From Dyella sp. A6 (GTDB lineage: Bacteria > Pseudomonadota > Gammaproteobacteria > Xanthomonadales > Rhodanobacteraceae), in assembly GCF_036320485.1 (NCBI RefSeq), contig NZ_CP132911.1, positions 1,240,001 to 1,304,000 of the forward strand: a DNA stretch of 64,000 nt, given 5' to 3'. Shown here one piece after another: positions 1-64,000 of the stretch (positions are counted from its first letter, which is position 1; every line of letters starts with the position of its first letter). The notes beneath the pieces were generated by a model. The model did no database searches and was not told the DNA's origin. It saw only the letters and a list, made by a program, of their open reading frames with translations. A program made the position numbers and the translations under genes.

Positions 1-2
1 CG

Positions 3-110
3 ATCCACGGCGAGCACCCGGACCTCAAGCCTGTCCAGATGGGTGGCTCGTACGTTCTGCCATGGTCCGTGATCGAGCGGAGCGTTGCCCAACTGCGCGG
101 CGAGACCTGA
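3..110 (+). CDS. C-terminal fragment of an unidentified protein (cut by window start)
   Basis: Frame 3 is open from the left edge to a TGA at 108-110 and encodes the last 35 residues of a protein, ending SVAQLRGET. The next gene starts 235 bp downstream and has its own ribosome binding site, so this is probably the tail of a gene beginning outside the window. The fragment is too short to assign a family. An 8-bp inverted repeat (115-122 with 146-153) follows but is too loose to call a terminator. Confidence 0.4.
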   Translation: MHGEHPDLKPVQMGGSYVLPWSVIERSVAQLRGET

Positions 111-345
111 CGGCGCGCAAGCTTGGGTGGTCGCCCCGGGCAATGGCTTGCGCGATGGCTCTCTTGCCCGGTTGCGGGCCTGTCGGATGACCGGCTTCAA
201 AAGGCGTAAGGCTACCTTGCGAATGCGGGGTGTTTCATCCTTCTTCATGCCCGACTATCTTGCTGCGACGTGGCAGCCACGTCCGCCATGCGGATACGTT
301 CATTGAGTAGTTGGCTTTCAGAATCCATTCTTTCGAGGTCGTTGC

Positions 346-1014
346 GTGAGTCAAGCATCCTGGTCGTCTGTAGACGCTTATTTTTCGAAAATGCTGGTTC
401 CAGAGGATGGCTGTCTGAAGCAGGCGTTGAGTGATAGCGAAGCGGCTGGGTTACCTCCCCACAACGTTGCACCCAATCAAGGCAAGTTCCTGCATTTGCT
501 CGCAAGGGTTCAAGGCGCCAGGAGGATTTTGGAGATCGGCACGCTGGGTGGTTACAGCACAATATGGTTGGCGCGTGCTTTGCCGGACGAAGGCAGGCTG
601 GTGACTTTGGAGGCGGATCCGAAGAACGCTGCGATTGCGTCGGCCAATATCGAGCGCGCGGGGCTGTCCTCTGTCGTGTCTGTCTGCGTAGGGCCGGCGA
701 TTGACTCTCTTCGCACGATGGTTGCCGCGGGAGAGTCGCCCTTCGACTTCATCTTCATTGACGCGGATAAACCGAACAACCCGGCGTATCTTGAGCTGTC
801 GCTCCAGCTGTCCCGCCCGGGGACGGTGATCATTGGGGATAACGTGGTGCGTGAAGGTGAAGTGGCGAACGCGATGTCCAGTGACGCCAGGGTTCAGGGC
901 GTCCGCTCGTTCTTAGAGATGATGTCGGCTGATCCACGGTTGTCTGCGACGGCCATACAGACGGTCGGCAGCAAAGGCTACGACGGCTTTTCCATGGCAG
1001 TCGTTGAAAGCTAG
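346..1014 (+). CDS. SAM-dependent O-methyltransferase (family 3, CCoAMT-like)
   Basis: A 222-residue protein starting at GTG 346, with GAGG at 335-338 as ribosome binding site. It has the class I methyltransferase fold of the COMT/YrrM type. Motif I is EIGTLGGYSTIWLA (about residues 64-77), an acidic residue that would bind the ribose (LEAD) follows, and the metal-binding DFIFIDADKPNN motif lies near residue 135. Family members transfer a methyl group from SAM to catechol-like hydroxyls, usually with a divalent metal. The substrate cannot be told from the sequence. It stands alone, with no neighbours that suggest a biosynthetic pathway. Length is normal for bacterial members. Confidence 0.88.
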   Translation: MSQASWSSVDAYFSKMLVPEDGCLKQALSDSEAAGLPPHNVAPNQGKFLHLLARVQGARRILEIGTLGGYSTIWLARALPDEGRLVTLEADPKNAAIASANIERAGLSSVVSVCVGPAIDSLRTMVAAGESPFDFIFIDADKPNNPAYLELSLQLSRPGTVIIGDNVVREGEVANAMSSDARVQGVRSFLEMMSADPRLSATAIQTVGSKGYDGFSMAVVES

Positions 1015-1188
1015 CAATGCATGGTCGTTGCACGTTCCCGGCGTCGATGGATGCGGCCGTTGAACGACGGTTGCATCCGGGCAGCTGGCTGGGATCGGAG
1101 CAGTGCTTCGCACAGTGATGTGGTCAGCATGACAGCAGCGGTTCCGTGCCAGTCGTGGATGATCGGAAAACGGATCGTCTGAAAACAG

Positions 1189-1210
1189 AAAGCCGCCTTG
1201 CGGCGGCTTT
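1189..1210 (-). terminator. typA terminator
   Basis: A 9-bp perfect stem (AAAGCCGCC with GGCGGCTTT) lies just beyond the typA stop codon. On the minus strand it is followed by a short T-rich stretch (CTGTTTTC), consistent with intrinsic termination. Confidence 0.75.
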
Positions 1211-1233
1211 CCGGGTGTTGCCTGGCGGGTTCC

Positions 1234-3063
1234 TCAGGCCGAGCGCGAGGCGCGCTTGCGGTCGTTCTCGGTGAGGTGCTTCTTGCGCAGGCGGATTTCC
1301 TTCGGCGTCACCTCGACCAGCTCGTCGTCGTCGATGAAGTCCAGTGCCTGTTCCAGGCTGAACTTGGTGGCCGGGGTCAGCTGGATCGCGTCGTCCTTGC
1401 CCGAGGCGCGCATGTTGGTCAGCGGCTTGGGCTTGATCACGTTGACGGTGAGGTCGTTGTCCTTGGCGTGGATGCCGACCAGCTGGCCTTCATACACGTT
1501 GTCGCCTTCGGCGGCGAACAGCTTGCCGCGTTCCTGCAGCGGGCCGAGCGAGTAGGCAGGGGTGGTGCCGCCGGCATTGGCGATCATCACGCCGTTGGGG
1601 CGCTTGGCGATCTGGCCTTCTTCCTTCGGACCGTAGTGATCGAACACGTGGAACAGCAGGCCCGAACCCTGGGTCAGGGTCTTGAACTGGTTCTGGAAGC
1701 CGATCAGGCCACGCGCCGGGATCAGGTATTCAAGGCGCACGCGGCCCTTGCCGTCGGGCTCCATGTTCTTCAGCTGGCCCTTGCGGATGCCGATGCGCTC
1801 CATCACCGGACCCTGGTGGATTTCCTCCACGTCGATCACCAGCTGTTCGAACGGCTCCATCTTCTGGCCGTCGATTTCCTTGATGATGACCTCGGGGCGC
1901 GACACGGCCAGCTCGTAGCCTTCGCGGCGCATGTTCTCGATCAGCACCGACAGATGCAGCTCGCCACGGCCGGAAACCAGGAACTTGTCGGCGTCCGAAC
2001 CCTGCTCGACCTTCAGCGCCACGTTGTGCACCTGCTCGCGGTCCAGGCGGTCCTTGAGCTGGCGGCTGGTCAGGAACTTGCCGCCGGACAGGTCCTTGTT
2101 GCCGGCAAACGGCGAGTTGTTGACCTGGAAGGTCATCGAGATGGTCGGCTCGTCCACGGTCAGTGCGGGCAGCGCCTCGGGGGCGTCCAGCGCGCAGACG
2201 GTGTCGGAAATGGTCAGCTCGGCGATGCCGGAGATGGCGACGATGTCGCCGGCCTCGGCGCTGTCCTGCTCGATGCGCTCAAGACCCATGAAGCCGAGCA
2301 CCTGCAGCACCTTGCCCTGGCGCTTCTTGCCGTGACGGTCGATCACCGCTACCGGCATGTTCTTCTTCAGCGTACCGCGCTGGATGCGGCCGATGCCGAT
2401 GACGCCCACGAAGTTGTTGTAGTCCAGCTGGCTGATGCGCATCTGGAACGGGCCTTCCGGGTCCACGTCGGGGCGCGGTGCGTGCTGCATGATCGCTTCG
2501 TAAAGCGGGGTCATGTCGCCTTCACGCACGGTCTCGTCGAGGCTGGCGTAACCGTTCAGTGCCGAGGCGTAGACGATCGGGAAGTCCATCTGCTCGGGCG
2601 TGGCGCCGAGGCGGTCGAACAGATCCCACACCTGCTCCACCACCCACTCCGGACGCGCACCCGGGCGGTCGATCTTGTTGACCACCACGATCGGCTTGAA
2701 GCCCATCGCGAAGGCCTTCTGGGTCACGAAGCGGGTCTGCGGCATCGGGCCGTCCATCGCGTCGACCAGGATCAGCACGGTGTCGACCATCGACAGCACG
2801 CGCTCCACCTCGCCGCCGAAGTCGGCATGCCCGGGGGTGTCCACGATGTTGATGCGGTTGCCCTGCCAGGTGATGGCGGTGTTCTTGGCCAGGATGGTGA
2901 TGCCGCGTTCCTTTTCCTGGTCATTGGAGTCCATCACGCGTTCGGCCAGCACGGTGCGCTCGGCGAGCGTGCCGGACTGCTTCAGCAGCTGGTCGACAAG
3001 AGTGGTCTTGCCGTGGTCGACGTGGGCGACGATGGCGATATTGCGCAGATTTTCGATGGACAT
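1234..3063 (-). CDS. typA: Ribosome-associated translational GTPase TypA/BipA
   Basis: A 609-residue protein, matching the usual length of TypA/BipA. The N-terminal GTPase domain shows G1 AHVDHGKT (residues 13-20), G3 [11 protein letters not shown] and G4 NKIDRPGA. Elongation-factor-like domains II, III and V and the BipA-specific C-terminal domain follow. The protein binds the 70S ribosome or 30S subunit and helps ribosome assembly and stress adaptation. The start is ATG 3063 (MSIENLRN); an in-frame extension up to 3567 runs through the promoter and shows no family similarity. A TATAAT box upstream (3128-3133) gives a leader of about 58 nt. The gene is divergent from the hydroxybutyrate oligomer hydrolase gene. 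Confidence 0.97.
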
Positions 3064-3127
3064 GGGTAAACGCTCGGCGGGCGCCGTGGGGGCCGCCTGA
3101 TGGGTGGGCAGAAGGAATAACCACCGG

Positions 3128-3133
3128 ATTATA
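3128..3133 (-). promoter_or_regulatory. -10 box of typA
   Basis: A perfect TATAAT on the minus strand, 65 bp upstream of the typA ATG. No convincing -35 hexamer lies 16-18 bp further upstream, so the promoter call rests on the -10 alone. Confidence 0.5.
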
Positions 3134-3186
3134 CGGACTTGTGTGACAACTTGCTGGACTGGGCAAGAAAAAGGTTCAGCGAGGTG

Positions 3187-3230
3187 CCGGAAACGGCGCG
3201 ATGTGGCGGCGTGCATCGCGCCGTTTCCGG
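3187..3230. repeat. 17-bp perfect inverted repeat in the typA / oligomer hydrolase intergenic region
   Basis: The arms 3187-3203 and 3214-3230 are perfect complements (17 bp) around a 10-nt loop. The element sits in the 319-bp divergent region between typA and the hydrolase. There is no T-tract directly on either side, so it is not an obvious terminator. The rest of this intergenic region holds the typA promoter and the hydrolase ribosome binding site; nothing else is recognised. Confidence 0.85.
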
Positions 3231-3382
3231 GTGTCTGCACGGCGCGGGCATGGGCGTGCCGCATGACGTCGAACACTGTGCCGGGTGCGGCCTGTCCGCG
3301 GAGATGCGTAGGATGGGCATCGCGTAGGATGGGATCGGGGCAGGCACGGTCTGCCTTATGTCGAACGGCACAGGAGACGGCG

Positions 3383-5137
3383 ATGGCTTGCCCGGAATTC
3401 CTCGTCAGCGATGTCCGCGCCACCGAACATCGGGGGCTGGACGACCTGCTGAGCGCCGGCCTCGGCCTGGCCGGACTCGCCGGTGCGCCATCGCCATTCG
3501 CCGATGCGGCCCGACCCAGTCCGGCCGAGCTGCGACGGCGCGCGATCCAGACCAGTTGGAAGGGCATTGCCGACCTGGGACCGCTGGGCGGTTACGGCAC
3601 CGTTTACGGTGGTGTGCCCGACGTGCCCGGTCGCGAATACCAGGCGTTTGCCCGCGTGCCGGGTGCCAGCCAGCCGCACCGCGTGCTGCTGCAGGTGCCC
3701 GACCACCTCGACCCGACGCACCGCTGCCTGGTGGTGGCGCCGTCGTCCGGTTCGCGCGGGGTATATGGCGCGATCTCGCTGGCCGGTGCCTGGGGGCTGC
3801 CGAAAGGTTGCGCGGTGGCCTACACCGACAAGGGCACCGGCGCGGGTTACTTCGACTACGCCGACGACAGTGGCGTGCAACTGGACGGTACCCGTGCCCG
3901 GCGCGGCGAGACCATGCTGGAGTTCGAGCCGGAACCGGCAGCGACCGACGCCGGCGTTGCCGTGAAGCAGATGAACTCGCGCGACAACCCGGAAGCCGAC
4001 TGGGGGCGCGACGTGATCCAGGCGGCGCAGTTCGGTCTGGCCATGCTCGACCGCGCGTTCCCGATGCTGGCGCCGTTCACGGCGCAGAACACGAAGATCA
4101 TCGCCGCCGGGCTGTCCAATGGCGGCGGCGCGGTGCTGCAGGCGGCGGGGCTGGACGACGGGCAGCTGTTTGCCGGGGTGGTGGCGCTGGAGCCGAATGT
4201 CCATGCAGCGGGGCAGGGGCGGCCGCTGTACGACTACGCCACCGAGGCGGCGATCTGGCTGCCGTGCGCGCTGGCCACGTCGCGCTTCGCCGCGGTGCCG
4301 TTCGGGCGCGCGCCGGACGGTTCGATCCCGCCGGCGCGGATCCAGCGCTGCGCCAGTCTGCATGCCGACGGCCGCCTGCCGGGTGCGACGCTGGCGGCGC
4401 AGGCCGATGCCGCCTACGAGCGCCTGCGCGCGCAGGGCTGGACCGACCTGGCCATGGCGACCGCGGCCAGCACCACCTCGTTCGATCTGTGGCGGGTGAT
4501 CGTGGCCGGCTATGCCTCGTCCTACGCGCGGACCGGAGCTGCCGACATGCCGTGCGGTTTCCATTACGTCACCATCGACAGGAACAACCAGCCCGCGCCG
4601 GCCGATGCGGCCACCCGCGCCGCCTGGTGGGCGGACGGTTCGGGCATCCCGCCGGGCAACGGCATCGCGCTGCGCGGCGGCATGGATCATTCGGATGACC
4701 CGACGCTGGCTGGTCTGGACGGCCTGCGCAATCTTTGGACCGGTGATGGCGGCGGCGCCCGTGACGTGCGCGCCAGCATCGCCGCCAGTGCGGTGCAGCT
4801 GCCGCGCGCGGACCTGCCGCTGTGGGTGCTGCATGGTGCCGGCGACGGGCTGCTGCCGACGGCCTTCGGTTCCGAACCCTATGTCGCCTGGCTGCGCAGC
4901 GACGGACGCGCACCACTGTACTGGCGGGTGCCGCATGCCCAGCATTTCGACGCCTTTCTGGCCGTGCCCGGTTTCGGTGCCGCGCATGTGCCGCTGATGC
5001 CCTACGGCTATGTCGCGCTGGAGCGCATGTGGGCGCATCTGTTCGAGCAGGTGTCGTGGCCACGGGATCTGCCCACGCCGCAGGCCACGCCACGGGGCGA
5101 GGGCATGCTGCGGCGGGAGATGCTGGACCTGCCCTGA
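3383..5137 (+). CDS. D-(-)-3-hydroxybutyrate oligomer hydrolase
   Basis: A 584-residue member of the 3HB oligomer hydrolase family (PF10605), which cleaves 3-hydroxybutyrate oligomers from polyhydroxybutyrate breakdown to monomers. Family-typical segments include HRGLDDLLSAGLGLAGL (about residues 17-33), WKGIADLGPLGGYG, and the serine-hydrolase nucleophile region GLSNGGGA with Ser245. The start at ATG 3383 is supported by AGGAG at 3372-3376. With this start there is no signal peptide, whereas characterised extracellular family members have one and are longer, so a cytoplasmic enzyme is likely. No PHB synthase or depolymerase is in the window. The family assignment is confident; the exact substrate is inferred. 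Confidence 0.88.
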   Translation: MACPEFLVSDVRATEHRGLDDLLSAGLGLAGLAGAPSPFADAARPSPAELRRRAIQTSWKGIADLGPLGGYGTVYGGVPDVPGREYQAFARVPGASQPHRVLLQVPDHLDPTHRCLVVAPSSGSRGVYGAISLAGAWGLPKGCAVAYTDKGTGAGYFDYADDSGVQLDGTRARRGETMLEFEPEPAATDAGVAVKQMNSRDNPEADWGRDVIQAAQFGLAMLDRAFPMLAPFTAQNTKIIAAGLSNGGGAVLQAAGLDDGQLFAGVVALEPNVHAAGQGRPLYDYATEAAIWLPCALATSRFAAVPFGRAPDGSIPPARIQRCASLHADGRLPGATLAAQADAAYERLRAQGWTDLAMATAASTTSFDLWRVIVAGYASSYARTGAADMPCGFHYVTIDRNNQPAPADAATRAAWWADGSGIPPGNGIALRGGMDHSDDPTLAGLDGLRNLWTGDGGGARDVRASIAASAVQLPRADLPLWVLHGAGDGLLPTAFGSEPYVAWLRSDGRAPLYWRVPHAQHFDAFLAVPGFGAAHVPLMPYGYVALERMWAHLFEQVSWPRDLPTPQATPRGEGMLRREMLDLP

Positions 5138-5242
5138 GATGGCATCCGGTGGTCGGCGCATGCCGGACGGCTGGGTTATCCTTGGTGGCCATTGCCACCG
5201 TGCCATCCGGCGCGGCGGATCCACCGAACCCAAGGATTTCCC

Positions 5243-5752
<510 letters not shown>

Positions 5753-5844
5753 GCCTTCGGCATGCATGATCCGTCGTCCGGTGGCTGCTGTCCCGGACGA
5801 CCATCGCGCGGGTCCAGCATGATGAGGCCATGACAGGAGATTCC

Positions 5845-6864
5845 ATGCGGGTACGTCTCGAAGATGTGGCACGCGAAGCCGGCGTTTCGCCCAAGACCGT
5901 GTCGCGCGTGCTCAACGACGAGGCCAACGTCAAGGACGACACGCGCCAGCGGGTACTGGCCGCCATGGAGGCGATGGATTATCACCCGCACCCCTCGGCG
6001 CGCAGCCTGGCCGGCAATCGCTCCTTCGTGGTGGCGATGCTGTACGACAACAACGACAACCCGACCTCGTCCTATCTGGCCGAGATCCAGGACGGCGTGC
6101 TGGAAGCCTGCGACGAGTATCACTACAGCATGATGGTGCGCCCGCTGCGGATGGGTGGCAGCGACTTCATCCAGCGCATCGACACCCTGATTTCCCGGCA
6201 CCATCCCGACGGCGTGGTGCTGACACCGCCGATTACCGATTACGCGCCCCTGCTCAAGCGCCTTGGCGAGCGCGGCGTGCCGTATGCCAGCGTGTCGCCG
6301 GTGAAGCGGCGTGGCTGCATCGGCGTGACCATGGACGAGCGCCAGGCCGCACGGGCGATGGTGGAACACCTGATCGGGCTGGGACACCGGAGGATTGCCC
6401 ACGTGCTGGGCATCGCCAATCACGGCGCCAGCCGCTGGCGCCTGGCGGGTTATCGCGACGCCCTGGCCGCGGCCGGCCTGCCGGAAGACCCCGAGCTGGT
6501 CGTGCAGGGCGGCTTCACCTTCGGTTCGGGTGTGGCCGCCGCGCGCCAGCTGCTGTCGTTGGGCAAGCGCAAGCGCCCCACCGCGGTGTTCGCCGCCAAC
6601 GACGACATGGCTGCCGGGGTGATGTGGGTAGCCGGCGAATACGGGTTGAAGATGCCGCGCGACCTGTCCGTCTGCGGTTTCGACGACACGCCGCTGGCCA
6701 GCCAGTTGTGGCCGGCCCTGACCACGGTCCGGCAGCCCAGCCGCGAGATGGGACGCCTGGCCGCCCTGCAGGTGCTGGACAGCTTGCGCGGCCGCGGGCC
6801 GGGTCGGCTGGTGGAGGTGCCTTACTCGCTGGAGCTGCGCGATTCGACGGCCGCCGCGCCCTGA
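5845..6864 (+). CDS. LacI-family transcriptional regulator
   Basis: A 339-residue regulator. The N-terminal LacI helix-turn-helix reads LEDVAREAGVSPKTVSRVL, followed by the hinge region (PHPSARSLAGNRS) and a periplasmic-binding-protein-like effector domain. That domain carries the family landmarks DGVVLTPP, GHRRIAHVLG, TAVFAANDDMAAGV and VCGFDDTPLASQLWPALTTV. AGGAGA at 5835-5840 selects ATG 5845; the ATG at 5830 overlaps this site and is less likely. LacI-type regulators usually control sugar or nucleoside genes bound by the same effector, but no such genes are adjacent, so the target is unknown. Confidence 0.93.
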   Translation: MRVRLEDVAREAGVSPKTVSRVLNDEANVKDDTRQRVLAAMEAMDYHPHPSARSLAGNRSFVVAMLYDNNDNPTSSYLAEIQDGVLEACDEYHYSMMVRPLRMGGSDFIQRIDTLISRHHPDGVVLTPPITDYAPLLKRLGERGVPYASVSPVKRRGCIGVTMDERQAARAMVEHLIGLGHRRIAHVLGIANHGASRWRLAGYRDALAAAGLPEDPELVVQGGFTFGSGVAAARQLLSLGKRKRPTAVFAANDDMAAGVMWVAGEYGLKMPRDLSVCGFDDTPLASQLWPALTTVRQPSREMGRLAALQVLDSLRGRGPGRLVEVPYSLELRDSTAAAP

Positions 6865-6973
6865 TATGCTTCGGAAGCTGTCCGACGGTCACGGATTCGA
6901 TGCGGCGGCATGGCAAGCAGGGGGCCTAGAACCGGGTTTTCCATTTTCTTTTCGATAAACAAGGAGCGTAACC

Positions 6974-7405
6974 ATGTCCTTTCTCAATGATTTGCTGGGC
7001 GGCGGCCAAGGCAATGCCGCCGGTGCCGGCTCGCTGGTCTCGCTGGCTGGCGACCTGATCCAGAAGGCGGGTGGCGTCCAGGGACTGGTGTCCATGTTGC
7101 AGCAGCAGGGGCTTGGCCAGGCGGTGCAGTCCTGGGTGGGCACCGGCGCCAACCAGGCGGTTTCCGGTAGCCAGCTCGGACAGGCATTGCAGAGCGGCGG
7201 CATGGGTTCGCTGCTCGAATCGGCGGCGAGCAAGCTGGGCGTGGACCAGAGCCAGTTGCTCGGCCAGTTGTCGCAGGTGCTGCCGCACGCGGTTGATCAT
7301 CTGACGCCCGACGGCCAGGTGCCGGCGCAGGGCCAGGGTGGCGGGCTCGACCTGGGCGCGCTGGAAGGTCTGGCCGGCAAGCTGCTGGGCGGTCTGGGCA
7401 GCTGA
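6974..7405 (+). CDS. YidB/DUF937 family protein
   Basis: A 143-residue Gly-, Gln- and Leu-rich protein of the YidB (DUF937) type. It opens MSFLNDLLGGGQG and has the repeated amphipathic pattern typical of the family (GLVSMLQQQGLGQAVQSWVG; SQLLGQLSQVLPHAVDHLTP). There is no signal peptide or membrane segment. The molecular role of the family is not established. AAGGAG at 6961-6966, 7 nt before the ATG, is a strong ribosome binding site. The gene ends in a good terminator shared with the convergent GlsB-like gene. Confidence 0.85.
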   Translation: MSFLNDLLGGGQGNAAGAGSLVSLAGDLIQKAGGVQGLVSMLQQQGLGQAVQSWVGTGANQAVSGSQLGQALQSGGMGSLLESAASKLGVDQSQLLGQLSQVLPHAVDHLTPDGQVPAQGQGGGLDLGALEGLAGKLLGGLGS

Positions 7406-7447
7406 TCCGGCTTGCCGGGTTGCTGCCTGGCCATCATGGATGTGAAA

Positions 7448-7484
7448 AAGGCGCCGGCGAAGCGGAAAGCTTCGCCGGCGCCTT
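7448..7484. terminator. Bidirectional terminator between yidB-like and glsB-like genes
   Basis: A 16-bp perfect stem (7448-7463 with 7469-7484) around a 5-nt GGAAA loop, with A residues before and T residues after. It is placed between two convergent genes and can serve both. Confidence 0.85.
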
Positions 7485-7509
7485 GCGTTTCAGGCGGTGC
7501 TTTTCAGGG

Positions 7510-7764
7510 TCAGGACGACTTGCTCTTGAACACGGCGTGGTAGATCACCAGCAGGACCACGGCACCGCCGATCGAGGCGATGAAGTGCATCAGTCCGACC
7601 GGTCCCCACCAGTGGAGATGTTCGCCGACCCAGGTGGCCAGCACGGAGCCGCAGATACCCAGGATCGCGGTGATGATGAAGCCGCCGGGGTCTTTTCCGG
7701 GTGTGATGAGCTTGGCGACGATGCCGACGACCAGACCGACGATGAATACCCAGAGCCAATGCAT
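7510..7764 (-). CDS. GlsB/YeaQ/YmgE family stress-response membrane protein
   Basis: An 84-residue protein with three hydrophobic segments (about residues 2-20, 29-48 and 58-78). It has the family pattern FIVGLVVGIVAKLITPGKDPGG and GGFIITAILGICGSVLA, described as transglycosylase-associated protein (PF04226). It is an inner membrane protein; members are induced by osmotic or acid stress but have no known enzyme activity. The start at 7764 is supported by AGAGGA about 9 nt upstream. A longer open frame up to 9031 has no family similarity and overlaps the aminotransferase gene. Confidence 0.88.
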   Translation of the reverse strand: MHWLWVFIVGLVVGIVAKLITPGKDPGGFIITAILGICGSVLATWVGEHLHWWGPVGLMHFIASIGGAVVLLVIYHAVFKSKSS

Positions 7765-7968
7765 ATCCGTGTGTCCTCTTTGTGGCTTGAAGTGTCTTGC
7801 GGTGGTCCCCTGTTGACGTGTCGGGCGCCGCGTCCAGCGAGCCCTGCACCGCGACCGGATTCGATGTAAGCCCGGCCGGTGGCGTCTGCATGATGCAACG
7901 GCCGGGCAGGGAATGCACCCCGTCAATGCGACTTCGGTCGTGGTGATGGGTGATGCGCCGCCGCATGC

Positions 7969-7974
7969 TAAAAT
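7969..7974 (+). promoter_or_regulatory. -10 box of the aminotransferase gene
   Basis: TAAAAT, with an expected transcription start near 7981 and a leader of about 37 nt that includes the AGAGGAAG ribosome binding site. No clear -35 box is seen. Confidence 0.4.
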
Positions 7975-8017
7975 CCCCCGGTTTGCGTTCCCTCGTCCCC
8001 ACGATCCAGAGGAAGCC

Positions 8018-9217
8018 ATGCCCCAGCTCGCCCAGCGTGTCGGTCGCGCCAAGCCCAGCGCGATCATGCTGATTGCCGCCAAGGCCAAGGAACTCAAGGC
8101 CGCCGGCCGCGACATCATCAGTTTTTCCATCGGCGTACCCAATTTCCTGCCCGGCGAGCATGTCTATGCGGCCGCGCGCGAGGCGCTTTCGCACGATTCC
8201 GGCCAGTACGGCAACAATCGCGGTGCCGTGGCGTTGCTGGAAGCGTTCCTGAAGCACATCGAGGCGCTCGGCTTTTCCGGCTATGGCCACGAAAACCTGT
8301 CGACCGGCATCGGTGCCAAGCAGGTGCTGTACAACCTGGCCGAGGCGCTGCTGGACGAGGGTGACGAGATCGTCTTCGCAGCGCCGTATTGGACCACCTA
8401 CCGAGACATCGCCGACATCGTGGGTGCGCGGGCCAACTTGCTGCATTGCGGTCCGGATCAGGCCTACAAGCTGACGCCTGCCCAGCTCGACGCGGCGCTG
8501 GCGCGCAAGCCCAAGGTGTTTCTGTTCAACAACCCGTCGAACCCTACCGGCATGGTCTACACGCGCGAGGAAATCGCAGCGCTGGCCGACGTGCTGGTGA
8601 AGCATCCGGACACCTGGATCGTCACCGACGACATCTACAATTCGATGGTGTTCGACGGCATCGGTTACCACAACTTCGTGTTCGCGCGGCCGGAATTGCG
8701 CGAGCGGTTGATCTTCGTCGACTCGGTGTCCAAGACCTACGGCATGCCGGGCTGGCGCGTGGGCCTGATGGCGGGGCCGGAAGCCGTGGCCAAGGCCGTT
8801 ACCACGCTCAATTCGAACCACATCACCAGCATTCCGGAAGTGATCACCGCTGCTGCCGTGGCGGCGCTGTCCGGTCCGCAGGACGTGCCCGCGGCCAAGT
8901 GCGCCGAGTTCGCCGCCAAGCGCGACACGGTGGTGGCCGCGCTGAATGCGATCCCGGGCGTGACCTGCCCACGGCCGCAGGGCGCGTTCTATGCGTTCCC
9001 CGATATTTCCGTGGCCTTCGGCAAGAGCCACAACGGCACGAAGATCGGTAACGACGTGGAGTTGTGCGCGGCGCTGCTGGAAGCCAAGGGCGTGGCCTGC
9101 GTGCCGGGCTCGGCCTTCGGCGAACCGCGTGCCCTGCGTATTTCCTACACCTGTCCGACCGCGCAGCTTCAGCCCGGCCTGGACCGTATCGCGGAGTTCT
9201 TCGCCGAACTCGCCTGA
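8018..9217 (+). CDS. Pyridoxal-phosphate aminotransferase, class I/II (aspartate/aromatic type)
   Basis: A 399-residue fold-type I aminotransferase. It opens with the AspC-like segment LAQRVGRAKPSAIMLIAAKA and has the substrate-site IGVPNFLPGE, the cofactor-binding NNPSNPTGMVYTREE and DDIYNSM, and Schiff-base Lys239 in SVSKTYGMPGWRVG. The C-terminal RISYTCP carries the Arg that pairs with the substrate carboxylate. The likely reaction is transfer of the amino group from aspartate or aromatic amino acids to 2-oxoglutarate; exact specificity cannot be read. The start at ATG 8018 follows AGAGGAAG; an upstream in-frame start at 7913 lacks a ribosome binding site. mdh follows 83 bp later. Confidence 0.92.
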   Translation: MPQLAQRVGRAKPSAIMLIAAKAKELKAAGRDIISFSIGVPNFLPGEHVYAAAREALSHDSGQYGNNRGAVALLEAFLKHIEALGFSGYGHENLSTGIGAKQVLYNLAEALLDEGDEIVFAAPYWTTYRDIADIVGARANLLHCGPDQAYKLTPAQLDAALARKPKVFLFNNPSNPTGMVYTREEIAALADVLVKHPDTWIVTDDIYNSMVFDGIGYHNFVFARPELRERLIFVDSVSKTYGMPGWRVGLMAGPEAVAKAVTTLNSNHITSIPEVITAAAVAALSGPQDVPAAKCAEFAAKRDTVVAALNAIPGVTCPRPQGAFYAFPDISVAFGKSHNGTKIGNDVELCAALLEAKGVACVPGSAFGEPRALRISYTCPTAQLQPGLDRIAEFFAELA

Positions 9218-9300
9218 TCCATCGCAAGGTGGGTCGCGTACCCGCCGCTTACGTTTCGGTGGGCTCTGCCCACCCTGTCATCTGTTGAGGAGTGGAAGTG

Positions 9301-10284
9301 ATGAAAGCACCCGTTCGCGTTGCAGTTACCGGCGCCGCCGGCCAGATCGGCTATGCCCTGCTGTTCCGTATCGCCGCTGGCGACATGCTGGGCCCGGACC
9401 AGCCGGTGATCCTGCACCTGCTGGAAATCACCCCGGCGCTGCCCGCGCTGCAGGGTGTGGTGATGGAGCTGAACGACTGCGCCTTCCCGCTGCTCGCCGG
9501 CACCGTGGCCACCGACGACGTCAACGTCGCCTTCAAGGACGTCGACTACGCACTGCTGGTCGGCGCGCGTCCGCGCGGCCCGGGCATGGAGCGCAAGGAC
9601 CTGCTGGAAGCCAACGGTGCCATCTTCGGCCCGCAGGGCAAGGCACTGAACGATCACGCCAAGCGTGACGTCCGCGTGCTGGTGGTCGGCAACCCGGCCA
9701 ACACCAACGCGCTGATCGCCCAGCAGAACGCGCCGGACCTGGATCCGAAGTGCTTCACCGCAATGGTGCGCCTGGACCACAACCGCGCCATGAGCCAGCT
9801 GGCCGAGAAGACCGGCAAGCACAACACCGACGTCAAGAAGATGATCATCTGGGGCAACCACAGCTCTACCCAGTACCCCGACCTGCACCACGCCACCGTC
9901 GACGGCAAGCCGGCGCTGTCGCTGGTCGACCAGGCCTGGTACGAGAGCGATTTCATCCCGACCGTGCAGCAGCGTGGTGCGGCGATCATCAAAGCGCGTG
10001 GCGCCTCGTCGGCCGCCTCGGCCGCCTCGGCCGCGATCGACCACATGCGCAGCTGGGCGCTGGGCACCGCCGAAGGTGACTGGGTGTCGATGGGCATTCC
10101 GTCCGACGGCTCCTACGGCATCGAGCCGGGCGTGATCTACGGTTACCCGGTGACGGTGAAGGACGGCAAGTACGCCATCGTGCAGGGTCTGGCGATCAAC
10201 GAGTTCTCGCGTGCGCGCATGGACGCCACCCAGAAGGAACTGCGCGAGGAGCGCGCAGGCGTCGAGAAGCTGTTCGCGAAGTAA
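9301..10284 (+). CDS. mdh: Malate dehydrogenase (NAD)
   Basis: A 327-residue cytosolic-type malate dehydrogenase (about 328 residues is usual) that interconverts malate and oxaloacetate in the TCA cycle. Landmarks are the Rossmann motif [17 protein letters not shown] (residues 8-24), the substrate-binding [10 protein letters not shown] loop, [10 protein letters not shown], the catalytic LDHNRA Asp/Arg segment and [11 protein letters not shown] with the proton-accepting His. GAGGAG just upstream selects ATG 9301 over the GTG nine bases earlier. The Ser-Ala-Ala triplet repeat near residues 236-245 matches the family's normal [10 protein letters not shown] stretch and is not an expansion. A strong terminator follows. 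Confidence 0.97.
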
Positions 10285-10307
10285 GCTGGCTCGTTTGGGC
10301 TTGAGGG

Positions 10308-10329
10308 AAGGGCGGCTTCGGCCGCCCTT
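10308..10329 (+). terminator. mdh terminator
   Basis: A 9-bp perfect stem AAGGGCGGC/GCCGCCCTT with a TTCG tetraloop, followed by TCTTGTTT. Confidence 0.92.
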
Positions 10330-10619
10330 TCTTGTTTAAGCGGGCGTGCGCCGCAGGCAGCTACAGGAATCGCACGTAAGAAAACATCCACCTGATTTCT
10401 CCGCTACGCCATCCATGCAAGCGATGCGAAGCGAGCCTTCACCGGGTCCCTTCGGGAGTCGAGCGGGGCGGGACGAAAAGGCCCGAAGGGGAACGGGCAG
10501 GACGCCTGTTCCTTTTCGTCAGGGCAGGAGCCCTGTCGAAAAGCCCGGCCCGACCCGCGTGCCCGCAGCGCCCAGCGGCGCGGAGGGACGACGGACGCAG
10601 GGTGCCGTTCTCTTTGGTT
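10330..10619. other. Gene-free intergenic sequence, left half of a repeat split by the IS
   Basis: No open frame here has a ribosome binding site or family similarity. The end of the stretch (CCGTTCTCTTTGGTT) joins directly to the sequence after the insertion element once one 3-bp GTT copy is removed. This rebuilds a stretch running into the ACTTTCTCTTG hairpin at 11739. The general make-up (G-rich, GGGACG and CCCTTCGGG runs) resembles dispersed intergenic repeats of xanthomonads; that comparison is from memory and has not been searched. Confidence 0.45.
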
Positions 10620-10645
10620 GGCGGTGTCAATCTAGAAGTGCACCA
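10620..10645. repeat. Inverted repeat of the IS30 element, transposase 3' end
   Basis: Twenty-six bases matching the reverse complement of 11710-11735 at about 20 positions; best conserved in the outer GGCGGT and inner AAGTGCACCA. Confidence 0.85.
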
Positions 10646-11690
10646 TCGATGGCATCGGCCAGATCATCTCTGCCCATGGCACGGATGAACATTTCTGCAG
10701 GGCAGTGGTAATCGAGAGTGGCACGTGGCCGGAGGTTCATGCGTCGGGCGATCGCGTCGAGCTGCTTCTGGCTGTAGACCGACAAGTCCGTACCTTTAGG
10801 CAGGTATTGGCGCAGCAGGCCATTGGTGTTCTCGCAGATGCCGCGTTGCCAAGGGCTACGTGGGTCGGCGAAGTAGATCGCTAATCCAGTGCGCTCCGAT
10901 AGCGTCCGGTAGAGCGCCATTTCCTTGCCCTGATCGTAAGTCAGCGTCTGGCGCAGTTCCGGTGGCAGCGGCCGGAATGCGCGGCTGAAGCCTTTCAGCG
11001 CATCCTCCGCCGAACACCCCTCCATCTTCACCAGCTTCAGGAAACGTGTCCGACGATCCACCAGTACGCCCACCGAGGATCGGTTACGGGCGCCTTTGAT
11101 GAAGTCGCCTTCCCAGTGGCCGGGCAACAGCCGTTCATTGGCTTCGAGTGGACGATCATGAATGCTCGGCAAGTCGTGCATCCGGCCGCGCCGGTTCGCA
11201 CCCTGACCACGCGGCCGACGCGCACATTTGTGCTGCCGCAGAAGTGCGACCAGGCCCGCCGCAGTTCGCCGCGTGGCGCGGCATAGATCGCGGTGTAGAT
11301 CGTCTCGTGCGACACGTGCTTGGCTCGCTCATCCGGGTGATGACGCCGCAGTGTGCGACTCACCTGTTGAGGTGACCAGCCCTTGCCCAGCAAGCGGCGC
11401 ACGAGGCACCACAGCTGACCGTCCCGCCGCAATTTGCGCTCGCGCCGCGGCTTACGTGCCAGGCGCCGGGCGCGTTGGCCGGCTCGACTGGCGTCGTAGC
11501 TCAACCTTGGCCGACCCATCCGAGGCAGGACGGACGGTTCCTGGTGACCATTGCGAGCCAGCTCCCGCGAAATCGTGCTGGGTGAGCGACCCAGCATCAG
11601 GGCGAGCTGCCGGGCACTCTCCCCCCGAGCCTTGCCGACCATGATCGCGCCCCGTTCTTCGGCGCTCAGATGTCCATAGTGCTGACCCAT
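10627..11690 (-). pseudogene. IS30-family transposase, interrupted by a 1-nt frameshift
   Basis: The frame starting at ATG 11690 (MGQHYGHLSAEERGAI) gives the IS30 N-terminal helix-turn-helix (SARQLALMLGRSPSTISREL) and reads well to APRGELRRA. It then shifts near 11250-11256, where GCC-CTG-GTC would be expected but GCC-TGG-TCG is present. One base appears deleted. The other frame continues the protein to 10627 with the DDE residues: D in GHWEGDFIKG, D in TYDQGKEMA and E in WQRGICENTNG. Restoring one base would give a full-length transposase. No slippery heptamer is seen at the site, so programmed frameshifting is unlikely and the copy is probably inactive unless helped in trans. Confidence 0.88.
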
Positions 11691-11709
11691 GCATCACCTT
11701 GTCGTGGGG

Positions 11710-11735
11710 TGGTGCACTTGATCATAGAAACCGCC
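11710..11735. repeat. Inverted repeat of the IS30 element, transposase 5' end
   Basis: Partner of 10620-10645. It lies 20 bp outside the transposase start codon and is followed by the second copy of the GTT target duplication. Confidence 0.85.
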
Positions 11736-11738
11736 GTT

Positions 11739-11766
11739 ACTTTCTCTTGGGCAAGCAAGAGAAAGT
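11739..11766. repeat. Perfect 11-bp hairpin, right half of the repeat hit by the IS
   Basis: ACTTTCTCTTG and CAAGAGAAAGT pair perfectly around a 6-nt loop. The hairpin abuts the target duplication of the insertion element, so the element landed right next to this stem. The stretch from here to the ParB-like promoter (11767-11936) shows no gene. Confidence 0.8.
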
Positions 11767-11936
11767 GACTCGGCGGCCGAAGGACGTCAAAACCGCTTTT
11801 GACTGAGGTGCAGATGTACGTCGCCGAGCGTGCCGCTGCCGGGGACTTCGCGTCGCGACCAGGCATCAGCCCGTGCAAACGGTGCGATACACGCAGCGCC
11901 GCGAAATACAAGGCAGCGCAACGCGCCCCCAATCCC

Positions 11937-11942
11937 TAAAAT
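11937..11942 (+). promoter_or_regulatory. -10 box of the ParB-like gene
   Basis: TAAAAT 35 bp before ATG 11977. It predicts a start of transcription near 11949, downstream of the alternative ATG at 11941, and so supports the shorter protein. Confidence 0.4.
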
Positions 11943-11976
11943 GCCCGGCCGTTTTGCATGGTTGGACACGCCCCGC

Positions 11977-12795
11977 ATGAACATCGTCGTCAACGAAGAG
12001 CTGAAGGCCTATATCGAACCGATGACGCCGGAGGAGTACGAGGCGCTGGAACGCAGCATCCTCGCCGAAGGCTGCCGCGACGCGCTGGTGTTGTGGGGTG
12101 AGATCCTCATCGACGGCCATCACCGCTACGCGATCTGCCAGCAGCATGGCCTGTCGTTCCAGACCATGCAGCATCCGAATTTCCGCTCGATGGATGACGT
12201 CCACCTGTGGATGATCGACCAACACCTGGGGCGGCGCAGCCTGTCGGTGTTCCAGCGTGGCGAGTTGGCGTTGCGCAAGCGCGACATTCTTGCCGCGCGT
12301 CGTGCGCAAGCACGGGTGAAATTGCCACCATTGCCGCCGATTCCGGAGCACGCGGAAGTCGTCGCCGGAGATGAGCCCGCGGCTATTGAGCGGGAAGCCA
12401 GCGCACCGGAGACGTCGGTCGAGGCACCACCCAGTCGCGAGGCGATGGCGAAGGCGGCGCGTCTCAGCAACGCCCAGGTGGGCCTGATCGAGAAGATCCG
12501 CAAGCAGGCCGCCCCCGAGGTGGTGGAAGCGGTGAAGGCGGGCACGATCTCGATCAACGCTGCCGCCGCGGTGGCCAGCCTGTCGCAGGACGAGCAGCGC
12601 GCGGCTGCCAGCGCCGGCGACAAGGAATTGAAGGAGGCGGCCAGGCGGGTGCGCGAATCGCGGCGCAAGCCGAAGGATGCGTCTGGCGCGGCCGATGAAG
12701 AGAGCGAGCTGCTGCAACTGCGTCGCCGCGTAACCGAGCTGACCGCCGAGGTGGCCTCGCTGCGACAGCAGCTGGCCGAGCTGCAGGGCGGATAG
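11977..12795 (+). CDS. Orphan ParB-like nuclease-domain protein
   Basis: A 272-residue protein. Residues 1-95 resemble the ParB/Srx N-terminal fold: PMTPEEYEALERSILAEG, then ILIDGHHRYAICQQHGL in the place of the ParB GHRRY box. A Glu/Ala/Pro-rich middle part follows, then a region with helical repeats (KAARLSNAQVGLIEKIRKQA), and a C-terminal coiled coil (LLQLRRRVTELTAEVASLRQ). No ParA partner is nearby, so chromosome partitioning is unlikely. Similar xanthomonad proteins are labelled plasmid replication/partition related, but their role is unknown. The start is uncertain: no ribosome binding site precedes ATG 11977, which was chosen because the -10 box lies upstream of it. Confidence 0.75.
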   Translation: MNIVVNEELKAYIEPMTPEEYEALERSILAEGCRDALVLWGEILIDGHHRYAICQQHGLSFQTMQHPNFRSMDDVHLWMIDQHLGRRSLSVFQRGELALRKRDILAARRAQARVKLPPLPPIPEHAEVVAGDEPAAIEREASAPETSVEAPPSREAMAKAARLSNAQVGLIEKIRKQAAPEVVEAVKAGTISINAAAAVASLSQDEQRAAASAGDKELKEAARRVRESRRKPKDASGAADEESELLQLRRRVTELTAEVASLRQQLAELQGG

Positions 12796-12832
12796 GCGGC
12801 GCACCAGCCTTTGCCGGTGGTCACCCGAGGCG

Positions 12833-13861
12833 TCAGCTGGAATGGCTGCCCGCGCTTGCCGCAGCCTTGCGCACGTAGGCGAGCAAGGCATCGTCGACCG
12901 AGCTGCCGCTGCGCAGCTCGGGCTCTTTCGCATAGGCCTCGCGGATCTTCGCGTGGGTGGCGGGGTCGTCGCCGGCGTATTCGCGGAACAGCGTCATCCA
13001 GCGTTGCGCCATCGCCTTCACGCTGGGGTCGTCCGATGGCACGCCGTCGGCGAGCGCGCTGTGCAACGCGGCGATGAGTTCGGGCCAAACATGCATCTGC
13101 CTGCCGTAGTGCTGGCGCATGCGCCGCATCTCGTGCGCGTCGAGGTAGCGGGCAAAGATCGCCAGTCGTACAGCGACCAGCGACTGCTCCACGAAGCGCT
13201 CCAGCTCGGGCGTGATGCCGCTGCGTTCGCGCATGCCGGGTTCGCTTTCGGTCATCGAACGCAGGCGCAGCAGAAAGGCCGGGTTGTTGCCGGTGCCGCG
13301 GCCTATCATTTCCATCCATCGCAACGCGAGGGTCTGTGCGTCGTGGTCGTCGGGCCTGGTACCGCGGTCCATCGCCGATTGCACGGCGGCAACCAGGGCG
13401 CTCCATTCCGCAAGCACATCCGGGTCGGTGTGCAGCGGCAGGCGTTCCAGTTCCTCGGGCGAAAAATACTTCTCGTACATGGTCATCAGCTCCAGCGTGT
13501 CCAGCCAGTCGGCCAGGTCGGGTGACTGTCCGGATGTCAGTTGCGTGCGCAGATGCACCAGCCGCTCGCGCAGGCGGGCGCCGGCGGCAAGGTCGCGGTC
13601 GAGCTGCGCGATCTGGCGGTCGATCAGCTTGGCCAAGGGTGCCTGCGGCCCGGACAAGGCGGTTCCGATGTCGGCCAGTGAAAGACCGAGCTGACGCAGC
13701 GCCTGGATGCGGTGCAGCCGCTCGATGTTCGCCTTGTCGTACAGGCGGTAGCCGGCAGCGGAACGCACCGCGGGAACCAGCAGGCCGATGGCATCGTAGT
13801 GGTGCAGGGTGCGGACGGTGAGTCCGCTGCGCCTGGCCAGTTCGCCTACGGTCATCGGCAT
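12833..13861 (-). CDS. MerR-family regulator with two tandem TipAS-like domains
   Basis: A 342-residue protein. Residues 1-65 are a MerR winged helix (VGELARRSGLTVRTLHHYDAIGLL...GYRLYDKANIERLHRIQALRQLGLSL), followed by the dimerisation helix (residues 75-110). Two similar helical domains follow, at about 131-226 and 239-331. Both match the TipA effector domain, and they align with each other (WSALVAAVQSAM.. with WPELIAALHSAL.., ALRWMEM with AQRWMTL). TipAS domains bind thiopeptide-like and other drugs and activate efflux or self-expression. The start at 13861 follows AGGAG 10 nt upstream. The divergent neighbour is prpE, 141 bp away, but a regulatory link is not shown. Confidence 0.88.
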   Translation of the reverse strand: MPMTVGELARRSGLTVRTLHHYDAIGLLVPAVRSAAGYRLYDKANIERLHRIQALRQLGLSLADIGTALSGPQAPLAKLIDRQIAQLDRDLAAGARLRERLVHLRTQLTSGQSPDLADWLDTLELMTMYEKYFSPEELERLPLHTDPDVLAEWSALVAAVQSAMDRGTRPDDHDAQTLALRWMEMIGRGTGNNPAFLLRLRSMTESEPGMRERSGITPELERFVEQSLVAVRLAIFARYLDAHEMRRMRQHYGRQMHVWPELIAALHSALADGVPSDDPSVKAMAQRWMTLFREYAGDDPATHAKIREAYAKEPELRSGSSVDDALLAYVRKAAASAGSHSS

Positions 13862-14002
13862 GGTGGAGGTGCTCCTTTGGTGCGTGCAGATGGATGCTGC
13901 GGGCTGACGTAACGTGAGGGTCAAGCGTGCATACGACCATTGTCGTGCTGCCGCCTGCCGGGTGCGAGGCTAGGCTGTGAGCGGATACTGATGGAGGCGG
14001 GC

Positions 14003-15898
14003 ATGGACTACGAAACGTTCTACCGGCAGTCGATCGAGGCGCCGGAAGCGTTCTGGGCCGAACAGGCACGGCGCATCCACTGGGACACCCCGCCGCAGCA
14101 GATTCTCGACGCCTCGAATCCGCCGTTCCGTCGCTGGTTCGTCGGTGGCACCACCAACCTCTGCTACAACGCGCTGGATCGTCACCTGAATGAGCGCGGC
14201 GACCAGCGCGCGCTGGTCGCGATTTCCACCGAAACGGATATCACACGCGAGTTCAGCTACCGCGAACTGCATCGCGAGGTGAACGTGTGCGCCGCGGTGC
14301 TGCAGTCGCTGGGCGTGGGGCGTGGCGACCGTGTGGTGATCTACCTGCCGAACATTGCCGAGGCGGTGTTCGCAATGCTCGCCTGCGCGCGGCTGGGTGC
14401 GATCCACTCGGTGGTATTCGGCGGCTTTGCGGCGCACAACCTGGCCCTGCGTATCGACGATGCGCAGCCGAAGCTGCTGATCTGCGCGGATGCCGGCATG
14501 CGCGGGGGCAAGGTGATCCCATACAAGCCGCTGGTGGACGCGGCGCTGGACGAAGCCTCGGCGCCGCCGCCGCATGTGTTGATCGTCGACCGCGGGCTGG
14601 ATACGCAGATGCTGCGCGTGCCTGGCCGCGATACCGACTACGCGGAACTGCGCGCGAAGTACATTGGTGCCGACGTGCCGGTGGTGTGGCTGGAGTCGAA
14701 CGAACCCAGCTATCTGCTCTACACCTCCGGCACCACCGGCAAGCCCAAGGGTGTGCAGCGCGACACCGGCGGCTATGCCGTGGCGATGGCGATGTCGATC
14801 CGCTGCATTTTCGACATCGCGCCGGGGCAGGTGATGTTCTCCACCTCGGACGTGGGCTGGGCGGTGGGGCATTCCTACAACGTGTACGGTCCGCTGATCG
14901 GCGGCGCCACGTCGCTGCTGTACGAGGGCCTGCCCACACGGCCCGATCCGGGCGTCTGGTGGGGGCTGTGCGAGAAGTACGGCGTGCGCACGATGTTCTC
15001 CTCGCCGACCGCGATCCGTGTGCTGAAGAAGCAGGACGCCAGCTGGCTGAAGAAGCATGACCTGTCCGCGCTGAAGTGGCTGTTCCTGGCCGGCGAGCCG
15101 CTGGACGAGCCCACCGCGCAATGGATCAACGACGCGCTGGGCGTGCCGGTGATAGACAACTACTGGCAGACCGAAACCGGCTGGCCGGCGATCACCCTGA
15201 TGCCCGGGCTGGACCTGAAACCGGCGAAGCTGGGTTCGCCCGGCCTGCCGGCTCCGGGGTACCGGATGAAGGTGATCGACGAGAACAGCGGCAAGGAAGT
15301 GCCGCCGGGCAACAAGGGCGTGCTGGTGCTGGAGCCGCCGCTGCCGCCGGGCTGCCTCAGCACGATCTGGCGCGACGACGACCGCTACGTGCACAGCTAC
15401 TTCAGCCATTTCCGCGAACAGCTCTACAGCTCGCTGGACTGGGCGATCCGCGATGCCGATGGTTACACCTTCATCCTTGGCCGTACCGACGACGTGATCA
15501 ACGTGGCCGGACACCGGCTGGGCACGCGCGAGATCGAGGAGTCGGTCTCCGGCTATCCGGCTGTGGCCGAAGCGGCGGTGATCGGCGTGAAGGACGCGCT
15601 GAAGGGGCAGGTGCCGGTGGTGTTCGCCACTCTGAAGCAGCAGGTCGCCGACGACTCGGCCACGGCCGCACGCGGCATGCAGCAGTGCGTGGTGGATCAG
15701 CTGGGCAGCGTGGCCCGACCGGCACGGATCTACGTGGTCAACGCACTGCCCAAGACGCGTTCGGGCAAGCTGCTGCGGCGTTCGCTGCAGGCCTTGGCCG
15801 AGCAGCGCGATCCGGGCGACCTGTCCACGCTGGATGATCCCGCTGCGCTGGAAGAAATCCGGCAGGCGCTGGAGCGCGGGCCGGACCAGGGTGCCTGA
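14003..15898 (+). CDS. prpE: Propionate--CoA ligase PrpE (acyl-CoA synthetase)
   Basis: A 631-residue AMP-forming synthetase of PrpE length. It activates propionate to propionyl-CoA, the entry substrate of the methylcitrate cycle. Landmarks are the PrpE-like RWFVGGTTNLCYNALDRHL (about residues 44-62), the P-loop YTSGTTGKPKGVQRDTGG, the adenine-binding DNYWQTETGWP, the hinge GRTDDVINVAGHRLGTREIE and the catalytic Lys region TRSGKLLRR near the end. Acetyl-CoA synthetase is the main alternative, but the PrpE-type motifs and the prp genes 5-13 kb downstream favour propionate. GGAGG at 13993-13997 selects ATG 14003. Confidence 0.9.
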   Translation: MDYETFYRQSIEAPEAFWAEQARRIHWDTPPQQILDASNPPFRRWFVGGTTNLCYNALDRHLNERGDQRALVAISTETDITREFSYRELHREVNVCAAVLQSLGVGRGDRVVIYLPNIAEAVFAMLACARLGAIHSVVFGGFAAHNLALRIDDAQPKLLICADAGMRGGKVIPYKPLVDAALDEASAPPPHVLIVDRGLDTQMLRVPGRDTDYAELRAKYIGADVPVVWLESNEPSYLLYTSGTTGKPKGVQRDTGGYAVAMAMSIRCIFDIAPGQVMFSTSDVGWAVGHSYNVYGPLIGGATSLLYEGLPTRPDPGVWWGLCEKYGVRTMFSSPTAIRVLKKQDASWLKKHDLSALKWLFLAGEPLDEPTAQWINDALGVPVIDNYWQTETGWPAITLMPGLDLKPAKLGSPGLPAPGYRMKVIDENSGKEVPPGNKGVLVLEPPLPPGCLSTIWRDDDRYVHSYFSHFREQLYSSLDWAIRDADGYTFILGRTDDVINVAGHRLGTREIEESVSGYPAVAEAAVIGVKDALKGQVPVVFATLKQQVADDSATAARGMQQCVVDQLGSVARPARIYVVNALPKTRSGKLLRRSLQALAEQRDPGDLSTLDDPAALEEIRQALERGPDQGA

Positions 15899-15899
15899 C

Positions 15900-15934
15900 G
15901 CGGTCGGGACTCCCGGCTGGGACGTCCCGACCGC
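15900..15934. terminator. Hairpin between convergent prpE and ahpF
   Basis: An 11-bp perfect stem (GCGGTCGGGAC with GTCCCGACCGC) lies between the two stop codons. There is no real T-tract, so it may be only a moderate terminator. Confidence 0.6.
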
Positions 15935-15952
15935 TTGCCTGCGCCGCCGGAC

Positions 15953-17539
15953 TCAGGCCGAGGCGGCTTCGGTTGCCGGCGCCGAGCTGCGGATCAGGTG
16001 GTCGAACGCGGCCAGCGCAGCGGTGGAGCCTGCACCCATCGCGATCACGATCTGCTTGTACGGCACCGTGGTGGCGTCGCCCGCGGCGAATACGCCGGGC
16101 AGCGAGGTCTGGCCGCGGTCGTCGATCACGATCTCGCCGCGCGGTGACAAGGTCAGCGTGCCCTTCAGCCATTCGGTATTCGGCAGCAGGCCGATCTGCA
16201 CGAAGATGCCTTCCAGTTCCAGGCTGTGCATCAGGCCGTCGGTGCGGTCCTTGTAGACCATGCCGGTGACCTTCTGGCCGTCGCCCAGTACCTCGGTGGT
16301 CTGCGCGCTGACTACCACGTCGACGTTGGGCAGGCTGTGCAGCTTCCTCTGCAGCACCTCATCGGCGCGCAGCTTGCCGTCGAATTCGACCAGGGTGACG
16401 TGGGCAACGATGCCGGCCAGGTCGATGGCCGCCTCGACGCCGGAGTTGCCGCCGCCGATCACCGCCACGCGCTTGCCCTTGAACAGTGGGCCGTCGCAGT
16501 GCGGGCAGTAGGCCACGCCCTTGTTGCGATAGGTGTCCTCGCCGGGCACGCCCATCTGCCGCCAGCGTGCGCCGGTGGAAAGGATCACCGTCTTCGACCT
16601 GAGGCTGGCGCCGTTTTCCAGCTGTACCTCGATCAGGCCACTGGCCGATTCGGTGGCCGGGACCAGTTTGGTGGCGCGCTGCAGGTTCATCACGTCCACG
16701 TCGTATTCGTGCACGTGCTGCTCCAGCGCCGCGCCCAGCTTCGGACCCTCGGTATACGGCACGGAGATGAAGTTCTCGATGCCCATGGTGTCCAGCACCT
16801 GGCCACCGAAGCGTTCGGCGGCGACGCCGGTGCGGATGCCCTTGCGCGCCGCATACACGGCCGCCGCCGCTCCGGCCGGACCACCGCCGACCACCAGCAC
16901 GTCGAACGCATCGCGGGCCTTGATCTTCTCGGCCTCGCGCGCGGCGGAGCCGGTGTCCAGCCGGGCCACGATCTGCTCCAGGCTCATGCGGCCCTGGTCG
17001 AACATCTCGCCGTTGAGATAGATGGTGGGTACCGACATCACCTGGCGCTGTTCCACCTCGTCCTGGAACAGCGCGCCATCGATGGCGACGTGCCGGATGT
17101 TGGGGTTGAGCACGCTCATCAGGTTGAGCGCCTGCACCACGTCCGGGCAGTTCTGGCAGGACTGCGAAAAATACGTCTCGAAGCGGTATTCCCCGTCGAG
17201 ATTGCGTACCTGCTCGATGGTCTCGGCGGCGGCCTTGGACGGATGTCCGCCGACCTGCAGCAGGGCCAGCACCAGCGAGGTGAATTCGTGGCCCATCGGG
17301 ATGCCGGCGAAACGCACGCTGATGTCGGTACCGACGCGGTTGATCGCGAACGAAGGCTTGCGCGCGTCGCTGTCGTCGCGGCGCAGCGAGATCCTGTCCG
17401 ACATCGCGGCGATTTCGGCCAGCATGTCGTGCAGTTCGTGCGACTTGGCGCCGTCGTCGAGCGTCGCGACCAGTTCGATCGGCTGGGTCAGTTTTTCCAG
17501 GTAGCCCTTCAGCTGGGCCTTGATGGCTTCGTCGAGCAT
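15953..17539 (-). CDS. ahpF: Alkyl hydroperoxide reductase subunit F (NADH:peroxiredoxin reductase)
   Basis: A 528-residue flavoprotein (E. coli AhpF has 521) that passes electrons from NADH through FAD and two disulfides to AhpC. The N-terminal tandem thioredoxin-like domain carries the CxxC in [18 protein letters not shown]. Then come the FAD Rossmann motif [19 protein letters not shown], the second redox pair in [13 protein letters not shown], the NADH-binding [16 protein letters not shown] and the C-terminal FAD motif [15 protein letters not shown]. The start at 17539 follows GGAG 9 nt upstream. It lies 196 bp downstream of ahpC on the same strand and is probably co-transcribed with partial attenuation at the hairpin in between. 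Confidence 0.97.
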
Positions 17540-17692
17540 GGCAACCACTCCAGGAGAGGATGGATGGGCGGAAACGCAGGGAATTTTCGATGGGACGCTT
17601 GTGGAAGCGGCCTGCGCCTGCGGGGGGAGATGGGCAGGCGGGGGAGCAGTGCCCGGCGCAGGCCGCTGACACAAGCATCCCTGGCGGGAGGT

Positions 17693-17720
17693 GGAACCGG
17701 GCGTGGCCACGCCCGGTTCC
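17693..17720 (-). terminator. 28-bp perfect palindrome between ahpC and ahpF
   Basis: GGAACCGGGCGTGG followed by its exact reverse complement, directly after the ahpC stop codon. Without a T-tract on the minus strand it is more likely an attenuator or mRNA 3'-end stabiliser than a full stop. It could set the excess of AhpC over AhpF. Confidence 0.6.
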
Positions 17721-17735
17721 GGTACAGCGGTTGGA

Positions 17736-18299
17736 TCAGATCTTGCCGACGAGGTCGAGCGAGGGAGCCAGGGTCTTCTCGCCTTCCTTCCACTTGGCCG
17801 GGCACACCTCGTTCGGGTGGGCGGCCACGTACTGCGCGGCCTTCAGCTTGCGCAGCGTTTCGGCGATGTCGCGGGCGATCGCGTTGTCGTGGATCTCCAG
17901 CGTCTTGATCACGCCTTCCGGGTTGATGATGAAGGTGCCGCGCAGGGCCAGGCCTTCCTCTTCGATGTGCACGTCGAAGGCACGGGTCAGCTGATGGGTC
18001 GGGTCGCCGACCAGCGCGAACTTGGCCTTGCCCACCGCCGGCGAGGTCTCATGCCACACCTTGTGCGAGAAATGGGTGTCGGTGGTGACCACATACACTT
18101 CGGCGCCGGCTTTCTGGAACTCGGCGTAGTGCTCGGCGGCGTCCTCGACCTCGGTCGGGCAGTTGAAGGTGAACGCAGCCGGCATGAAGATCACGACGGA
18201 CCACTTGCCCTTGAGATCGGCGTCGGTCACTTCGATGAACTCGCCGTTCTTGAATGCCTGGGCCTTGAACGGCTTGATTTCGGTGTTGATCAAAGACAC
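17736..18299 (-). CDS. ahpC: Alkyl hydroperoxide reductase subunit C (2-Cys peroxiredoxin)
   Basis: A 187-residue typical 2-Cys peroxiredoxin reducing H2O2, organic peroxides and peroxynitrite. The peroxidatic Cys is in [11 protein letters not shown] and the resolving Cys in [20 protein letters not shown]. The segment FMPAAFTFN replaces the enteric FYPADFTFV, as in Xanthomonas AhpC. Translation begins at GTG 18299, with GGAG about 9-10 nt upstream; no ATG is available in frame nearby. The promoter carries a near-consensus OxyR box, so peroxide-induced expression is expected. Confidence 0.97.
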
Positions 18300-18342
18300 T
18301 GGGTCGTCTCCATTTGTGGTTGGTGAGTGGGTCGATGGGGGA

Positions 18343-18372
18343 ATTCTAGGTGACGCCTATCGATCATTCCAA
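18343..18372 (-). promoter_or_regulatory. ahpC sigma-70 promoter
   Basis: On the minus strand, -35 TTGGAA (18372-18367) and -10 TAGAAT (18348-18343) are separated by 18 bp. The predicted transcription start is near 18336, giving a leader of about 37 nt that holds the ribosome binding site. Confidence 0.7.
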
Positions 18373-18408
18373 TTGATTGTCGAGATGTGGTCGATTGATC
18401 ATGCCTAT
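18372..18408 (-). promoter_or_regulatory. OxyR binding site upstream of ahpC
   Basis: Read on the minus strand the site is ATAG-N7-CAAT-N7-ATCT-N7-CAAT, against the OxyR consensus ATAG-N7-CTAT-N7-ATAG-N7-CTAT. All three 7-nt spacers are exact, and the site abuts the -35 hexamer, the usual place for OxyR activation. oxyR itself is not in the window. Confidence 0.75.
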
Positions 18409-18487
18409 GAATGGCCGATGCAGTCACTACCCGTCATCGTGTCGGTAGCGCGTGACAGACGGATGGCTGCCGGCAGGCAGGGGATGA

Positions 18488-19705
18488 TCACCGTCGACGG
18501 GTGGGACGGGCGCCGGCGTAGTTCGCGCGCGGCCGGATCAGCCCGCCGGCTTCCTGCTGTTCCAGTGCGTGTGCCAGCCAGCCGGCCATGCGCCCGGCGG
18601 CGAACAGCGACAGGCTTGCCGTTGCGTCCTGGCCGTGCAACAGGGCCGTCGCGGCCAGTGCGAAATCCAGGCTGGGCGCGCGTCCGCTGCCGGCGGCCAC
18701 CGCGTCGACCAGGCGTTCGATGCGGGCCATTCCGGGCAGGCGCGGTCGCGCCGCTGCCAGCATTTCCAGCAGCAGGGCAGCGCGCGGATCACCTTCCGGA
18801 TAGAGCGGGTGGCCGAAGCCGGGCAGGTTCTCGCCGCGGCGCAGGCGTTCCCGCATATCGTCTTCCGGATGGCGTTCGCGCATGGCCTGCCGCAGCAGCG
18901 CATGCGCACGCGCGGTGGCACCGCCGTGCTGGGGGCCGGACAGGGCGGCCAGCCCGGCGCCGGCCGCCGCGTGAAGGCTGGCGCCGGTAGAAGCGGCCAC
19001 GCGCGTGGCAAACGCTGAGGCATTCAGTTCATGGTCGGCGCAGAGCACCAACGTGCTTCGTACCAGGTCCGGCAGGCTGGCATGCGTGTTGTTCCAGGCA
19101 AGGGCCAGTTGCTGGTGGATCGGCCGGCTGCCCGGGCGGGTGTTGGCGAGCAGGGCGGCGGTCTCGCGCAGCAAACGGGCGGCGCCTTCCCTACGCTGCT
19201 GCGGGTGCAGGCTGTGTGCATCGGGCGCGGCCAATGCCAGCAGCGGCAGTGCCGCCGCGGTGCGTTCGAGTGGCGGCAGTTCGCGATGGCGCATCAGGCC
19301 TTGCACCGCAGCGGGCCAGACGGACGGAGGTGCCGTGCCGAAAGGATCGTTGTCGTCGCAGGCCCACAGCAGGCGCGCGACTTCCTCCAGGGTCGCGCCG
19401 TCGCGGGCCAGCGCGATGGCGGACTGCCCCCGGTAGTACTGGCCGTGCGGACGGATCAGCGAGATCCGGGTTTCCAGCACCGGCAGGCCCCAGGTCAGGC
19501 TGTGTGCGGCCCCTTGTGCGGCGCCGCGCCCGGCCTGGCGCCGTTCGATCAGGCCGTCGATGTCGTCGACCCGGTATTCGCGGCTGCGACCGTCGGGACC
19601 GGCACGCGAGTCGATCTTGCCGCGGCTGACATAGGCGTACAGGGTGGCCAGGCTGATGCCCAGCCGGGCGGCGGCGTCGCGAGCGGGCAGGTAGGTGGCG
19701 TGCAT
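18488..19705 (-). CDS. Helix-turn-helix / citrate synthase fusion protein
   Basis: A 405-residue protein. Residues 3-55 are an excisionase/MerR-type helix-turn-helix (LPARDAAARLGISLATLYAYVSRGKI...REYRVDDIDGLI); residues 70-400 are a citrate-synthase fold. The catalytic triad is kept: His225 in ADHELNAS, His260 in GPQHGGA and Asp347 in PSLDFALA. The substrate-binding GFGHPLYPEGDPRA and RPRANYAG are also present, so catalysis or ligand binding is possible. It is divergent from prpB, and tandem TTGATCAA palindromes lie 10-36 bp upstream of its start, in the position of an autoregulatory operator. I infer a metabolite-sensing regulator of the methylcitrate genes. The ATG at 19705 has no ribosome binding site; AATATA 5 nt upstream would give a leaderless mRNA. 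Confidence 0.85.
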   Translation of the reverse strand: MHATYLPARDAAARLGISLATLYAYVSRGKIDSRAGPDGRSREYRVDDIDGLIERRQAGRGAAQGAAHSLTWGLPVLETRISLIRPHGQYYRGQSAIALARDGATLEEVARLLWACDDNDPFGTAPPSVWPAAVQGLMRHRELPPLERTAAALPLLALAAPDAHSLHPQQRREGAARLLRETAALLANTRPGSRPIHQQLALAWNNTHASLPDLVRSTLVLCADHELNASAFATRVAASTGASLHAAAGAGLAALSGPQHGGATARAHALLRQAMRERHPEDDMRERLRRGENLPGFGHPLYPEGDPRAALLLEMLAAARPRLPGMARIERLVDAVAAGSGRAPSLDFALAATALLHGQDATASLSLFAAGRMAGWLAHALEQQEAGGLIRPRANYAGARPTRRR

Positions 19706-20011
19706 GCAGATATATTGATTGTTTTGATCAAGATTGATCAACATGTTTTTGAGGAGCAAAGTAGCGCCCGTCCCGGATGAGGCGGATCTGCGATGCTCAG
19801 GATCGAGCGGGTATTTGATCTCGAAGCATGGCAAGTCGCTCACGACCGGTCGCACGCGGTGCATTTGGGTGCGTGATGGCACCTGGGCCGGCAGGCGCCC
19901 TGTCGAGACGCCTGCCGGTGCTGGGCGGATGCCGCCGCTGCCGTGATTTCGTGCGTTGCGGCATGGCCTGTCCGGCGCATCGCCTACACTATGAGGTTTC
20001 GGAGAGTCACC
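19706..20011. promoter_or_regulatory. Divergent control region between the HTH-citrate synthase gene and prpB
   Basis: 306 bp without a gene. It holds the TTGATCAA palindromes (19715-19741), a TTTGATCTCGAA half-site-like sequence near 19814, a CGACCGGTCG palindrome (19843-19852) and a 10-bp perfect hairpin (19888-19897 with 19909-19918). TACACT at 19985-19990 is a good prpB -10 box. No -35 box is found at the right distance, suggesting that prpB transcription needs an activator. Confidence 0.6.
19715..19741. promoter_or_regulatory. Tandem TTGATCAA palindromes, candidate operator
   Basis: Two perfect 8-bp palindromes TTGATCAA at 19724-19731 and 19734-19741, with centres 10 bp (one helical turn) apart. 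A degenerate third copy, TTGATTGT, lies at 19715-19722. They sit immediately upstream of the HTH-citrate synthase start codon, over its presumed -35 region, so binding would be expected to repress that gene. Confidence 0.6.
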
Positions 20012-20896
20012 ATGTCCCCAATCGATTCCGCCGGCGCACGTTTCCGCGCCGCTCTCGCCGAAGAACAGCCGTTGCAGGTGATCGGCGCGATCACCGCCTA
20101 CGCGGGCCTGATGGCCAGGCGCGTGGGTTACAAGGCGCTGTATCTGTCCGGCGGCGGTGTGGCCGCCAACTCGCTGGGCATGCCGGACCTGGGCATCAGC
20201 ACGATGGAAGACGTGCTGATCGACGCCCGCCGTATCGTCGACGCCACCGGCCTGCCGCTGCTGGTCGACATCGATACCGGCTGGGGCGGCGCGTTCAACA
20301 TCGCGCGCACCATCCGTTCGTTCGAGCGCGTGGGCGTGGCCGCCGTGCACATGGAGGACCAGGTCGGCCAGAAGCGCTGCGGCCATCGTCCCGGCAAGGA
20401 AGTGGTGTCGAAGGACGAAATGGTCGACCGCGTGAAGGCGGCGGTGGATGCGCGGACCGATCCGGGCTTCGTGATCATGGCGCGCACCGACGCGGCGGCA
20501 GCGGAGGGCATCGATGCGGCGATCGAGCGCGCGGTGGCCTACGTCGAGGCTGGCGCCGACATGATCTTCCCCGAAGCGATGAAAACGCTGGACGACTACC
20601 GCAAGTTCAAGGCGGCGGTGAAGGTGCCGATCCTGGCCAACCTTACCGAGTTCGGCTCCACGCCGTTCTTCACCACCGACGAGCTGCGCTCGGCCAACGT
20701 GGATATAGCGTTGTACTGCTGCGGTGCCTATCGCGCCATGAACAAGGCCGCGCTGAATTTCTACGAGACGGTGCGCCGCGAAGGCACCCAGAAAAACATC
20801 ATCGACACCCTGCAGACGCGCGAGGAGCTTTACGACTTCCTCGGCTACCACGCCTACGAGCGCAAGCTCGACGAGCTGTTCTCGAAGAAAGGCTGA
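20012..20896 (+). CDS. prpB: 2-methylisocitrate lyase
   Basis: A 294-residue PEP mutase/isocitrate lyase superfamily enzyme that splits 2-methylisocitrate into pyruvate and succinate, the last step of the methylcitrate cycle. Landmarks are [17 protein letters not shown] (residues 45-61), the Mg2+-binding VDIDTGWGG, the signature [11 protein letters not shown] with catalytic Cys123, and [18 protein letters not shown] at 20001-20006, 6 nt before ATG 20012, fixes the start. prpC follows 74 bp later on the same strand. Confidence 0.96.
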
Positions 20897-20970
20897 GCAG
20901 GTCACGCATTCCGTCGTCCGGCCGCCTGCTGCGCCGGTCGGCATCCGCAAGCATTGAGGAGATACATCCC

Positions 20971-22116
20971 ATGAGCGAGCAAGTCCTTCCCAAGGCCAAG
21001 AAATCGGTGGCGCTGTCCGGTGTCGCTGCCGGCAACACGGCGCTGTGCACGGTCGGCCGCAGCGGCAACGATCTGCATTACCGCGGCTATGACATCCATG
21101 ACCTTGCGGCCAAGGGCTGCTTCGAGGAAGTGGCGCATCTTCTGGTCTACGGCGTGCTGCCGAACTGGACCGAGCTGCAGAACTACAAGGCCCGCCTGAA
21201 GCGCCTGCGCGGCCTGCCGGCGCCGGTGAAGGCCGCGATGGAGCTGCTGCCGGCGGCGACCCATCCGATGGACGTGCTGCGCACCGGCTGCTCGGTGATG
21301 GGCACGGTGCTGCCGGAAAAGGACGACCACAACATCACCGGTGCGCGCGATATCGCCGACCGCCTGATGGCCAGCTTCGGATCGATGCTGCTGTACTGGT
21401 ACCACTTCAGCCACAACGGCAAGCGCATCGAGACCGAGACCGATGATGATTCGATCGCCGCGCACTTCCTGCACCTGCTGCACGGCAAGGCGCCCAGTGA
21501 GCTGCATGCCACCGCGCTGGACAAGTCGCTGGTGCTGTACGCCGAGCACGAGTTCAATGCGTCGACCTTCACCGCGCGCGTGATCGCCGGTACCGGGTCG
21601 GACATGTACTCGTCGATCACCGGCGCGATCGGCGCGCTGCGCGGTCCTAAGCACGGCGGCGCGAACGAGGTGGCGATGGAGATCATCGCGCGCTATCGCA
21701 GCGCCGACGACGCCGAGGCGGACATCCGCGCCCGCGTCGAGCGCAAGGAGATCATCATCGGCTTCGGCCACCCGGTGTACACGGTGGCCGATCCGCGCAA
21801 CGTGATCATCAAGGAGATCTCGCGCAAGCTGTGCACCGAGGGCGGCAATCCGGTGCTGTTCGACGTGTCCGAGCGCATCGAGAATGTGATGGGTGAGATC
21901 AAGAAGATGTTCCCCAACCTCGACTGGTTCTCGGCCAGCGCCTACCACATGATGGGCGTGCCGACCGCGATGTTCACGCCGCTGTTCGTGATCGCGCGTA
22001 CCTCCGGCTGGAGCGCGCACGTGATCGAGCAGCGCCAGGACGGCAAGATCATCCGTCCCAGTGCCAACTACACTGGGCCGGAAGACCAGACCTACGTGCC
22101 GATCGACAAGCGCTGA
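20971..22116 (+). CDS. prpC: 2-methylcitrate synthase
   Basis: A 381-residue citrate-synthase family enzyme condensing propionyl-CoA with oxaloacetate. The PrpC-like N-terminus reads [27 protein letters not shown]. Catalytic residues are His193 (AEHEFNAS), His228 (GPKHGGANE) and Asp318 (NLDWFSAS), and the C-terminus is [24 protein letters not shown] upstream supports ATG 20971. A longer open frame from 19828 runs through prpB out of frame and is an artefact. The gene ends at a hairpin terminator; the cycle continues with acnD beyond an oppositely oriented terC. Confidence 0.96.
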
Positions 22117-22125
22117 CCTGAGCGG

Positions 22126-22150
22126 AGCGCCCGTCGCGAAGGCGGGCGCT
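22126..22150 (+). terminator. prpC terminator
   Basis: An 8-bp perfect stem AGCGCCCG/CGGGCGCT with a 9-nt loop, 10 bp after the prpC stop codon. The T-tract is weak (TTGCC). Confidence 0.65.
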
Positions 22151-22157
22151 TTGCCTG

Positions 22158-22393
22158 ATGAATCTCGCGCTGGCCCAATGGACTCTCGCTCTCGCTCTCG
22201 CTGCTCCTGCGGCATGGTCGCCCCGGGGCGATTATCACCACTGGGGGGCGTCAACTTCACCGTGGCGATAGCGATCTGCGTGATCCTGCACTACGAGGTG
22301 CTGTCGGCGCTTTCGCGGGGTCTGGGCAGGCTTGAGCGCAGCAACAGCGGACACCAGCGACCAGGAGTTGCGGCGTTTTGGCGTAAGAACTGA
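22158..22393 (+). pseudogene. Possible remnant of a membrane (ion-channel-like) gene
   Basis: From ATG 22158 a hydrophobic start (MNLALAQWTLALALAAPAAW) runs for 37 codons to a stop. In a different frame, 22214-22393, a second hydrophobic stretch continues (VNFTVAIAICVILHYEVLSALSRGLGRL) to a stop next to terC. Together they look like the frameshifted and truncated front of a small membrane protein; the IHYEVL-like segment recalls xanthomonad potassium-channel-family proteins. A CTCTCG triplet-like repeat sits at the presumed break. The family guess is weak; the region could also be chance open frames. Confidence 0.25.
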
Positions 22394-22394
22394 T

Positions 22395-23075
22395 TCAAGT
22401 GATGCGGGTAGGCGGTTGCCGCCGACGAGCCAGCCAGCCACCGCCGCAGATGCCAAGCACGAACAGCACGTCGAGTCCGTACCTGGCCCACGGACGCGGC
22501 TTGAACCAGGCGTCGAGCAGTCCGTCGTGGGCGATCATGCGGGCTGCGGTCCAGGCAATGGCGCCGGCGCCAACGTAGATGATCGCCGGATAGCGTGCGA
22601 TCAGCCGCAGGATCAGCGTGCTGCCCCAGACCACCAGCGGAACGCTGATGAGCAGACCGAGGATGACCAGTCCCATATGACCTTTCGACGCGCCAGCAAT
22701 CGCCAGTACGTTGTCCAGGCCCATCAGTGCGTCGGCCACAACGATGGTCTTCAGCGCAGCCCAGAAGGTGTCGCCGGGGCGGATGTCGCGGTCTTCTTCC
22801 TCGTGCCGGAGCAGCTTCCAGGCGATCGGCAGCAGGACCAGTCCGCCGGCCAGCATCAGTCCGGGCAGCTTGAGCAGGTACACCACGACGGCGGTCAACA
22901 GCACGCGTATGCCGACGGCGCCGAAGGTGCCCCAGAACACGGCCTTGCGCTGCAGCTCGGGCGGCAGGTTGCGTGCGGCCAGTGCGATAACAATGGCATT
23001 GTCGCCGGCCAGCACGAGGTCCAGCAGCACGATGGCCATCAGGCCGGAGAAAAGCTCGGGGGTAAGGAAGGCCAT
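22395..23075 (-). CDS. TerC-family integral membrane protein (probable Mn2+ exporter)
   Basis: A 226-residue polytopic membrane protein with about seven hydrophobic segments. It has the two family signatures LVLAGDNAIVIALAARNLP (about residues 20-38) and VVADALMGLDNVLAIAGAS (about 117-135), whose Asp and Asn residues line the ion path. TerC/YjbE-type proteins are linked to metal export, notably manganese. A yybP-ykoY riboswitch in the leader strongly supports a Mn2+ role here. The start at 23075 has AGGA 11 nt upstream. The gene is inserted against the direction of the prp genes, between prpC and acnD. Confidence 0.92.
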   Translation of the reverse strand: MAFLTPELFSGLMAIVLLDLVLAGDNAIVIALAARNLPPELQRKAVFWGTFGAVGIRVLLTAVVVYLLKLPGLMLAGGLVLLPIAWKLLRHEEEDRDIRPGDTFWAALKTIVVADALMGLDNVLAIAGASKGHMGLVILGLLISVPLVVWGSTLILRLIARYPAIIYVGAGAIAWTAARMIAHDGLLDAWFKPRPWARYGLDVLFVLGICGGGWLARRRQPPTRIT

Positions 23076-23129
23076 GCGGTTCGGTTCCTGCGCGCCGGAC
23101 AAATGCAGCAACCACGGGTGCACGCTGCC

Positions 23130-23262
23130 CCGCGATTACCGCAAAAGTCTCGTTCGCGGCGCCGCCGCTGCAGTGACCGGAGCGGTGTTCCGCTCGTGAT
23201 GACGACCACTGCACGAACGCCCGGTGAGGCGGCGTCCGGAACTACTCCCCTTTGGGATAAGT
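23130..23262 (-). promoter_or_regulatory. yybP-ykoY (Mn2+-sensing) riboswitch upstream of terC
   Basis: The minus strand carries the family's conserved blocks in order: AAAGGGGAGTAG (about 23253-23242), then GTCGTCATCACGAGCGG (23206-23190), then CGAGACTTTTGCGG (about 23152-23139). These correspond to the GGGGAGUAG, CGUCAUCA and GAGACCUUUGC elements of known yybP-ykoY RNAs such as those of E. coli alx and mntP. The aptamer ends about 55 bp before the terC ATG. This class binds Mn2+ and turns on exporter genes. Confidence 0.88.
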
Positions 23263-23270
23263 ACCCAAGC

Positions 23271-23300
23271 ATTGTCGAGGCCGGCCGGCACGCCGGTCAA
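23271..23300 (-). promoter_or_regulatory. Promoter of the riboswitch-terC transcript
   Basis: On the minus strand, -35 TTGACC (23300-23295) and -10 GACAAT (23276-23271) are 18 bp apart. The predicted transcription start near 23264 coincides with the 5' end of the riboswitch. Confidence 0.5.
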
Positions 23301-23476
23301 GCCGGTAACGCCGTACTGGACATTTACTCTCATTACACTAGACCCGTTTTGCATCGCTTTGGCGTTTGCCGCGGACATCGTTCCGGCAGCCTCGCGATCG
23401 GTCGTCGGGTGACGACGCACGGGCCACTCACAGGCCTGCTGTCAGCGGGTGTTTCCCTTCAGGATTCCAGACCGTC

Positions 23477-26071
23477 ATGAATACCAACTACCGCCAGCCC
23501 CTTCCCGGCACTTCGCTGGACTATTTCGATGCGCGCGCCGCCGTGGAGGCGATCCAGCCGGGCGCCTACGATGCCTTGCCGTACACCTCGCGCGTGCTCG
23601 CCGAGAACCTGGTGCGTCGCTGCGATCCGGCGATCCTCGACGAGTCGCTGAAGCAGTTGATCGAGCGCAAGCGCGAGCGCGATTTTCCGTGGTTCCCGGC
23701 ACGCGTGGTGTGCCACGACATCCTGGGCCAGACCGCGCTGGTCGATCTGGCCGGCCTGCGCGACGCGATCGCCGATCGCGGTGGCGATCCGGCCAAGGTG
23801 AACCCGGTGGTGCCGGTGCAGCTGATCGTCGACCACTCGCTGGCGGTGGAATGCGGCGGCTTCGATCCAGACGCGTTCAGGAAGAACCGCGCGATCGAGG
23901 ATCGCCGCAACGAGGACCGCTTCCACTTCATCGAGTGGACCAAGCAGGCGTTCGAGAACGTCGACGTGATCCCGCCGGGCAACGGCATCATGCACCAGAT
24001 CAACCTGGAGAAGATGTCGCCGGTGGTTGGCGTACGTGATGGCGTGGCGTATCCGGACACCTGCGTCGGTACCGACAGCCACACCCCGCACGTGGATGCG
24101 CTCGGCGTCATCGCCGTCGGCGTGGGTGGTCTGGAGGCCGAGAGCGTGATGCTCGGCCGCGCCTCGTGGATGCGCCTGCCGAACATCGTCGGTGTCGAAC
24201 TCACCGGCAAGCGCCAGAGCGGCATCACCGCCACCGATATCGTGCTGGCGCTCACCGAGTTCCTGCGCAAGGAAAAGGTGGTCGGTGCCTTCCTTGAATT
24301 CCGCGGCGAAGGGGCAGCCAGCCTCACCCTGGGCGATCGCGCCACCATCTCCAACATGGCGCCCGAATACGGCGCCACCGCCGCGATGTTCTTCATCGAC
24401 AACCAGACCCTGGACTACCTGCGCCTCACCGGTCGCAGCGACGAGCAGGTCAGGCTGGTCGAGACCTACGCCAGGACGGCGGGCCTGTGGGCCGATACGC
24501 TTGCCGATGCGCAGTACGAGCGCACGCTGACGTTCGACCTGTCCGCGGTGGTGCGCAACATGGCCGGCCCGTCCAATCCACACAAGCGACTGCCGACGTC
24601 CGACCTGGCGGCGCGCGGGATCGCCGGCGAGTGGACCGAACAGCCGGGGCAGATGCCCGACGGTGCGGTGATCATTGCCGCGATCACCAGTTGCACCAAC
24701 ACCAGCAACCCGCGCAACGTGATTGCCGCCGCGCTGCTGGCACGCAACGCCAACGCGCGTGGCCTGACCCGCAAGCCGTGGGTGAAGAGCTCGCTGGCAC
24801 CCGGTTCGCGGGCGGTGCAGTTGTATCTGGAAGAAGCGAAGCTGCTGCCGGAGCTGGAGAAGCTGGGCTTCGGCATCGTGGCGTTCGCCTGCACCACCTG
24901 CAACGGCATGTCGGGCGCGCTCGATCCGAAGATCCAGCAGGAGATCATCGACCGCGACCTGTATTCGACGGCCGTGCTGTCTGGCAACCGCAACTTCGAC
25001 GGGCGCATCCATCCGTATGCCAAGCAGGCCTTCCTGGCTTCGCCGCCGCTGGTGGTGGCCTACGCCATCGCCGGCACCATCCGCTTCGACATCGAGAAGG
25101 ACGTGCTGGGCATCGATGCGGATGGCCAGCCGGTGATGCTCAAGGACATCTGGCCGTCGGACGAGGAGATCGATGCGATCGTGTCCGCCAGCGTGAAGCC
25201 GGAGCAGTTCCGCACGGTGTACGAGCCGATGTTCGCTCGCACCGGACACAGCGGTACCCGTGCCGCGCCGCTCTATGCATGGCGTCCGCAGAGCACCTAC
25301 ATACGATGCCCGCCGTACTGGGAGGGCGCTTTGGCGGGCGAGCGCACGCTGACCGGGATGCGCCCGCTGGCGGTGCTTGGCGACAACATCACCACCGATC
25401 ACCTGTCGCCGTCCAACGCGATCCTGCCGACCAGCGCGGCAGGCGAGTACCTTGCGAAAATGGGTTTGCCGGAAGAGGACTTCAATTCCTACGCGACCCA
25501 TCGCGGCGACCATCTCACCGCGCAGCGCGCCACCTTCGCCAACCCGACCCTGGTCAACGAGATGGCTGTGGTCGATGGTGAAGTGAAGCGTGGTTCGCTG
25601 GCCCGGGTGGAGCCGGAAGGCAAGGTCATGCGCATGTGGGAAGCGATCGAGACCTACATGGACCGCAAGCAGCCGCTGATCGTGATCGCCGGTGCCGACT
25701 ACGGCCAGGGTTCCTCGCGCGACTGGGCCGCGAAGGGCGTGCGTCTGGCGGGCGTGGAAGCGATCGCGGCCGAGGGCTTCGAGCGCATCCATCGCACCAA
25801 CCTGATCGGCATGGGCGTGCTGCCGCTGGAGTTCAAGCCGGGCACCAACCGCAAGACGCTGGCGATCGATGGCAGCGAGACCTTCGATGTGATCGGCGAG
25901 CGCAGGCCGGGCGCCGATCTCACCCTGGTCATCCACCGCAAGGACGGCGAGCGTGTCGAGGTGCCGGTGACCTGTCGCCTGGATACCGCCGAGGAGGTGC
26001 TGATCTACGAAGCGGGTGGGGTGCTGCAGCGTTTCGCGCAGGACTTCATCGAGGCGTCGCAGGCTGCCTGA
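23477..26071 (+). CDS. acnD: 2-methylcitrate dehydratase, Fe-S dependent (AcnD)
   Basis: An 864-residue aconitase-superfamily enzyme of AcnD length (about 865). It dehydrates 2-methylcitrate toward 2-methylaconitate in the AcnD/PrpF version of the methylcitrate cycle. The 4Fe-4S ligands are Cys406 (TSCTNTSNP) and Cys472/Cys475 (ACTTCNG). Other active-site stretches are DSHTPHVDALGVIAVGVGG, LGDNITTDHLSPSNAI and ADYGQGSSRDWAAKG. The start at ATG 23477 (MNTNYRQPLPG) is preceded by a weak AGGAT site; the in-frame extension to 23366 is not conserved-looking. prpF follows 102 bp downstream. Confidence 0.96.
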   Translation: MNTNYRQPLPGTSLDYFDARAAVEAIQPGAYDALPYTSRVLAENLVRRCDPAILDESLKQLIERKRERDFPWFPARVVCHDILGQTALVDLAGLRDAIADRGGDPAKVNPVVPVQLIVDHSLAVECGGFDPDAFRKNRAIEDRRNEDRFHFIEWTKQAFENVDVIPPGNGIMHQINLEKMSPVVGVRDGVAYPDTCVGTDSHTPHVDALGVIAVGVGGLEAESVMLGRASWMRLPNIVGVELTGKRQSGITATDIVLALTEFLRKEKVVGAFLEFRGEGAASLTLGDRATISNMAPEYGATAAMFFIDNQTLDYLRLTGRSDEQVRLVETYARTAGLWADTLADAQYERTLTFDLSAVVRNMAGPSNPHKRLPTSDLAARGIAGEWTEQPGQMPDGAVIIAAITSCTNTSNPRNVIAAALLARNANARGLTRKPWVKSSLAPGSRAVQLYLEEAKLLPELEKLGFGIVAFACTTCNGMSGALDPKIQQEIIDRDLYSTAVLSGNRNFDGRIHPYAKQAFLASPPLVVAYAIAGTIRFDIEKDVLGIDADGQPVMLKDIWPSDEEIDAIVSASVKPEQFRTVYEPMFARTGHSGTRAAPLYAWRPQSTYIRCPPYWEGALAGERTLTGMRPLAVLGDNITTDHLSPSNAILPTSAAGEYLAKMGLPEEDFNSYATHRGDHLTAQRATFANPTLVNEMAVVDGEVKRGSLARVEPEGKVMRMWEAIETYMDRKQPLIVIAGADYGQGSSRDWAAKGVRLAGVEAIAAEGFERIHRTNLIGMGVLPLEFKPGTNRKTLAIDGSETFDVIGERRPGADLTLVIHRKDGERVEVPVTCRLDTAEEVLIYEAGGVLQRFAQDFIEASQAA

Positions 26072-26173
26072 TTTCTTGCCGGTCCGCGTGGGGGCATTGC
26101 ATCACCACGCGGCAGCCGTCCTTGCTCGCCCCCGAGGTGCGGGCAAGTCCCAGTCAACCAGGACAAAACAACC

Positions 26174-27358
26174 ATGGCTCATCTTCCCCAGATCCGGATT
26201 CCCGCCACCTATATGCGTGGCGGTACCAGCAAGGGTGTGTTCTTTCGTCTGCAGGACCTGCCCGAGGCGGCGCAGGTGCCGGGCGCCGTGCGTGATGCCC
26301 TGCTGCAGCGTGTGATCGGCAGTCCCGATCCCTATGGCAAGCAGATCGACGGCATGGGGGGTGCGAGCTCCAGCACCAGCAAGACGGTGATCGTGTCCAG
26401 GAGCGTGCGTCCGGATCATGACGTGGACTACCTGTTCGGCCAGGTGGCGATCGACAGGGCCTTCGTCGACTGGAGCGGCAACTGCGGCAACCTGTCGGCA
26501 GCGGTCGGTCCGTTTGCCATTGCGGCGGGGCTGGTCGATCCGTCACGGGTGCCACGCGACGGCATCGCGATCGTGCGCATCTGGCAGGCCAACATCGGCA
26601 AGACCATCATTGCCCATGTGCCGATGACCGACGGCGCGGTGCAGGAGACCGGCGATTTCGAACTGGACGGGGTGACCTTCCCGGCGGCCGAAGTACAACT
26701 GGAATTCATGGACCCGGCCGCCGAGGAAGAGGGTGCGGGAGGAGCCATGTTTCCTACCGGAAATCTGGTCGACGACCTGGACGTGCCGGGTGTTGGCGTG
26801 CTCCGGGCGACCATGATCAATGCCGGCATCCCCACAATTTTTGTCGAGGCTGCGGCCATCGGCTACACCGGCACCGAACTGCAGGACGCCATCAACAGTG
26901 ACGAAAAGGCGCTGGCGATGTTCGAGGCCATCCGTGCACACGGTGCGCTGCGCATGGGCCTGATCCGGTCGCTCGACGAGATCGCCACGCGCCAGCACAC
27001 GCCCAAGGTGGCCTTCGTTGCGCCGCCTGCCGACTACGTCGCCTCCAGCGGCAAGCCCGTGAAGGTGGGTGACGTCGATCTGCTGGTGCGTGCGATGTCG
27101 ATGGGCAAGCTGCATCACGCCATGATGGGTACGGCTGCGGTCGCGATCGGCACTGCGGCCGCCATTCCGGGCACGCTGGTGAACCTGGCCGCAGGGGGCG
27201 GTGAGCGCACGTCGGTACGTTTTGGCCATCCGTCGGGTACGCTGCGGGTAGGAGCCGAGGCGAAACGGGTCGATGGCGCGTGGATAGTCACCAAGGCCAT
27301 CATGAGCCGCAGCGCACGCGTACTGATGGAAGGGTGGGTACGCGTTCCCGCGCCGTAA
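26174..27358 (+). CDS. prpF: 2-methylaconitate cis-trans isomerase PrpF
   Basis: A 394-residue PrpF-family protein (diaminopimelate-epimerase fold) that isomerises trans- to cis-2-methylaconitate made by AcnD. Landmarks are the opening RIPATYMRGGTSKGVFFRL (residues 8-26), IDGMGGASSSTSKTVIV, the active-site DWSGNCGNLSAAVGPFAI with its Cys, and VRFGHPSGTLRVGAE near the end. AGGA is 11 nt upstream of ATG 26174. It is co-directional with acnD and probably forms a two-gene operon with it. Confidence 0.96.
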   Translation: MAHLPQIRIPATYMRGGTSKGVFFRLQDLPEAAQVPGAVRDALLQRVIGSPDPYGKQIDGMGGASSSTSKTVIVSRSVRPDHDVDYLFGQVAIDRAFVDWSGNCGNLSAAVGPFAIAAGLVDPSRVPRDGIAIVRIWQANIGKTIIAHVPMTDGAVQETGDFELDGVTFPAAEVQLEFMDPAAEEEGAGGAMFPTGNLVDDLDVPGVGVLRATMINAGIPTIFVEAAAIGYTGTELQDAINSDEKALAMFEAIRAHGALRMGLIRSLDEIATRQHTPKVAFVAPPADYVASSGKPVKVGDVDLLVRAMSMGKLHHAMMGTAAVAIGTAAAIPGTLVNLAAGGGERTSVRFGHPSGTLRVGAEAKRVDGAWIVTKAIMSRSARVLMEGWVRVPAP

Positions 27359-27871
27359 TTCGCCGCGGCACGGAACCTCCGCATCGAAAGTATGGTGTCG
27401 CAAGATCAGATTATTCTGATTTCGAAAATACTGCATCGGCGATGCGGTACAGGTATTGCGCGAGACGGCGGCGCTGGCAAAAGGGCCGCCGTCGCGGATC
27501 CCGAAAGCTACTGCTGCTCACGGTTCGGTGATAGGGCTGGTGTCGGCGAGTCTGGAAATGGCGTTGCGTGGCCATCCGCATAAGGCTCGGTAGGGGTTGC
27601 CTTTGCGCGGAGTCCGCGCGTGGCGTGTCTGCACGACATGCCCGCAGGAGCTTTCTCGGATTCTTCACATAGTGAGGATCAGGGTGAGCCGAGCATGAAC
27701 GAAAGTTTCTGTGACGGACCCGCTTGTTTATTTTTTGATAAACTGCCGCCGCCCCCCCAAGGCGACTCATTAACAGGAAGACCGTTATTCGCCGATTGGG
27801 CCGAATAGCTTTGCGCAATCCTTCCGCGCTTGTGGAAACGTCGCAAAAATCAATAAACGAGGAGAGACCTG
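27359..27871. other. 513-bp intergenic region between prpF and the OmpA-like gene
   Basis: No credible gene. Contains an 8-bp GACGGCGG/CCGCCGTC hairpin (27464-27493) that may terminate prpF, and a short GCGCGGA/TCCGCGC hairpin at 27605-27619. The AT-rich TTTATTTTTTGATAAACT at 27727-27744 is the likely -10 region of the OmpA-like gene (GATAAA at 27737-27742). The leader of about 120 nt ends in the strong GAGGAGAG ribosome binding site. Confidence 0.5.
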
Positions 27872-28996
27872 ATGAAACGTAAGGGCCTGTATTTTCTGAT
27901 CGCTCTTGCACTGGGCGGCGTGGGTGCCGTTCAGGCGCAGGGCACGGCCGCTGCGTCCGACAGTGCGGCCAGCACCACGGCGCCGAGCTACGACGGCCGC
28001 TGGTACATCGCGCCGACCATTGGTGGCTACTACAACGACAGCAGCCGCAACACCAACAGCCGCCAGTTCTACTATGGTCTTGGCGTAGGCCGTTTCATCT
28101 CGCCGAATACGTCGATCGACCTGTTCGTCGACCGTACCAGCCGCAAGCGCGATGGCGGTGGCAAGTGGTCGAGCACCAACTACGGTGCGGCTGTCCGTTA
28201 TTACTTCGGTGAGTGGACCGCGTGGCGTCCGTATCTGATGGCTGGCCTGATGGGCAGCTATCACAAGAACAGCATGAACCACGGCTGGGCTCCTGCCGCC
28301 CAGGTGGGCGCTGGTCTGTCCAAGGCCATCACCGACAGCACCGACTTCCGCGTTGAAGCCGGTTACCGCTATGACTGGGACGACAAGAGCCAGCAGAGCC
28401 AGAATGGCTATGGCGATTGGCTGCTGGGCTTCAGCCTCGTCTCGCGCTTTGGCCAGCCGCCGGCTCCCCCGGCTCCGGCCCCGGTCGCTCCGCCGCCGCC
28501 GCCGAAGCCTGACTGCTCGCAGCTCGACAGCGACCATGATGGCGTGAACAACTGCGACGACAAGTGCCCGAACACTCCGCCCGGCACCATTGTCGGCCCG
28601 GATGGCTGCCCGCAGAAGGTCGTCATCGATCTGCGTGGTGTGAACTTCAAGTTTGACCGTCCGAAGAAGGGTCAGACTGACATCACCAAGGCACTGGCCG
28701 AGCCGACCTCCGCTTCGCTGGCAACCCTGAACCAGGCTGTCGACACCCTGAAGCGTTACCCGAACGTGCAGGTGATGGTGGCCGGCTATACCGACAGCAT
28801 CGGTAGCGCTGCCTACAACCAGTCGCTGTCCGAGCGTCGTGCGAAGATCGTGTACAACTACTTGATTGATCACGGTATCGACGCCAGCCGTCTGGAAGGC
28901 CCGGTGGGTCACGGTGAGAACGACCCGATCGGCAACAACAAGACCGATGCCGGTCGCGCCGAGAACCGTCGCACCGAGCTGCAGGTCCAGCAGTAA
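27872..28996 (+). CDS. OmpA-family outer membrane protein with TSP3-like linker
   Basis: A 374-residue protein. Residues 1-22 are a signal peptide cleaved after AVQA. Residues about 35-195 have the alternating pattern of an 8-stranded beta-barrel (GRWYIAPTIGGYYND..., ending LLGFSLVSRFG). A Pro-rich hinge (PPAPPAPAPVAPPPPPKP) and one Asp-rich calcium-type repeat with paired Cys (DSDHDGVNNCDDKCPNTPPG) follow. The C-terminal OmpA peptidoglycan-binding domain includes VAGYTDSIGSAAYNQSLSERRA. It anchors the outer membrane to the cell wall and may form a pore. Codon use and a strong GAGGAG site suggest high expression, and a classic terminator follows. Confidence 0.95.
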   Translation: MKRKGLYFLIALALGGVGAVQAQGTAAASDSAASTTAPSYDGRWYIAPTIGGYYNDSSRNTNSRQFYYGLGVGRFISPNTSIDLFVDRTSRKRDGGGKWSSTNYGAAVRYYFGEWTAWRPYLMAGLMGSYHKNSMNHGWAPAAQVGAGLSKAITDSTDFRVEAGYRYDWDDKSQQSQNGYGDWLLGFSLVSRFGQPPAPPAPAPVAPPPPPKPDCSQLDSDHDGVNNCDDKCPNTPPGTIVGPDGCPQKVVIDLRGVNFKFDRPKKGQTDITKALAEPTSASLATLNQAVDTLKRYPNVQVMVAGYTDSIGSAAYNQSLSERRAKIVYNYLIDHGIDASRLEGPVGHGENDPIGNNKTDAGRAENRRTELQVQQ

Positions 28997-29021
28997 GCAA
29001 CACGGTTGCTTCGGCAACCTG

Positions 29022-29050
29022 GAAAAGCCCGGCCTGGTGCCGGGCTTTTC
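29022..29050 (+). terminator. Terminator of the OmpA-like gene
   Basis: A 12-bp perfect stem (GAAAAGCCCGGC with GCCGGGCTTTTC) around CTGGT, followed by CTTTT. Confidence 0.95.
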
Positions 29051-29112
29051 CTTTTATGGCCCGGGTGTCGGCGCGATGGCCTATCCTTTGTCCCGTCCAT
29101 GCTTTTGTGCCC

Positions 29113-29886
29113 ATGACTTCATCCACACCCTCTCGCCGTGTTTCTGCGAAGACGCGTCCGGTCGACCGACCGCGTCATGGTCTGGCGCGTGTCATCAGCA
29201 AGCTCGGTGTCTGCTCGCGCAGCCAGGCTGAGCGCGCGATCCGTGAGGGTCGGGTTTCCGTCGACGGCCAGGTCGTGTCAGATCCGGAACGTCCGGCTGA
29301 TGCGGTGCGGCAGCGGATCATGCTCGACGGTGTCGTGATCGGCGAGGTGGCACGTGTCTATGTGGCCTTGAACAAGCCGCGCGGCATGGTCGTGACCGCC
29401 AATGACGAACGGGGGCGCTCCACTGTGTACGACGCGCTTGCGGATGCGGGCCTGCCGTGGATGGGACCGGTCGGCCGGCTGGACCGGGCCAGCGAAGGCC
29501 TGTTGCTGTTGAGCAACGACAGTGTCTGGGCGGCGGGGTTGACCGAGCCGGACCGGCATGTTGATAAGACCTATCACGTGCAGGTCGATCAGGTGCCGGA
29601 CGCGGCTCTGCTCCAGCAACTGGTGCAGGGAGTGACCGATCAGGGTGAGTTGTTGCGCGTCCGGCGCGTGGATCTGCTGCGCCGTGGCGAGAAGAACGCC
29701 TGGCTGGAAATCGTGCTGGACGAAGGGCGCAACCGCCATATCCGGCGACTGCTTGCAGCGCACGAAATCGGCGTGCTGCGACTGGTGCGGGTAGCGATCG
29801 GGCCGTTGTTGCTTGGCGATTTGCCGAAAGGGCAGTGGCGCCACCTGAGTGACGCCGAGGTCGCTGCGCTCACGCTCCGCCGCTGA
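29113..29886 (+). CDS. Pseudouridine synthase, RsuA/RluB/E/F family
   Basis: A 257-residue enzyme converting uridine to pseudouridine in rRNA. Residues about 20-75 are an S4 RNA-binding domain (LARVISKLGVCSRSQAERAIREGRVSVDG). The catalytic domain has KPRGMVVTANDERGRSTVYD, the active-site Asp in VGRLDRASEGLLLLSND, and the C-terminal EGRNRHIRRLLAAHEIGVLRLVR. The RsuA/RluB/E/F subfamily is clear, but which rRNA position it modifies is not, so no symbol is given. The start is ATG 29113; no good ribosome binding site precedes it, and an upstream in-frame GTG/ATG extension runs into the preceding terminator. Confidence 0.9.
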   Translation: MTSSTPSRRVSAKTRPVDRPRHGLARVISKLGVCSRSQAERAIREGRVSVDGQVVSDPERPADAVRQRIMLDGVVIGEVARVYVALNKPRGMVVTANDERGRSTVYDALADAGLPWMGPVGRLDRASEGLLLLSNDSVWAAGLTEPDRHVDKTYHVQVDQVPDAALLQQLVQGVTDQGELLRVRRVDLLRRGEKNAWLEIVLDEGRNRHIRRLLAAHEIGVLRLVRVAIGPLLLGDLPKGQWRHLSDAEVAALTLRR

Positions 29887-29903
29887 CATGCCTCCCGTTG
29901 TAA

Positions 29904-29934
29904 ATCGGTGGCGCGCTTTTACGTCGCCACCGAT
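29904..29934. terminator. Hairpin between convergent pseudouridine synthase gene and kbl
   Basis: A 10-bp perfect stem ATCGGTGGCG/CGCCACCGAT with an 11-nt loop between two convergent stop codons. No strong T-tract. Confidence 0.6.
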
Positions 29935-29962
29935 CAACCGTACGGGCCAACAAAGCCATGGA

Positions 29963-31156
29963 TCAGATCACACCTAGCTGCTTGCCGACCTTGCTGAAGG
30001 CTGCAATGGCACGGTCGAGGTGTTCGCGCGTGTGTGCGGCACTCATCTGCGTACGGATGCGCGCCTGGCCCTGCGGTACCACCGGGTAGAAGAAGCCGGT
30101 GACATAGATGCCCTCGTCGAGCAGTGCCGTGGCCATCGCCTGGGCCTTCTTGGCGTCGTACACCATGACCGGAACGATCGGGTGCACGCCAGGCTTGATG
30201 TCGAAGCCGGCCTTGGTCATTTCCTCGCGGAAGTAGCGGGTATTCTCCTGGACGCGGTCGCGCAGGTCGCCGGCGGCTTCAAGCATGTCGAACACCTTGA
30301 GACCCGCGGCGACCACGTGCGGTGGCAGCGAGTTGGAGAACAGATACGGACGCGACCGCTGGCGCAGCATCTCGATGATCTCGGCGCGCCCGGTGGTAAA
30401 GCCTCCGACAGCACCACCGAGCGCCTTGCCTAGGGTACCGGTGAAGATGTCGATCTTGTCCATCACGCCATGCACTTCGGCCGAACCGCGGCCGGTGGCG
30501 CCGAGGAAGCCGGTGCAGTGGCACTCGTCGATGTGCACCAATGCGCCGTACTTGGCTGCCAGTGCGGTGATCTGGTCGAGCCGCGCGATGAAGCCGTCCA
30601 TCGAGAACGCGCCGTCGGTGCTGATCAGCTTGGTACGGGCGCCAGCGGCATCGGCCGCCTGCAGCTGCGCTTCCAGGTCGGCCATGTCGCTGTTGGCATA
30701 GCGGTAGCGCTTGGCCTTGCACAGGCGGATGCCATCGATGATCGAGGCGTGGTTAAGCGCGTCGGAGATCACCGCGTCCTGTTCGCCCAGCAGGGGTTCG
30801 AACAGTCCGCCGTTGGCATCGAAGCAGGCGGCATACAGGATGGTGTCGTCGGTGCCGAAGAAGCCGGCGACCTTCGCTTCGAGCTGCTTGTGCAGGTCCT
30901 GCGTACCGCAGATGAAGCGCACGCTGGCCATGCCGAAACCGTGGGTGTCCAGGGCCGCCTTGGCGGCGGCGATCACGTCGGGGTGATCGGCCAGGCCCAG
31001 ATAGTTGTTGGCGCAGAAGTTGAGCACCTTGCGACCGCCGTCCAGCTCGATCTCGGCGGACTGCGGCGAGACGATGATGCGCTCGGCCTTGAACAGACCC
31101 TGTTCGCGGATGGATTCGAGTTCGCTAGCGTAGCGTGCCTGGCTGGGGTAGCTCAT
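29963..31156 (-). CDS. kbl: 2-amino-3-ketobutyrate coenzyme A ligase (glycine C-acetyltransferase)
   Basis: A 397-residue PLP enzyme of the alpha-oxoamine synthase family. It cleaves 2-amino-3-ketobutyrate with CoA to glycine and acetyl-CoA, the second step of threonine degradation after Tdh. Landmarks are [57 protein letters not shown] and the PLP-binding Lys in [15 protein letters not shown]. The start at ATG 31156 has a GGAAAG site. tdh lies on the same strand about 3.9 kb upstream, with a DUF748 gene between them, whereas tdh and kbl are adjacent in E. coli. Confidence 0.97.
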
Positions 31157-31243
31157 GGTGGTGCTTTCCGTGATGGGAAGACCGCCATTGTGAGGCCTCC
31201 CGGCCTTCGGGGAAACCGTCGGCCGGGCGTGGCTGGGGTGGCC

Positions 31244-34200
31244 TCAATCGTGCAGTCCGAAATCCACCCGGGTGGTCTTGCCGTTGTCGTCGATACCGGT
31301 GGCGTCCAGCTTGGGGGCAAGCACAGACATGCGGTTGTCGGCGATCTTGCCGTGCAGCCAGGCTTCAACCGCGCTGGCCCGGCGTTCGGCGAGCGCGCGC
31401 ATGGTCTTGGCGTTGACCGTCACATGGGTCTCGATCATGTTTTCCATGACCTCGGGTGGCTGCGATTTGACCAGCCCGATGAAGTCGCGCGGCTTGCTGA
31501 ATTTCGCGTGCTTGTAGGCCTTGGTCAGGTAGCGCAGGTAATCCTTGTGGCTGAGCTTGGACAGCTCCACGCTTTGTGCGCTGTCACCCTGGCTGCGGGC
31601 GACTTCCTGCCGGATGGCGGCGTCCATGGTTTCCTTGCGCAGGCCATTTTCGTCAAGCCTGGGATCGACCCGGCCGGTGATGGTCAGCTTCAGCGCCGGT
31701 TTCTGCTTGAGGACCTTCACGATCTCGGCAAGGCGCTGCTGCGCGGTCGCGTCGAGCCGGCTCGAGCCCGGTGCAAACGAGACATGCCCGAGATCCTGGT
31801 GCTTGCCACCCAGGCCGGCGGCAAGCAGGCGGAACGGCGAAGTGATCGCGCGCGTGATCAGGTTGACGAAGGCATGCCAGATCACGCCGCCGAGGCTGAA
31901 CTCCGGATCGCTCAACGAACCGGAAACCGGCACGTTGACATCGATGTTGCCCTGCGGGTCGCGGAGCAGAGCCACCGCCAGTTTCACCGGCAGGTGACGG
32001 ATGCCCGGACCCTCGACACGCGGGCCGAAAGTGAGCTGGTCGAGCATGATGTGGTTGTCGGCCTTGAGCTTGCCGTGGTCGAGCAGGTAATGCACGTCCA
32101 TGGTCAGGCGCCCCTTGGTGATCGGGTAGCCGGTGTACTTGCTCGAATAAGGGGTGAGATGGGACAGCTCGACATCGCTGGCCTTGCCTTTCACGTCGAG
32201 GAACGCGATGGGCGTGAGCGGATTGATATTGCCGTCGATGGTCACTGGCGCGTTGCCGTTGAGCTCGCCCTGCAGGGTCAGTGCGGCGGGCGCGGTGCTG
32301 GTATCCGTGCCGAAGGCACCGATCTTGCCCGACAGGTCGGTGATGTTCGCCGTGTAGTTGGGCTTGATGAAGTTGTCGGTGTAATTGAGATGACCGCGTG
32401 CCAGCGTGATGCTGCCGATGCGGATGTTGGCGGGCAGTGGCGCCGAACTTGCCGCTGCGGGTACGGATGACGCCGTGGCGGGTGTCGTCGTGGGTGCAGG
32501 CGCGGCGGATGTGTTGGCCCGCGTTACCGATACCGGAGTGGCCTGCTGTGGGTTGGCCACCACGTCCTGCAGGTTGAGCCTGCCGTTGCCGTTGACGATC
32601 ACGCGCGCATAGAAATCGTCCAGCAGCAGCGCGCCGACCGAAACCGAGGGTGTGGCGCGGCCGAGGCGGACTCGCAGATGATCCGCATCAAGCGCATACC
32701 AGCGCAGGAATTCGTCGCCGGTGAGTTTGTCCAGCACCAGTACCCGGCCCAGACGGACGCGACCGTCATAGTCCACCCAGGGCTGCGACCGTCGCTGCAG
32801 GTAACGCATATGCCCGGTCGCACTGAACAGGGCGCGGTCGATCCGCACGTTGAGCGGCACCGGCAACGCGGATTCCAGCGGAGCGAGGTCCAGCCGGCGT
32901 ACCGCGACATCGAGGTTGGCATCGAGCGGTGCCGGACGCAGCGTGCCGTGCACGCGGTACGTGCCGCGGCCGGCGCTGCCGCGCAGGTCCACTCGAAGCG
33001 GCTTGCGCATGTCCTGGGACAGGCCATCGATGGTGTACTTGTCCGCGCGCAAGGTGAGCCTGCCCTGAGGGCCGGGCATGCCTGCATCGCGGTAATCCAG
33101 CGCACTATCCGCCAGCGTCAGTTGTGCCACCTGCCATTGCCAGGACGGCCCCGCACTGGAAGACGTCGGCGTGGATGGGCTCGGCTTGACCAGGCTGGCG
33201 AGGTCGATGTGGCCATTGCGCAGGTGAGTAGCCTTGATCTGCAGTCCCTGCACGGCGACCTGGTCGAGCATCGCCTTCGCATCGGCGAGGTCGAAGTGGG
33301 TCAGTTGCGCCGTTGCCGACTTCAACTGCACCGGGGTGGTGTGGCCGCGCTGCAGTGCGAGATTGTCGACGGACAGTTGGGCATTGTCGAGCTGCAGGTC
33401 GAACTGTTTGCTCCAGTCGGCAACCAGTTGTCCTTGCACGGAAAGTGTGCCCTGGCTGATGCTGGCATCGAGCATCGGGGGTGCCAGTGCCAGCAGTGGT
33501 GCCAGGTCGACTTTTGCCATGCTGGCCTGGCCGGCGTAATGCCCCTTGGCCATCGACAGGACGCCGCCCAGATGCAGCTGACCATGGCCGACGCTGGCGG
33601 TCAGGTCGACTTTGGCCGGCAACGCGGCCAGCATCGCGAACCCGGTCATGCTGCCGTTGAGCGGCTGCAGTGCCAGCTGGCGTACTTCGGTGCTGCTGCG
33701 ATCGGTGCCGGTGCGGTCGGTGTAGATGAGCGCGTCATCGTGCAGGTCGAGCTGGGCGATCCGGGCATCGGTGGGCGGCGCGGGCTTGGCCGGAGGTGGC
33801 GTGTTGCTGCCCAGCAGCGCATCGAGGTTGCTGTGTCCGCCGGGCAGGCGGGTGTAGTTCAGGGTGGTGTGGTCGAGTGTGACGAGACCGATCCAGTAGC
33901 GCGAACGCAACGGCTCGATGTCCTGCAGCGTGGCGCTGCCGTGGCCGATGTCGAGGATCGGTGTGCCGTCGTGGTTGACCAGGGCGAACTGGTCCAGCTG
34001 CAGCAGGCCATCCAGTTTTATCTGCGGGCTCGATCCCTGCGTGATGAAGTGCAGTTGGAACTGGCCGGACAGGAACCCGTGCGGAATCGCCACCGGCAGC
34101 GCGGCCGGTATGTAGCCCAGGTAGCGGGGCAGGTCGAGCCGGTTCAGGGTGAAGTGCAGTGTCGACTCGCGGCTGTCGGCGAACGGTTTGGTTTCGCCGG

Positions 34201-34867
34201 CGATATGCAGCGGACTGCCATCGATGCGCATGGCCACCAGCGGTTTCACGAACACATTGGTGTCATGTGGCAGGTTGGCGATGAACGGAATGCCCAGGTC
34301 GATATCGTCGACGTGGTGGGTGGCGCCGAGCACCTTGTCGTCGAACACGACACTACCCTGCAGCACGCGAATGTTGGCGATGGCGAAATGCAGCGGCGAA
34401 CCGGAAGGTTTGCCACTGCCCTGCAGCAGGTCGGAGAAATTGAATGTCTGCGGAGCGGTACGGGTGATCGTGATGCGCGGCTGGCGGATGGTCAGCTCGT
34501 CCAGTACCGGTGCCCAGTGGAACAGCGAACTCCACGATGGATCGATGACCAGTTGCCCGACATCCACGAACGAACCCGTGCCCTGGCGGCTGCCGATGTG
34601 CAGGCGGTCCAGGGTCAGTTTGAGCGTGTAGGGGTTCAGATGCACCGCGCCGATGGTTACCGGGCGGTGTAGCGCCGTGCCCAGTCGCTGCTGCAACTGG
34701 CTCTTGATCAACGGCGGTGCGGCAAACGCACCCAGCAGGCCGATCAGGACCAGCAGCGCGGCCAGCACCAAGCTGTAGCGGCGTGCGCGCCGTGAGTGGA
34801 ACAGGCGCACGGCGTGCTCGCGGCCATCGCGGACCAGGGTATCGCGGGAAAGCTTCCAGCCAGGCAT
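31244..34867 (-). CDS. DUF748 (AsmA-like) envelope protein with C-terminal OmpA-like part
   Basis: A 1207-residue protein. An N-terminal membrane anchor (residues 31-52, YSLVLAALLVLIGLLGAFAA) leads into a very long periplasmic region with AsmA/DUF748 features (LIKSQLQQRLGTALHRPVTIGAVHLNPYTLKL split over residues 53-85; many beta-strand repeats). Near the end it has an OmpA-like stretch (FAPGSSRLDATAQQRLAEIV). AsmA-like proteins are thought to form grooves for lipid transfer across the periplasm; the role of this one is not known. AAAGGAG about 9 nt before ATG 34867 decides the start. An ATG at 34939, inside a perfect palindrome and without a ribosome binding site, would add 24 residues. Confidence 0.85.
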   Translation of the reverse strand: MPGWKLSRDTLVRDGREHAVRLFHSRRARRYSLVLAALLVLIGLLGAFAAPPLIKSQLQQRLGTALHRPVTIGAVHLNPYTLKLTLDRLHIGSRQGTGSFVDVGQLVIDPSWSSLFHWAPVLDELTIRQPRITITRTAPQTFNFSDLLQGSGKPSGSPLHFAIANIRVLQGSVVFDDKVLGATHHVDDIDLGIPFIANLPHDTNVFVKPLVAMRIDGSPLHIAGETKPFADSRESTLHFTLNRLDLPRYLGYIPAALPVAIPHGFLSGQFQLHFITQGSSPQIKLDGLLQLDQFALVNHDGTPILDIGHGSATLQDIEPLRSRYWIGLVTLDHTTLNYTRLPGGHSNLDALLGSNTPPPAKPAPPTDARIAQLDLHDDALIYTDRTGTDRSSTEVRQLALQPLNGSMTGFAMLAALPAKVDLTASVGHGQLHLGGVLSMAKGHYAGQASMAKVDLAPLLALAPPMLDASISQGTLSVQGQLVADWSKQFDLQLDNAQLSVDNLALQRGHTTPVQLKSATAQLTHFDLADAKAMLDQVAVQGLQIKATHLRNGHIDLASLVKPSPSTPTSSSAGPSWQWQVAQLTLADSALDYRDAGMPGPQGRLTLRADKYTIDGLSQDMRKPLRVDLRGSAGRGTYRVHGTLRPAPLDANLDVAVRRLDLAPLESALPVPLNVRIDRALFSATGHMRYLQRRSQPWVDYDGRVRLGRVLVLDKLTGDEFLRWYALDADHLRVRLGRATPSVSVGALLLDDFYARVIVNGNGRLNLQDVVANPQQATPVSVTRANTSAAPAPTTTPATASSVPAAASSAPLPANIRIGSITLARGHLNYTDNFIKPNYTANITDLSGKIGAFGTDTSTAPAALTLQGELNGNAPVTIDGNINPLTPIAFLDVKGKASDVELSHLTPYSSKYTGYPITKGRLTMDVHYLLDHGKLKADNHIMLDQLTFGPRVEGPGIRHLPVKLAVALLRDPQGNIDVNVPVSGSLSDPEFSLGGVIWHAFVNLITRAITSPFRLLAAGLGGKHQDLGHVSFAPGSSRLDATAQQRLAEIVKVLKQKPALKLTITGRVDPRLDENGLRKETMDAAIRQEVARSQGDSAQSVELSKLSHKDYLRYLTKAYKHAKFSKPRDFIGLVKSQPPEVMENMIETHVTVNAKTMRALAERRASAVEAWLHGKIADNRMSVLAPKLDATGIDDNGKTTRVDFGLHD

Positions 34868-34936
34868 GCGGTCGATGCTCCTTTGCGTGGCGAGCCGGCG
34901 TCGCGCGATCGCCATGACCGCGCGCAGCCGATCAGC

Positions 34937-34962
34937 CATGAAGCACCGTGGCGTGCTTCATG
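34937..34962. repeat. 10-bp perfect inverted repeat upstream of the DUF748 gene
   Basis: CATGAAGCAC and GTGCTTCATG around CGTGGC. It lies between the tdh stop codon and the DUF748 ribosome binding site. It could be an operator or an RNA hairpin; there is no T-tract. Confidence 0.7.
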
Positions 34963-35050
34963 GCGAAGTCTAGCCCGCTGCATCGACTCTTGCGTATTTC
35001 CGTTCAGGCCGCGGCAGGAAAGCGTGAGCTGTTCCAGCCGCGGTGGCTGT

Positions 35051-36085
35051 TCAGAGCCAGGAGCAGACCACCTTGCCGCACTGGCCGGCATCCATCAGGT
35101 CGAAGCCCTTCTGGAAGTCGTCGATGTGGATCTGGTGGGTGAGCGCCTTCTGCAGCGGAAAGCCGGTGAGCACCATCTGGGTCATTTTGTACCAGGTCTC
35201 GTACATCTTGCGGCCGTAGATGCCCTGCAGGGTGAGGCCCTTGAAGATCACCTTGTCCCAGTCGATGCCGGCGCCGCGTGGCTGGATGCCGAGCAGGGCG
35301 ATCTTGCCGCCGTGGTACATGCAGTCCAGCATGTCGTTGAAGGCGCGCGGGTTGCCGCTCATTTCCAGGCCTACGTCGAAGCCCTCCATGTGCAGATCCT
35401 TCATCGCTTCCTTCAGCGATGCATTGGCGACGTTCACCACCCGGGTGGCGCCCATGTCAGCGGCCAGCTTCAGGCGGTAGTCGTTCACGTCGGTGACCAC
35501 CACGTTGCGCGCGCCCACATGCTTGGCGATGCCTGCCGCAATCACGCCGATCGGGCCCGCGCCGGTGATCAGCACGTCCTCGCCGATCAGGTCGAACTCC
35601 AGCGCGCAGTGCGCGGCATTGCCGTACGGGTCGAAGAAGGCCGCCAGTTCCGACGGGATCGGGTCGGGGATCGGCCACAGGTTGCTGGCCGGCATGGCCA
35701 TGTATTCGGCGAAGGCACCATTGCGGTTCACGCCGATGCCGATGGTGTTCGGGCACAGGTGCTGGCGACCGGCGCGGCAGTTGCGGCAGTGGCCACAGAC
35801 GATATGCCCCTCGGCCGAGACGCGGTCGCCGACCTGGTAGCCGGTGACGCCGGGGCCGATCTCGACGATGCGGCCGACAAACTCGTGGCCGATGGTCAGG
35901 CCGGGCTTGATCGTGCGCTGGCTCCATTCGTCCCACTTGTAGATGTGCAGGTCGGTGCCGCAGATCGCGGTCTTCTCGATCTTGATCAGCACCTCGTTCG
36001 GGCCGACCTCGGGGACGGGGACCTCGTCCATCCAGATGCCCTGCTCGGGCTTGAGCTTGACCAGGGCCTTCATCATCTGCGACAT
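35051..36085 (-). CDS. tdh: L-threonine 3-dehydrogenase
   Basis: A 344-residue zinc-dependent medium-chain dehydrogenase (E. coli Tdh has 341) oxidising threonine to 2-amino-3-ketobutyrate with NAD+. Catalytic zinc ligands lie in [17 protein letters not shown] and TIGHEFVG, the structural zinc Cys cluster in [15 protein letters not shown], and the NAD Rossmann motif in [21 protein letters not shown]. The start at ATG 36085 is the first Met giving a normal N-terminus; an upstream extension to 36145 is not family-like. Together with kbl it converts threonine to glycine, which links to gcvP further on. Confidence 0.97.
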
Positions 36086-36193
36086 GGGAATTCCATCGGC
36101 TGGCCCGTGTGGCGGGCGGAAAGCGGCAATTATAAAACGCCGCATGGATTGACCGTGATACCCGGCGCCTGATGTGCCGATTCACGCCCCCGT

Positions 36194-36199
36194 TACACT
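36194..36199 (+). promoter_or_regulatory. -10 box giving a possibly leaderless miaA mRNA
   Basis: TACACT ends 6 nt before the miaA ATG at 36206, so transcription would begin at or next to the start codon. No ribosome binding site precedes the ATG, which fits a leaderless message. No good -35 was found. Confidence 0.4.
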
Positions 36200-36205
36200 G
36201 TGCGG

Positions 36206-37153
36206 ATGCCTTCCGATCAACGCCCACCCGCCATATTCCTGATGGGGCCCACGGCCTCGGGCAAGACCGCCTTGGCCTGCGCACTGCGCGCGCATTTTCC
36301 GCTGGACCTGATCAGTGTCGACTCGGCGCTGGTCTACCGCGGCATGGACATCGGTACGGCCAAGCCCGATGCGCAGACGCTGGCGCGCCATCCGCATGCA
36401 CTGGTCGATATCCGCGACCCGGCGCAGCCGTACTCTGCGGCCGATTTCCGTGCCGACGCACAGATCGCCATGCAGGCCTCGACCGACGCGGGCAGGGTGC
36501 CGCTGCTGGTGGGCGGCACCGGACTTTACTTCAGGGCATTGCAGCGGGGCCTGTCCAACCTGCCGGAGGCCGATGCTGCTGTCCGTGCGCGACTGGCCGC
36601 CGAGGCGGCGACGATCGGCTGGGCCGAACTGCACCGGAGGCTGGCCCAGCTCGATCCGGTGGCTGCTGCACGGATCCGGCCCAACGACCAGCAACGCCTG
36701 CAGCGTGCGCTGGAAGTGATCGAGCTCACCGGCCGCCCGCTCAGCGAACTGCAGTCCGGTGGCGCGGGTGAGCCGTTGCCATGGCGGGTGCTCAAACTGG
36801 CCCTGCTTCCGGGTGACCGCTCGGTGCTGCACCAGCGCATTGCCACGCGCTTCGACGCGATGCTGTCCGACGGCCTGTGCGAGGAGGTAGCGGCACTGCG
36901 TGCACGTGGCGACCTGCATCCCGACCTGCCGGCCATCCGCGCGGTGGGCTATCGCCAGACCTGGGAATACCTGGATGGCCGCTACGGCCTGCCGGAACTG
37001 CGCGAACGCGGCATCTATGCCACCCGCCAACTGGCCAAGCGGCAGATTACCTGGTTGCGCAGCGAGCTGGATGCGCGGGTATTCGACCCCGAACGGCCCG
37101 GGCTGGAGGCGGCAGCCCAGGCCGCGTTGCGGCTGTTCCTCGGCTCCGCCTGA
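36206..37153 (+). CDS. miaA: tRNA dimethylallyltransferase
   Basis: A 315-residue enzyme that prenylates A37 of tRNAs reading UNN codons. Landmarks are the P-loop [12 protein letters not shown] (residues 13-24), [16 protein letters not shown], the substrate-binding [33 protein letters not shown] and [13 protein letters not shown]. The start is ATG 36206 or GTG 36200; neither has a ribosome binding site. It opens the conserved miaA-hfq-hflX-hflK-hflC-DUF2065-purA order also found in E. coli. Confidence 0.96.
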
Positions 37154-37308
37154 GCCAGACCGGACGCGAGGATCGTTTTGTGCGCCAGCTCATAATGCCT
37201 TTCTTACATCCTCGATTTAAAAACGGTTAACATTCTCCGCAGAGTTGGGCCGGGGCGCGTGGTCACGCGTTTTTTTTCCGGCTCGTCAGCCGCAGGGGAG
37301 AAGAAGAA

Positions 37309-37584
37309 ATGTCCAAAGGGCAGTCATTGCAGGACCCATTCCTGAACGCATTGCGTCGCGAGCGCGTTCCGGTCGCCATCTATCTGGTCAACGGCATCAA
37401 GCTGCAGGGCACGGTCGAGTCGTTCGATCAGTTCGTGGTGCTGCTGCGCAACCAGGTCAGCCAGATGGTCTACAAGCACGCGATTTCCACCGTGGTACCG
37501 AGTCGCAACGTGCGCATCGGTGGCGGTCACGATGGCCACGAGAACGGCGAAAGCCAGATCAGTGAAGCCGGCGCGGGTGCCTAA
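37309..37584 (+). CDS. hfq: RNA chaperone Hfq
   Basis: A 91-residue Hfq. The Sm1 motif lies around [25 protein letters not shown] (split at residues 22-46) and the Sm2 motif at [15 protein letters not shown]. The N-terminal [18 protein letters not shown] gives the proximal and rim RNA contacts. A short acidic/Gly tail follows. The hexamer pairs small RNAs with mRNAs. The gene has a strong AGGGGAGAAG site and sits in an AT-rich promoter region (GGTTAACATT near 37225-37234), so it probably has its own promoter in addition to read-through from miaA. Confidence 0.98.
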
Positions 37585-37627
37585 GCGCATCCTTCCGGTG
37601 CCAGCCAGCAGTAAAGGTTGATCCCCT

Positions 37628-39010
37628 CTGTTCGATAGACAAAAGAAAGGCGAGCGTGCCGTCCTGGTCCTTCCGCATTCGCGCGGCGAGGGCGATGCCG
37701 CACGCCGTGCCGCCGAGTTCACCGAACTGGCGAAGTCCGCGGGTGCCGAGGTGCTGGGGCAGGTTCCGGCCCGTGTCGACGTGCCCAATCCGCGTTACTA
37801 CATCGGCACCGGCAAGGCCGACGAGATTGCCGAGATGGCCCGTGCACTGGAGGCCGATCTGGTGTTGGTCGACCATCTGCTCAGCCCGGTGCAGGAGCGC
37901 AACCTCGAAAAGCATCTCGGCGTGCGGGTGGTCGACCGCGCGGGCCTGATCCTCGACATCTTTGCCCAGCGGGCCCGCTCGCACGAGGGCAAGCTGGAAG
38001 TGGAGCTGGCCCAGCTCAAGCATCTGGCGACCCGCCTGGTGCGGGGCTGGAGTCACCTGGATACCCAGCGTGGCGGTGCCATCGGCAACCGCGGCCCCGG
38101 CGAAACCCAGCTGGAAACCGATCGCCGCCTGCTCGCCGAGCGGGTCAAGCAGCTGACCAAACGGCTGGAGAAAGTGCAGACCCAGCGCGGCCAGCAGCGC
38201 CGGGCCCGGCTGCGCAACACCGTGCCGCGCGTGGCGCTGGTCGGCTATACCAATGCCGGCAAGTCCACCCTCTTCAATACGTTGACCAGCGGCGGCGTCT
38301 ACGCCGCGGACCAGCTGTTCGCCACTCTCGATCCCACGGTCCGGCGCATTGGCGAGCTTTCCTGCGGTCCGGCCGTGCTGGCCGACACGGTGGGCTTCGT
38401 GCGCGATCTACCGCATGACCTGGTGGCCGCCTTCCGCGGCACCCTGGCCGAGGCGCGCGACGCCGACCTGCTGCTGCACGTCAGCGACGCCGCCGACGAA
38501 GAGCGCGAGCGCCTGCACAGGGTGGTCGACCAGGTGCTGGAGGAGATCGGTGCCGGCGACCTGCCGCAGCTGCGGGTGATGAACAAGATCGACGTGCTGA
38601 ACGCAGAAGCGGCCGCCGCCACGACGCTTGGCGCCGCCGAGTCGGGCGACAACGATCCAGTCGCCGCCGGCAATGCGGTGCGGGTCGAGCCGCGCATCGA
38701 CCGCGACGGCGAGGGACGCCCGCATACCGTCTGGCTGTCCGCCGGCACCGGCGAGGGGCTGGACCTGCTGCGGCAGGCGCTGGGCGAGCTGCTCGGCGGC
38801 GACCGGATCAATGCCGAGCTGCTTCTGCCGCTGACCGCCGGGCGGCTGCATGCGCGGCTCAAGGCCGCCGGTGCCATCGCGGAGGAAAGCGTGGACGAAC
38901 AGGGCTGGCGGTTGCGCATCGATGCCCCGCGCAGCGTCCTGATACCCCTGGCCGGCCAGCATGCCGCCGACGCGGCGCTGCTGCGTCCGCTGATCGAGAT
39001 GCCCGAATAG
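37628..39010 (+). CDS. hflX: GTPase HflX (apparent CTG start)
   Basis: A ribosome-splitting GTPase of 460 residues if translation starts at CTG 37628. From there the frame reads (M)FDRQKKGERAVLVLPHSRG, matching the E. coli HflX N-terminus (MFDRYDAGEQAVLV). An in-frame TGA lies just upstream at 37619, and no ATG, GTG or TTG occurs in frame before GTG 37751, which would delete the N-terminal domain. AAAGG precedes the CTG by 10 nt. Core motifs are YYIGTGKADEIAEMA, GAIGNRGPGETQLETDRRLL, G1 GYTNAGKST (206-214), G3 DTVGF and G4 NKID. It sits between hfq and hflK as in enterics. Confidence 0.92.
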   Translation: MFDRQKKGERAVLVLPHSRGEGDAARRAAEFTELAKSAGAEVLGQVPARVDVPNPRYYIGTGKADEIAEMARALEADLVLVDHLLSPVQERNLEKHLGVRVVDRAGLILDIFAQRARSHEGKLEVELAQLKHLATRLVRGWSHLDTQRGGAIGNRGPGETQLETDRRLLAERVKQLTKRLEKVQTQRGQQRRARLRNTVPRVALVGYTNAGKSTLFNTLTSGGVYAADQLFATLDPTVRRIGELSCGPAVLADTVGFVRDLPHDLVAAFRGTLAEARDADLLLHVSDAADEERERLHRVVDQVLEEIGAGDLPQLRVMNKIDVLNAEAAAATTLGAAESGDNDPVAAGNAVRVEPRIDRDGEGRPHTVWLSAGTGEGLDLLRQALGELLGGDRINAELLLPLTAGRLHARLKAAGAIAEESVDEQGWRLRIDAPRSVLIPLAGQHAADAALLRPLIEMPE

Positions 39011-39178
39011 CCAGCCCGACAGCTGCGTCGTCTGCTCTGGTAGAATGACCGACGTTTGTGCGTGGCCCGGTGCGGGCGCGTACTCGTGATTCTTACGCGA
39101 CGCCACCATGTCCTACATAGCTCACTGCGTTTTCCGGCCGTTGTTGCCGGCCTCCCAGCGACCCCAAGGAGACTGACC

Positions 39179-40390
39179 ATGGCCTGGAACGAACCCGGCA
39201 ACGGGCAGCGCGATCCATGGAACAAGAACAACCGTCCGGCCAGCGGCAAGTCCGGACTGGACGATGCGGTAAAGAACCTGCGCAAGCATCTGGGCAAGTT
39301 CGGCGGCGGGCGCGGCGGCATCTTCACCATCATCGCGGCATTACTGGTGGCCTGGCTGCTGCTGAGCAGCTACACGGTGGTGGGCGCCAACCAGTCCGGC
39401 GTGGTGCTGCGTTTCGGCCGTTACGCGCGCACGCTGGCTCCCGGCTTCCACTTCAAGCTGCCACAGCCGTTGGAGTCGGTCAGCAAGGTCGCCACCAGCA
39501 GCATCCGTTCGATCTCCGACAAGGCGCGCATGCTCACCAGTGACGAGAACATCGTCTCGGTGAACTTCAACGTGCAGTACCAGGTGTCCGACGCACGCAA
39601 GTTCCTGTTCTCGGCCAGCGATCCCGAGCAGACCCTGCGCGAGGCCGCCGAGGCGGCGGTGCGTGCGGTGGTCGGCGCGCACTCGATGGACGACATCCTG
39701 ACTGGCTCGGATACCGAAGCCAGCGCGGTCAACGCGGCCCCGCCGGGCAGTGCCTCGCCGGGCGCCGCGGCCAACAGCGCGGTGGCCGCGGCAGCTGCCA
39801 CTGCGGCACATGCCGCCGTGCCGGCGGATGCCGTGGGGCAGTCGCGCGACAGCCTGCAACAGCAGACCCGCCAGATCCTGCAGCACACCCTGGACAGCTA
39901 CGACATCGGCCTGCGCGTGACCGACGTCAGCTTCCAGAACGTGGCACCGCCGCAGGAAGTGAAGGATGCCTTCGACGACGTCAACGCCGCGCGCGAGGAC
40001 AAGCAGGGCACCGAGAACAAGGCCCGCGCCTATGCCAGCAAGGTGATTCCCGAGGCACGCGGCGACGCTGCCCGCATCCTGGCCGAGGCCGCCGGTTACA
40101 AGGCCGCGCGCATTGCCCGTGCACAGGGCGACGTGCAGCAGTTCGACCTGATGCTCAAGCAGTACAAGGCCGCGCCGCAAGTCACCCGCCGCCGCCTGTG
40201 GCTGGAGACGATGGAGCAGGTGCTGGCCAGCGACCGCAAGGTGATCGACGACGCCAGCGGCCGCAACATCATCAACCTTCCGCCCGCGCAGGGCAGTGCG
40301 CCGACCACCGCCACGGCGGGTATGGCCGCCGCTGCGACGACGGCTTCGTCGTCGGGCAGCGATGCCGCGGACAAGGAGAAGCAGCCATGA
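39179..40390 (+). CDS. hflK: FtsH protease modulator HflK
   Basis: A 403-residue SPFH/band-7 membrane protein that forms the HflKC cage around FtsH. The N-terminal Gly/Asn-rich cytoplasmic part is followed by a transmembrane segment (residues 48-66) and the SPFH domain (VVGANQSGVVLRFGRYARTLAPGFHFKLP). Residues about 177-220 form an Ala/Ser/Pro-rich stretch that E. coli HflK lacks, placed between SMDDILTG and the helix SRDSLQQQTRQILQ. AAGGAG upstream selects ATG 39179. It overlaps hflC by 4 bp (ATGA), so the two are translationally coupled. Confidence 0.95.
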   Translation: MAWNEPGNGQRDPWNKNNRPASGKSGLDDAVKNLRKHLGKFGGGRGGIFTIIAALLVAWLLLSSYTVVGANQSGVVLRFGRYARTLAPGFHFKLPQPLESVSKVATSSIRSISDKARMLTSDENIVSVNFNVQYQVSDARKFLFSASDPEQTLREAAEAAVRAVVGAHSMDDILTGSDTEASAVNAAPPGSASPGAAANSAVAAAAATAAHAAVPADAVGQSRDSLQQQTRQILQHTLDSYDIGLRVTDVSFQNVAPPQEVKDAFDDVNAAREDKQGTENKARAYASKVIPEARGDAARILAEAAGYKAARIARAQGDVQQFDLMLKQYKAAPQVTRRRLWLETMEQVLASDRKVIDDASGRNIINLPPAQGSAPTTATAGMAAAATTASSSGSDAADKEKQP

Positions 40391-41256
40391 AGATCGCCAC
40401 CGGAATACTCGCCGTGGTGCTGGTGCTGCTCGGCTTCAACAGCATGTACGTGGTGAACGAAGGGCAGAGCGCGCTGGTGCTGCAGTTCGGCCGCATCGTG
40501 CGCAACGACGACCAGCCCGGCCTGCACTTCAAGCTGCCGCTGCTGCAGCAGGTGGTGCGCATGGACAGCCGTATCCTCACCCTGGACGCGCAGCCGGAGC
40601 GCTATTTCACCTCCGAGAAGAAGAGCGTCAACGTCGACTTCTACGTGAAATGGCGCATTGCCAACAACGCTACCTATTACCGCGCCACCAACGGCAGCGA
40701 GTTGCAGGCAGTGCAGCGGCTCACGCCGATCGTGAAGGACGCGCTGCGTTACGAGTTCAACTCGCGCACCCTGCAGGAACTGGTCACCGGCGGCCGGCGC
40801 GACATCACCGCGCGCGTGCGCAGCCAGACCGACGCGGTGGCGCGCAAGAGCCTGGGTATTGCCATTGTCGACGTGCGCATCAAGCGCATCGACCTGCCCG
40901 ACGAAGTCAGCGAGTCGGTGTACAAGCGCATGCGCGCCGAGCGCCTGCAGCTGGCCAACGAACTGCGTTCCACCGGTCAGCAGGTGGCCGAGACGATCAA
41001 GGCCGATGCCGACAAGCAGGGCCAGATCATCCGCGCAGACGCCGACCGCGATGCGGCCAAGATCCGTGGCGAGGGCGACGCCCAGGCGGCCGCGATCTAT
41101 GCCCAGGCCTACAGCCAGGATCCGGAGTTCTTCGCGTTCTATCGCAGCCTGCAGGCGTATCGCACGGCGTTCGCCAACGGCAAGAGCGTGCTGATCCTGA
41201 AGCCGGATTCGGGCTTCCTCAAGTATTTCAACAGCCCGCAGCCGGGCAAGCACTGA
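40387..41256 (+). CDS. hflC: FtsH protease modulator HflC
   Basis: A 289-residue SPFH-domain membrane protein, the partner of HflK. It has an N-terminal membrane anchor (residues 4-20), then VVNEGQSALVLQFGRIV, GLHFKLPLLQQVVRMDSR and VRIKRIDLPDEVSESVYKRM. A long helical region rich in Ala, Asp and Arg (ADADKQGQIIRADADRDAA) builds the cage wall. Its ATG overlaps the hflK stop codon. Confidence 0.97.
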   Translation: MKIATGILAVVLVLLGFNSMYVVNEGQSALVLQFGRIVRNDDQPGLHFKLPLLQQVVRMDSRILTLDAQPERYFTSEKKSVNVDFYVKWRIANNATYYRATNGSELQAVQRLTPIVKDALRYEFNSRTLQELVTGGRRDITARVRSQTDAVARKSLGIAIVDVRIKRIDLPDEVSESVYKRMRAERLQLANELRSTGQQVAETIKADADKQGQIIRADADRDAAKIRGEGDAQAAAIYAQAYSQDPEFFAFYRSLQAYRTAFANGKSVLILKPDSGFLKYFNSPQPGKH

Positions 41257-41266
41257 GGTTGCGGTC

Positions 41267-41452
41267 ATGGCGCACACCCTGCTTGCCGCGCTCTGCCTCG
41301 TGGTCGTGATCGAGGGGCTGGTGCTGTTTGCCGCCCCGCGCGGCTGGCAGGCCATGATGCGCGAGGCGCTCAAGCTCGACCCGCGCACCCTGCGCGTGTT
41401 CGGCGCGGTGGCGATGGTGGCGGGTTTGCTGGTGCTGCAACTGGTGCACTGA
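41267..41452 (+). CDS. DUF2065 (YjeT-like) small membrane protein
   Basis: A 61-residue protein with two transmembrane helices (about residues 5-24 and 43-60) joined by RGWQAMMREALKLDPRTLRVFG. It matches the DUF2065/YjeT family, which in E. coli also lies between hflC and purA. Function is unknown; a role near HflKC/FtsH is suggested only by gene order. It begins 10 bp after hflC. Confidence 0.88.
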   Translation: MAHTLLAALCLVVVIEGLVLFAAPRGWQAMMREALKLDPRTLRVFGAVAMVAGLLVLQLVH

Positions 41453-41517
41453 AGATTTCACGGCGGGTAACCGCCCGGGCAGGTATTTTTCTGCACTCCT
41501 TCATGGGGTGCTTCAAA

Positions 41518-41568
41518 GAGCGAGAACATCATGGGCAAGTCAGTCGTAATTCTCGGGGCCCAGTGGGG
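41518..41568 (+). repeat. 51-bp direct repeat, copy 1 (purA ribosome binding site and first codons)
   Basis: Identical to 41715-41765. It includes GAGCGAGAACATC, an ATG at 41531 and the first 12 to 13 codons of purA. After the repeat the frame diverges (GRAGV) and stops at TAA 41582-41584, leaving a 17-codon open frame. Confidence 0.95.
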
Positions 41569-43020
<1,452 letters not shown>

Positions 43021-43043
43021 GCTTCCGGCGATCAGTGACAAGG

Positions 43044-43066
43044 AAAGCCCCGCGATGCGGGGCTTT
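43044..43066 (+). terminator. purA terminator
   Basis: A 10-bp perfect stem AAAGCCCCGC/GCGGGGCTTT with a GAT loop, followed by TCTTTTTAT. Confidence 0.95.
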
Positions 43067-43132
43067 TCTTTTTATCTGGGAACCGGTTTCTCCCCCCCTC
43101 GCTCCGTCGGGACGACAGTGGCGCCAGGACCT

Positions 43133-43204
43133 AATCAACCTCAAGGTTGATTTCTCCATATTCAACCTGTAAGTTGATTCCGTCACATTCAACCTGAAGG
43201 TTGA
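43133..43204. promoter_or_regulatory. Three palindromic operators of hipBA, spaced 27 bp
   Basis: TCAACCT-NN-AGGTTGA occurs at 43135-43150 (arms extend to 43133-43152) and 43189-43204, and with one mismatch at 43162-43177. The centres are exactly 27 bp apart. The last copy ends 4 bp before the hipB ATG. They are the likely binding sites of HipB or the HipAB complex for autorepression. Confidence 0.85.
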
Positions 43205-43208
43205 GTCC

Positions 43209-43466
43209 ATGGACATCATCCGGCTTCCTGACCAGCTTGGCCCCATGCTACGCGCGGCGCGGCTCCAGCGCGGCTGGACCCAGGCCGATGTCGCCCGGCA
43301 ACTGGGCATTACTACCCAGGCCGTCTCCAAGTTGGAGAGTCAGGCCGGCCGTGCTTCCTTCGATCGCATCCATCGGCTTTGCCTGCTGCTTGGCCTGGAA
43401 CTGGGAATCCAGCCCAAGGCGACAGGAGTGTCCGAAGGCGTAACGTCCCGCAAGGCAGCGTGGTAA
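43209..43466 (+). CDS. hipB: HipB-like antitoxin (XRE family)
   Basis: An 85-residue DNA-binding antitoxin. Residues 10-65 form a Cro/CI helix-turn-helix (LGPMLRAARLQRGWTQADVA, then LGITTQAVSKLESQAG). The neighbouring toxin gene starts 4 bp after its stop. HipB neutralises HipA and represses the operon by binding palindromes, three of which lie directly upstream. Confidence 0.92.
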   Translation: MDIIRLPDQLGPMLRAARLQRGWTQADVARQLGITTQAVSKLESQAGRASFDRIHRLCLLLGLELGIQPKATGVSEGVTSRKAAW

Positions 43467-43469
43467 GCC

Positions 43470-44834
43470 ATGCCCCCCCGGCCTCGCGCGCTCGACCTAT
43501 GGATGAATGGCCTGTATGTCGGCCGCTGGGAGCGCACGCGTAGTGGCGCGGATCAGCTCACCTACGACGCCGACTGGATGGCAGCGCCGGAAGGGCGCCC
43601 GCTGTCGCTCTCGTTGCCATTCACTGTCGCGGGCACTCGCGGTAAGGCTGCGCCTCTGCCCTCCGCGACCGTGGCAGCGTATTTCGACAACTTGCTTCCA
43701 GATAACGATCGCATCCTGCGTCGGCTACGTGATCGCTACGACGCGGCAAGTACGGCATCCTTCGACCTGTTGGCGGCAGTGGGGCGCGACTGTGCCGGTG
43801 CCCTGCAACTGGTGCCGGCGGGTACCGAGCCCAAGGACGTCTATCGCATCGATGCTGTTCCTCTGACGAAAGCCGAGGTTGCCCAAGTGCTCCGCGATAC
43901 CACGCTGGCCGGCCCGCTGGGCCAGCGCGAGCGCGAAGCGTTCCGCCTGTCCATCGCCGGTGCCCAAGAGAAGACCGCACTGCTGTGGCACGGGGGCCAG
44001 TGGTGCATCCCGCGGCAATCCACGCCGAGCACGCACCTTTTCAAATTGCCGCTGGGCCTGGTCGGCAACATGCGGGCAGACATGCGCGACTCGGTGGAAA
44101 TCGAGTGGCTGTCGATGGAGATTGCCCGCGCGTTCGGATTCGACGTCGCCCGAACCGCGATCGGCCGTTTCGAAGACCAGAAGGCGCTCATCGTCCAACG
44201 TTTCGACCGCACCCTTGCAGGCGACGGCTCGTGGTGGATACGCAACCCGCAGGAGGATTTCTGCCAGGCGCTGGGCGTGCCGCCGGGCAGGAAATACGAA
44301 ACCGATGGTGGCCCCGGTATCCGACAGATCATGGAGGTGCTGCGCGGTTCCGAAGATGCACTGGCAGATCGAGAGACATTCTTCAAAAGCCAGCTGCTGT
44401 TCTGGCTGATGGCCGCCACTGACGGCCACGCCAAGAACTTCAGCCTGTTCCTGCTACCCGGCGGCCGCTATCGCATGACACCGCTGTATGACGTGCTGTC
44501 CGCCTATCCCATCATGGGGCGCGGCACGAATCGCCTGAATCCGCGCGAGGCAAGACTCGCCATGGCGGTAACGGGTAAGAATCGCCACTATCACCTCCAA
44601 GAGATTCATCGCTGGCACTGGGTGGAGATGGGCTCGGCTCTGGGTTTGCCGGAGGTCCCTGCGCTCATCGATGCCGTGCTTGGAAAGATGCCGGCCGTAT
44701 TGGATGGTGTGGCCTCGCGCTTGCCCGATGGGTTTCCGATAGCCGTCTTTGAGGCAGTAAGTGCGGGCATGGCGGCGGCTGCCAGGCGGTTGGGTAGTGA
44801 GCCTGACAAGCGCAGGATTGGACAGGAGGCATGA
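43470..44834 (+). CDS. hipA: HipA-like serine/threonine kinase toxin
   Basis: A 454-residue kinase closely following the E. coli HipA pattern. It has the autophosphorylation-site serine Ser161 in SIAGAQEKTALL, the nucleotide-binding Lys in that loop or FKLPLG, the activation stretch YETDGGPGIRQIM, the catalytic TDGHAKNFS with Asp318 and Asn323, and the metal-binding Asp341 in PLYDVLSAYP. In E. coli HipA phosphorylates glutamyl-tRNA synthetase and induces persistence; the same target is likely but not shown here. All key residues are present, so the toxin looks functional. Confidence 0.93.
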   Translation: MPPRPRALDLWMNGLYVGRWERTRSGADQLTYDADWMAAPEGRPLSLSLPFTVAGTRGKAAPLPSATVAAYFDNLLPDNDRILRRLRDRYDAASTASFDLLAAVGRDCAGALQLVPAGTEPKDVYRIDAVPLTKAEVAQVLRDTTLAGPLGQREREAFRLSIAGAQEKTALLWHGGQWCIPRQSTPSTHLFKLPLGLVGNMRADMRDSVEIEWLSMEIARAFGFDVARTAIGRFEDQKALIVQRFDRTLAGDGSWWIRNPQEDFCQALGVPPGRKYETDGGPGIRQIMEVLRGSEDALADRETFFKSQLLFWLMAATDGHAKNFSLFLLPGGRYRMTPLYDVLSAYPIMGRGTNRLNPREARLAMAVTGKNRHYHLQEIHRWHWVEMGSALGLPEVPALIDAVLGKMPAVLDGVASRLPDGFPIAVFEAVSAGMAAAARRLGSEPDKRRIGQEA

Positions 44835-45016
44835 TATATACCCGGCATCGGCACATCAGTCCCGGTCGAGGTGAGGGAACAAATCGCGACACATCGAAAG
44901 GCGTCGCCAAGGACGTCAGTCCTGATTGCCCAGCTTGAACATCGACCACAGCGTCACGGCGCAGATAGCCAACTAACGACGCGGTTTCATCGAACAGAAC
45001 GTATCCCAAGGCACCA

Positions 45017-47410
45017 ATGAATCACCTTTCGCACAACCAGCTTGTTTCCTTTATCTGGCGCATTGCCGACGACTGCCTGCGCGACGTCTACGTTCGCGGC
45101 AAGTACCGTGATGTCATCCTGCCCATGGTTGTCTTGCGTCGTCTGGACACGCTTCTGGAGCCGACCAAGGATGCGGTCCTGGCGGAGGTGCGCTACCAGA
45201 AGGAGGACATGCAGGCGCTGGAATTGGACGATGAGCCGCTGTGCGAAGCGTCGGGCTACGTGTTCTACAACACCAGCCCGTGGACGCTGAAAAAGCTGTA
45301 CGGCGCCGCCACCAACAACCAGCAGATCCTGCTGGCCAACATTGAGGACTACCTCGACGGCTTCAGCAGCAACGTCAAGGAGATCATTACCCGCTTCAAG
45401 CTGCTCGACCAGATGCGGCACATGGCGAACAAGCAGGTGCTTCTCGACGTCATCGAGAAGTTCGTCTCGCCCTACATCAACCTCACGCCGCACGAGGTGG
45501 AAGATCCGGAGGGCAATACGCTGCCCGCCCTGTCCAACCTTGGTATGGGCTATGTCTTCGAAGAGCTGATCCGCAAGTTCAACGAAGAGAACAACGAGGA
45601 GGCCGGCGAGCACTTCACCCCGCGCGAGGTGATCCACCTCATGACCCATCTCGTCTTCGATCCGATCAAGGATCAACTGCCGCCGGTCATGACCATCTAC
45701 GACCCCGCCTGCGGCAGCGGCGGCATGCTCACCGAGTCGCAGAACTACATCAAGAATGCGGACGGCCCGATCCAGGCTCGCGGCGACGTCTATCTCTATG
45801 GAAAGGAGATCAACGACGAGACCTACGCCATCTGCAAGTCGGACATGATGATCAAGGGCAACAACCCCGAGAACATCCGGGTCGGCTCCACGCTCTCCAC
45901 CGATGAATTCTCGGCCGACCGCTTCGACTTCATGCTGTCCAACCCGCCCTACGGGAAAAGCTGGAGCAGCGAGGTCAAATACATCAAGGACGACAAGCAA
46001 GTCATCGATCCGCGATTCCTCGTCGAGTTGACCGACTACTGGGGCAACAAGGAAACGGCCGACGCCACGCCGCGCACCTCCGACGGCCAGCTCCTGTTCC
46101 TGATGGAAATGGTCAACAAGATGAAGCCCGTGGGCACCAGCCCGATCGGCTCGCGTATCGCCTCGGTCCACAACGGCTCCAGCCTGTTCACCGGCGACGC
46201 GGGCAGCGGCGAGTCCAACATCCGCCGCTACATCATCGAGAACGACATGCTGGACACCATCATCCAGCTGCCCAACAACCTGTTCTACAACACCGGCATC
46301 ACCACCTACATCTGGCTGCTGACCAACGCCAAACCCGAGCCGCGCAAGGGCAAGGTCCAGCTGATCGACGCCAACCTGCTGTACCGCAAGCTGCGCAAGA
46401 ACCTGGGCGACAAGAACTGCGAATTCTCCCCCGAGCATATTGAAGCGATCACCAACGCCTATCTGGCTTTCGCGCCCATCGAGCGCGCCATCGACGCCAA
46501 CAACGACCCCGTCGGCATCGCTGTAAAGGTCTTCGACAACGCGGACTTCGGCTACTACAAGGTTACCATCGAGCGCCCCGACCGGCGCCGCGCTGCCTTC
46601 AGCGCCGAGCGCATTGCAACATTGCGCTTCGACAAGTCACTTCGTGAGCCGATGGAATGGCTCTGGGCCGAGCATGGCGAACAGGTCTACAAGCCCGGTT
46701 TCCTCAAGGGGCAGGTCAAGCCCATCGCCAAGTGGTGTGAAGAGCAGGGCATCACCCTGAACGCCAAGCAGCGCGGCAAGCTGACCGACACCAAGCGCTG
46801 GAAGGCCCTGCGCGACGTGATGGGGGCTGCCACGGTACTCATGGGGGACATCGGCACGGAGGAGACAGCGGACTTCAATGCCTTCCGCTCTCGAGTAAGC
46901 AAGGCGATAAAGGCCCGCGAGCTCGAACTCTCGGCCTCCGAGAAGAATGCCATCCTCAACGCGGTCAGTTGGTACGACGAGAACGCCGAAAAGGTCATTG
47001 CCAAGCGGCACAAGCTCTCAAGCGCTGAGCTGGACGAGCTGACGACCCATCTGGGCTGCACCATCGACGAACTGGCCGATTTCGGCTGGTACCGCCAAAA
47101 GGATGGCAGCTACCTGACCTATGAGACCGCGACCGACCTGCGCGATGCGGAAAGCGTGCCATTGAAGGACAGCATCCACCGCTACTTCCTGGCAGAGGTG
47201 AAGCCGCATGTGGAGGAGGCCTGGATCAACCTCGACAGCGTGAAGATCGGCTACGAAATCAGCTTCAACAAGTATTTCTACCGGCACAAGCCGCTGCGCA
47301 GTCTGGAGTCGGTGACGCAGGACATCCTGGCGTTGGAGAAGAAGGCCGACGGGTTGATCGCGGATATCCTAGGCGTCGAAGTGGAATCGGAGCTGGAGCC
47401 GGCGGAATGA
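45017..47410 (+). CDS. hsdM: Type I restriction-modification methyltransferase subunit HsdM (long form)
   Basis: A 797-residue N6-adenine methyltransferase subunit. Residues 1-130 are the HsdM N-terminal helical domain; the SAM-binding motif I DPACGSGGM lies at 229-237 and catalytic motif IV NPPYG at 309-313. Typical HsdM proteins have about 500-550 residues; here a C-terminal extension of roughly 250-290 residues follows, rich in charged helices (ELSASEKNAILNAVSWYDEN, TTHLGCTIDELADFGWY). It overlaps hsdS by 4 bp (ATGA), so M and S are co-translated. The 182 bp between hipA and hsdM show no gene and only an unremarkable open frame on the other strand. Confidence 0.95.
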   Translation: MNHLSHNQLVSFIWRIADDCLRDVYVRGKYRDVILPMVVLRRLDTLLEPTKDAVLAEVRYQKEDMQALELDDEPLCEASGYVFYNTSPWTLKKLYGAATNNQQILLANIEDYLDGFSSNVKEIITRFKLLDQMRHMANKQVLLDVIEKFVSPYINLTPHEVEDPEGNTLPALSNLGMGYVFEELIRKFNEENNEEAGEHFTPREVIHLMTHLVFDPIKDQLPPVMTIYDPACGSGGMLTESQNYIKNADGPIQARGDVYLYGKEINDETYAICKSDMMIKGNNPENIRVGSTLSTDEFSADRFDFMLSNPPYGKSWSSEVKYIKDDKQVIDPRFLVELTDYWGNKETADATPRTSDGQLLFLMEMVNKMKPVGTSPIGSRIASVHNGSSLFTGDAGSGESNIRRYIIENDMLDTIIQLPNNLFYNTGITTYIWLLTNAKPEPRKGKVQLIDANLLYRKLRKNLGDKNCEFSPEHIEAITNAYLAFAPIERAIDANNDPVGIAVKVFDNADFGYYKVTIERPDRRRAAFSAERIATLRFDKSLREPMEWLWAEHGEQVYKPGFLKGQVKPIAKWCEEQGITLNAKQRGKLTDTKRWKALRDVMGAATVLMGDIGTEETADFNAFRSRVSKAIKARELELSASEKNAILNAVSWYDENAEKVIAKRHKLSSAELDELTTHLGCTIDELADFGWYRQKDGSYLTYETATDLRDAESVPLKDSIHRYFLAEVKPHVEEAWINLDSVKIGYEISFNKYFYRHKPLRSLESVTQDILALEKKADGLIADILGVEVESELEPAE

Positions 47411-48693
47411 ACATTGCGGCCTATCCGAAATATAAAAGTTATAAGACCACAGACGTCAAATGGATCCCCGAAGCACCAGCGCATTGGGAAGTCAAACCGC
47501 TTTTGGCCGCCGCACGCGTCGTCTCCGAGGCGAACCGGCCAGATCTTGAGCTTCTATCGGTTTACCTTGGCCGGGGCGTAATTCGCTTCTCAGACGTCGA
47601 GGAAAAGCGGACTAACGCTACCAGCACCGACCTTTCCAAGTATCAGGTCGTTTGCCCTGGCAATCTTGTTCTCAATAACCAACAGGCTTGGCGTGGTTCC
47701 GTAGGTGTGTCCGAGTACACGGGGATCGTAAGCCCTGCCTACATCGTCCTTGAGCTTAGCGATAGCTTTGACTCACGTTTCGCGGATTACTACTTTCAGA
47801 CCTCGACGACAGTTTCTCACTTCCTGGTAAGTTCGAAAGGTGTGGGCACCATCCAGAGGAACCTTTATTGGCCAGCCTTAAGAAGGTGCTCGATCACAAT
47901 CCCGCCGCACCCTGAACAACGCGCAATCGCGACGTTTCTGGATGGCAAATGCGCGAAGATCGATGAGGCGGTGCGGATCAAGGAGGAGCAGATCAAGCTC
48001 TTGCGCGAGCGAAGGCAGATCTTGATCCAGCAGGCCGTCACCCGCGGCCTGAACCCCGACGCCCCCATGAAGGACAGCGGCATCGACTGGATCGGCCAGA
48101 TCCCCGCGCATTGGGAGATCGAAAACCCCAAGTGGTTGTTTGAAAACCGTAAGCAAAGAGCAATCAAGGGTGATCCGCAGTTGGCAGCTACCCAGAAATA
48201 CGGCGTCATACCTCAGGATATGTTCATGGAGCTTGAGGGGCGTCGGGTTGTGGCCGTCTTCTTGGATTTCGACATATTGAAGCACGTTGAAGCAGGCGAC
48301 TTCGTGATGAGCATGAGGAGTTTTCAGGGCGGTCTTGAATATTCCGAATACACCGGCTGCGTCAGTTCCGCCTATGTCGCTCTCAAACCTGGGTCGCAGA
48401 TATACGCTCGATTCTTCAAATATCTATTCAAGTCGAAAGGGTATATCGAAGCTCTGCAAGCGACTTCAAACCTTGTTCGTGATGGTCAGGCACTGAGATT
48501 CGACAACTTCGCGATGGTTCCGCTTCCCGTCATCCCGCTTGACGAGCAGAAGTTCATTGCTGACCGTTTGGATGAAATTTTAGATAAGTCAGATAGGGCA
48601 ATTTCAATTAAGCAGGACCAGATTTCCGCACTCAAGGAATACAAGACGAGCCTGATCAACGCGGCAGTCACGGGAAAGATTAAAGTCTGCTAA
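47407..48693 (+). CDS. hsdS: Type I restriction-modification specificity subunit HsdS
   Basis: A 428-residue specificity subunit that sets the DNA target of both modification and restriction. There are two target-recognition domains (about residues 15-175 and 235-390), each opening with a similar WIPEAPAHWE / WIGQIPAHWE element. They are separated by the conserved helix TFLDGKCAKIDEAVRIKEEQ, and a second helix (DRLDEILDKSDRAISIKQDQ) is at the C-terminus. The recognition domains are clearly more AT-rich than hsdM and hsdR, as expected for exchanged specificity modules. No inverted repeats or second hsdS fragment indicate phase variation. Confidence 0.93.
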   Translation: MNIAAYPKYKSYKTTDVKWIPEAPAHWEVKPLLAAARVVSEANRPDLELLSVYLGRGVIRFSDVEEKRTNATSTDLSKYQVVCPGNLVLNNQQAWRGSVGVSEYTGIVSPAYIVLELSDSFDSRFADYYFQTSTTVSHFLVSSKGVGTIQRNLYWPALRRCSITIPPHPEQRAIATFLDGKCAKIDEAVRIKEEQIKLLRERRQILIQQAVTRGLNPDAPMKDSGIDWIGQIPAHWEIENPKWLFENRKQRAIKGDPQLAATQKYGVIPQDMFMELEGRRVVAVFLDFDILKHVEAGDFVMSMRSFQGGLEYSEYTGCVSSAYVALKPGSQIYARFFKYLFKSKGYIEALQATSNLVRDGQALRFDNFAMVPLPVIPLDEQKFIADRLDEILDKSDRAISIKQDQISALKEYKTSLINAAVTGKIKVC

Positions 48694-48703
48694 GGGGGAA
48701 GGG

Positions 48704-51700
48704 ATGGTCAGCAACACCAAGGAAATCGCGCTGGAACAGGCCATCGAACGGCACCTGACCGGCACCACCACAGAGGAGCTGGCCACAGGCGGCGCCGAGA
48801 GTGGCCCCTGCCGCATCGGCCGTCCTGCTGACTTCGACGCCAACCTCGCGCTCGACACGCGCCTGTTCTGGGCCTTCCTCGAGGCGACCCAGGGCCAGGC
48901 GCTGGAGCGGCTAAAGGACCGCAACCCTGCCGACTGGCAGGCCAAGGTCCTCGGGCAGTTCGACAAGCTGGTGAAGCGCAAGGGCGTGCTGCATGTGCTG
49001 AAGAAGGGCCTGCCGGTCGATGACGCGCATTTCACCCTGATGTATCCGGCGCCGCTGGCCAGCTCCGCGCAAAGGGTGCACGACAACTTCGCCGCCAATA
49101 TCTGGAGTGTGACCCGGCAGGTGCATCACAGTCTGGCGAATCCGAATGAGTCGGTGGACATGGTGCTGTTCCTCAACGGCCTGCCAGTCGTCACTCTGGA
49201 GTTGAAGAACCCCTGGACCCACCAGACCGCCCGCTATCACGGGCAAAAGCAGTACCGCGAGCGTGATGCCTCGCAGACTTTGATGCAGTTCGGTCGCACG
49301 CTGGTCCACATGGCCGCCGATACGGACGAAGTCTGGATGACGACCAAGCTGGCGGGCGGCTCCACATGGTTCCTGCCGTTCAACAAGGGTCACCACGAGG
49401 GCGCGGGCAACCCACCCAACCCCAACGGCCACAAGACCGCCTATCTGTGGGAAGAGGTCTTCCAGCCGGCCAGCATGGCCGGAATCATCCAGCATTTCGT
49501 GCTGTTGGAAGGCAAGCCGGCCGATCCGTTGGCGAAGAAAACCCTGATCTTCCCGCGCTACCACCAGCTGGATGTGGTGCGGCAGTTGCTACGTCACGCC
49601 GCCGGGCATGGCGTGGGACAGAGCTATCTGATCCAGCATTCGGCCGGTTCGGGCAAGTCCAACAGCATCACGTGGACGGCCTATCAGTTGATTGAGACCT
49701 ATCCAGATGCATTGGGTCTTCCCGGTGCACGAGCGCTGGACGCGCCGTTGTTCGACAGTGTGATCGTGGTGACCGATCGCCGCCTGTTGGACAAGCAGCT
49801 GCGCGACAACATCCGGGACTTTTCCGAGGTGAAGAACATAGTCGCGCCGGCGATGCGCGCGGCCGATCTCAAGGCTGCGCTGGAAAGCGGCAAGAAGATC
49901 ATCATCACCACGATCCAGAAATTCCCTTTCATCATCGACGGTATTGCCGATCTCAGCGACAAGCGTTTTGCCGTGATCATCGACGAGGCCCACAGCAGCC
50001 AGAGCGGCACGGCCCACGACCGCATGAACCAGGCCATGGGCGGCGGCAGTAGCGATGACCCCGATGAAGACGATCCGCAGGACCGAATTCTGGCGGCGAT
50101 GCAGGCGCGCAAGATGCGCGGCAATGCGTCCTACTTCGCCTTCACGGCCACACCGAAGAACACCACGCTGGAAAAGTTCGGCGCCAGGCAGCCCGACGGA
50201 AGCTTCAAGCCTTTCCATCTCTACAGCATGAAGCAGGCGATCGAGGAGGGCTTCATCCTCGACGTGCTGGCCAACTACACGACCTACAAGAGTTACTACG
50301 AGATCGAGAAGTCCATCCGGGAGAACCCCCGCTTCGATACCGTCAAGGCACAGAAGAAGCTGCGCGCCTACGTCGAGCGCAGCCAGCAGACGATCAACAC
50401 CAAGGCGGAGGTGATGCTGGATCACTTCATCGGCAGTGTGGTCAACGCCAAGAAGCTGCGCGGCCAGGCCAGGGGCATGATTGTCACGCAGAATATCGAG
50501 TCGGCGATCCGCTACTACAAGGCCGTGCAGAGCGAGCTGGCGCGTCGAGGGAACCCGTTCCAGGCACTGATCGCATTCTCCGGCGAGAAGGAAGTCGACG
50601 GGATCAAGTACACCGAAGCCGAGTTGAACGGTTTTCCCGAAGACAAGACGCGCTTCTATTTCGACGGCTACGACGACAAAGGCCAGCCGATGGTCCTGAG
50701 CGGCCAGAATGTCGAGAACACGTTCCGACTGCTGGTTGTGGCGAACAAGTACCTGACGGGCTTCGATCAGCCGAAGCTTTGCGCGATGTATGTTGACAAG
50801 AAGCTGCAGCTAGTCCTCGCCGTGCAGGCGCTGTCGCGTCTGAATCGCTCATCCCCGAGGCTGGGCAAACGCACGGAGGACCTCTTCGTGCTCGATTTCT
50901 TCAATTCGACCAAAGACATCAAGGACGCCTTCGATCCGTTCTTCACCGTGACCACTCTTTCGGAAGCGACCGACGTGAACGTCCTGCACGAGCTGAAGGC
51001 GACGCTCGACGATGCGGGTGTCTATGAATGGGCCGAGGTTGAGGAGTTCTGCACACGCTTCTTCAGCAATGAAGACGCTCAAAAGCTGAGCCCGCTGATC
51101 GATACGGCGGCCGCGCGGTTCAACGACGAACTGGAGCTCGAGGACAAGGACAAGATCGACTACAAGATCAAGGTCAAGCAGTTCGTGAAGATCTATGGAC
51201 AGATGGCATCGATCATGCCCTTCGAGGTGCTGGCTTGGGAGAAGCTGTTCTGGTTCCTGAAATTTCTCATCCCGAAGCTCAAGATCAAGGACCCCGACGA
51301 GGATGCGCTCGACGAGTTGCTGGAGGCGGTCGATCTGTCCTCATATGGGTTGCAGCGCACGAAGCTGCATCAGGCTATTGGGCTCGATCCCGGAGCGTCC
51401 GAACTCTATCCCCAAAATCCCAACCCGCGCGGCTACCGCGGCGGCGATGTCCAGGAAGACCCGCTTGAGGACATCATCCGCAGTTTCAACGAGCGGTGGT
51501 TCCAGGGCTGGAGCGCCACGCCGGAAGAGCAGCGTGTGAAGTTCCTCAACATCGTCGACAGCGTCAAGGCGCATCCGGATTTCGAGGAGAAATTCAGCGA
51601 TAACCCGGATCCATACGCCCGTGAGCTTGCCTTCGAGAAGATCATGAAAGACGTGATGTTGCGCCGAAGAAAGGAAGAGCTGGAGCTTTACAAGCTTCAC

Positions 51701-51793
51701 GCGCAGGATGATGCATTCCGGTTGGCGCTATACCACAGCGTGCGAGAAGTGTTATCAGTTGGTGCGCACAAGCTTGAGTCCGCGCCTGAATGA
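48704..51793 (+). CDS. hsdR: Type I restriction endonuclease subunit HsdR
   Basis: A 1029-residue motor and nuclease subunit. The N-terminal PD-(D/E)XK nuclease has Asp152, Glu166 and Lys168 (VDMVLF..TLELKN). The superfamily 2 translocase follows with Walker A HSAGSGKSNS (Lys318), DEAH at 427-430 and motif III FAFTATPKN. Later helicase motifs include TGFDQPKLCAMYVDK and QALSRLNR. The C-terminal helical part contacts HsdM. The complex cuts unmodified DNA far from the recognition site after ATP-driven translocation. It begins 10 bp after hsdS and completes an intact-looking hsdMSR operon. Confidence 0.95.
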   Translation: MVSNTKEIALEQAIERHLTGTTTEELATGGAESGPCRIGRPADFDANLALDTRLFWAFLEATQGQALERLKDRNPADWQAKVLGQFDKLVKRKGVLHVLKKGLPVDDAHFTLMYPAPLASSAQRVHDNFAANIWSVTRQVHHSLANPNESVDMVLFLNGLPVVTLELKNPWTHQTARYHGQKQYRERDASQTLMQFGRTLVHMAADTDEVWMTTKLAGGSTWFLPFNKGHHEGAGNPPNPNGHKTAYLWEEVFQPASMAGIIQHFVLLEGKPADPLAKKTLIFPRYHQLDVVRQLLRHAAGHGVGQSYLIQHSAGSGKSNSITWTAYQLIETYPDALGLPGARALDAPLFDSVIVVTDRRLLDKQLRDNIRDFSEVKNIVAPAMRAADLKAALESGKKIIITTIQKFPFIIDGIADLSDKRFAVIIDEAHSSQSGTAHDRMNQAMGGGSSDDPDEDDPQDRILAAMQARKMRGNASYFAFTATPKNTTLEKFGARQPDGSFKPFHLYSMKQAIEEGFILDVLANYTTYKSYYEIEKSIRENPRFDTVKAQKKLRAYVERSQQTINTKAEVMLDHFIGSVVNAKKLRGQARGMIVTQNIESAIRYYKAVQSELARRGNPFQALIAFSGEKEVDGIKYTEAELNGFPEDKTRFYFDGYDDKGQPMVLSGQNVENTFRLLVVANKYLTGFDQPKLCAMYVDKKLQLVLAVQALSRLNRSSPRLGKRTEDLFVLDFFNSTKDIKDAFDPFFTVTTLSEATDVNVLHELKATLDDAGVYEWAEVEEFCTRFFSNEDAQKLSPLIDTAAARFNDELELEDKDKIDYKIKVKQFVKIYGQMASIMPFEVLAWEKLFWFLKFLIPKLKIKDPDEDALDELLEAVDLSSYGLQRTKLHQAIGLDPGASELYPQNPNPRGYRGGDVQEDPLEDIIRSFNERWFQGWSATPEEQRVKFLNIVDSVKAHPDFEEKFSDNPDPYARELAFEKIMKDVMLRRRKEELELYKLHAQDDAFRLALYHSVREVLSVGAHKLESAPE

Positions 51794-51903
51794 TGACCAT
51801 CGGGCACCACCTTCGACAAAGGGTGCCCACGAAATCCTGGGAACTCCACACTTTCGCGTGGCGGCGGTGGCTTCTCCCGCCTGAGCTGGCGGAACGAGGA
51901 AAC

Positions 51904-51932
51904 AAAAGAGCCCCACCGAAGTAGGGCTTTTT
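51904..51932. terminator. Terminator between hsdR and gcvP
   Basis: An AAAAGAGCCC / GGGCTTTTT stem with one G-T pair lies between the convergent genes, with T-rich tails on both strands; it may serve both. Confidence 0.65.
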
Positions 51933-51953
51933 GATGTGCGTTGCGCGTGCGGC

Positions 51954-54902
51954 TTACGCCACGTTCGGTTCGCTGAACGCTTCGGGTTCGTCCTTGAAGT
52001 CGCCGATCGGCACGCAGCTGCAGAACACGTTCTTGTCGCCGTAGACGTTGTCCACGCGGGCTACCGGCGACCAGTACTTCTGCAGTTTCAGGCTGGGCAG
52101 CGGGAAGGCGGCCAGTTCGCGCGGGTAGGCGTGGGTCCATTCGCTGGCGGCCACCTGGGTGGCGGTGTGCGGGGCGTGCTTGAGCGGGTTGTCCTCCGCA
52201 TCGAGCTTGCCGTCCTCGATGGCGCGGATCTCGTCGCGGATCTGGATCATCGCGTCGATGAAGCGGTCCAGCTCGTGCTTCGACTCGCTCTCGGTGGGTT
52301 CCACCATCAGCGTGCCGGCCACCGGGAAGCTCAGCGTTGGGGCGTGGAAGCCGAAGTCGATCAGGCGCTTGGCCACGTCCTCGGCGCTGATGCCGGTGCT
52401 GTCCTTCAACGGGCGCAGGTCGAGGATGCACTCGTGCGCCACCAGGCCGTTGCGGCCGGTGTACAGCGTCTTGTAGTGCGGTGCCAGGCGCCTGGCGATG
52501 TAGTTGGCGTTGAGCAGTGCCACCTGGGTGGCTTTGCGCAGGCCGTGCTGGCCCATCAGGGTGATGTACATCCAGCTGATCGGCAGGATGCTGGCGCTGC
52601 CGAAGGTGGCCGCGCTGACCATGGCACCGTTGCCGGTACCCTGCGTGCGTGCGCCGTCGTTGCCGAGCGCACCGGGCAGGAACGGCGCGAGGTGCGAGCG
52701 CACCGCGCACGGACCCACGCCGGGGCCGCCGCCGCCGTGCGGAATGCAGAAGGTCTTGTGCAGGTTTAGGTGGCTGACGTCCGAGCCCCACTTGCCGGGC
52801 TTGGCCACGCCGACCAGCGCGTTCATGTTGGCGCCGTCGGTGTACACCTGGCCGCCGTGCTGGTGGACGATGTCGCAGATGGCGACCACGTCTTCCTCGA
52901 ACACGCCGTGGGTGGACGGGTAGGTCAGCATGATCGCGGCCAGCTTGTCCGAATGCTTCTCGGCCTGCGCGCGGATGTCTTCCAGGTCCACGTTGCCGTT
53001 GGCGTCGCACTTGGTCACCACCACGCGCATGCCGCACATCTGCGCGGACGCGGGGTTGGTGCCGTGGGCAGACTCGGGAATCAGGCAGATGTCGCGGTGA
53101 CCTTCGCCGCGCGACTGGTGGTAGGCGCGGATCGCCAGCAGGCCGGCGTATTCGCCCTGTGCACCGGAGTTCGGCTGCAGGCTCACCGCGTCGTAGCCGG
53201 TGATTTCCACCAGCTGCGCTTCCAGGCCGGCGATCAGTTCTTCGTAGCCGCGGGTCTGTTCGGCAGGCGCGAACGGATGGATGTTGGCGAATTCCGGCCA
53301 CGTCACCGGGATCATCTCGGCGGTGGCGTTGAGCTTCATGGTGCACGAACCCAGCGGGATCATCGTGCGGTCCATTGCCAGGTCCTTGTCGGCCAGCGAA
53401 CGCAGGTAGCGCAGCAGTTCGTGCTCGCTGTGATGCGTGTTGAACACCGGGTGGGTGAGGAACGCCGAGGTGCGACGCAGCGCCTGCGGGATCAGCGACG
53501 GCGCGCTGGCGTCCAGTGCGTCGATGCTGGGCAGGGTGGCGTCGTCGCCGCCGAAGATGCGCCACAGCAGTTCGATGTCGGCGCGAGTGGTGGTTTCGTC
53601 CAGCGAGACGCACAGGTACTCGTCCCACGCCTTGCGCAGGTTCGCGCCCATCGCCACCGCACGTGCCGCGATGGCGTCGGTGCGCTCGCCGGTCTTCAGG
53701 CTGATGGTGTCGAACGCGCTGTCGTGGTGGCTGGCGGTGAAGCCGAGCTGCTGCAGGCCGGCCTTCAGGATGGCGGTAAGGCGCGCCACGCGCGAGGCGA
53801 TGCGGGTGAGGCCCTCGGGGCCGTGGTAGACGGCGTACATCGAGGCCATGACCGCCAGCAGCACCTGCGCGGTGCAGATGTTGCTGGTGGCCTTCTCGCG
53901 GCGGATGTGCTGTTCGCGCGTCTGCAGGGTCAGGCGGTAGGCCTTGTTGCCTTCGGCGTCGATCGACACGCCGATCAGGCGGCCCGGCATCGAGCGCTTG
54001 TAGGCGTCGCGGCAGGCCATGAAGGCGGCGTGCGGACCGCCGAAACCAAACGGTACGCCGAAGCGCTGGGTGTTGCCGATGACGATGTCTGCGCCCATCT
54101 CGCCCGGCGGCTTCAGCAGGGTCAGCGCCAGCAGGTCGGTGGCGAACAAGGCCAGTGCCTGCCTGGCGTGAATCTTGGCGACCTCGTCGCTCCAGTCCAT
54201 CAGCCAGCCGCTGCTGGCGGGGTACTGGATCAGTGCGGCGAAGTAGTCGTCGGCGGCAATCGCGGCGTCCCATTCCTCGGCGGAGTTGGCCAGCTTGACG
54301 GTCAGCCCCAACGGCTCGGCGCGCGTGCGCATCACCTCGATGGTCTGCGGGTGCGCGTCGCCGGATACCACGATGGTGTTGCCCTTGGCCTTGGCCGAAC
54401 GCTTGGCCAGGGTCATCGCCTCCGCCGCCGCGGTGGCTTCGTCCAGCAGCGAGGCGTTGGCGATCTCCATGCCGGTGAGGTCGGCGCACATGGTCTGGAA
54501 GTTGATCAGCGCTTCCATGCGACCCTGCGAGATCTCGGCCTGGTAAGGCGTGTAGGCGGTGTACCAGGCGGGGTTTTCCAGCACGTTGCGCAGGATGACG
54601 TTGGGCGTGTGGGTGCCGTAGTAGCCCTGGCCGATGAAGCTCCTGAACACCTGGTTCTTGCCTGCCACGGCGCGGATCCGGGCCAGCGCTTCCACCTCGG
54701 TCATCGACGGCGGCAGCGCCAGCGGGGCCGGCGACTTGATCTTGCCCGGCACGATGGCGTCGGTCATCGCGTCCAGCGAGTCGTGGCCGATGGCGTGCAG
54801 CATGTCGGTGATCTCGGCATCGTTGGGGCCGATGTGGCGCGCGACGAAGGCGTCGTGCTGCTCGAGTTCGCGCAGCGAGGGGGAAGCGTTGTTCTGGCTC
54901 AT
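51954..54902 (-). CDS. gcvP: Glycine dehydrogenase (decarboxylating), P-protein
   Basis: A 982-residue fused P-protein of the glycine cleavage system. It decarboxylates glycine and passes the aminomethyl group to the lipoyl H-protein. N-terminal landmarks are [17 protein letters not shown] and [18 protein letters not shown]; the PLP-binding Lys is in [18 protein letters not shown], and [17 protein letters not shown] joins the two halves. The start is ATG 54902 ([10 protein letters not shown]), and the leader holds a tandem glycine riboswitch. gcvT and gcvH are not adjacent. Glycine from Tdh/Kbl can feed this enzyme. Confidence 0.97.
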
Positions 54903-54947
54903 GGCATGGGGCGTCCGAAGGCGCGTGCAGGCCGCACGCGGGGCGCC

Positions 54948-55135
54948 CCTCTGTCCTTTTGCCTGAGAGTTTGGAAGCCGCAGGCTGCAGGCCTGGGATT
55001 CGTGCCCCTTCGGCGCCGGATTCAACCGGTCTCTCCAGAGTGCTTAGCGCAGGATGGTATGGGGCCTGAGCGATTACGGGCGTTGCGCCTTCGGCAGCGG
55101 CGCGTTCCCTGCGGAACGGCTGCTTCTCCCACCAT
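54948..55135 (-). promoter_or_regulatory. Tandem glycine riboswitch upstream of gcvP
   Basis: On the minus strand, aptamer I runs about 55135-55055 (GGTGGGAGAAGCA, CTGCCGAAGGCGCAACG, GCTCAGGCCCCATACC). Aptamer II runs about 55041-54948 (CTCTGGAGAGACC, GCGCCGAAGGGGCA, ACTCTCAGGCAAAAGGACAG). These are the known conserved blocks of cooperative glycine riboswitches. A GC-rich hairpin (GGGGCG..CGCCCC, about 54909-54950) between aptamer and start codon is the likely expression platform. Glycine would switch gcvP on. Confidence 0.92.
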
Positions 55136-55239
55136 GCGTTTTACGCCGGCGATTATACAGTGGGCGAGGCCTGGAAAGCGTCTTGGCCGACGGCGCGCGT
55201 TATCCTGCGGACTGACTCCCGGACAGGGGTTTCTCCGTG

Positions 55240-55647
55240 ATGCGGATCGGTGAAATCGACCACGTGGTTCTGCGCGCCATCGATATCCGCGCGATGCAGC
55301 GTTTCTACTGTGAGGTGCTGGGTTGTCGCGAGGAGCGCAGGCAGGACGGGATCGGCCTGGTGCAGCTGCGCGCCGGCGCCTCGCTGATCGACCTGGTCGA
55401 CGTCGGCGGCAAACTGGGCCGCTACGGCGGCGCGGCGCCGGGTCGCGAAGGCCACAACATGGACCATCTGTGCCTGCGGGTGGAGGACTACGATGAGGCG
55501 GCGATCCTCGCGCACCTCAGGGCGCATGGCGTGCGCATCGGCGAGACCGGCTCGCGCTACGGCGCGCGCGGCGAGGGGCCGTCGATCTACTGTTACGACC
55601 CACAGGGCAACATGGTCGAACTGAAGGGGCCGGCTCAGTTCGCCTGA
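55240..55647 (+). CDS. VOC-family (glyoxalase-like) protein
   Basis: A 135-residue single-domain member of the vicinal oxygen chelate superfamily. It has two beta-alpha-beta-beta-beta modules: one starts IGEIDHVVLRAIDIRAMQRFY with a metal-binding His, the other GHNMDHLCLRVEDYDE. The C-terminal SIYCYDPQGNMVELKG holds the conserved Asp-Pro and Glu metal ligand. It may be a dioxygenase, glyoxalase or resistance-type enzyme; the substrate is not evident. ATG 55240 is preferred to the GTG at 55237. The 3' end overlaps the convergent HAD gene by 13 bp. Confidence 0.88.
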   Translation: MRIGEIDHVVLRAIDIRAMQRFYCEVLGCREERRQDGIGLVQLRAGASLIDLVDVGGKLGRYGGAAPGREGHNMDHLCLRVEDYDEAAILAHLRAHGVRIGETGSRYGARGEGPSIYCYDPQGNMVELKGPAQFA

Positions 55648-56261
55648 CCGCTCGGGCCGTCCAGCGCCGCGGCCAGGCCATGACAGTCGGCGAAGTGCCA
55701 GTCGGCCAGTTCGGGCCAGCGGTTGTCGGGCAGGTTCACCAGTATGGCCCGCGCACCGACGGCACGGGCGCAGGCCAGGTCGTAGGCGTAGTCGCCGACC
55801 ATGGTCAGACTGCCGGGTTCGATGGCCCAGCCCGCGGCCAGCCGCTGCAGGCCGGCCGAGTCGGGTTTGGGCGAGGCGTCCTCGCGGCCCAGCACGTCGG
55901 CGGGGCGGAAGCAGTCGGCCAGGCCGATCGCCTGCAGCGAAATCAATGCCAGTTCGCGCAGGTTGCGGGTAAGGATGCCCAGCCGGCAGCCGCGTGCCGC
56001 GAGCGCGCGGACCAGATTCACCGCACCCGCGGCAGGGCGTGACGCATGCGCCAGTTCGCGCTCGTGTTCCAGCAGCCAGGCGCGCTTGGCCTCGGCTTCG
56101 TGAGCGGGCAGGGCGGCGATGTGGGCGAGGATGTCCTCGTCGTCGCGAATCGCCAGTGCGCGCCGGATCGCGGCAAAGTCGTGCACGGCGACGGTCAGCG
56201 TGCCGTCCAGGTCGAACACCCAGTGGCGTGCGCTGGCGAGCGTGTGCGGCGAAGTCGGCAT
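55635..56261 (-). CDS. HAD-family phosphatase (subfamily IA)
   Basis: A 208-residue HAD hydrolase. Motif I is FDLDGTLT (nucleophile Asp with a second Asp two residues on), motif II is the Thr in LGILTRN, motif III the Lys in DASPKPDSAGL, and motif IV MVGDYAYDLACARAVGA. A helical cap (HIAALPAHEAEAKRAWLLEHE) marks subfamily IA, like phosphoglycolate phosphatase, but the substrate is not known. GGAG 9 nt upstream selects ATG 56261; further in-frame starts at 56288 and 56330 lie in the region of the tRNA-Leu terminator. Confidence 0.9.
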   Translation of the reverse strand: MPTSPHTLASARHWVFDLDGTLTVAVHDFAAIRRALAIRDDEDILAHIAALPAHEAEAKRAWLLEHERELAHASRPAAGAVNLVRALAARGCRLGILTRNLRELALISLQAIGLADCFRPADVLGREDASPKPDSAGLQRLAAGWAIEPGSLTMVGDYAYDLACARAVGARAILVNLPDNRWPELADWHFADCHGLAAALDGPSGQAN

Positions 56262-56305
56262 CGACGGATTCTCCACCGGCGCGAACATGAATCCCGAAAA
56301 CGACA

Positions 56306-56327
56306 AAGCCCGCATCGCTGCAGGCTT
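56306..56327 (-). terminator. tRNA-Leu terminator
   Basis: A 9-bp stem with one mismatch (AAGCC-t-GCA with TGC-g-GGCTT on the minus strand), followed after a few bases by TTTT, just past the tRNA 3' end. Confidence 0.7.
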
Positions 56328-56337
56328 CATCTACAAT

Positions 56338-56422
<85 letters not shown>

Positions 56423-56562
56423 AGGTGGTTCACGTCGCGACCGGTGGTCTGCGTGAGCCGCGTAGAGTAGGGACCTCCTGCTACCTTGTCAACACCAATT
56501 TCGAAAACATTTCATTCGGCCTTGCGCGACACTTGGCGCAAGGCTCTCCACAAGGCAATTCA

Positions 56563-59145
56563 GTGACCAGAAAAACCAGACAGGACAGCGGTGTGGCGCG
56601 GACAGGCAAGACGCCCGCCGGCAAGCCATCGAAACGGAACGCGCGCAAGGCGGACAAGAACAACCTGCGCGACCCGCACGCCGAGCGCGAAGCCCAACGC
56701 TACGAGCGGCCGATTCCCAGCCGCGAGGCGATCCTGGGTCTGCTGGAAGCACGCGGCGAACTGCTGACCGAGGCGCGTATCGCCGAGGCGCTGGAACTGC
56801 ACGATGCCTACGAGGTGGGCGCGCTGCACAAGCGACTGGGTGCGATGGTGCGCGACGGCCAGTTGCTGCTCGGCCGGCGCGGCGGCTATGCCCCGGCGCA
56901 GAAGCTGGACCTGATTCCGGGTGTGGTGCTGGCCAATGCCGAGGGTTACGGCTTCCTGCGTCCGGACGAAGGCGGCGATGACCTGTACCTGTCGCCGCAA
57001 CAGATGCGCACCGTGCTGCATGGCGACCGCGTGCTGGCCAGCGTGGTCGGCCTGGACCGGCGCGGCCGTCGTCAGGGAGCGATCGTCGAGGTGCTGGAAC
57101 GACGCTCGCCGCGCCTGGTCGGACGGGTGGTGACCGAGAACGGCGTGACCCTGGTGGCACCCGACGACCGGCGCATGCACCTGGATGTGATGATTCCGCC
57201 GGGGCAGACCCAGGACGCGCGAGCCGGGCAGATCGTGGTGGCTGAAATCACCGATCCGCCCACGTTCCATCGCGGTCCGTTGGGCCGCATCGTGTCGGTG
57301 CTGGGTGAGCGCCTGCAGCCATCGCTGCTGGTGGAAATGGCGATCGCCAGCTACGACCTGCCGCACGAGTGGCCGAAGGCCGTGCTCGACGAAGCCGCGC
57401 AGGTGGAGCCGCAGGTGACGGCGGCCGAATGCGAAGGCCGCATCGACCTGCGCAAGCTGCCGCTGGTGACCATCGATGGCGCCGACGCGCGCGACTTCGA
57501 CGACGCGGTGTACGCCGAGCCGAAGCGTGGCGGCGGTTGGCGCCTGGTGGTGGCGATCGCCGACGTTTCCCATTACGTGCGCGTCGACAGCGCGCTGGAC
57601 CGCGAAGCCTACGAGCGCAGCACGTCCACCTATTTCCCCGGCTTCGTGGTGCCGATGCTGCCGGAGACCTTGTCCAACGGCATCTGCTCGCTCAACCCGA
57701 AGGTGGATCGCCTGTGCATGGTCTGCGACATGCAGGTGGGCAGCGACGGCGATGTGGTCAAGTCGAAGTTCTATGCGGCCGTGATGCGCTCGCATGCACG
57801 GCTTACCTACGACAAGGTGTGGCAGGTCATCGGCCTGGACGATGCGGACGCACGGCACGAGGTGGCCGACGTGTTGCCGCAGCTGGAGAACCTGCACGCG
57901 TTGTACAAGGCGATGGCGGCGCAGCGTCGCCGGCGCGGCGCGATCGATTTCGAGACGCCGGAGGTGAAGTTCCGCCTAGACCAGCGTGGCGAGGTGGAAT
58001 CGGCCGGTGCCACCGTGCGCAACGATGCGCACAAGCTGATCGAGGAATGCATGATCGCCGCCAACGTGCAGGCGGCACTGTTCCTGGAAAAGAAGAAGAT
58101 TCCCGCGCTGTTCCGCGCGCACGAGCCGCCGCCGGCCGAAAAGTACGAAGACGTGCAGCAGTTCCTGCGCGAGTTCAAGCTGCGCCTGCCGCCGCTGGAA
58201 GACGTGACGCCCGGTGACTTCGCCGACGTGCTGAGGCTGGTGAAGGATCGTCCCGAACGCGAGCTGATCCAGAGCGTGCTGCTGCGCGCGCAGAGCATGG
58301 CGGCGTACCAGCCGGACAATCGCGGCCACTTCGGGCTGGCGCTGACCGCCTACGCACACTTCACCTCGCCGATCCGCCGCTATCCGGACCTGCTGGTGCA
58401 CCGGGCCATCCGCTACGCGATCGGGCGTGGCAAGCCGGCCGGTTACACCTACAGCCCCACGCAGATGGCGGCCATGGCGGTGCACTGCTCACAGCGCGAG
58501 CGTCGCGCCGAGGAAGCCGAGCGCGACGTCGATGAGCGCTTCAAGTGCGCCTGGATGGCCAAGCACGTGGGCGAGAGCTTCGACGGCACGGTCACCGGCG
58601 TCACTTCGTTCGGGTTGTTCGTTGAGCTGGACGAGTCGAAGGTGTCCGGCCTGGTCCACATCAGCCAGCTCAGCAACGACTACTACCACTTCGATCCGCA
58701 GCGTCACCTGTTGAAGGGCGAGCGGACGGGCAAGCAGTACCGGCTTGGCGACCACGTGCGCGTGCAGGTGCTGCGCGCCAGCCTGGAGGATCGCAAGATC
58801 GACTTCCGCTTGGTGGCTCCGCGTGCGAGTGCGCCGGCCGCAAGCGATGGGCGCAAGGCGTTCGACTACGCCGCCGCGGGCGAACGTTATTCGCTGCCCA
58901 AGCGTGCGGGTAGCCGGGCGGCGGACGATCGGGCATCGCCGCACGGGCGTCGTACAGGCGATAATCCGTCGCCGGATGCGCGTGCATTCCGCGGCGGCAA
59001 GTCGGCGTCACCGAAGCCCGGGAAGGGTGCGGCCCGATCCTCGCGTGCATCGGGCAGTGCGCCACCGAAGCGCGGCAAGGCCGCCGCGCCGACATCGAAC
59101 AAACCGAGCGGCCGCAAGCCGAAGCAACCGAAAGGCAGGACATGA
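56563..59145 (+). CDS. rnr: Ribonuclease R
   Basis: An 860-residue 3'-5' exoribonuclease that degrades structured RNA. Domains in order: a basic N-terminal region, a winged helix (SREAILGLLEARGELLTEARI), cold-shock domains, the RNB catalytic domain with the metal-binding Asp cluster in DGADARDFDDAV and the stretch AYAHFTSPIRRYPDLLVHR, an S1 domain (FDGTVTGVTSFGLFVELDE), and a Lys/Arg/Gly-rich tail of about 90 residues. The start is GTG 56563 with AAGG 8 nt upstream; longer in-frame versions would run back into the tRNA-Leu gene. It overlaps rlmB by 4 bp. Confidence 0.95.
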   Translation: MTRKTRQDSGVARTGKTPAGKPSKRNARKADKNNLRDPHAEREAQRYERPIPSREAILGLLEARGELLTEARIAEALELHDAYEVGALHKRLGAMVRDGQLLLGRRGGYAPAQKLDLIPGVVLANAEGYGFLRPDEGGDDLYLSPQQMRTVLHGDRVLASVVGLDRRGRRQGAIVEVLERRSPRLVGRVVTENGVTLVAPDDRRMHLDVMIPPGQTQDARAGQIVVAEITDPPTFHRGPLGRIVSVLGERLQPSLLVEMAIASYDLPHEWPKAVLDEAAQVEPQVTAAECEGRIDLRKLPLVTIDGADARDFDDAVYAEPKRGGGWRLVVAIADVSHYVRVDSALDREAYERSTSTYFPGFVVPMLPETLSNGICSLNPKVDRLCMVCDMQVGSDGDVVKSKFYAAVMRSHARLTYDKVWQVIGLDDADARHEVADVLPQLENLHALYKAMAAQRRRRGAIDFETPEVKFRLDQRGEVESAGATVRNDAHKLIEECMIAANVQAALFLEKKKIPALFRAHEPPPAEKYEDVQQFLREFKLRLPPLEDVTPGDFADVLRLVKDRPERELIQSVLLRAQSMAAYQPDNRGHFGLALTAYAHFTSPIRRYPDLLVHRAIRYAIGRGKPAGYTYSPTQMAAMAVHCSQRERRAEEAERDVDERFKCAWMAKHVGESFDGTVTGVTSFGLFVELDESKVSGLVHISQLSNDYYHFDPQRHLLKGERTGKQYRLGDHVRVQVLRASLEDRKIDFRLVAPRASAPAASDGRKAFDYAAAGERYSLPKRAGSRAADDRASPHGRRTGDNPSPDARAFRGGKSASPKPGKGAARSSRASGSAPPKRGKAAAPTSNKPSGRKPKQPKGRT

Positions 59146-59888
59146 GCGAAAGTTGGATCGTCGGGATCAACCCGGTCGAGGGTGCGTTGAGCAACGACGC
59201 CGAGCGTGTGCGCGAGCTGCTGGTGGAAAACGGCCAGCGCAATCCGCGCGTGCAGGAGCTGGCCGAGCGCGCCAAGGCATTGAAGATTCCGGTGCATCAT
59301 CGGCCGCGTGAGCAGCTCGAGAAGCTGGCTGGCGCCGCGCGGCACCAGGGCGTGGCGGCGCTTTACGAAGCGCCGCCGATGGCCAGTGAGCATGACCTGC
59401 CACGCCTGCTGGAACAGGCCGGTGGCGAAGCGCTGGTGCTGGTGCTCGATGGCGTGACCGATCCGCACAACCTCGGTGCCTGTCTGCGCAGTGCCGCCGC
59501 AGCGAACGTCACCGCAGTGATCGTGCCGAAGGACCGCGCGGTCGGCCTCACCCCGGTGGTCCGGCGTGCCTCGGCCGGCGGTGCCGACCGGGTGCCGCTG
59601 CTGGCGGTCACCAACCTGGCGCGGACCCTGCGCGAGCTGAAGGACGCGGGCGTCTGGATCACCGGCCTGGCTGGCGACACGACGCAGTCGGTCTATACCC
59701 TCGACCTGAAAGGTCCGGTGGCGCTGGTGCTGGGCAGCGAGGGCGAAGGCATGCGCCGGTTGACCCGCGAGACCTGCGATTTTGTGGCGAAGATTCCCAT
59801 GCCCGGCTCGATGGAAAGCCTCAACGTTTCTGTCGCAGCCGGCGTCGTACTGTTCGAGGCCCTGCGGCAACGGAGCGCACAGCGATGA
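59142..59888 (+). CDS. rlmB: 23S rRNA (guanosine-2'-O-)-methyltransferase RlmB
   Basis: A 248-residue SPOUT methyltransferase that modifies G2251 in the peptidyl-transferase P-loop. The N-terminal substrate-binding domain (ESWIVGINPVEGALSNDAER) is followed by the knotted domain with motif 1 DGVTDPHNLGACLRSAAAA, motif 2 LVLGSEGEGMRRLT and motif 3 IPMPGSMESLNVSVAAGV. The rnr-rlmB order is the same as in E. coli. Its ATG overlaps the rnr stop codon, and its own stop overlaps the next ATG. Confidence 0.96.
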   Translation: MSESWIVGINPVEGALSNDAERVRELLVENGQRNPRVQELAERAKALKIPVHHRPREQLEKLAGAARHQGVAALYEAPPMASEHDLPRLLEQAGGEALVLVLDGVTDPHNLGACLRSAAAANVTAVIVPKDRAVGLTPVVRRASAGGADRVPLLAVTNLARTLRELKDAGVWITGLAGDTTQSVYTLDLKGPVALVLGSEGEGMRRLTRETCDFVAKIPMPGSMESLNVSVAAGVVLFEALRQRSAQR

Positions 59889-60160
59889 CCTTCTTCTGGT
59901 ACGACTGGGCCGGTTATGCCGGCGTGCTGCTGGTGCTGCTGGCGTATTTCCTGCTGCAGGCCCACAAGCTGCACGGCAACCGGCTGACCTACCAGCTGAT
60001 GAATATCCTGGGCGCGCTGGGCGTGATGCTGTCCCTGCTGTTCGGCCGGTTCAACTGGCCCGCCTTCCTGATGCAGGTGGCCTGGCTGCTGATCGGCATC
60101 TACGGCGTCGCGCGTGGCATGCAGAAACGGCGCGAACTCAAGGAAAAGACGCCCGAATGA
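59885..60160 (+). CDS. CBU_0592-like small membrane protein
   Basis: A 91-residue protein with three predicted membrane helices (about residues 8-25, 34-53 and 58-77). It has the family pattern DWAGYAGVLLVLLAYFLLQ and NRLTYQLMNILGALGVML, ending in a basic tail. Proteins of this type are annotated CBU_0592 family; function unknown. The ATGA overlap with rlmB makes it the third gene of the rnr operon. The next gene, phoU, is convergent. Confidence 0.82.
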   Translation: MTFFWYDWAGYAGVLLVLLAYFLLQAHKLHGNRLTYQLMNILGALGVMLSLLFGRFNWPAFLMQVAWLLIGIYGVARGMQKRRELKEKTPE

Positions 60161-60218
60161 TGGCGTAGGCCATCAGGCCGGAGCTGGCCTGATGGCACGA
60201 TGAGACTGACCTGCAGGT

Positions 60219-60956
60219 TCAGCTTTCGCGATCGCCGAGGTTGGGCATGGGCATGCCCGGGTTGGCGGTCAGGTCGCGCTTGACGCGCTGCTTGTCCAGC
60301 GGCTCGCCCTTGACCTGGAACCAGACGTTCTCGGCGATGTTGGTGGCGTGGTCGCCGATGCGCTCGATGTTCTTGGCCATGAACAGCAGGTGCGTGCACG
60401 GCGTGATGTTACGCGGGTCTTCCATCATGTAGGTGAGCAGCTGGCGGAAGTAGCCGGTGTAGGCCTCGTCCAGGTCCGCATCGTCCTTCCATACCTCGTA
60501 GGCGCGGTCGGCATCGCCGTCACGGTAGGCGCCCAGCACCCCGCGTACTTCCTCGGCGGCCAGTTCGGCCAGGTGCGCCAGGCCGCCGGTCGGGGCGATC
60601 GGGGCGACCATCGACAGCGGGATCGAGCGCTTGGCCACGTTGGCGGCGTAATCGCCGATGCGCTCGATGTCGGCGGCGATGCGCAGCGCGGCGAACACGT
60701 TGCGCAGGTCGCTGGCCATGGGGGCGCGCAGCGCCAGCAGGCGCACCACGTCGTGGCTGATTTCCTGCTCGAGCTGGTCGATCGCGTCGTCGTTGTTCAC
60801 GACGTGCTGGGCGGCCCGTCCGTCGCGACGTTCGACGACGTCGATCGCGGCTTCAAGCTGGCTGACTGCCAGTTCGCCCATGCGCACCAGTTCGCCGGTC
60901 AGGCGGGCCAGCTCGTCGTCGTAGCTCTTGATGATGTGGTCTTTGCCGGTATTCAT
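60219..60956 (-). CDS. phoU: Phosphate-signalling protein PhoU
   Basis: A 245-residue protein made of two three-helix repeats. Each repeat carries the metal-binding ER-D motif: AADIERIGDYAANVAKRSI (first) and AKNIERIGDHATNIAENVW (second). PhoU links the PstSCAB transporter to the PhoR sensor kinase and silences the Pho regulon when phosphate is plentiful. It is the last gene of the pst operon, 41 bp after pstB. phoB and phoR are not in the window. Confidence 0.97.
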   Translation of the reverse strand: MNTGKDHIIKSYDDELARLTGELVRMGELAVSQLEAAIDVVERRDGRAAQHVVNNDDAIDQLEQEISHDVVRLLALRAPMASDLRNVFAALRIAADIERIGDYAANVAKRSIPLSMVAPIAPTGGLAHLAELAAEEVRGVLGAYRDGDADRAYEVWKDDADLDEAYTGYFRQLLTYMMEDPRNITPCTHLLFMAKNIERIGDHATNIAENVWFQVKGEPLDKQRVKRDLTANPGMPMPNLGDRES

Positions 60957-60997
60957 GGGTGCCTCGTGATCTGCTCGGTGCGGGTGGCGCGGTTGCG

Positions 60998-61819
60998 TCA
61001 GCCGAAACGGCCGGTGATGTAGTCTTCGGTCTGCTTCTTGCCGGGCTTGGTGAAGAGGACCTCGGTCTTGGAGAATTCGATCAGCTCGCCCATGTACATG
61101 AAGGCCGTGTAGTCGGACACGCGCGCTGCCTGCTGCATGTTATGGGTGACGATCACGATGGTGTAGTCGTGCTTGAGCTCCTCGATCAGCTGCTCGATGC
61201 GGCCGGTGGCGATCGGGTCCAGCGCCGAGGCGGGCTCGTCCAGCAGCAGCACGGAAGGACGCAGCGCGATGGTGCGGGCTATGCACAGCCGCTGCTGCTG
61301 GCCGCCTGACAGACCCGAGCCGATCTGGTGCAGCTTGTCCTTGACCTCGTCCCACAGCGCCGCGCGGCGCAGGGCGCTCTCGACGCGATCGTTCATGTCA
61401 GCCTTGCCGAGCTTCTCGTACAGGCGGATGCCGAACGCGATGTTGTCGTAGATCGACATCGGGAACGGTGTCGGCTTCTGGAACACCATGCCGACGCGGG
61501 CGCGCAGCAGGTTCAGGTCCACGCCGGGGCCGAGGATGTCCTTCCCGTCGAGCAGCACCGAACCTTCGGCGCGCTGGTGCGGGTACAGGTCGTAGATGCG
61601 GTTCAGCACGCGCAGCAGGGTCGACTTGCCGCAGCCGGACGGTCCGATGAAGGCCGTGACCCGGTTGGTGTGCAGCGGCATCGATACGCCGTTGATCGCC
61701 TTGTAGTCGCCGTAGTAGAACGCGAGGTCGTCGATCTTGATCTTGACCTGCTCGGGGTTGATGGAACTGGCGCTCACCACGTTGTCGGCGGCTTCGGCAA
61801 GATTGGTACTGTCATTCAT
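60998..61819 (-). CDS. pstB: Phosphate ABC transporter ATP-binding protein
   Basis: A 273-residue ABC ATPase. Landmarks are Walker [10 protein letters not shown], the Q-loop [20 protein letters not shown] typical of PstB, signature LSGGQQQRL, Walker [13 protein letters not shown] and the H-loop [19 protein letters not shown]. It powers phosphate import through PstCA. The short N-terminal extension before the ATPase domain (about 25 residues, [13 protein letters not shown]) is not conserved. Confidence 0.98.
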
Positions 61820-61843
61820 GGTCTTGGATTCCGGCGTGGGCGC

Positions 61844-62737
61844 TTAGTGGGTCTGGTTCGAGGTGAATTTCGACAGCGCCAGTCGTGCGAAGATGGTGAT
61901 GAGCAGCACGAAGACGGTGATCAGCAATGCCGCGGCATAAGCCAGCGCATGCGCACTGTCGAAGGGCTCATTGATGAAGGACCAGATCACGTAGGTGAGG
62001 TAGGCGACCGGCTCCCGGGTCAGGTGCCCGTCCCACACGTAGTTGGACCAGTTGACGGTGTAGATCAGCGGCGCCGTCTCGCCCATGGAAATCGCCATGG
62101 CCAGCAGGATGCCGGTCATCACGCGGCTGAAGCACGAGCGCAGGATCACCCGCATCACCACCGTGGCATGACCGGCGCCCAGCGCATAGGCCGCTTCGCG
62201 CAGTTCCGGCGCCACGCCGCGCAGAGCCAGTTCAGTGGTGCGCAGGATATACGGGATGATCATCAGCGCCAGAGTGATGCAGCCGGCCAGCATCGAGAAC
62301 TGCCAGCCCAGCCACGTCACCATGGTGATGTAGCCGAACAGACCGAACACGATGGACGGCACGCCCACCATCACGTCGGACAGGTAGCGGATCACGCGGG
62401 CGAACGGGCTGCTCTGGTACTCGGAAACGAAGATGCCGCTGAACACGCCGACCGGCGCGGCCAGGATCAGCGAGCCGACGGTCAGCGCGAAGGTGCCGAT
62501 GATCGCGTTGAGCAGACCGCCACTGACGCCGTTGGTCGGTTTGGTGAACAGCTCCAGGCTCAGTGCCGGCCAGCCGCGCTTGAGCACGGTGCCGACGATG
62601 TCGAGCAGGGCGAACGCCAGCAGCGCGAAGAACAGCCCGAACACGGTCCAGCCGATCAGGTTGTACAGACGGCGACGGCGATACAGCGCGAGGTTGGTCG
62701 TGGGCGCCGACGAAGCGGTGGGGGAAAGCGTACTCAC
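61844..62737 (-). CDS. pstA: Phosphate ABC transporter permease PstA
   Basis: A 297-residue inner membrane permease with six predicted helices and the ABC coupling EAA loop (ELREAAYALGAGHATVVMRVIL). It has the PstA-like segments GVFSGIFVSEYQSSPFARVIRYLSDVMVG (in two parts) and SMGETAPLIYTVN. It starts with GTG 62737, overlapping the pstC stop by 4 bp (GTGA), so the two permease subunits are translationally coupled. Confidence 0.96.
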   Translation of the reverse strand: MSTLSPTASSAPTTNLALYRRRRLYNLIGWTVFGLFFALLAFALLDIVGTVLKRGWPALSLELFTKPTNGVSGGLLNAIIGTFALTVGSLILAAPVGVFSGIFVSEYQSSPFARVIRYLSDVMVGVPSIVFGLFGYITMVTWLGWQFSMLAGCITLALMIIPYILRTTELALRGVAPELREAAYALGAGHATVVMRVILRSCFSRVMTGILLAMAISMGETAPLIYTVNWSNYVWDGHLTREPVAYLTYVIWSFINEPFDSAHALAYAAALLITVFVLLITIFARLALSKFTSNQTH

Positions 62738-63696
62738 AGCGTGGATATCCTGGAGACCAGCAGGCGCGCGATGCCGTTAACCAGCATCGAGATAAGGAGC
62801 AGGATCAGGCCGATCTCGGTGATGCTGTTCACCGCCATGCCGGAGGGATCCTGCAGGGCGCTGTCGAGCTGGGACACCATGAAGGCGGCCATCGTGGAGA
62901 TCGAGCTGTAGACGCGATGGGGCAGGATGTTGATGGCGTTGCCGCTGACCATCAGTACCGCCATTGTCTCGCCCAGGGCGCGCCCCAGCGCCAGGGTGCT
63001 GACGCCGATCAGCGGCAGGCGCAGGCGCGGCAGCACGATATGGCGCATCACCTCGAAACGGGTGGCGCCGGTGGCCAGGCCGGCCTCGCGCAGGGCGCGC
63101 GGCGTGGTCATCACCGCTTCGCGCATGTTCGCGGTGATCAGCGGTACCACCATCAGCGCCAGCACGATGCCCGAGGTCAGCAGGCCGTAGCCATTGCGGG
63201 TCGGCGGCGCAAAGAACGGAATGAAGCCCAGCACCTTGGACAGGAACGGGTAGAGATGCTTGGAGGCGAACGGGATCAATACCACGTAACCCCACAGGCC
63301 GAACACGACGCTGGGTACCGAGGCGAGCAGCTCGACCAGCAGCGAGGCCGGCTGGCGCAGGCGCGCAGGCACGGCTTCGGCAAGGAACACGGCGGCGCCC
63401 AGGCCGATCGGAATCGCCAGCAGCAGGGCGATCAGCGAGCTGGCCAGGGTGCCCACGATCAGGAACAGGATGCCGAACGACGCGCCGGGCATTACTTCGG
63501 CGCCGCGGACAGTGACGGCATCGCCGTACTGGTTGCCCAGGTTCCATGAACTCTGGGTCAGGAAATCCAGGCCGTTGAAGTGGATCGCCGGCCAGGCGTT
63601 GTAGAACAGGAATGCGATCAGCGCACCGATCGAGAGGGGAATCACCGCGGCAAACATGGCCACGAAGATGCGAAAAGGTCCGCCTGCATGTCGCAT
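62734..63696 (-). CDS. pstC: Phosphate ABC transporter permease PstC
   Basis: A 320-residue permease, the partner of PstA. It has six helices, the sequence LLVELLASVPSVVFGLWGYVVL, the EAA loop (ALREAGLATGATRFEVMRHIVLP) and LGRALGETMAVLMVSGN. The ATG at 63696 is preferred; the TTG at 63726 would sit at the predicted transcription start of the promoter just upstream. Residues about 20-40 form the first membrane helix. Confidence 0.94.
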   Translation of the reverse strand: MRHAGGPFRIFVAMFAAVIPLSIGALIAFLFYNAWPAIHFNGLDFLTQSSWNLGNQYGDAVTVRGAEVMPGASFGILFLIVGTLASSLIALLLAIPIGLGAAVFLAEAVPARLRQPASLLVELLASVPSVVFGLWGYVVLIPFASKHLYPFLSKVLGFIPFFAPPTRNGYGLLTSGIVLALMVVPLITANMREAVMTTPRALREAGLATGATRFEVMRHIVLPRLRLPLIGVSTLALGRALGETMAVLMVSGNAINILPHRVYSSISTMAAFMVSQLDSALQDPSGMAVNSITEIGLILLLISMLVNGIARLLVSRISTL

Positions 63697-63733
63697 GTCA
63701 GGGAGCGTCCAGGTAAAGGGGTGCAATGGTCAC

Positions 63734-63739
63734 ATTATA
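63734..63739 (-). promoter_or_regulatory. -10 box of a pstC promoter
   Basis: TATAAT (within TATATAATG) on the minus strand, predicting a start near 63727. It would allow pstCAB-phoU to be transcribed apart from pstS. No PHO box was recognised in the short upstream stretch and no clear -35 is present. Confidence 0.5.
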
Positions 63740-63815
63740 TATGGCGCATCGCAGCGAATGGACCGATACCGCATCCTTGAACAGTGCAAATGAATTCCGG
63801 AACCGGGAGGCAAGC

Positions 63816-63849
63816 CTGCCGCCGTGCCCGCGAGGGGCGACGGCGGCAG
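63816..63849 (-). terminator. Hairpin after pstS
   Basis: A 10-bp perfect stem CTGCCGCCGT/ACGGCGGCAG with a 14-nt loop, 19 bp past the pstS stop codon and without a T-tract. Such structures often lower expression of the membrane genes relative to the abundant binding protein PstS. Confidence 0.6.
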
Positions 63850-63868
63850 GGGACATCTTACGCCGCGA

Positions 63869-64000
63869 TCAGTGGATTTCGGCGATCTGCTTCATCGTCA
63901 GCGCACGGGCCGACGGGGGCAGCGGCAGGAAGTTGACCTGCTTCAGGTACTGCATGGAGTTGCCGCCCTTCTCGTTCACGGCCCAGTTCAGGAAGTCGCG
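63869..64000 (-). CDS. pstS: Phosphate-binding protein PstS, C-terminal part (cut by window end)
   Basis: Open on the minus strand from the window edge to TGA at 63871-63869, giving the last 43 residues of a protein (RDFLNWAVNEKGGN... ending MKQIAEIH). The pattern of an F-x-N-W-A-x-x-x-G-G helix followed by a LPLPPSA stretch matches the C-terminus of PstS, and pstC follows directly. The periplasmic protein binds phosphate and delivers it to PstCA. Confidence 0.85.
   Translation of the reverse strand, partial: RDFLNWAVNEKGGNSMQYLKQVNFLPLPPSARALTMKQIAEIH

Follow-up and report, generated by a model that had tools for sequence, protein, structure and literature searches.

This study followed up a stretch of 64,000 nucleotides of Dyella sp. 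A6 DNA (hereafter the window) and identified in it a protein, HTH-CS, that joins a winged helix-turn-helix (HTH) to a citrate-synthase fold and lies beside the methylcitrate (prp) genes. HTH-CS is probably an autoregulated, local one-component transcription factor that uses the citrate-synthase fold as its sensor. A first-pass annotation had proposed the protein as a candidate regulator, and that reading is now supported by non-random neighbours and by an operator that recurs at the start codon in nearly all family members examined. Sequence comparison lends good support to the view that HTH-CS proteins form a new family of one-component regulators that derive from an enzyme and share a defined operator. 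The features of the locus are presented in Table 1.

Table 1. Positions of the HTH-CS gene, its functional parts, the operator, and the prp genes in the window.
Feature	Position	Strand	Remarks
HTH-CS, winged-HTH and citrate-synthase fusion, 405 aa, candidate prp-locus regulator	18488..19705	-	
Winged helix-turn-helix domain, residues 1-58	19532..19705	-	Pfam HTH_17 and structure model
Putative recognition helix, residues 19-27 (LATLYAYVS)	19625..19651	-	presumed recognition role
Linker, residues 59-75	19481..19531	-	pLDDT <50 for residues 62-75 (structure model)
Citrate-synthase fold, residues 76-405, candidate sensor domain	18491..19480	-	
His225, presumed oxaloacetate-binding position	19031..19033	-	His in 109/111 aligned members
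His260, catalytic position	18926..18928	-	His in 111/111 aligned members
His299, catalytic position	18809..18811	-	His in 109/111 aligned members
Asp347, catalytic position	18665..18667	-	Asp in 111/111 aligned members
Extended operator TTGATCAATCTTGATCAAAACAATCAATATATC, 3 bp short of the start codon	19709..19741	-	kept in 16/16 orthologues
Operator core TCAATCTTGAT-N7-ATCAA	19715..19737	-	sole exact site in the 3.7-Mb genome
Relic, first codons of a DUF2332 gene (in some relatives between HTH-CS and prpB)	19793..19808	+	
prpB, methylisocitrate lyase, divergent gene	20012..20896	+	TIGR02317, 426 bits versus 354, scanned from 19946
prpC, 2-methylcitrate synthase	20971..22116	+	NF009006, 689 bits versus cut-off 550
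acnD, 2-methylisocitrate dehydratase	23459..26071	+	TIGR02333, 1799 bits versus 1420
prpF	26174..27358	+	TIGR02334, 754 bits versus cut-off 441

Domain architecture and active site of HTH-CS

The joining of an HTH to a citrate-synthase fold, as described in the first-pass annotation, was borne out by Pfam and by a structure model. The HTH_17 score was just above the Pfam cut-off (27.5 versus 27 bits), the model displayed a winged HTH, and the protein passed the Pfam cut-off for citrate synthase (PF00285). The best score against a curated NCBIfam citrate synthase was 149.3 bits versus a cut-off of 421.3 (TIGR01800), and HTH-CS fell under the cut-off in all 21 curated citrate and methylcitrate synthase families compared. 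The NCBIfam scan of the protein yielded no match to PrpR (TIGR02329). Within the putative recognition helix, Tyr23, Val26, and Ser27, together with the following residue Arg28, were invariant among 61 aligned HTH-CS members.

The catalytic triad had originally been given as His225, His260, and Asp347. His260 and Asp347 held, but His225 did not; the corrected triad is His260, His299, and Asp347, and His225 occupies what we take to be an oxaloacetate-binding position. The three catalytic residues are present in HTH-CS together with the oxaloacetate-binding arginines Arg308, Arg372, and Arg391. When the 111 complete HTH-CS proteins (361-439 aa) out of 115 loci were aligned, the active-site and oxaloacetate-binding residues were retained in 109 to 111 of them. 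The pocket is thus strongly constrained despite the presence of a separate enzyme nearby, which argues for ligand binding by HTH-CS.

The citrate synthases that are partners of HTH-CS carry Glu in place of one catalytic Asp (58 of 58 aligned), as does Bacillus subtilis CitA, whereas HTH-CS and the window's PrpC carry Asp. Two residues, His197 and Arg216, are invariant among HTH-CS proteins; neither the partner citrate synthases nor the PrpC of the window show this conservation. A tree from a single FastTree run (55 selected sequences, 313 columns) placed HTH-CS in a clade separate from PrpC and the partner citrate synthases (support 0.79). On the basis of this clade and the Asp versus Glu difference, we rejected the idea that HTH-CS is a recent copy of the neighbouring enzyme. 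HTH-CS shares its fold and active-site residues with PrpC, CitA, and GltA (PF00285) and differs from them in the extra winged HTH, the clade of its own, the two invariant residues, and the sub-cut-off scores.

A conserved operator at the HTH-CS start codon

Just ahead of the HTH-CS start codon, all 16 unsplit orthologues (L001-L016) contain the site TTGATCAATCTTGAT-N7-ATCAA, with one half-site base changed in one of them (L006). With up to three mismatches in 16 positions, TCAATCTTGAT-N7-ATCAA was present at 50 of 51 Proteobacteria HTH-CS genes that had been found by protein similarity. The match was exact at 39 loci and had one mismatch at 8, two at 2, three at 1, and seven at 1 (L059). These 51 loci were picked without use of the site pattern, and their sequences are related and hence do not represent independent events. 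The reversed pattern, used as a control, gave 5 to 9 mismatches in all 51 loci and never fewer than 5.

The operator core begins 15-64 bp upstream of the start codon in 50 of the 51 genes. When the spacer was left free at 2-13 bp, a length of 7 ranked first in 44 of the 51 loci and a length of 2-3 in 4, with no length ranking first in 3. The half-sites are nearly invariant and the N7 spacer is variable. The site profile contains overlapping dyads with centres at +14, +4.5, and +9 of the core, which would fit one dimer or two dimers. By base composition, an exact match to the pattern (sixth base C or A) was expected 0.0001 times in the Dyella sp. A6 genome and was observed once; other sites of the 15-mer with up to three mismatches comprised one with two mismatches and 24 with three.

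A divergent position and a conserved dyad operator, which are traits of HTH_17/MerR-type one-component regulators, were both found for HTH-CS. MerR binds between over-spaced -35 and -10 elements; no match to a sigma-70-like promoter with 16-18 nt spacing was found at 19680-20030. An operator shared by the family and placed beside the start codon supports DNA binding and autoregulation by HTH-CS. One short DNA site now predicts the place of action for each HTH-CS.

Linkage of the operator to HTH-CS genes across genomes

A class search at E <=1e-60 found HTH-CS in 4 of 369 genomes and proved too strict, so a phylum search with the 75-residue HTH part alone was used instead. This search identified HTH-CS in 35 of 299 genomes; HTH-CS genes were also found on plasmids, and nine such regions were read. 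The same operator was seen at HTH-CS genes of other Proteobacteria, plasmids included. When the site alone was searched for, with no protein reference, it was found in 31 of the 299 phylum genomes, once in each, and the reversed pattern yielded only 1 site in all 299. Twenty-eight of the 31 site-bearing genomes belong to the 35 with HTH-CS. With G647 left out, the N-terminus of the fusion lay within 150 bp of the site in 29 of the 30 phylum loci read, L107 being the exception.

A scan of GTDB contigs matched at least 120 stretches. Among the matches listed, HTH-CS directly followed the site in 69 of the 80 loci read: the helix is of the YAYVSR type in 57 and a variant in 10, and in 2 the fusion is truncated by the locus edge. 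In two others of these 80 listed loci (L126 and L141), the sequence ends early and a citrate synthase lies on the opposite side, and at nine of the 80 listed sites, L155 among these, no HTH-CS directly adjoined. In L155 (Burkholderia latens), an operator-like site at 6805-6829, with a frame resembling a short-chain dehydrogenase nearby and HTH-CS at a distance of 2.9 kb, is a possible second target.

Among 61 relatives, the exact site occurred in 17 genomes, every one of which belongs to the 18 with HTH-CS (in two of these 18 the fusion is split into two pieces). The eighteenth (G014) has the site with one mismatch, and none of the 43 relatives without HTH-CS has an exact site (Fisher p 3e-14 for co-occurrence, with kinship not corrected). 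In the 12 loci checked among relatives whose citrate-synthase match had no HTH part, the HTH was absent. Sixteen of the 17 genomes carry a single site. The exception, G010, has a second operator copy (L238, 4829-4851, minus strand) on a separate contig, approximately 260 bp before prpC and with no HTH-CS behind it; an apparent acyl-CoA synthetase gene fragment occupies the place of HTH-CS. The contig ends inside prpC, and the second site is thus possibly an assembly effect.

Genes divergent from HTH-CS

From 133 candidate loci, 115 were retained; those removed were L017 and L018, in which HTH-CS is split in two pieces, and 16 others that contained no fusion or one truncated too early by the locus end. 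Upstream DNA was available in 110 of the 115, and the five without it were excluded. The divergent gene encoded a citrate synthase in 66 loci, PrpB in 17, a CoA-transferase in 13, and a DUF2332 protein in 5. Further divergent genes were a transporter in 2 loci, acnD in 1, and unclassified in 6, one of which (L118) appears CoA-transferase-like by eye. The first-pass annotation had asked whether such fusions occur at random positions; their placement proved non-random.

As first described, HTH-CS (18488-19705, minus strand) is divergent from prpB (start at 20012). The 17 prpB cases came from relatives in the window's order, from Pseudoxanthomonas, and from one Lysobacteraceae isolate. In the citrate-synthase class, the median start-to-start distance was 77.5 bp when the most upstream start was used. 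Across these loci, the operator and the HTH helix stay while the divergent partner varies.

In one orthologue (L016, G028), HTH-CS adjoins acnD instead of prpB, and a TGA within the match is the natural gene end, 10 residues before that of the window. In two Roseomonas-type plasmids, the gene divergent from HTH-CS encodes a DUF2332 protein. The presence of DUF2332 beside HTH-CS in these plasmids and in a relative (G002) suggests a possible role for it in acyl-CoA or citrate metabolism.

Differences among relatives at the prp locus

The first-pass annotation had noted no other prp regulator in the cluster, and this extends to the whole Dyella sp. A6 genome (G000), in which no PrpR over the cut-off is present. 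The region 19710-19808 aligns with the start of the DUF2332 gene of G002 (L236; 77% over 101 columns, E 5e-15), whose gene order is ahpC / HTH-CS / DUF2332 prpB prpC, and the alignment picks up again at 19948, ahead of prpB. The window thus seems to have lost a DUF2332 gene between HTH-CS and prpB, and this apparent loss would explain why the operator lies approximately 270 bp from prpB. Control of prpB across this distance is assumed in the model below.

Relatives differ in what adjoins prpB. G003 and G013 have the order ahpC / prpB prpC yjbE acnD, with neither the fusion nor the site; in G024 prpB is preceded by an acyl-CoA synthetase gene, and G031 has a 525-bp gap beside prpB with no frame longer than 100 aa. 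In G011 (L229), G007 (L230), and G032 (L233), the place of HTH-CS, divergent from prpB, is taken by a sodium:dicarboxylate symporter gene that possibly serves propionate or methylcitrate uptake. Next to prpB, no regulator gene was found in the seven same-family genomes without HTH-CS that were read. Because prpB and prpC are kept in these seven genomes, prp can dispense with HTH-CS. In G057, HTH-CS is absent and PrpR (TIGR02329, 715 bits versus 499) is divergent from prpB; G048, of the same genus, has HTH-CS and no PrpR over the cut-off. PrpR is an activator that responds to 2-methylcitrate; it shares the divergent position with HTH-CS but is an unrelated, sigma-54-type activator.

Several further features were observed in the window. 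A MerR-type regulator gene with two TipAS-like stretches (12833-13861, minus strand) is divergent from prpE (13997-15898) and may control it separately. Between prpC and acnD, and in the opposite orientation to them, lies a yjbE/TerC-type membrane protein gene (22395-23123, minus strand); yjbE also lies behind prpC in 4 of the 10 relatives' loci read. An AT-rich stretch upstream of ahpC (18340-18420) is alike in several relatives by eye and is perhaps a site for ahpC's own regulator. Two overlapping frames (10627-11690, minus strand) resemble, by eye, a frameshift-broken IS30-type transposase.

Proposed mechanism and alternative explanations

In the model that follows, we infer that the protein binds its operator, which ligand it senses, and in which direction it controls transcription. 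The operator, TTGATCAATCTTGAT-N7-ATCAA within 19709-19741, lies where the HTH-CS start codon and the divergent prp operon face each other; the winged HTH would bind it and would control its own gene and, very probably, prpBC with the genes that follow. Citrate synthase enzymes are dimers, and a dimer of the citrate-synthase fold would pair the HTH domains. The retained active site would hold the sensor ligand, either oxaloacetate with propionyl-CoA or 2-methylcitrate/citrate. Oxaloacetate is established to close the enzyme citrate synthase through domain movement; a ligand would likewise close the domains of HTH-CS, and this closure would presumably move the HTH pair and alter DNA binding. Repression relieved by the ligand appears to be the most likely logic because of the operator at the start codon and the short median distance between starts where the neighbour is a citrate synthase. 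Since the catalytic residues are retained despite the neighbouring enzyme, HTH-CS may sense oxaloacetate and acyl-CoA jointly; an AND gate for the two, operating through a ternary complex or slow catalysis, is a speculative reading that we consider less likely than not.

An operator at the gene's own start codon is typical of autorepression, and in compact members the operator must overlap the divergent promoter. Both points tell against the opposite sign of control, in which the same regulator would activate the divergent prp operon in the manner of PrpR. Activation would suit the window, where the operator lies well upstream of prpB, and the activator PrpR occupies the same divergent place in G057; we regard it as possible, if unlikely.

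The alternative of a bifunctional trigger enzyme, in which HTH-CS would catalyse (methyl)citrate synthesis and would bind the operator with regulation as a secondary role, is rather improbable. Its scores are far under every curated citrate synthase cut-off, and in 83 of the 110 loci the divergent gene encodes a separate citrate synthase or is prpB, which prpC follows in the loci read, so a second enzyme would be redundant. According to the available text of PMC7083601, Caulobacter carries citA, citB, and citC (CCNA_03757/03758), Escherichia coli gltA is complemented by CitB but not by CitC, and the identity to B. subtilis CitA is 32% for CitC and 37% for CitB. BLAST against the same CitA gave 30% for the HTH-CS of C. 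vibrioides, a 383-aa protein (P0159), and 36% for a Caulobacter sp. partner citrate synthase, and HTH-CS is divergent from a citrate synthase in three Caulobacter loci (L134, L137, and L185). Given these loci and the similarity of the identity values to those published for CitB and CitC, Caulobacter crescentus CitC (CCNA_03758) is very probably an HTH-CS member. Its failure to complement would argue against a working enzyme, although poor expression or a different acyl-CoA could also explain it.

A separate regulator might own the conserved DNA, with the HTH of the fusion idle, but we consider this very improbable. In its favour, FNR boxes have the same half-sites, TTGAT and ATCAA, with N4 in between. 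The preferred spacing of 7 rules out an FNR/ANR box (TTGAT-N4-ATCAA), however, and the site and the fusion co-occur per genome and adjoin one another, the 43 fusion-less relatives lack an exact site, and the putative recognition helix is near-invariant.

Least probable of all is that the DNA is a core promoter or a 5' leader RNA element: the site is AT-rich and just before the start codon, and its inverted halves could pair as RNA, but in 12 of 50 members (taking the nearest ATG at least 15 codons upstream of the helix) the core reaches the last 2 bases before the ATG or enters it, which leaves too little room for a promoter serving that start and, together with the missing sigma-70 match at 19680-20030, speaks against a core promoter; the two leaders examined folded ordinarily (z -0.93 and -0.35), which speaks against an RNA hairpin, and both half-sites are nearly invariant while N7 varies.

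Comparison with known systems and significance

The favoured reading, a one-component regulator with an enzyme-derived sensor, has a parallel in MocR/GabR, in which, as the available text of PMC6917764 describes, an N-terminal winged HTH is joined to a full enzyme fold. MocR/GabR differ in having an unrelated enzyme fold, aspartate aminotransferase with PLP, another HTH family, and a ligand that is not of the citrate type. Caulobacter CitA is likewise a citrate synthase with a catalysis-independent regulatory role (PMC7083601, available text); it is GltA-type and acts negatively on CtrA in the cell cycle, and that text mentions no DNA-binding domain for it. The same text presents CitC as a citrate-synthase paralogue without terming it a regulator, and the phrase "helix-turn-helix" is absent from the main text.

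No description of an HTH-citrate synthase regulator was found in the open-access PMC literature, outside which most subscription journals lie. If the proposed function is correct, HTH-CS proteins would constitute an overlooked family of central-metabolism sensors in Proteobacteria, including Caulobacter, Agrobacterium, Bradyrhizobium, and Paraburkholderia. They would be widespread transcription factors for which a citrate-synthase active site, left intact, serves to read metabolism; over evolution the operator and HTH helix would have changed very little, whereas the partner under control would vary and could be the methylcitrate operon, a CoA-transferase, or a citrate synthase. This would also give a reason why Caulobacter CitC fails as an enzyme. 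Among the best 120 relatives, those that are named are mostly called citrate synthase, an annotation that misleads if HTH-CS proteins are regulators, and two are called helix-turn-helix proteins.
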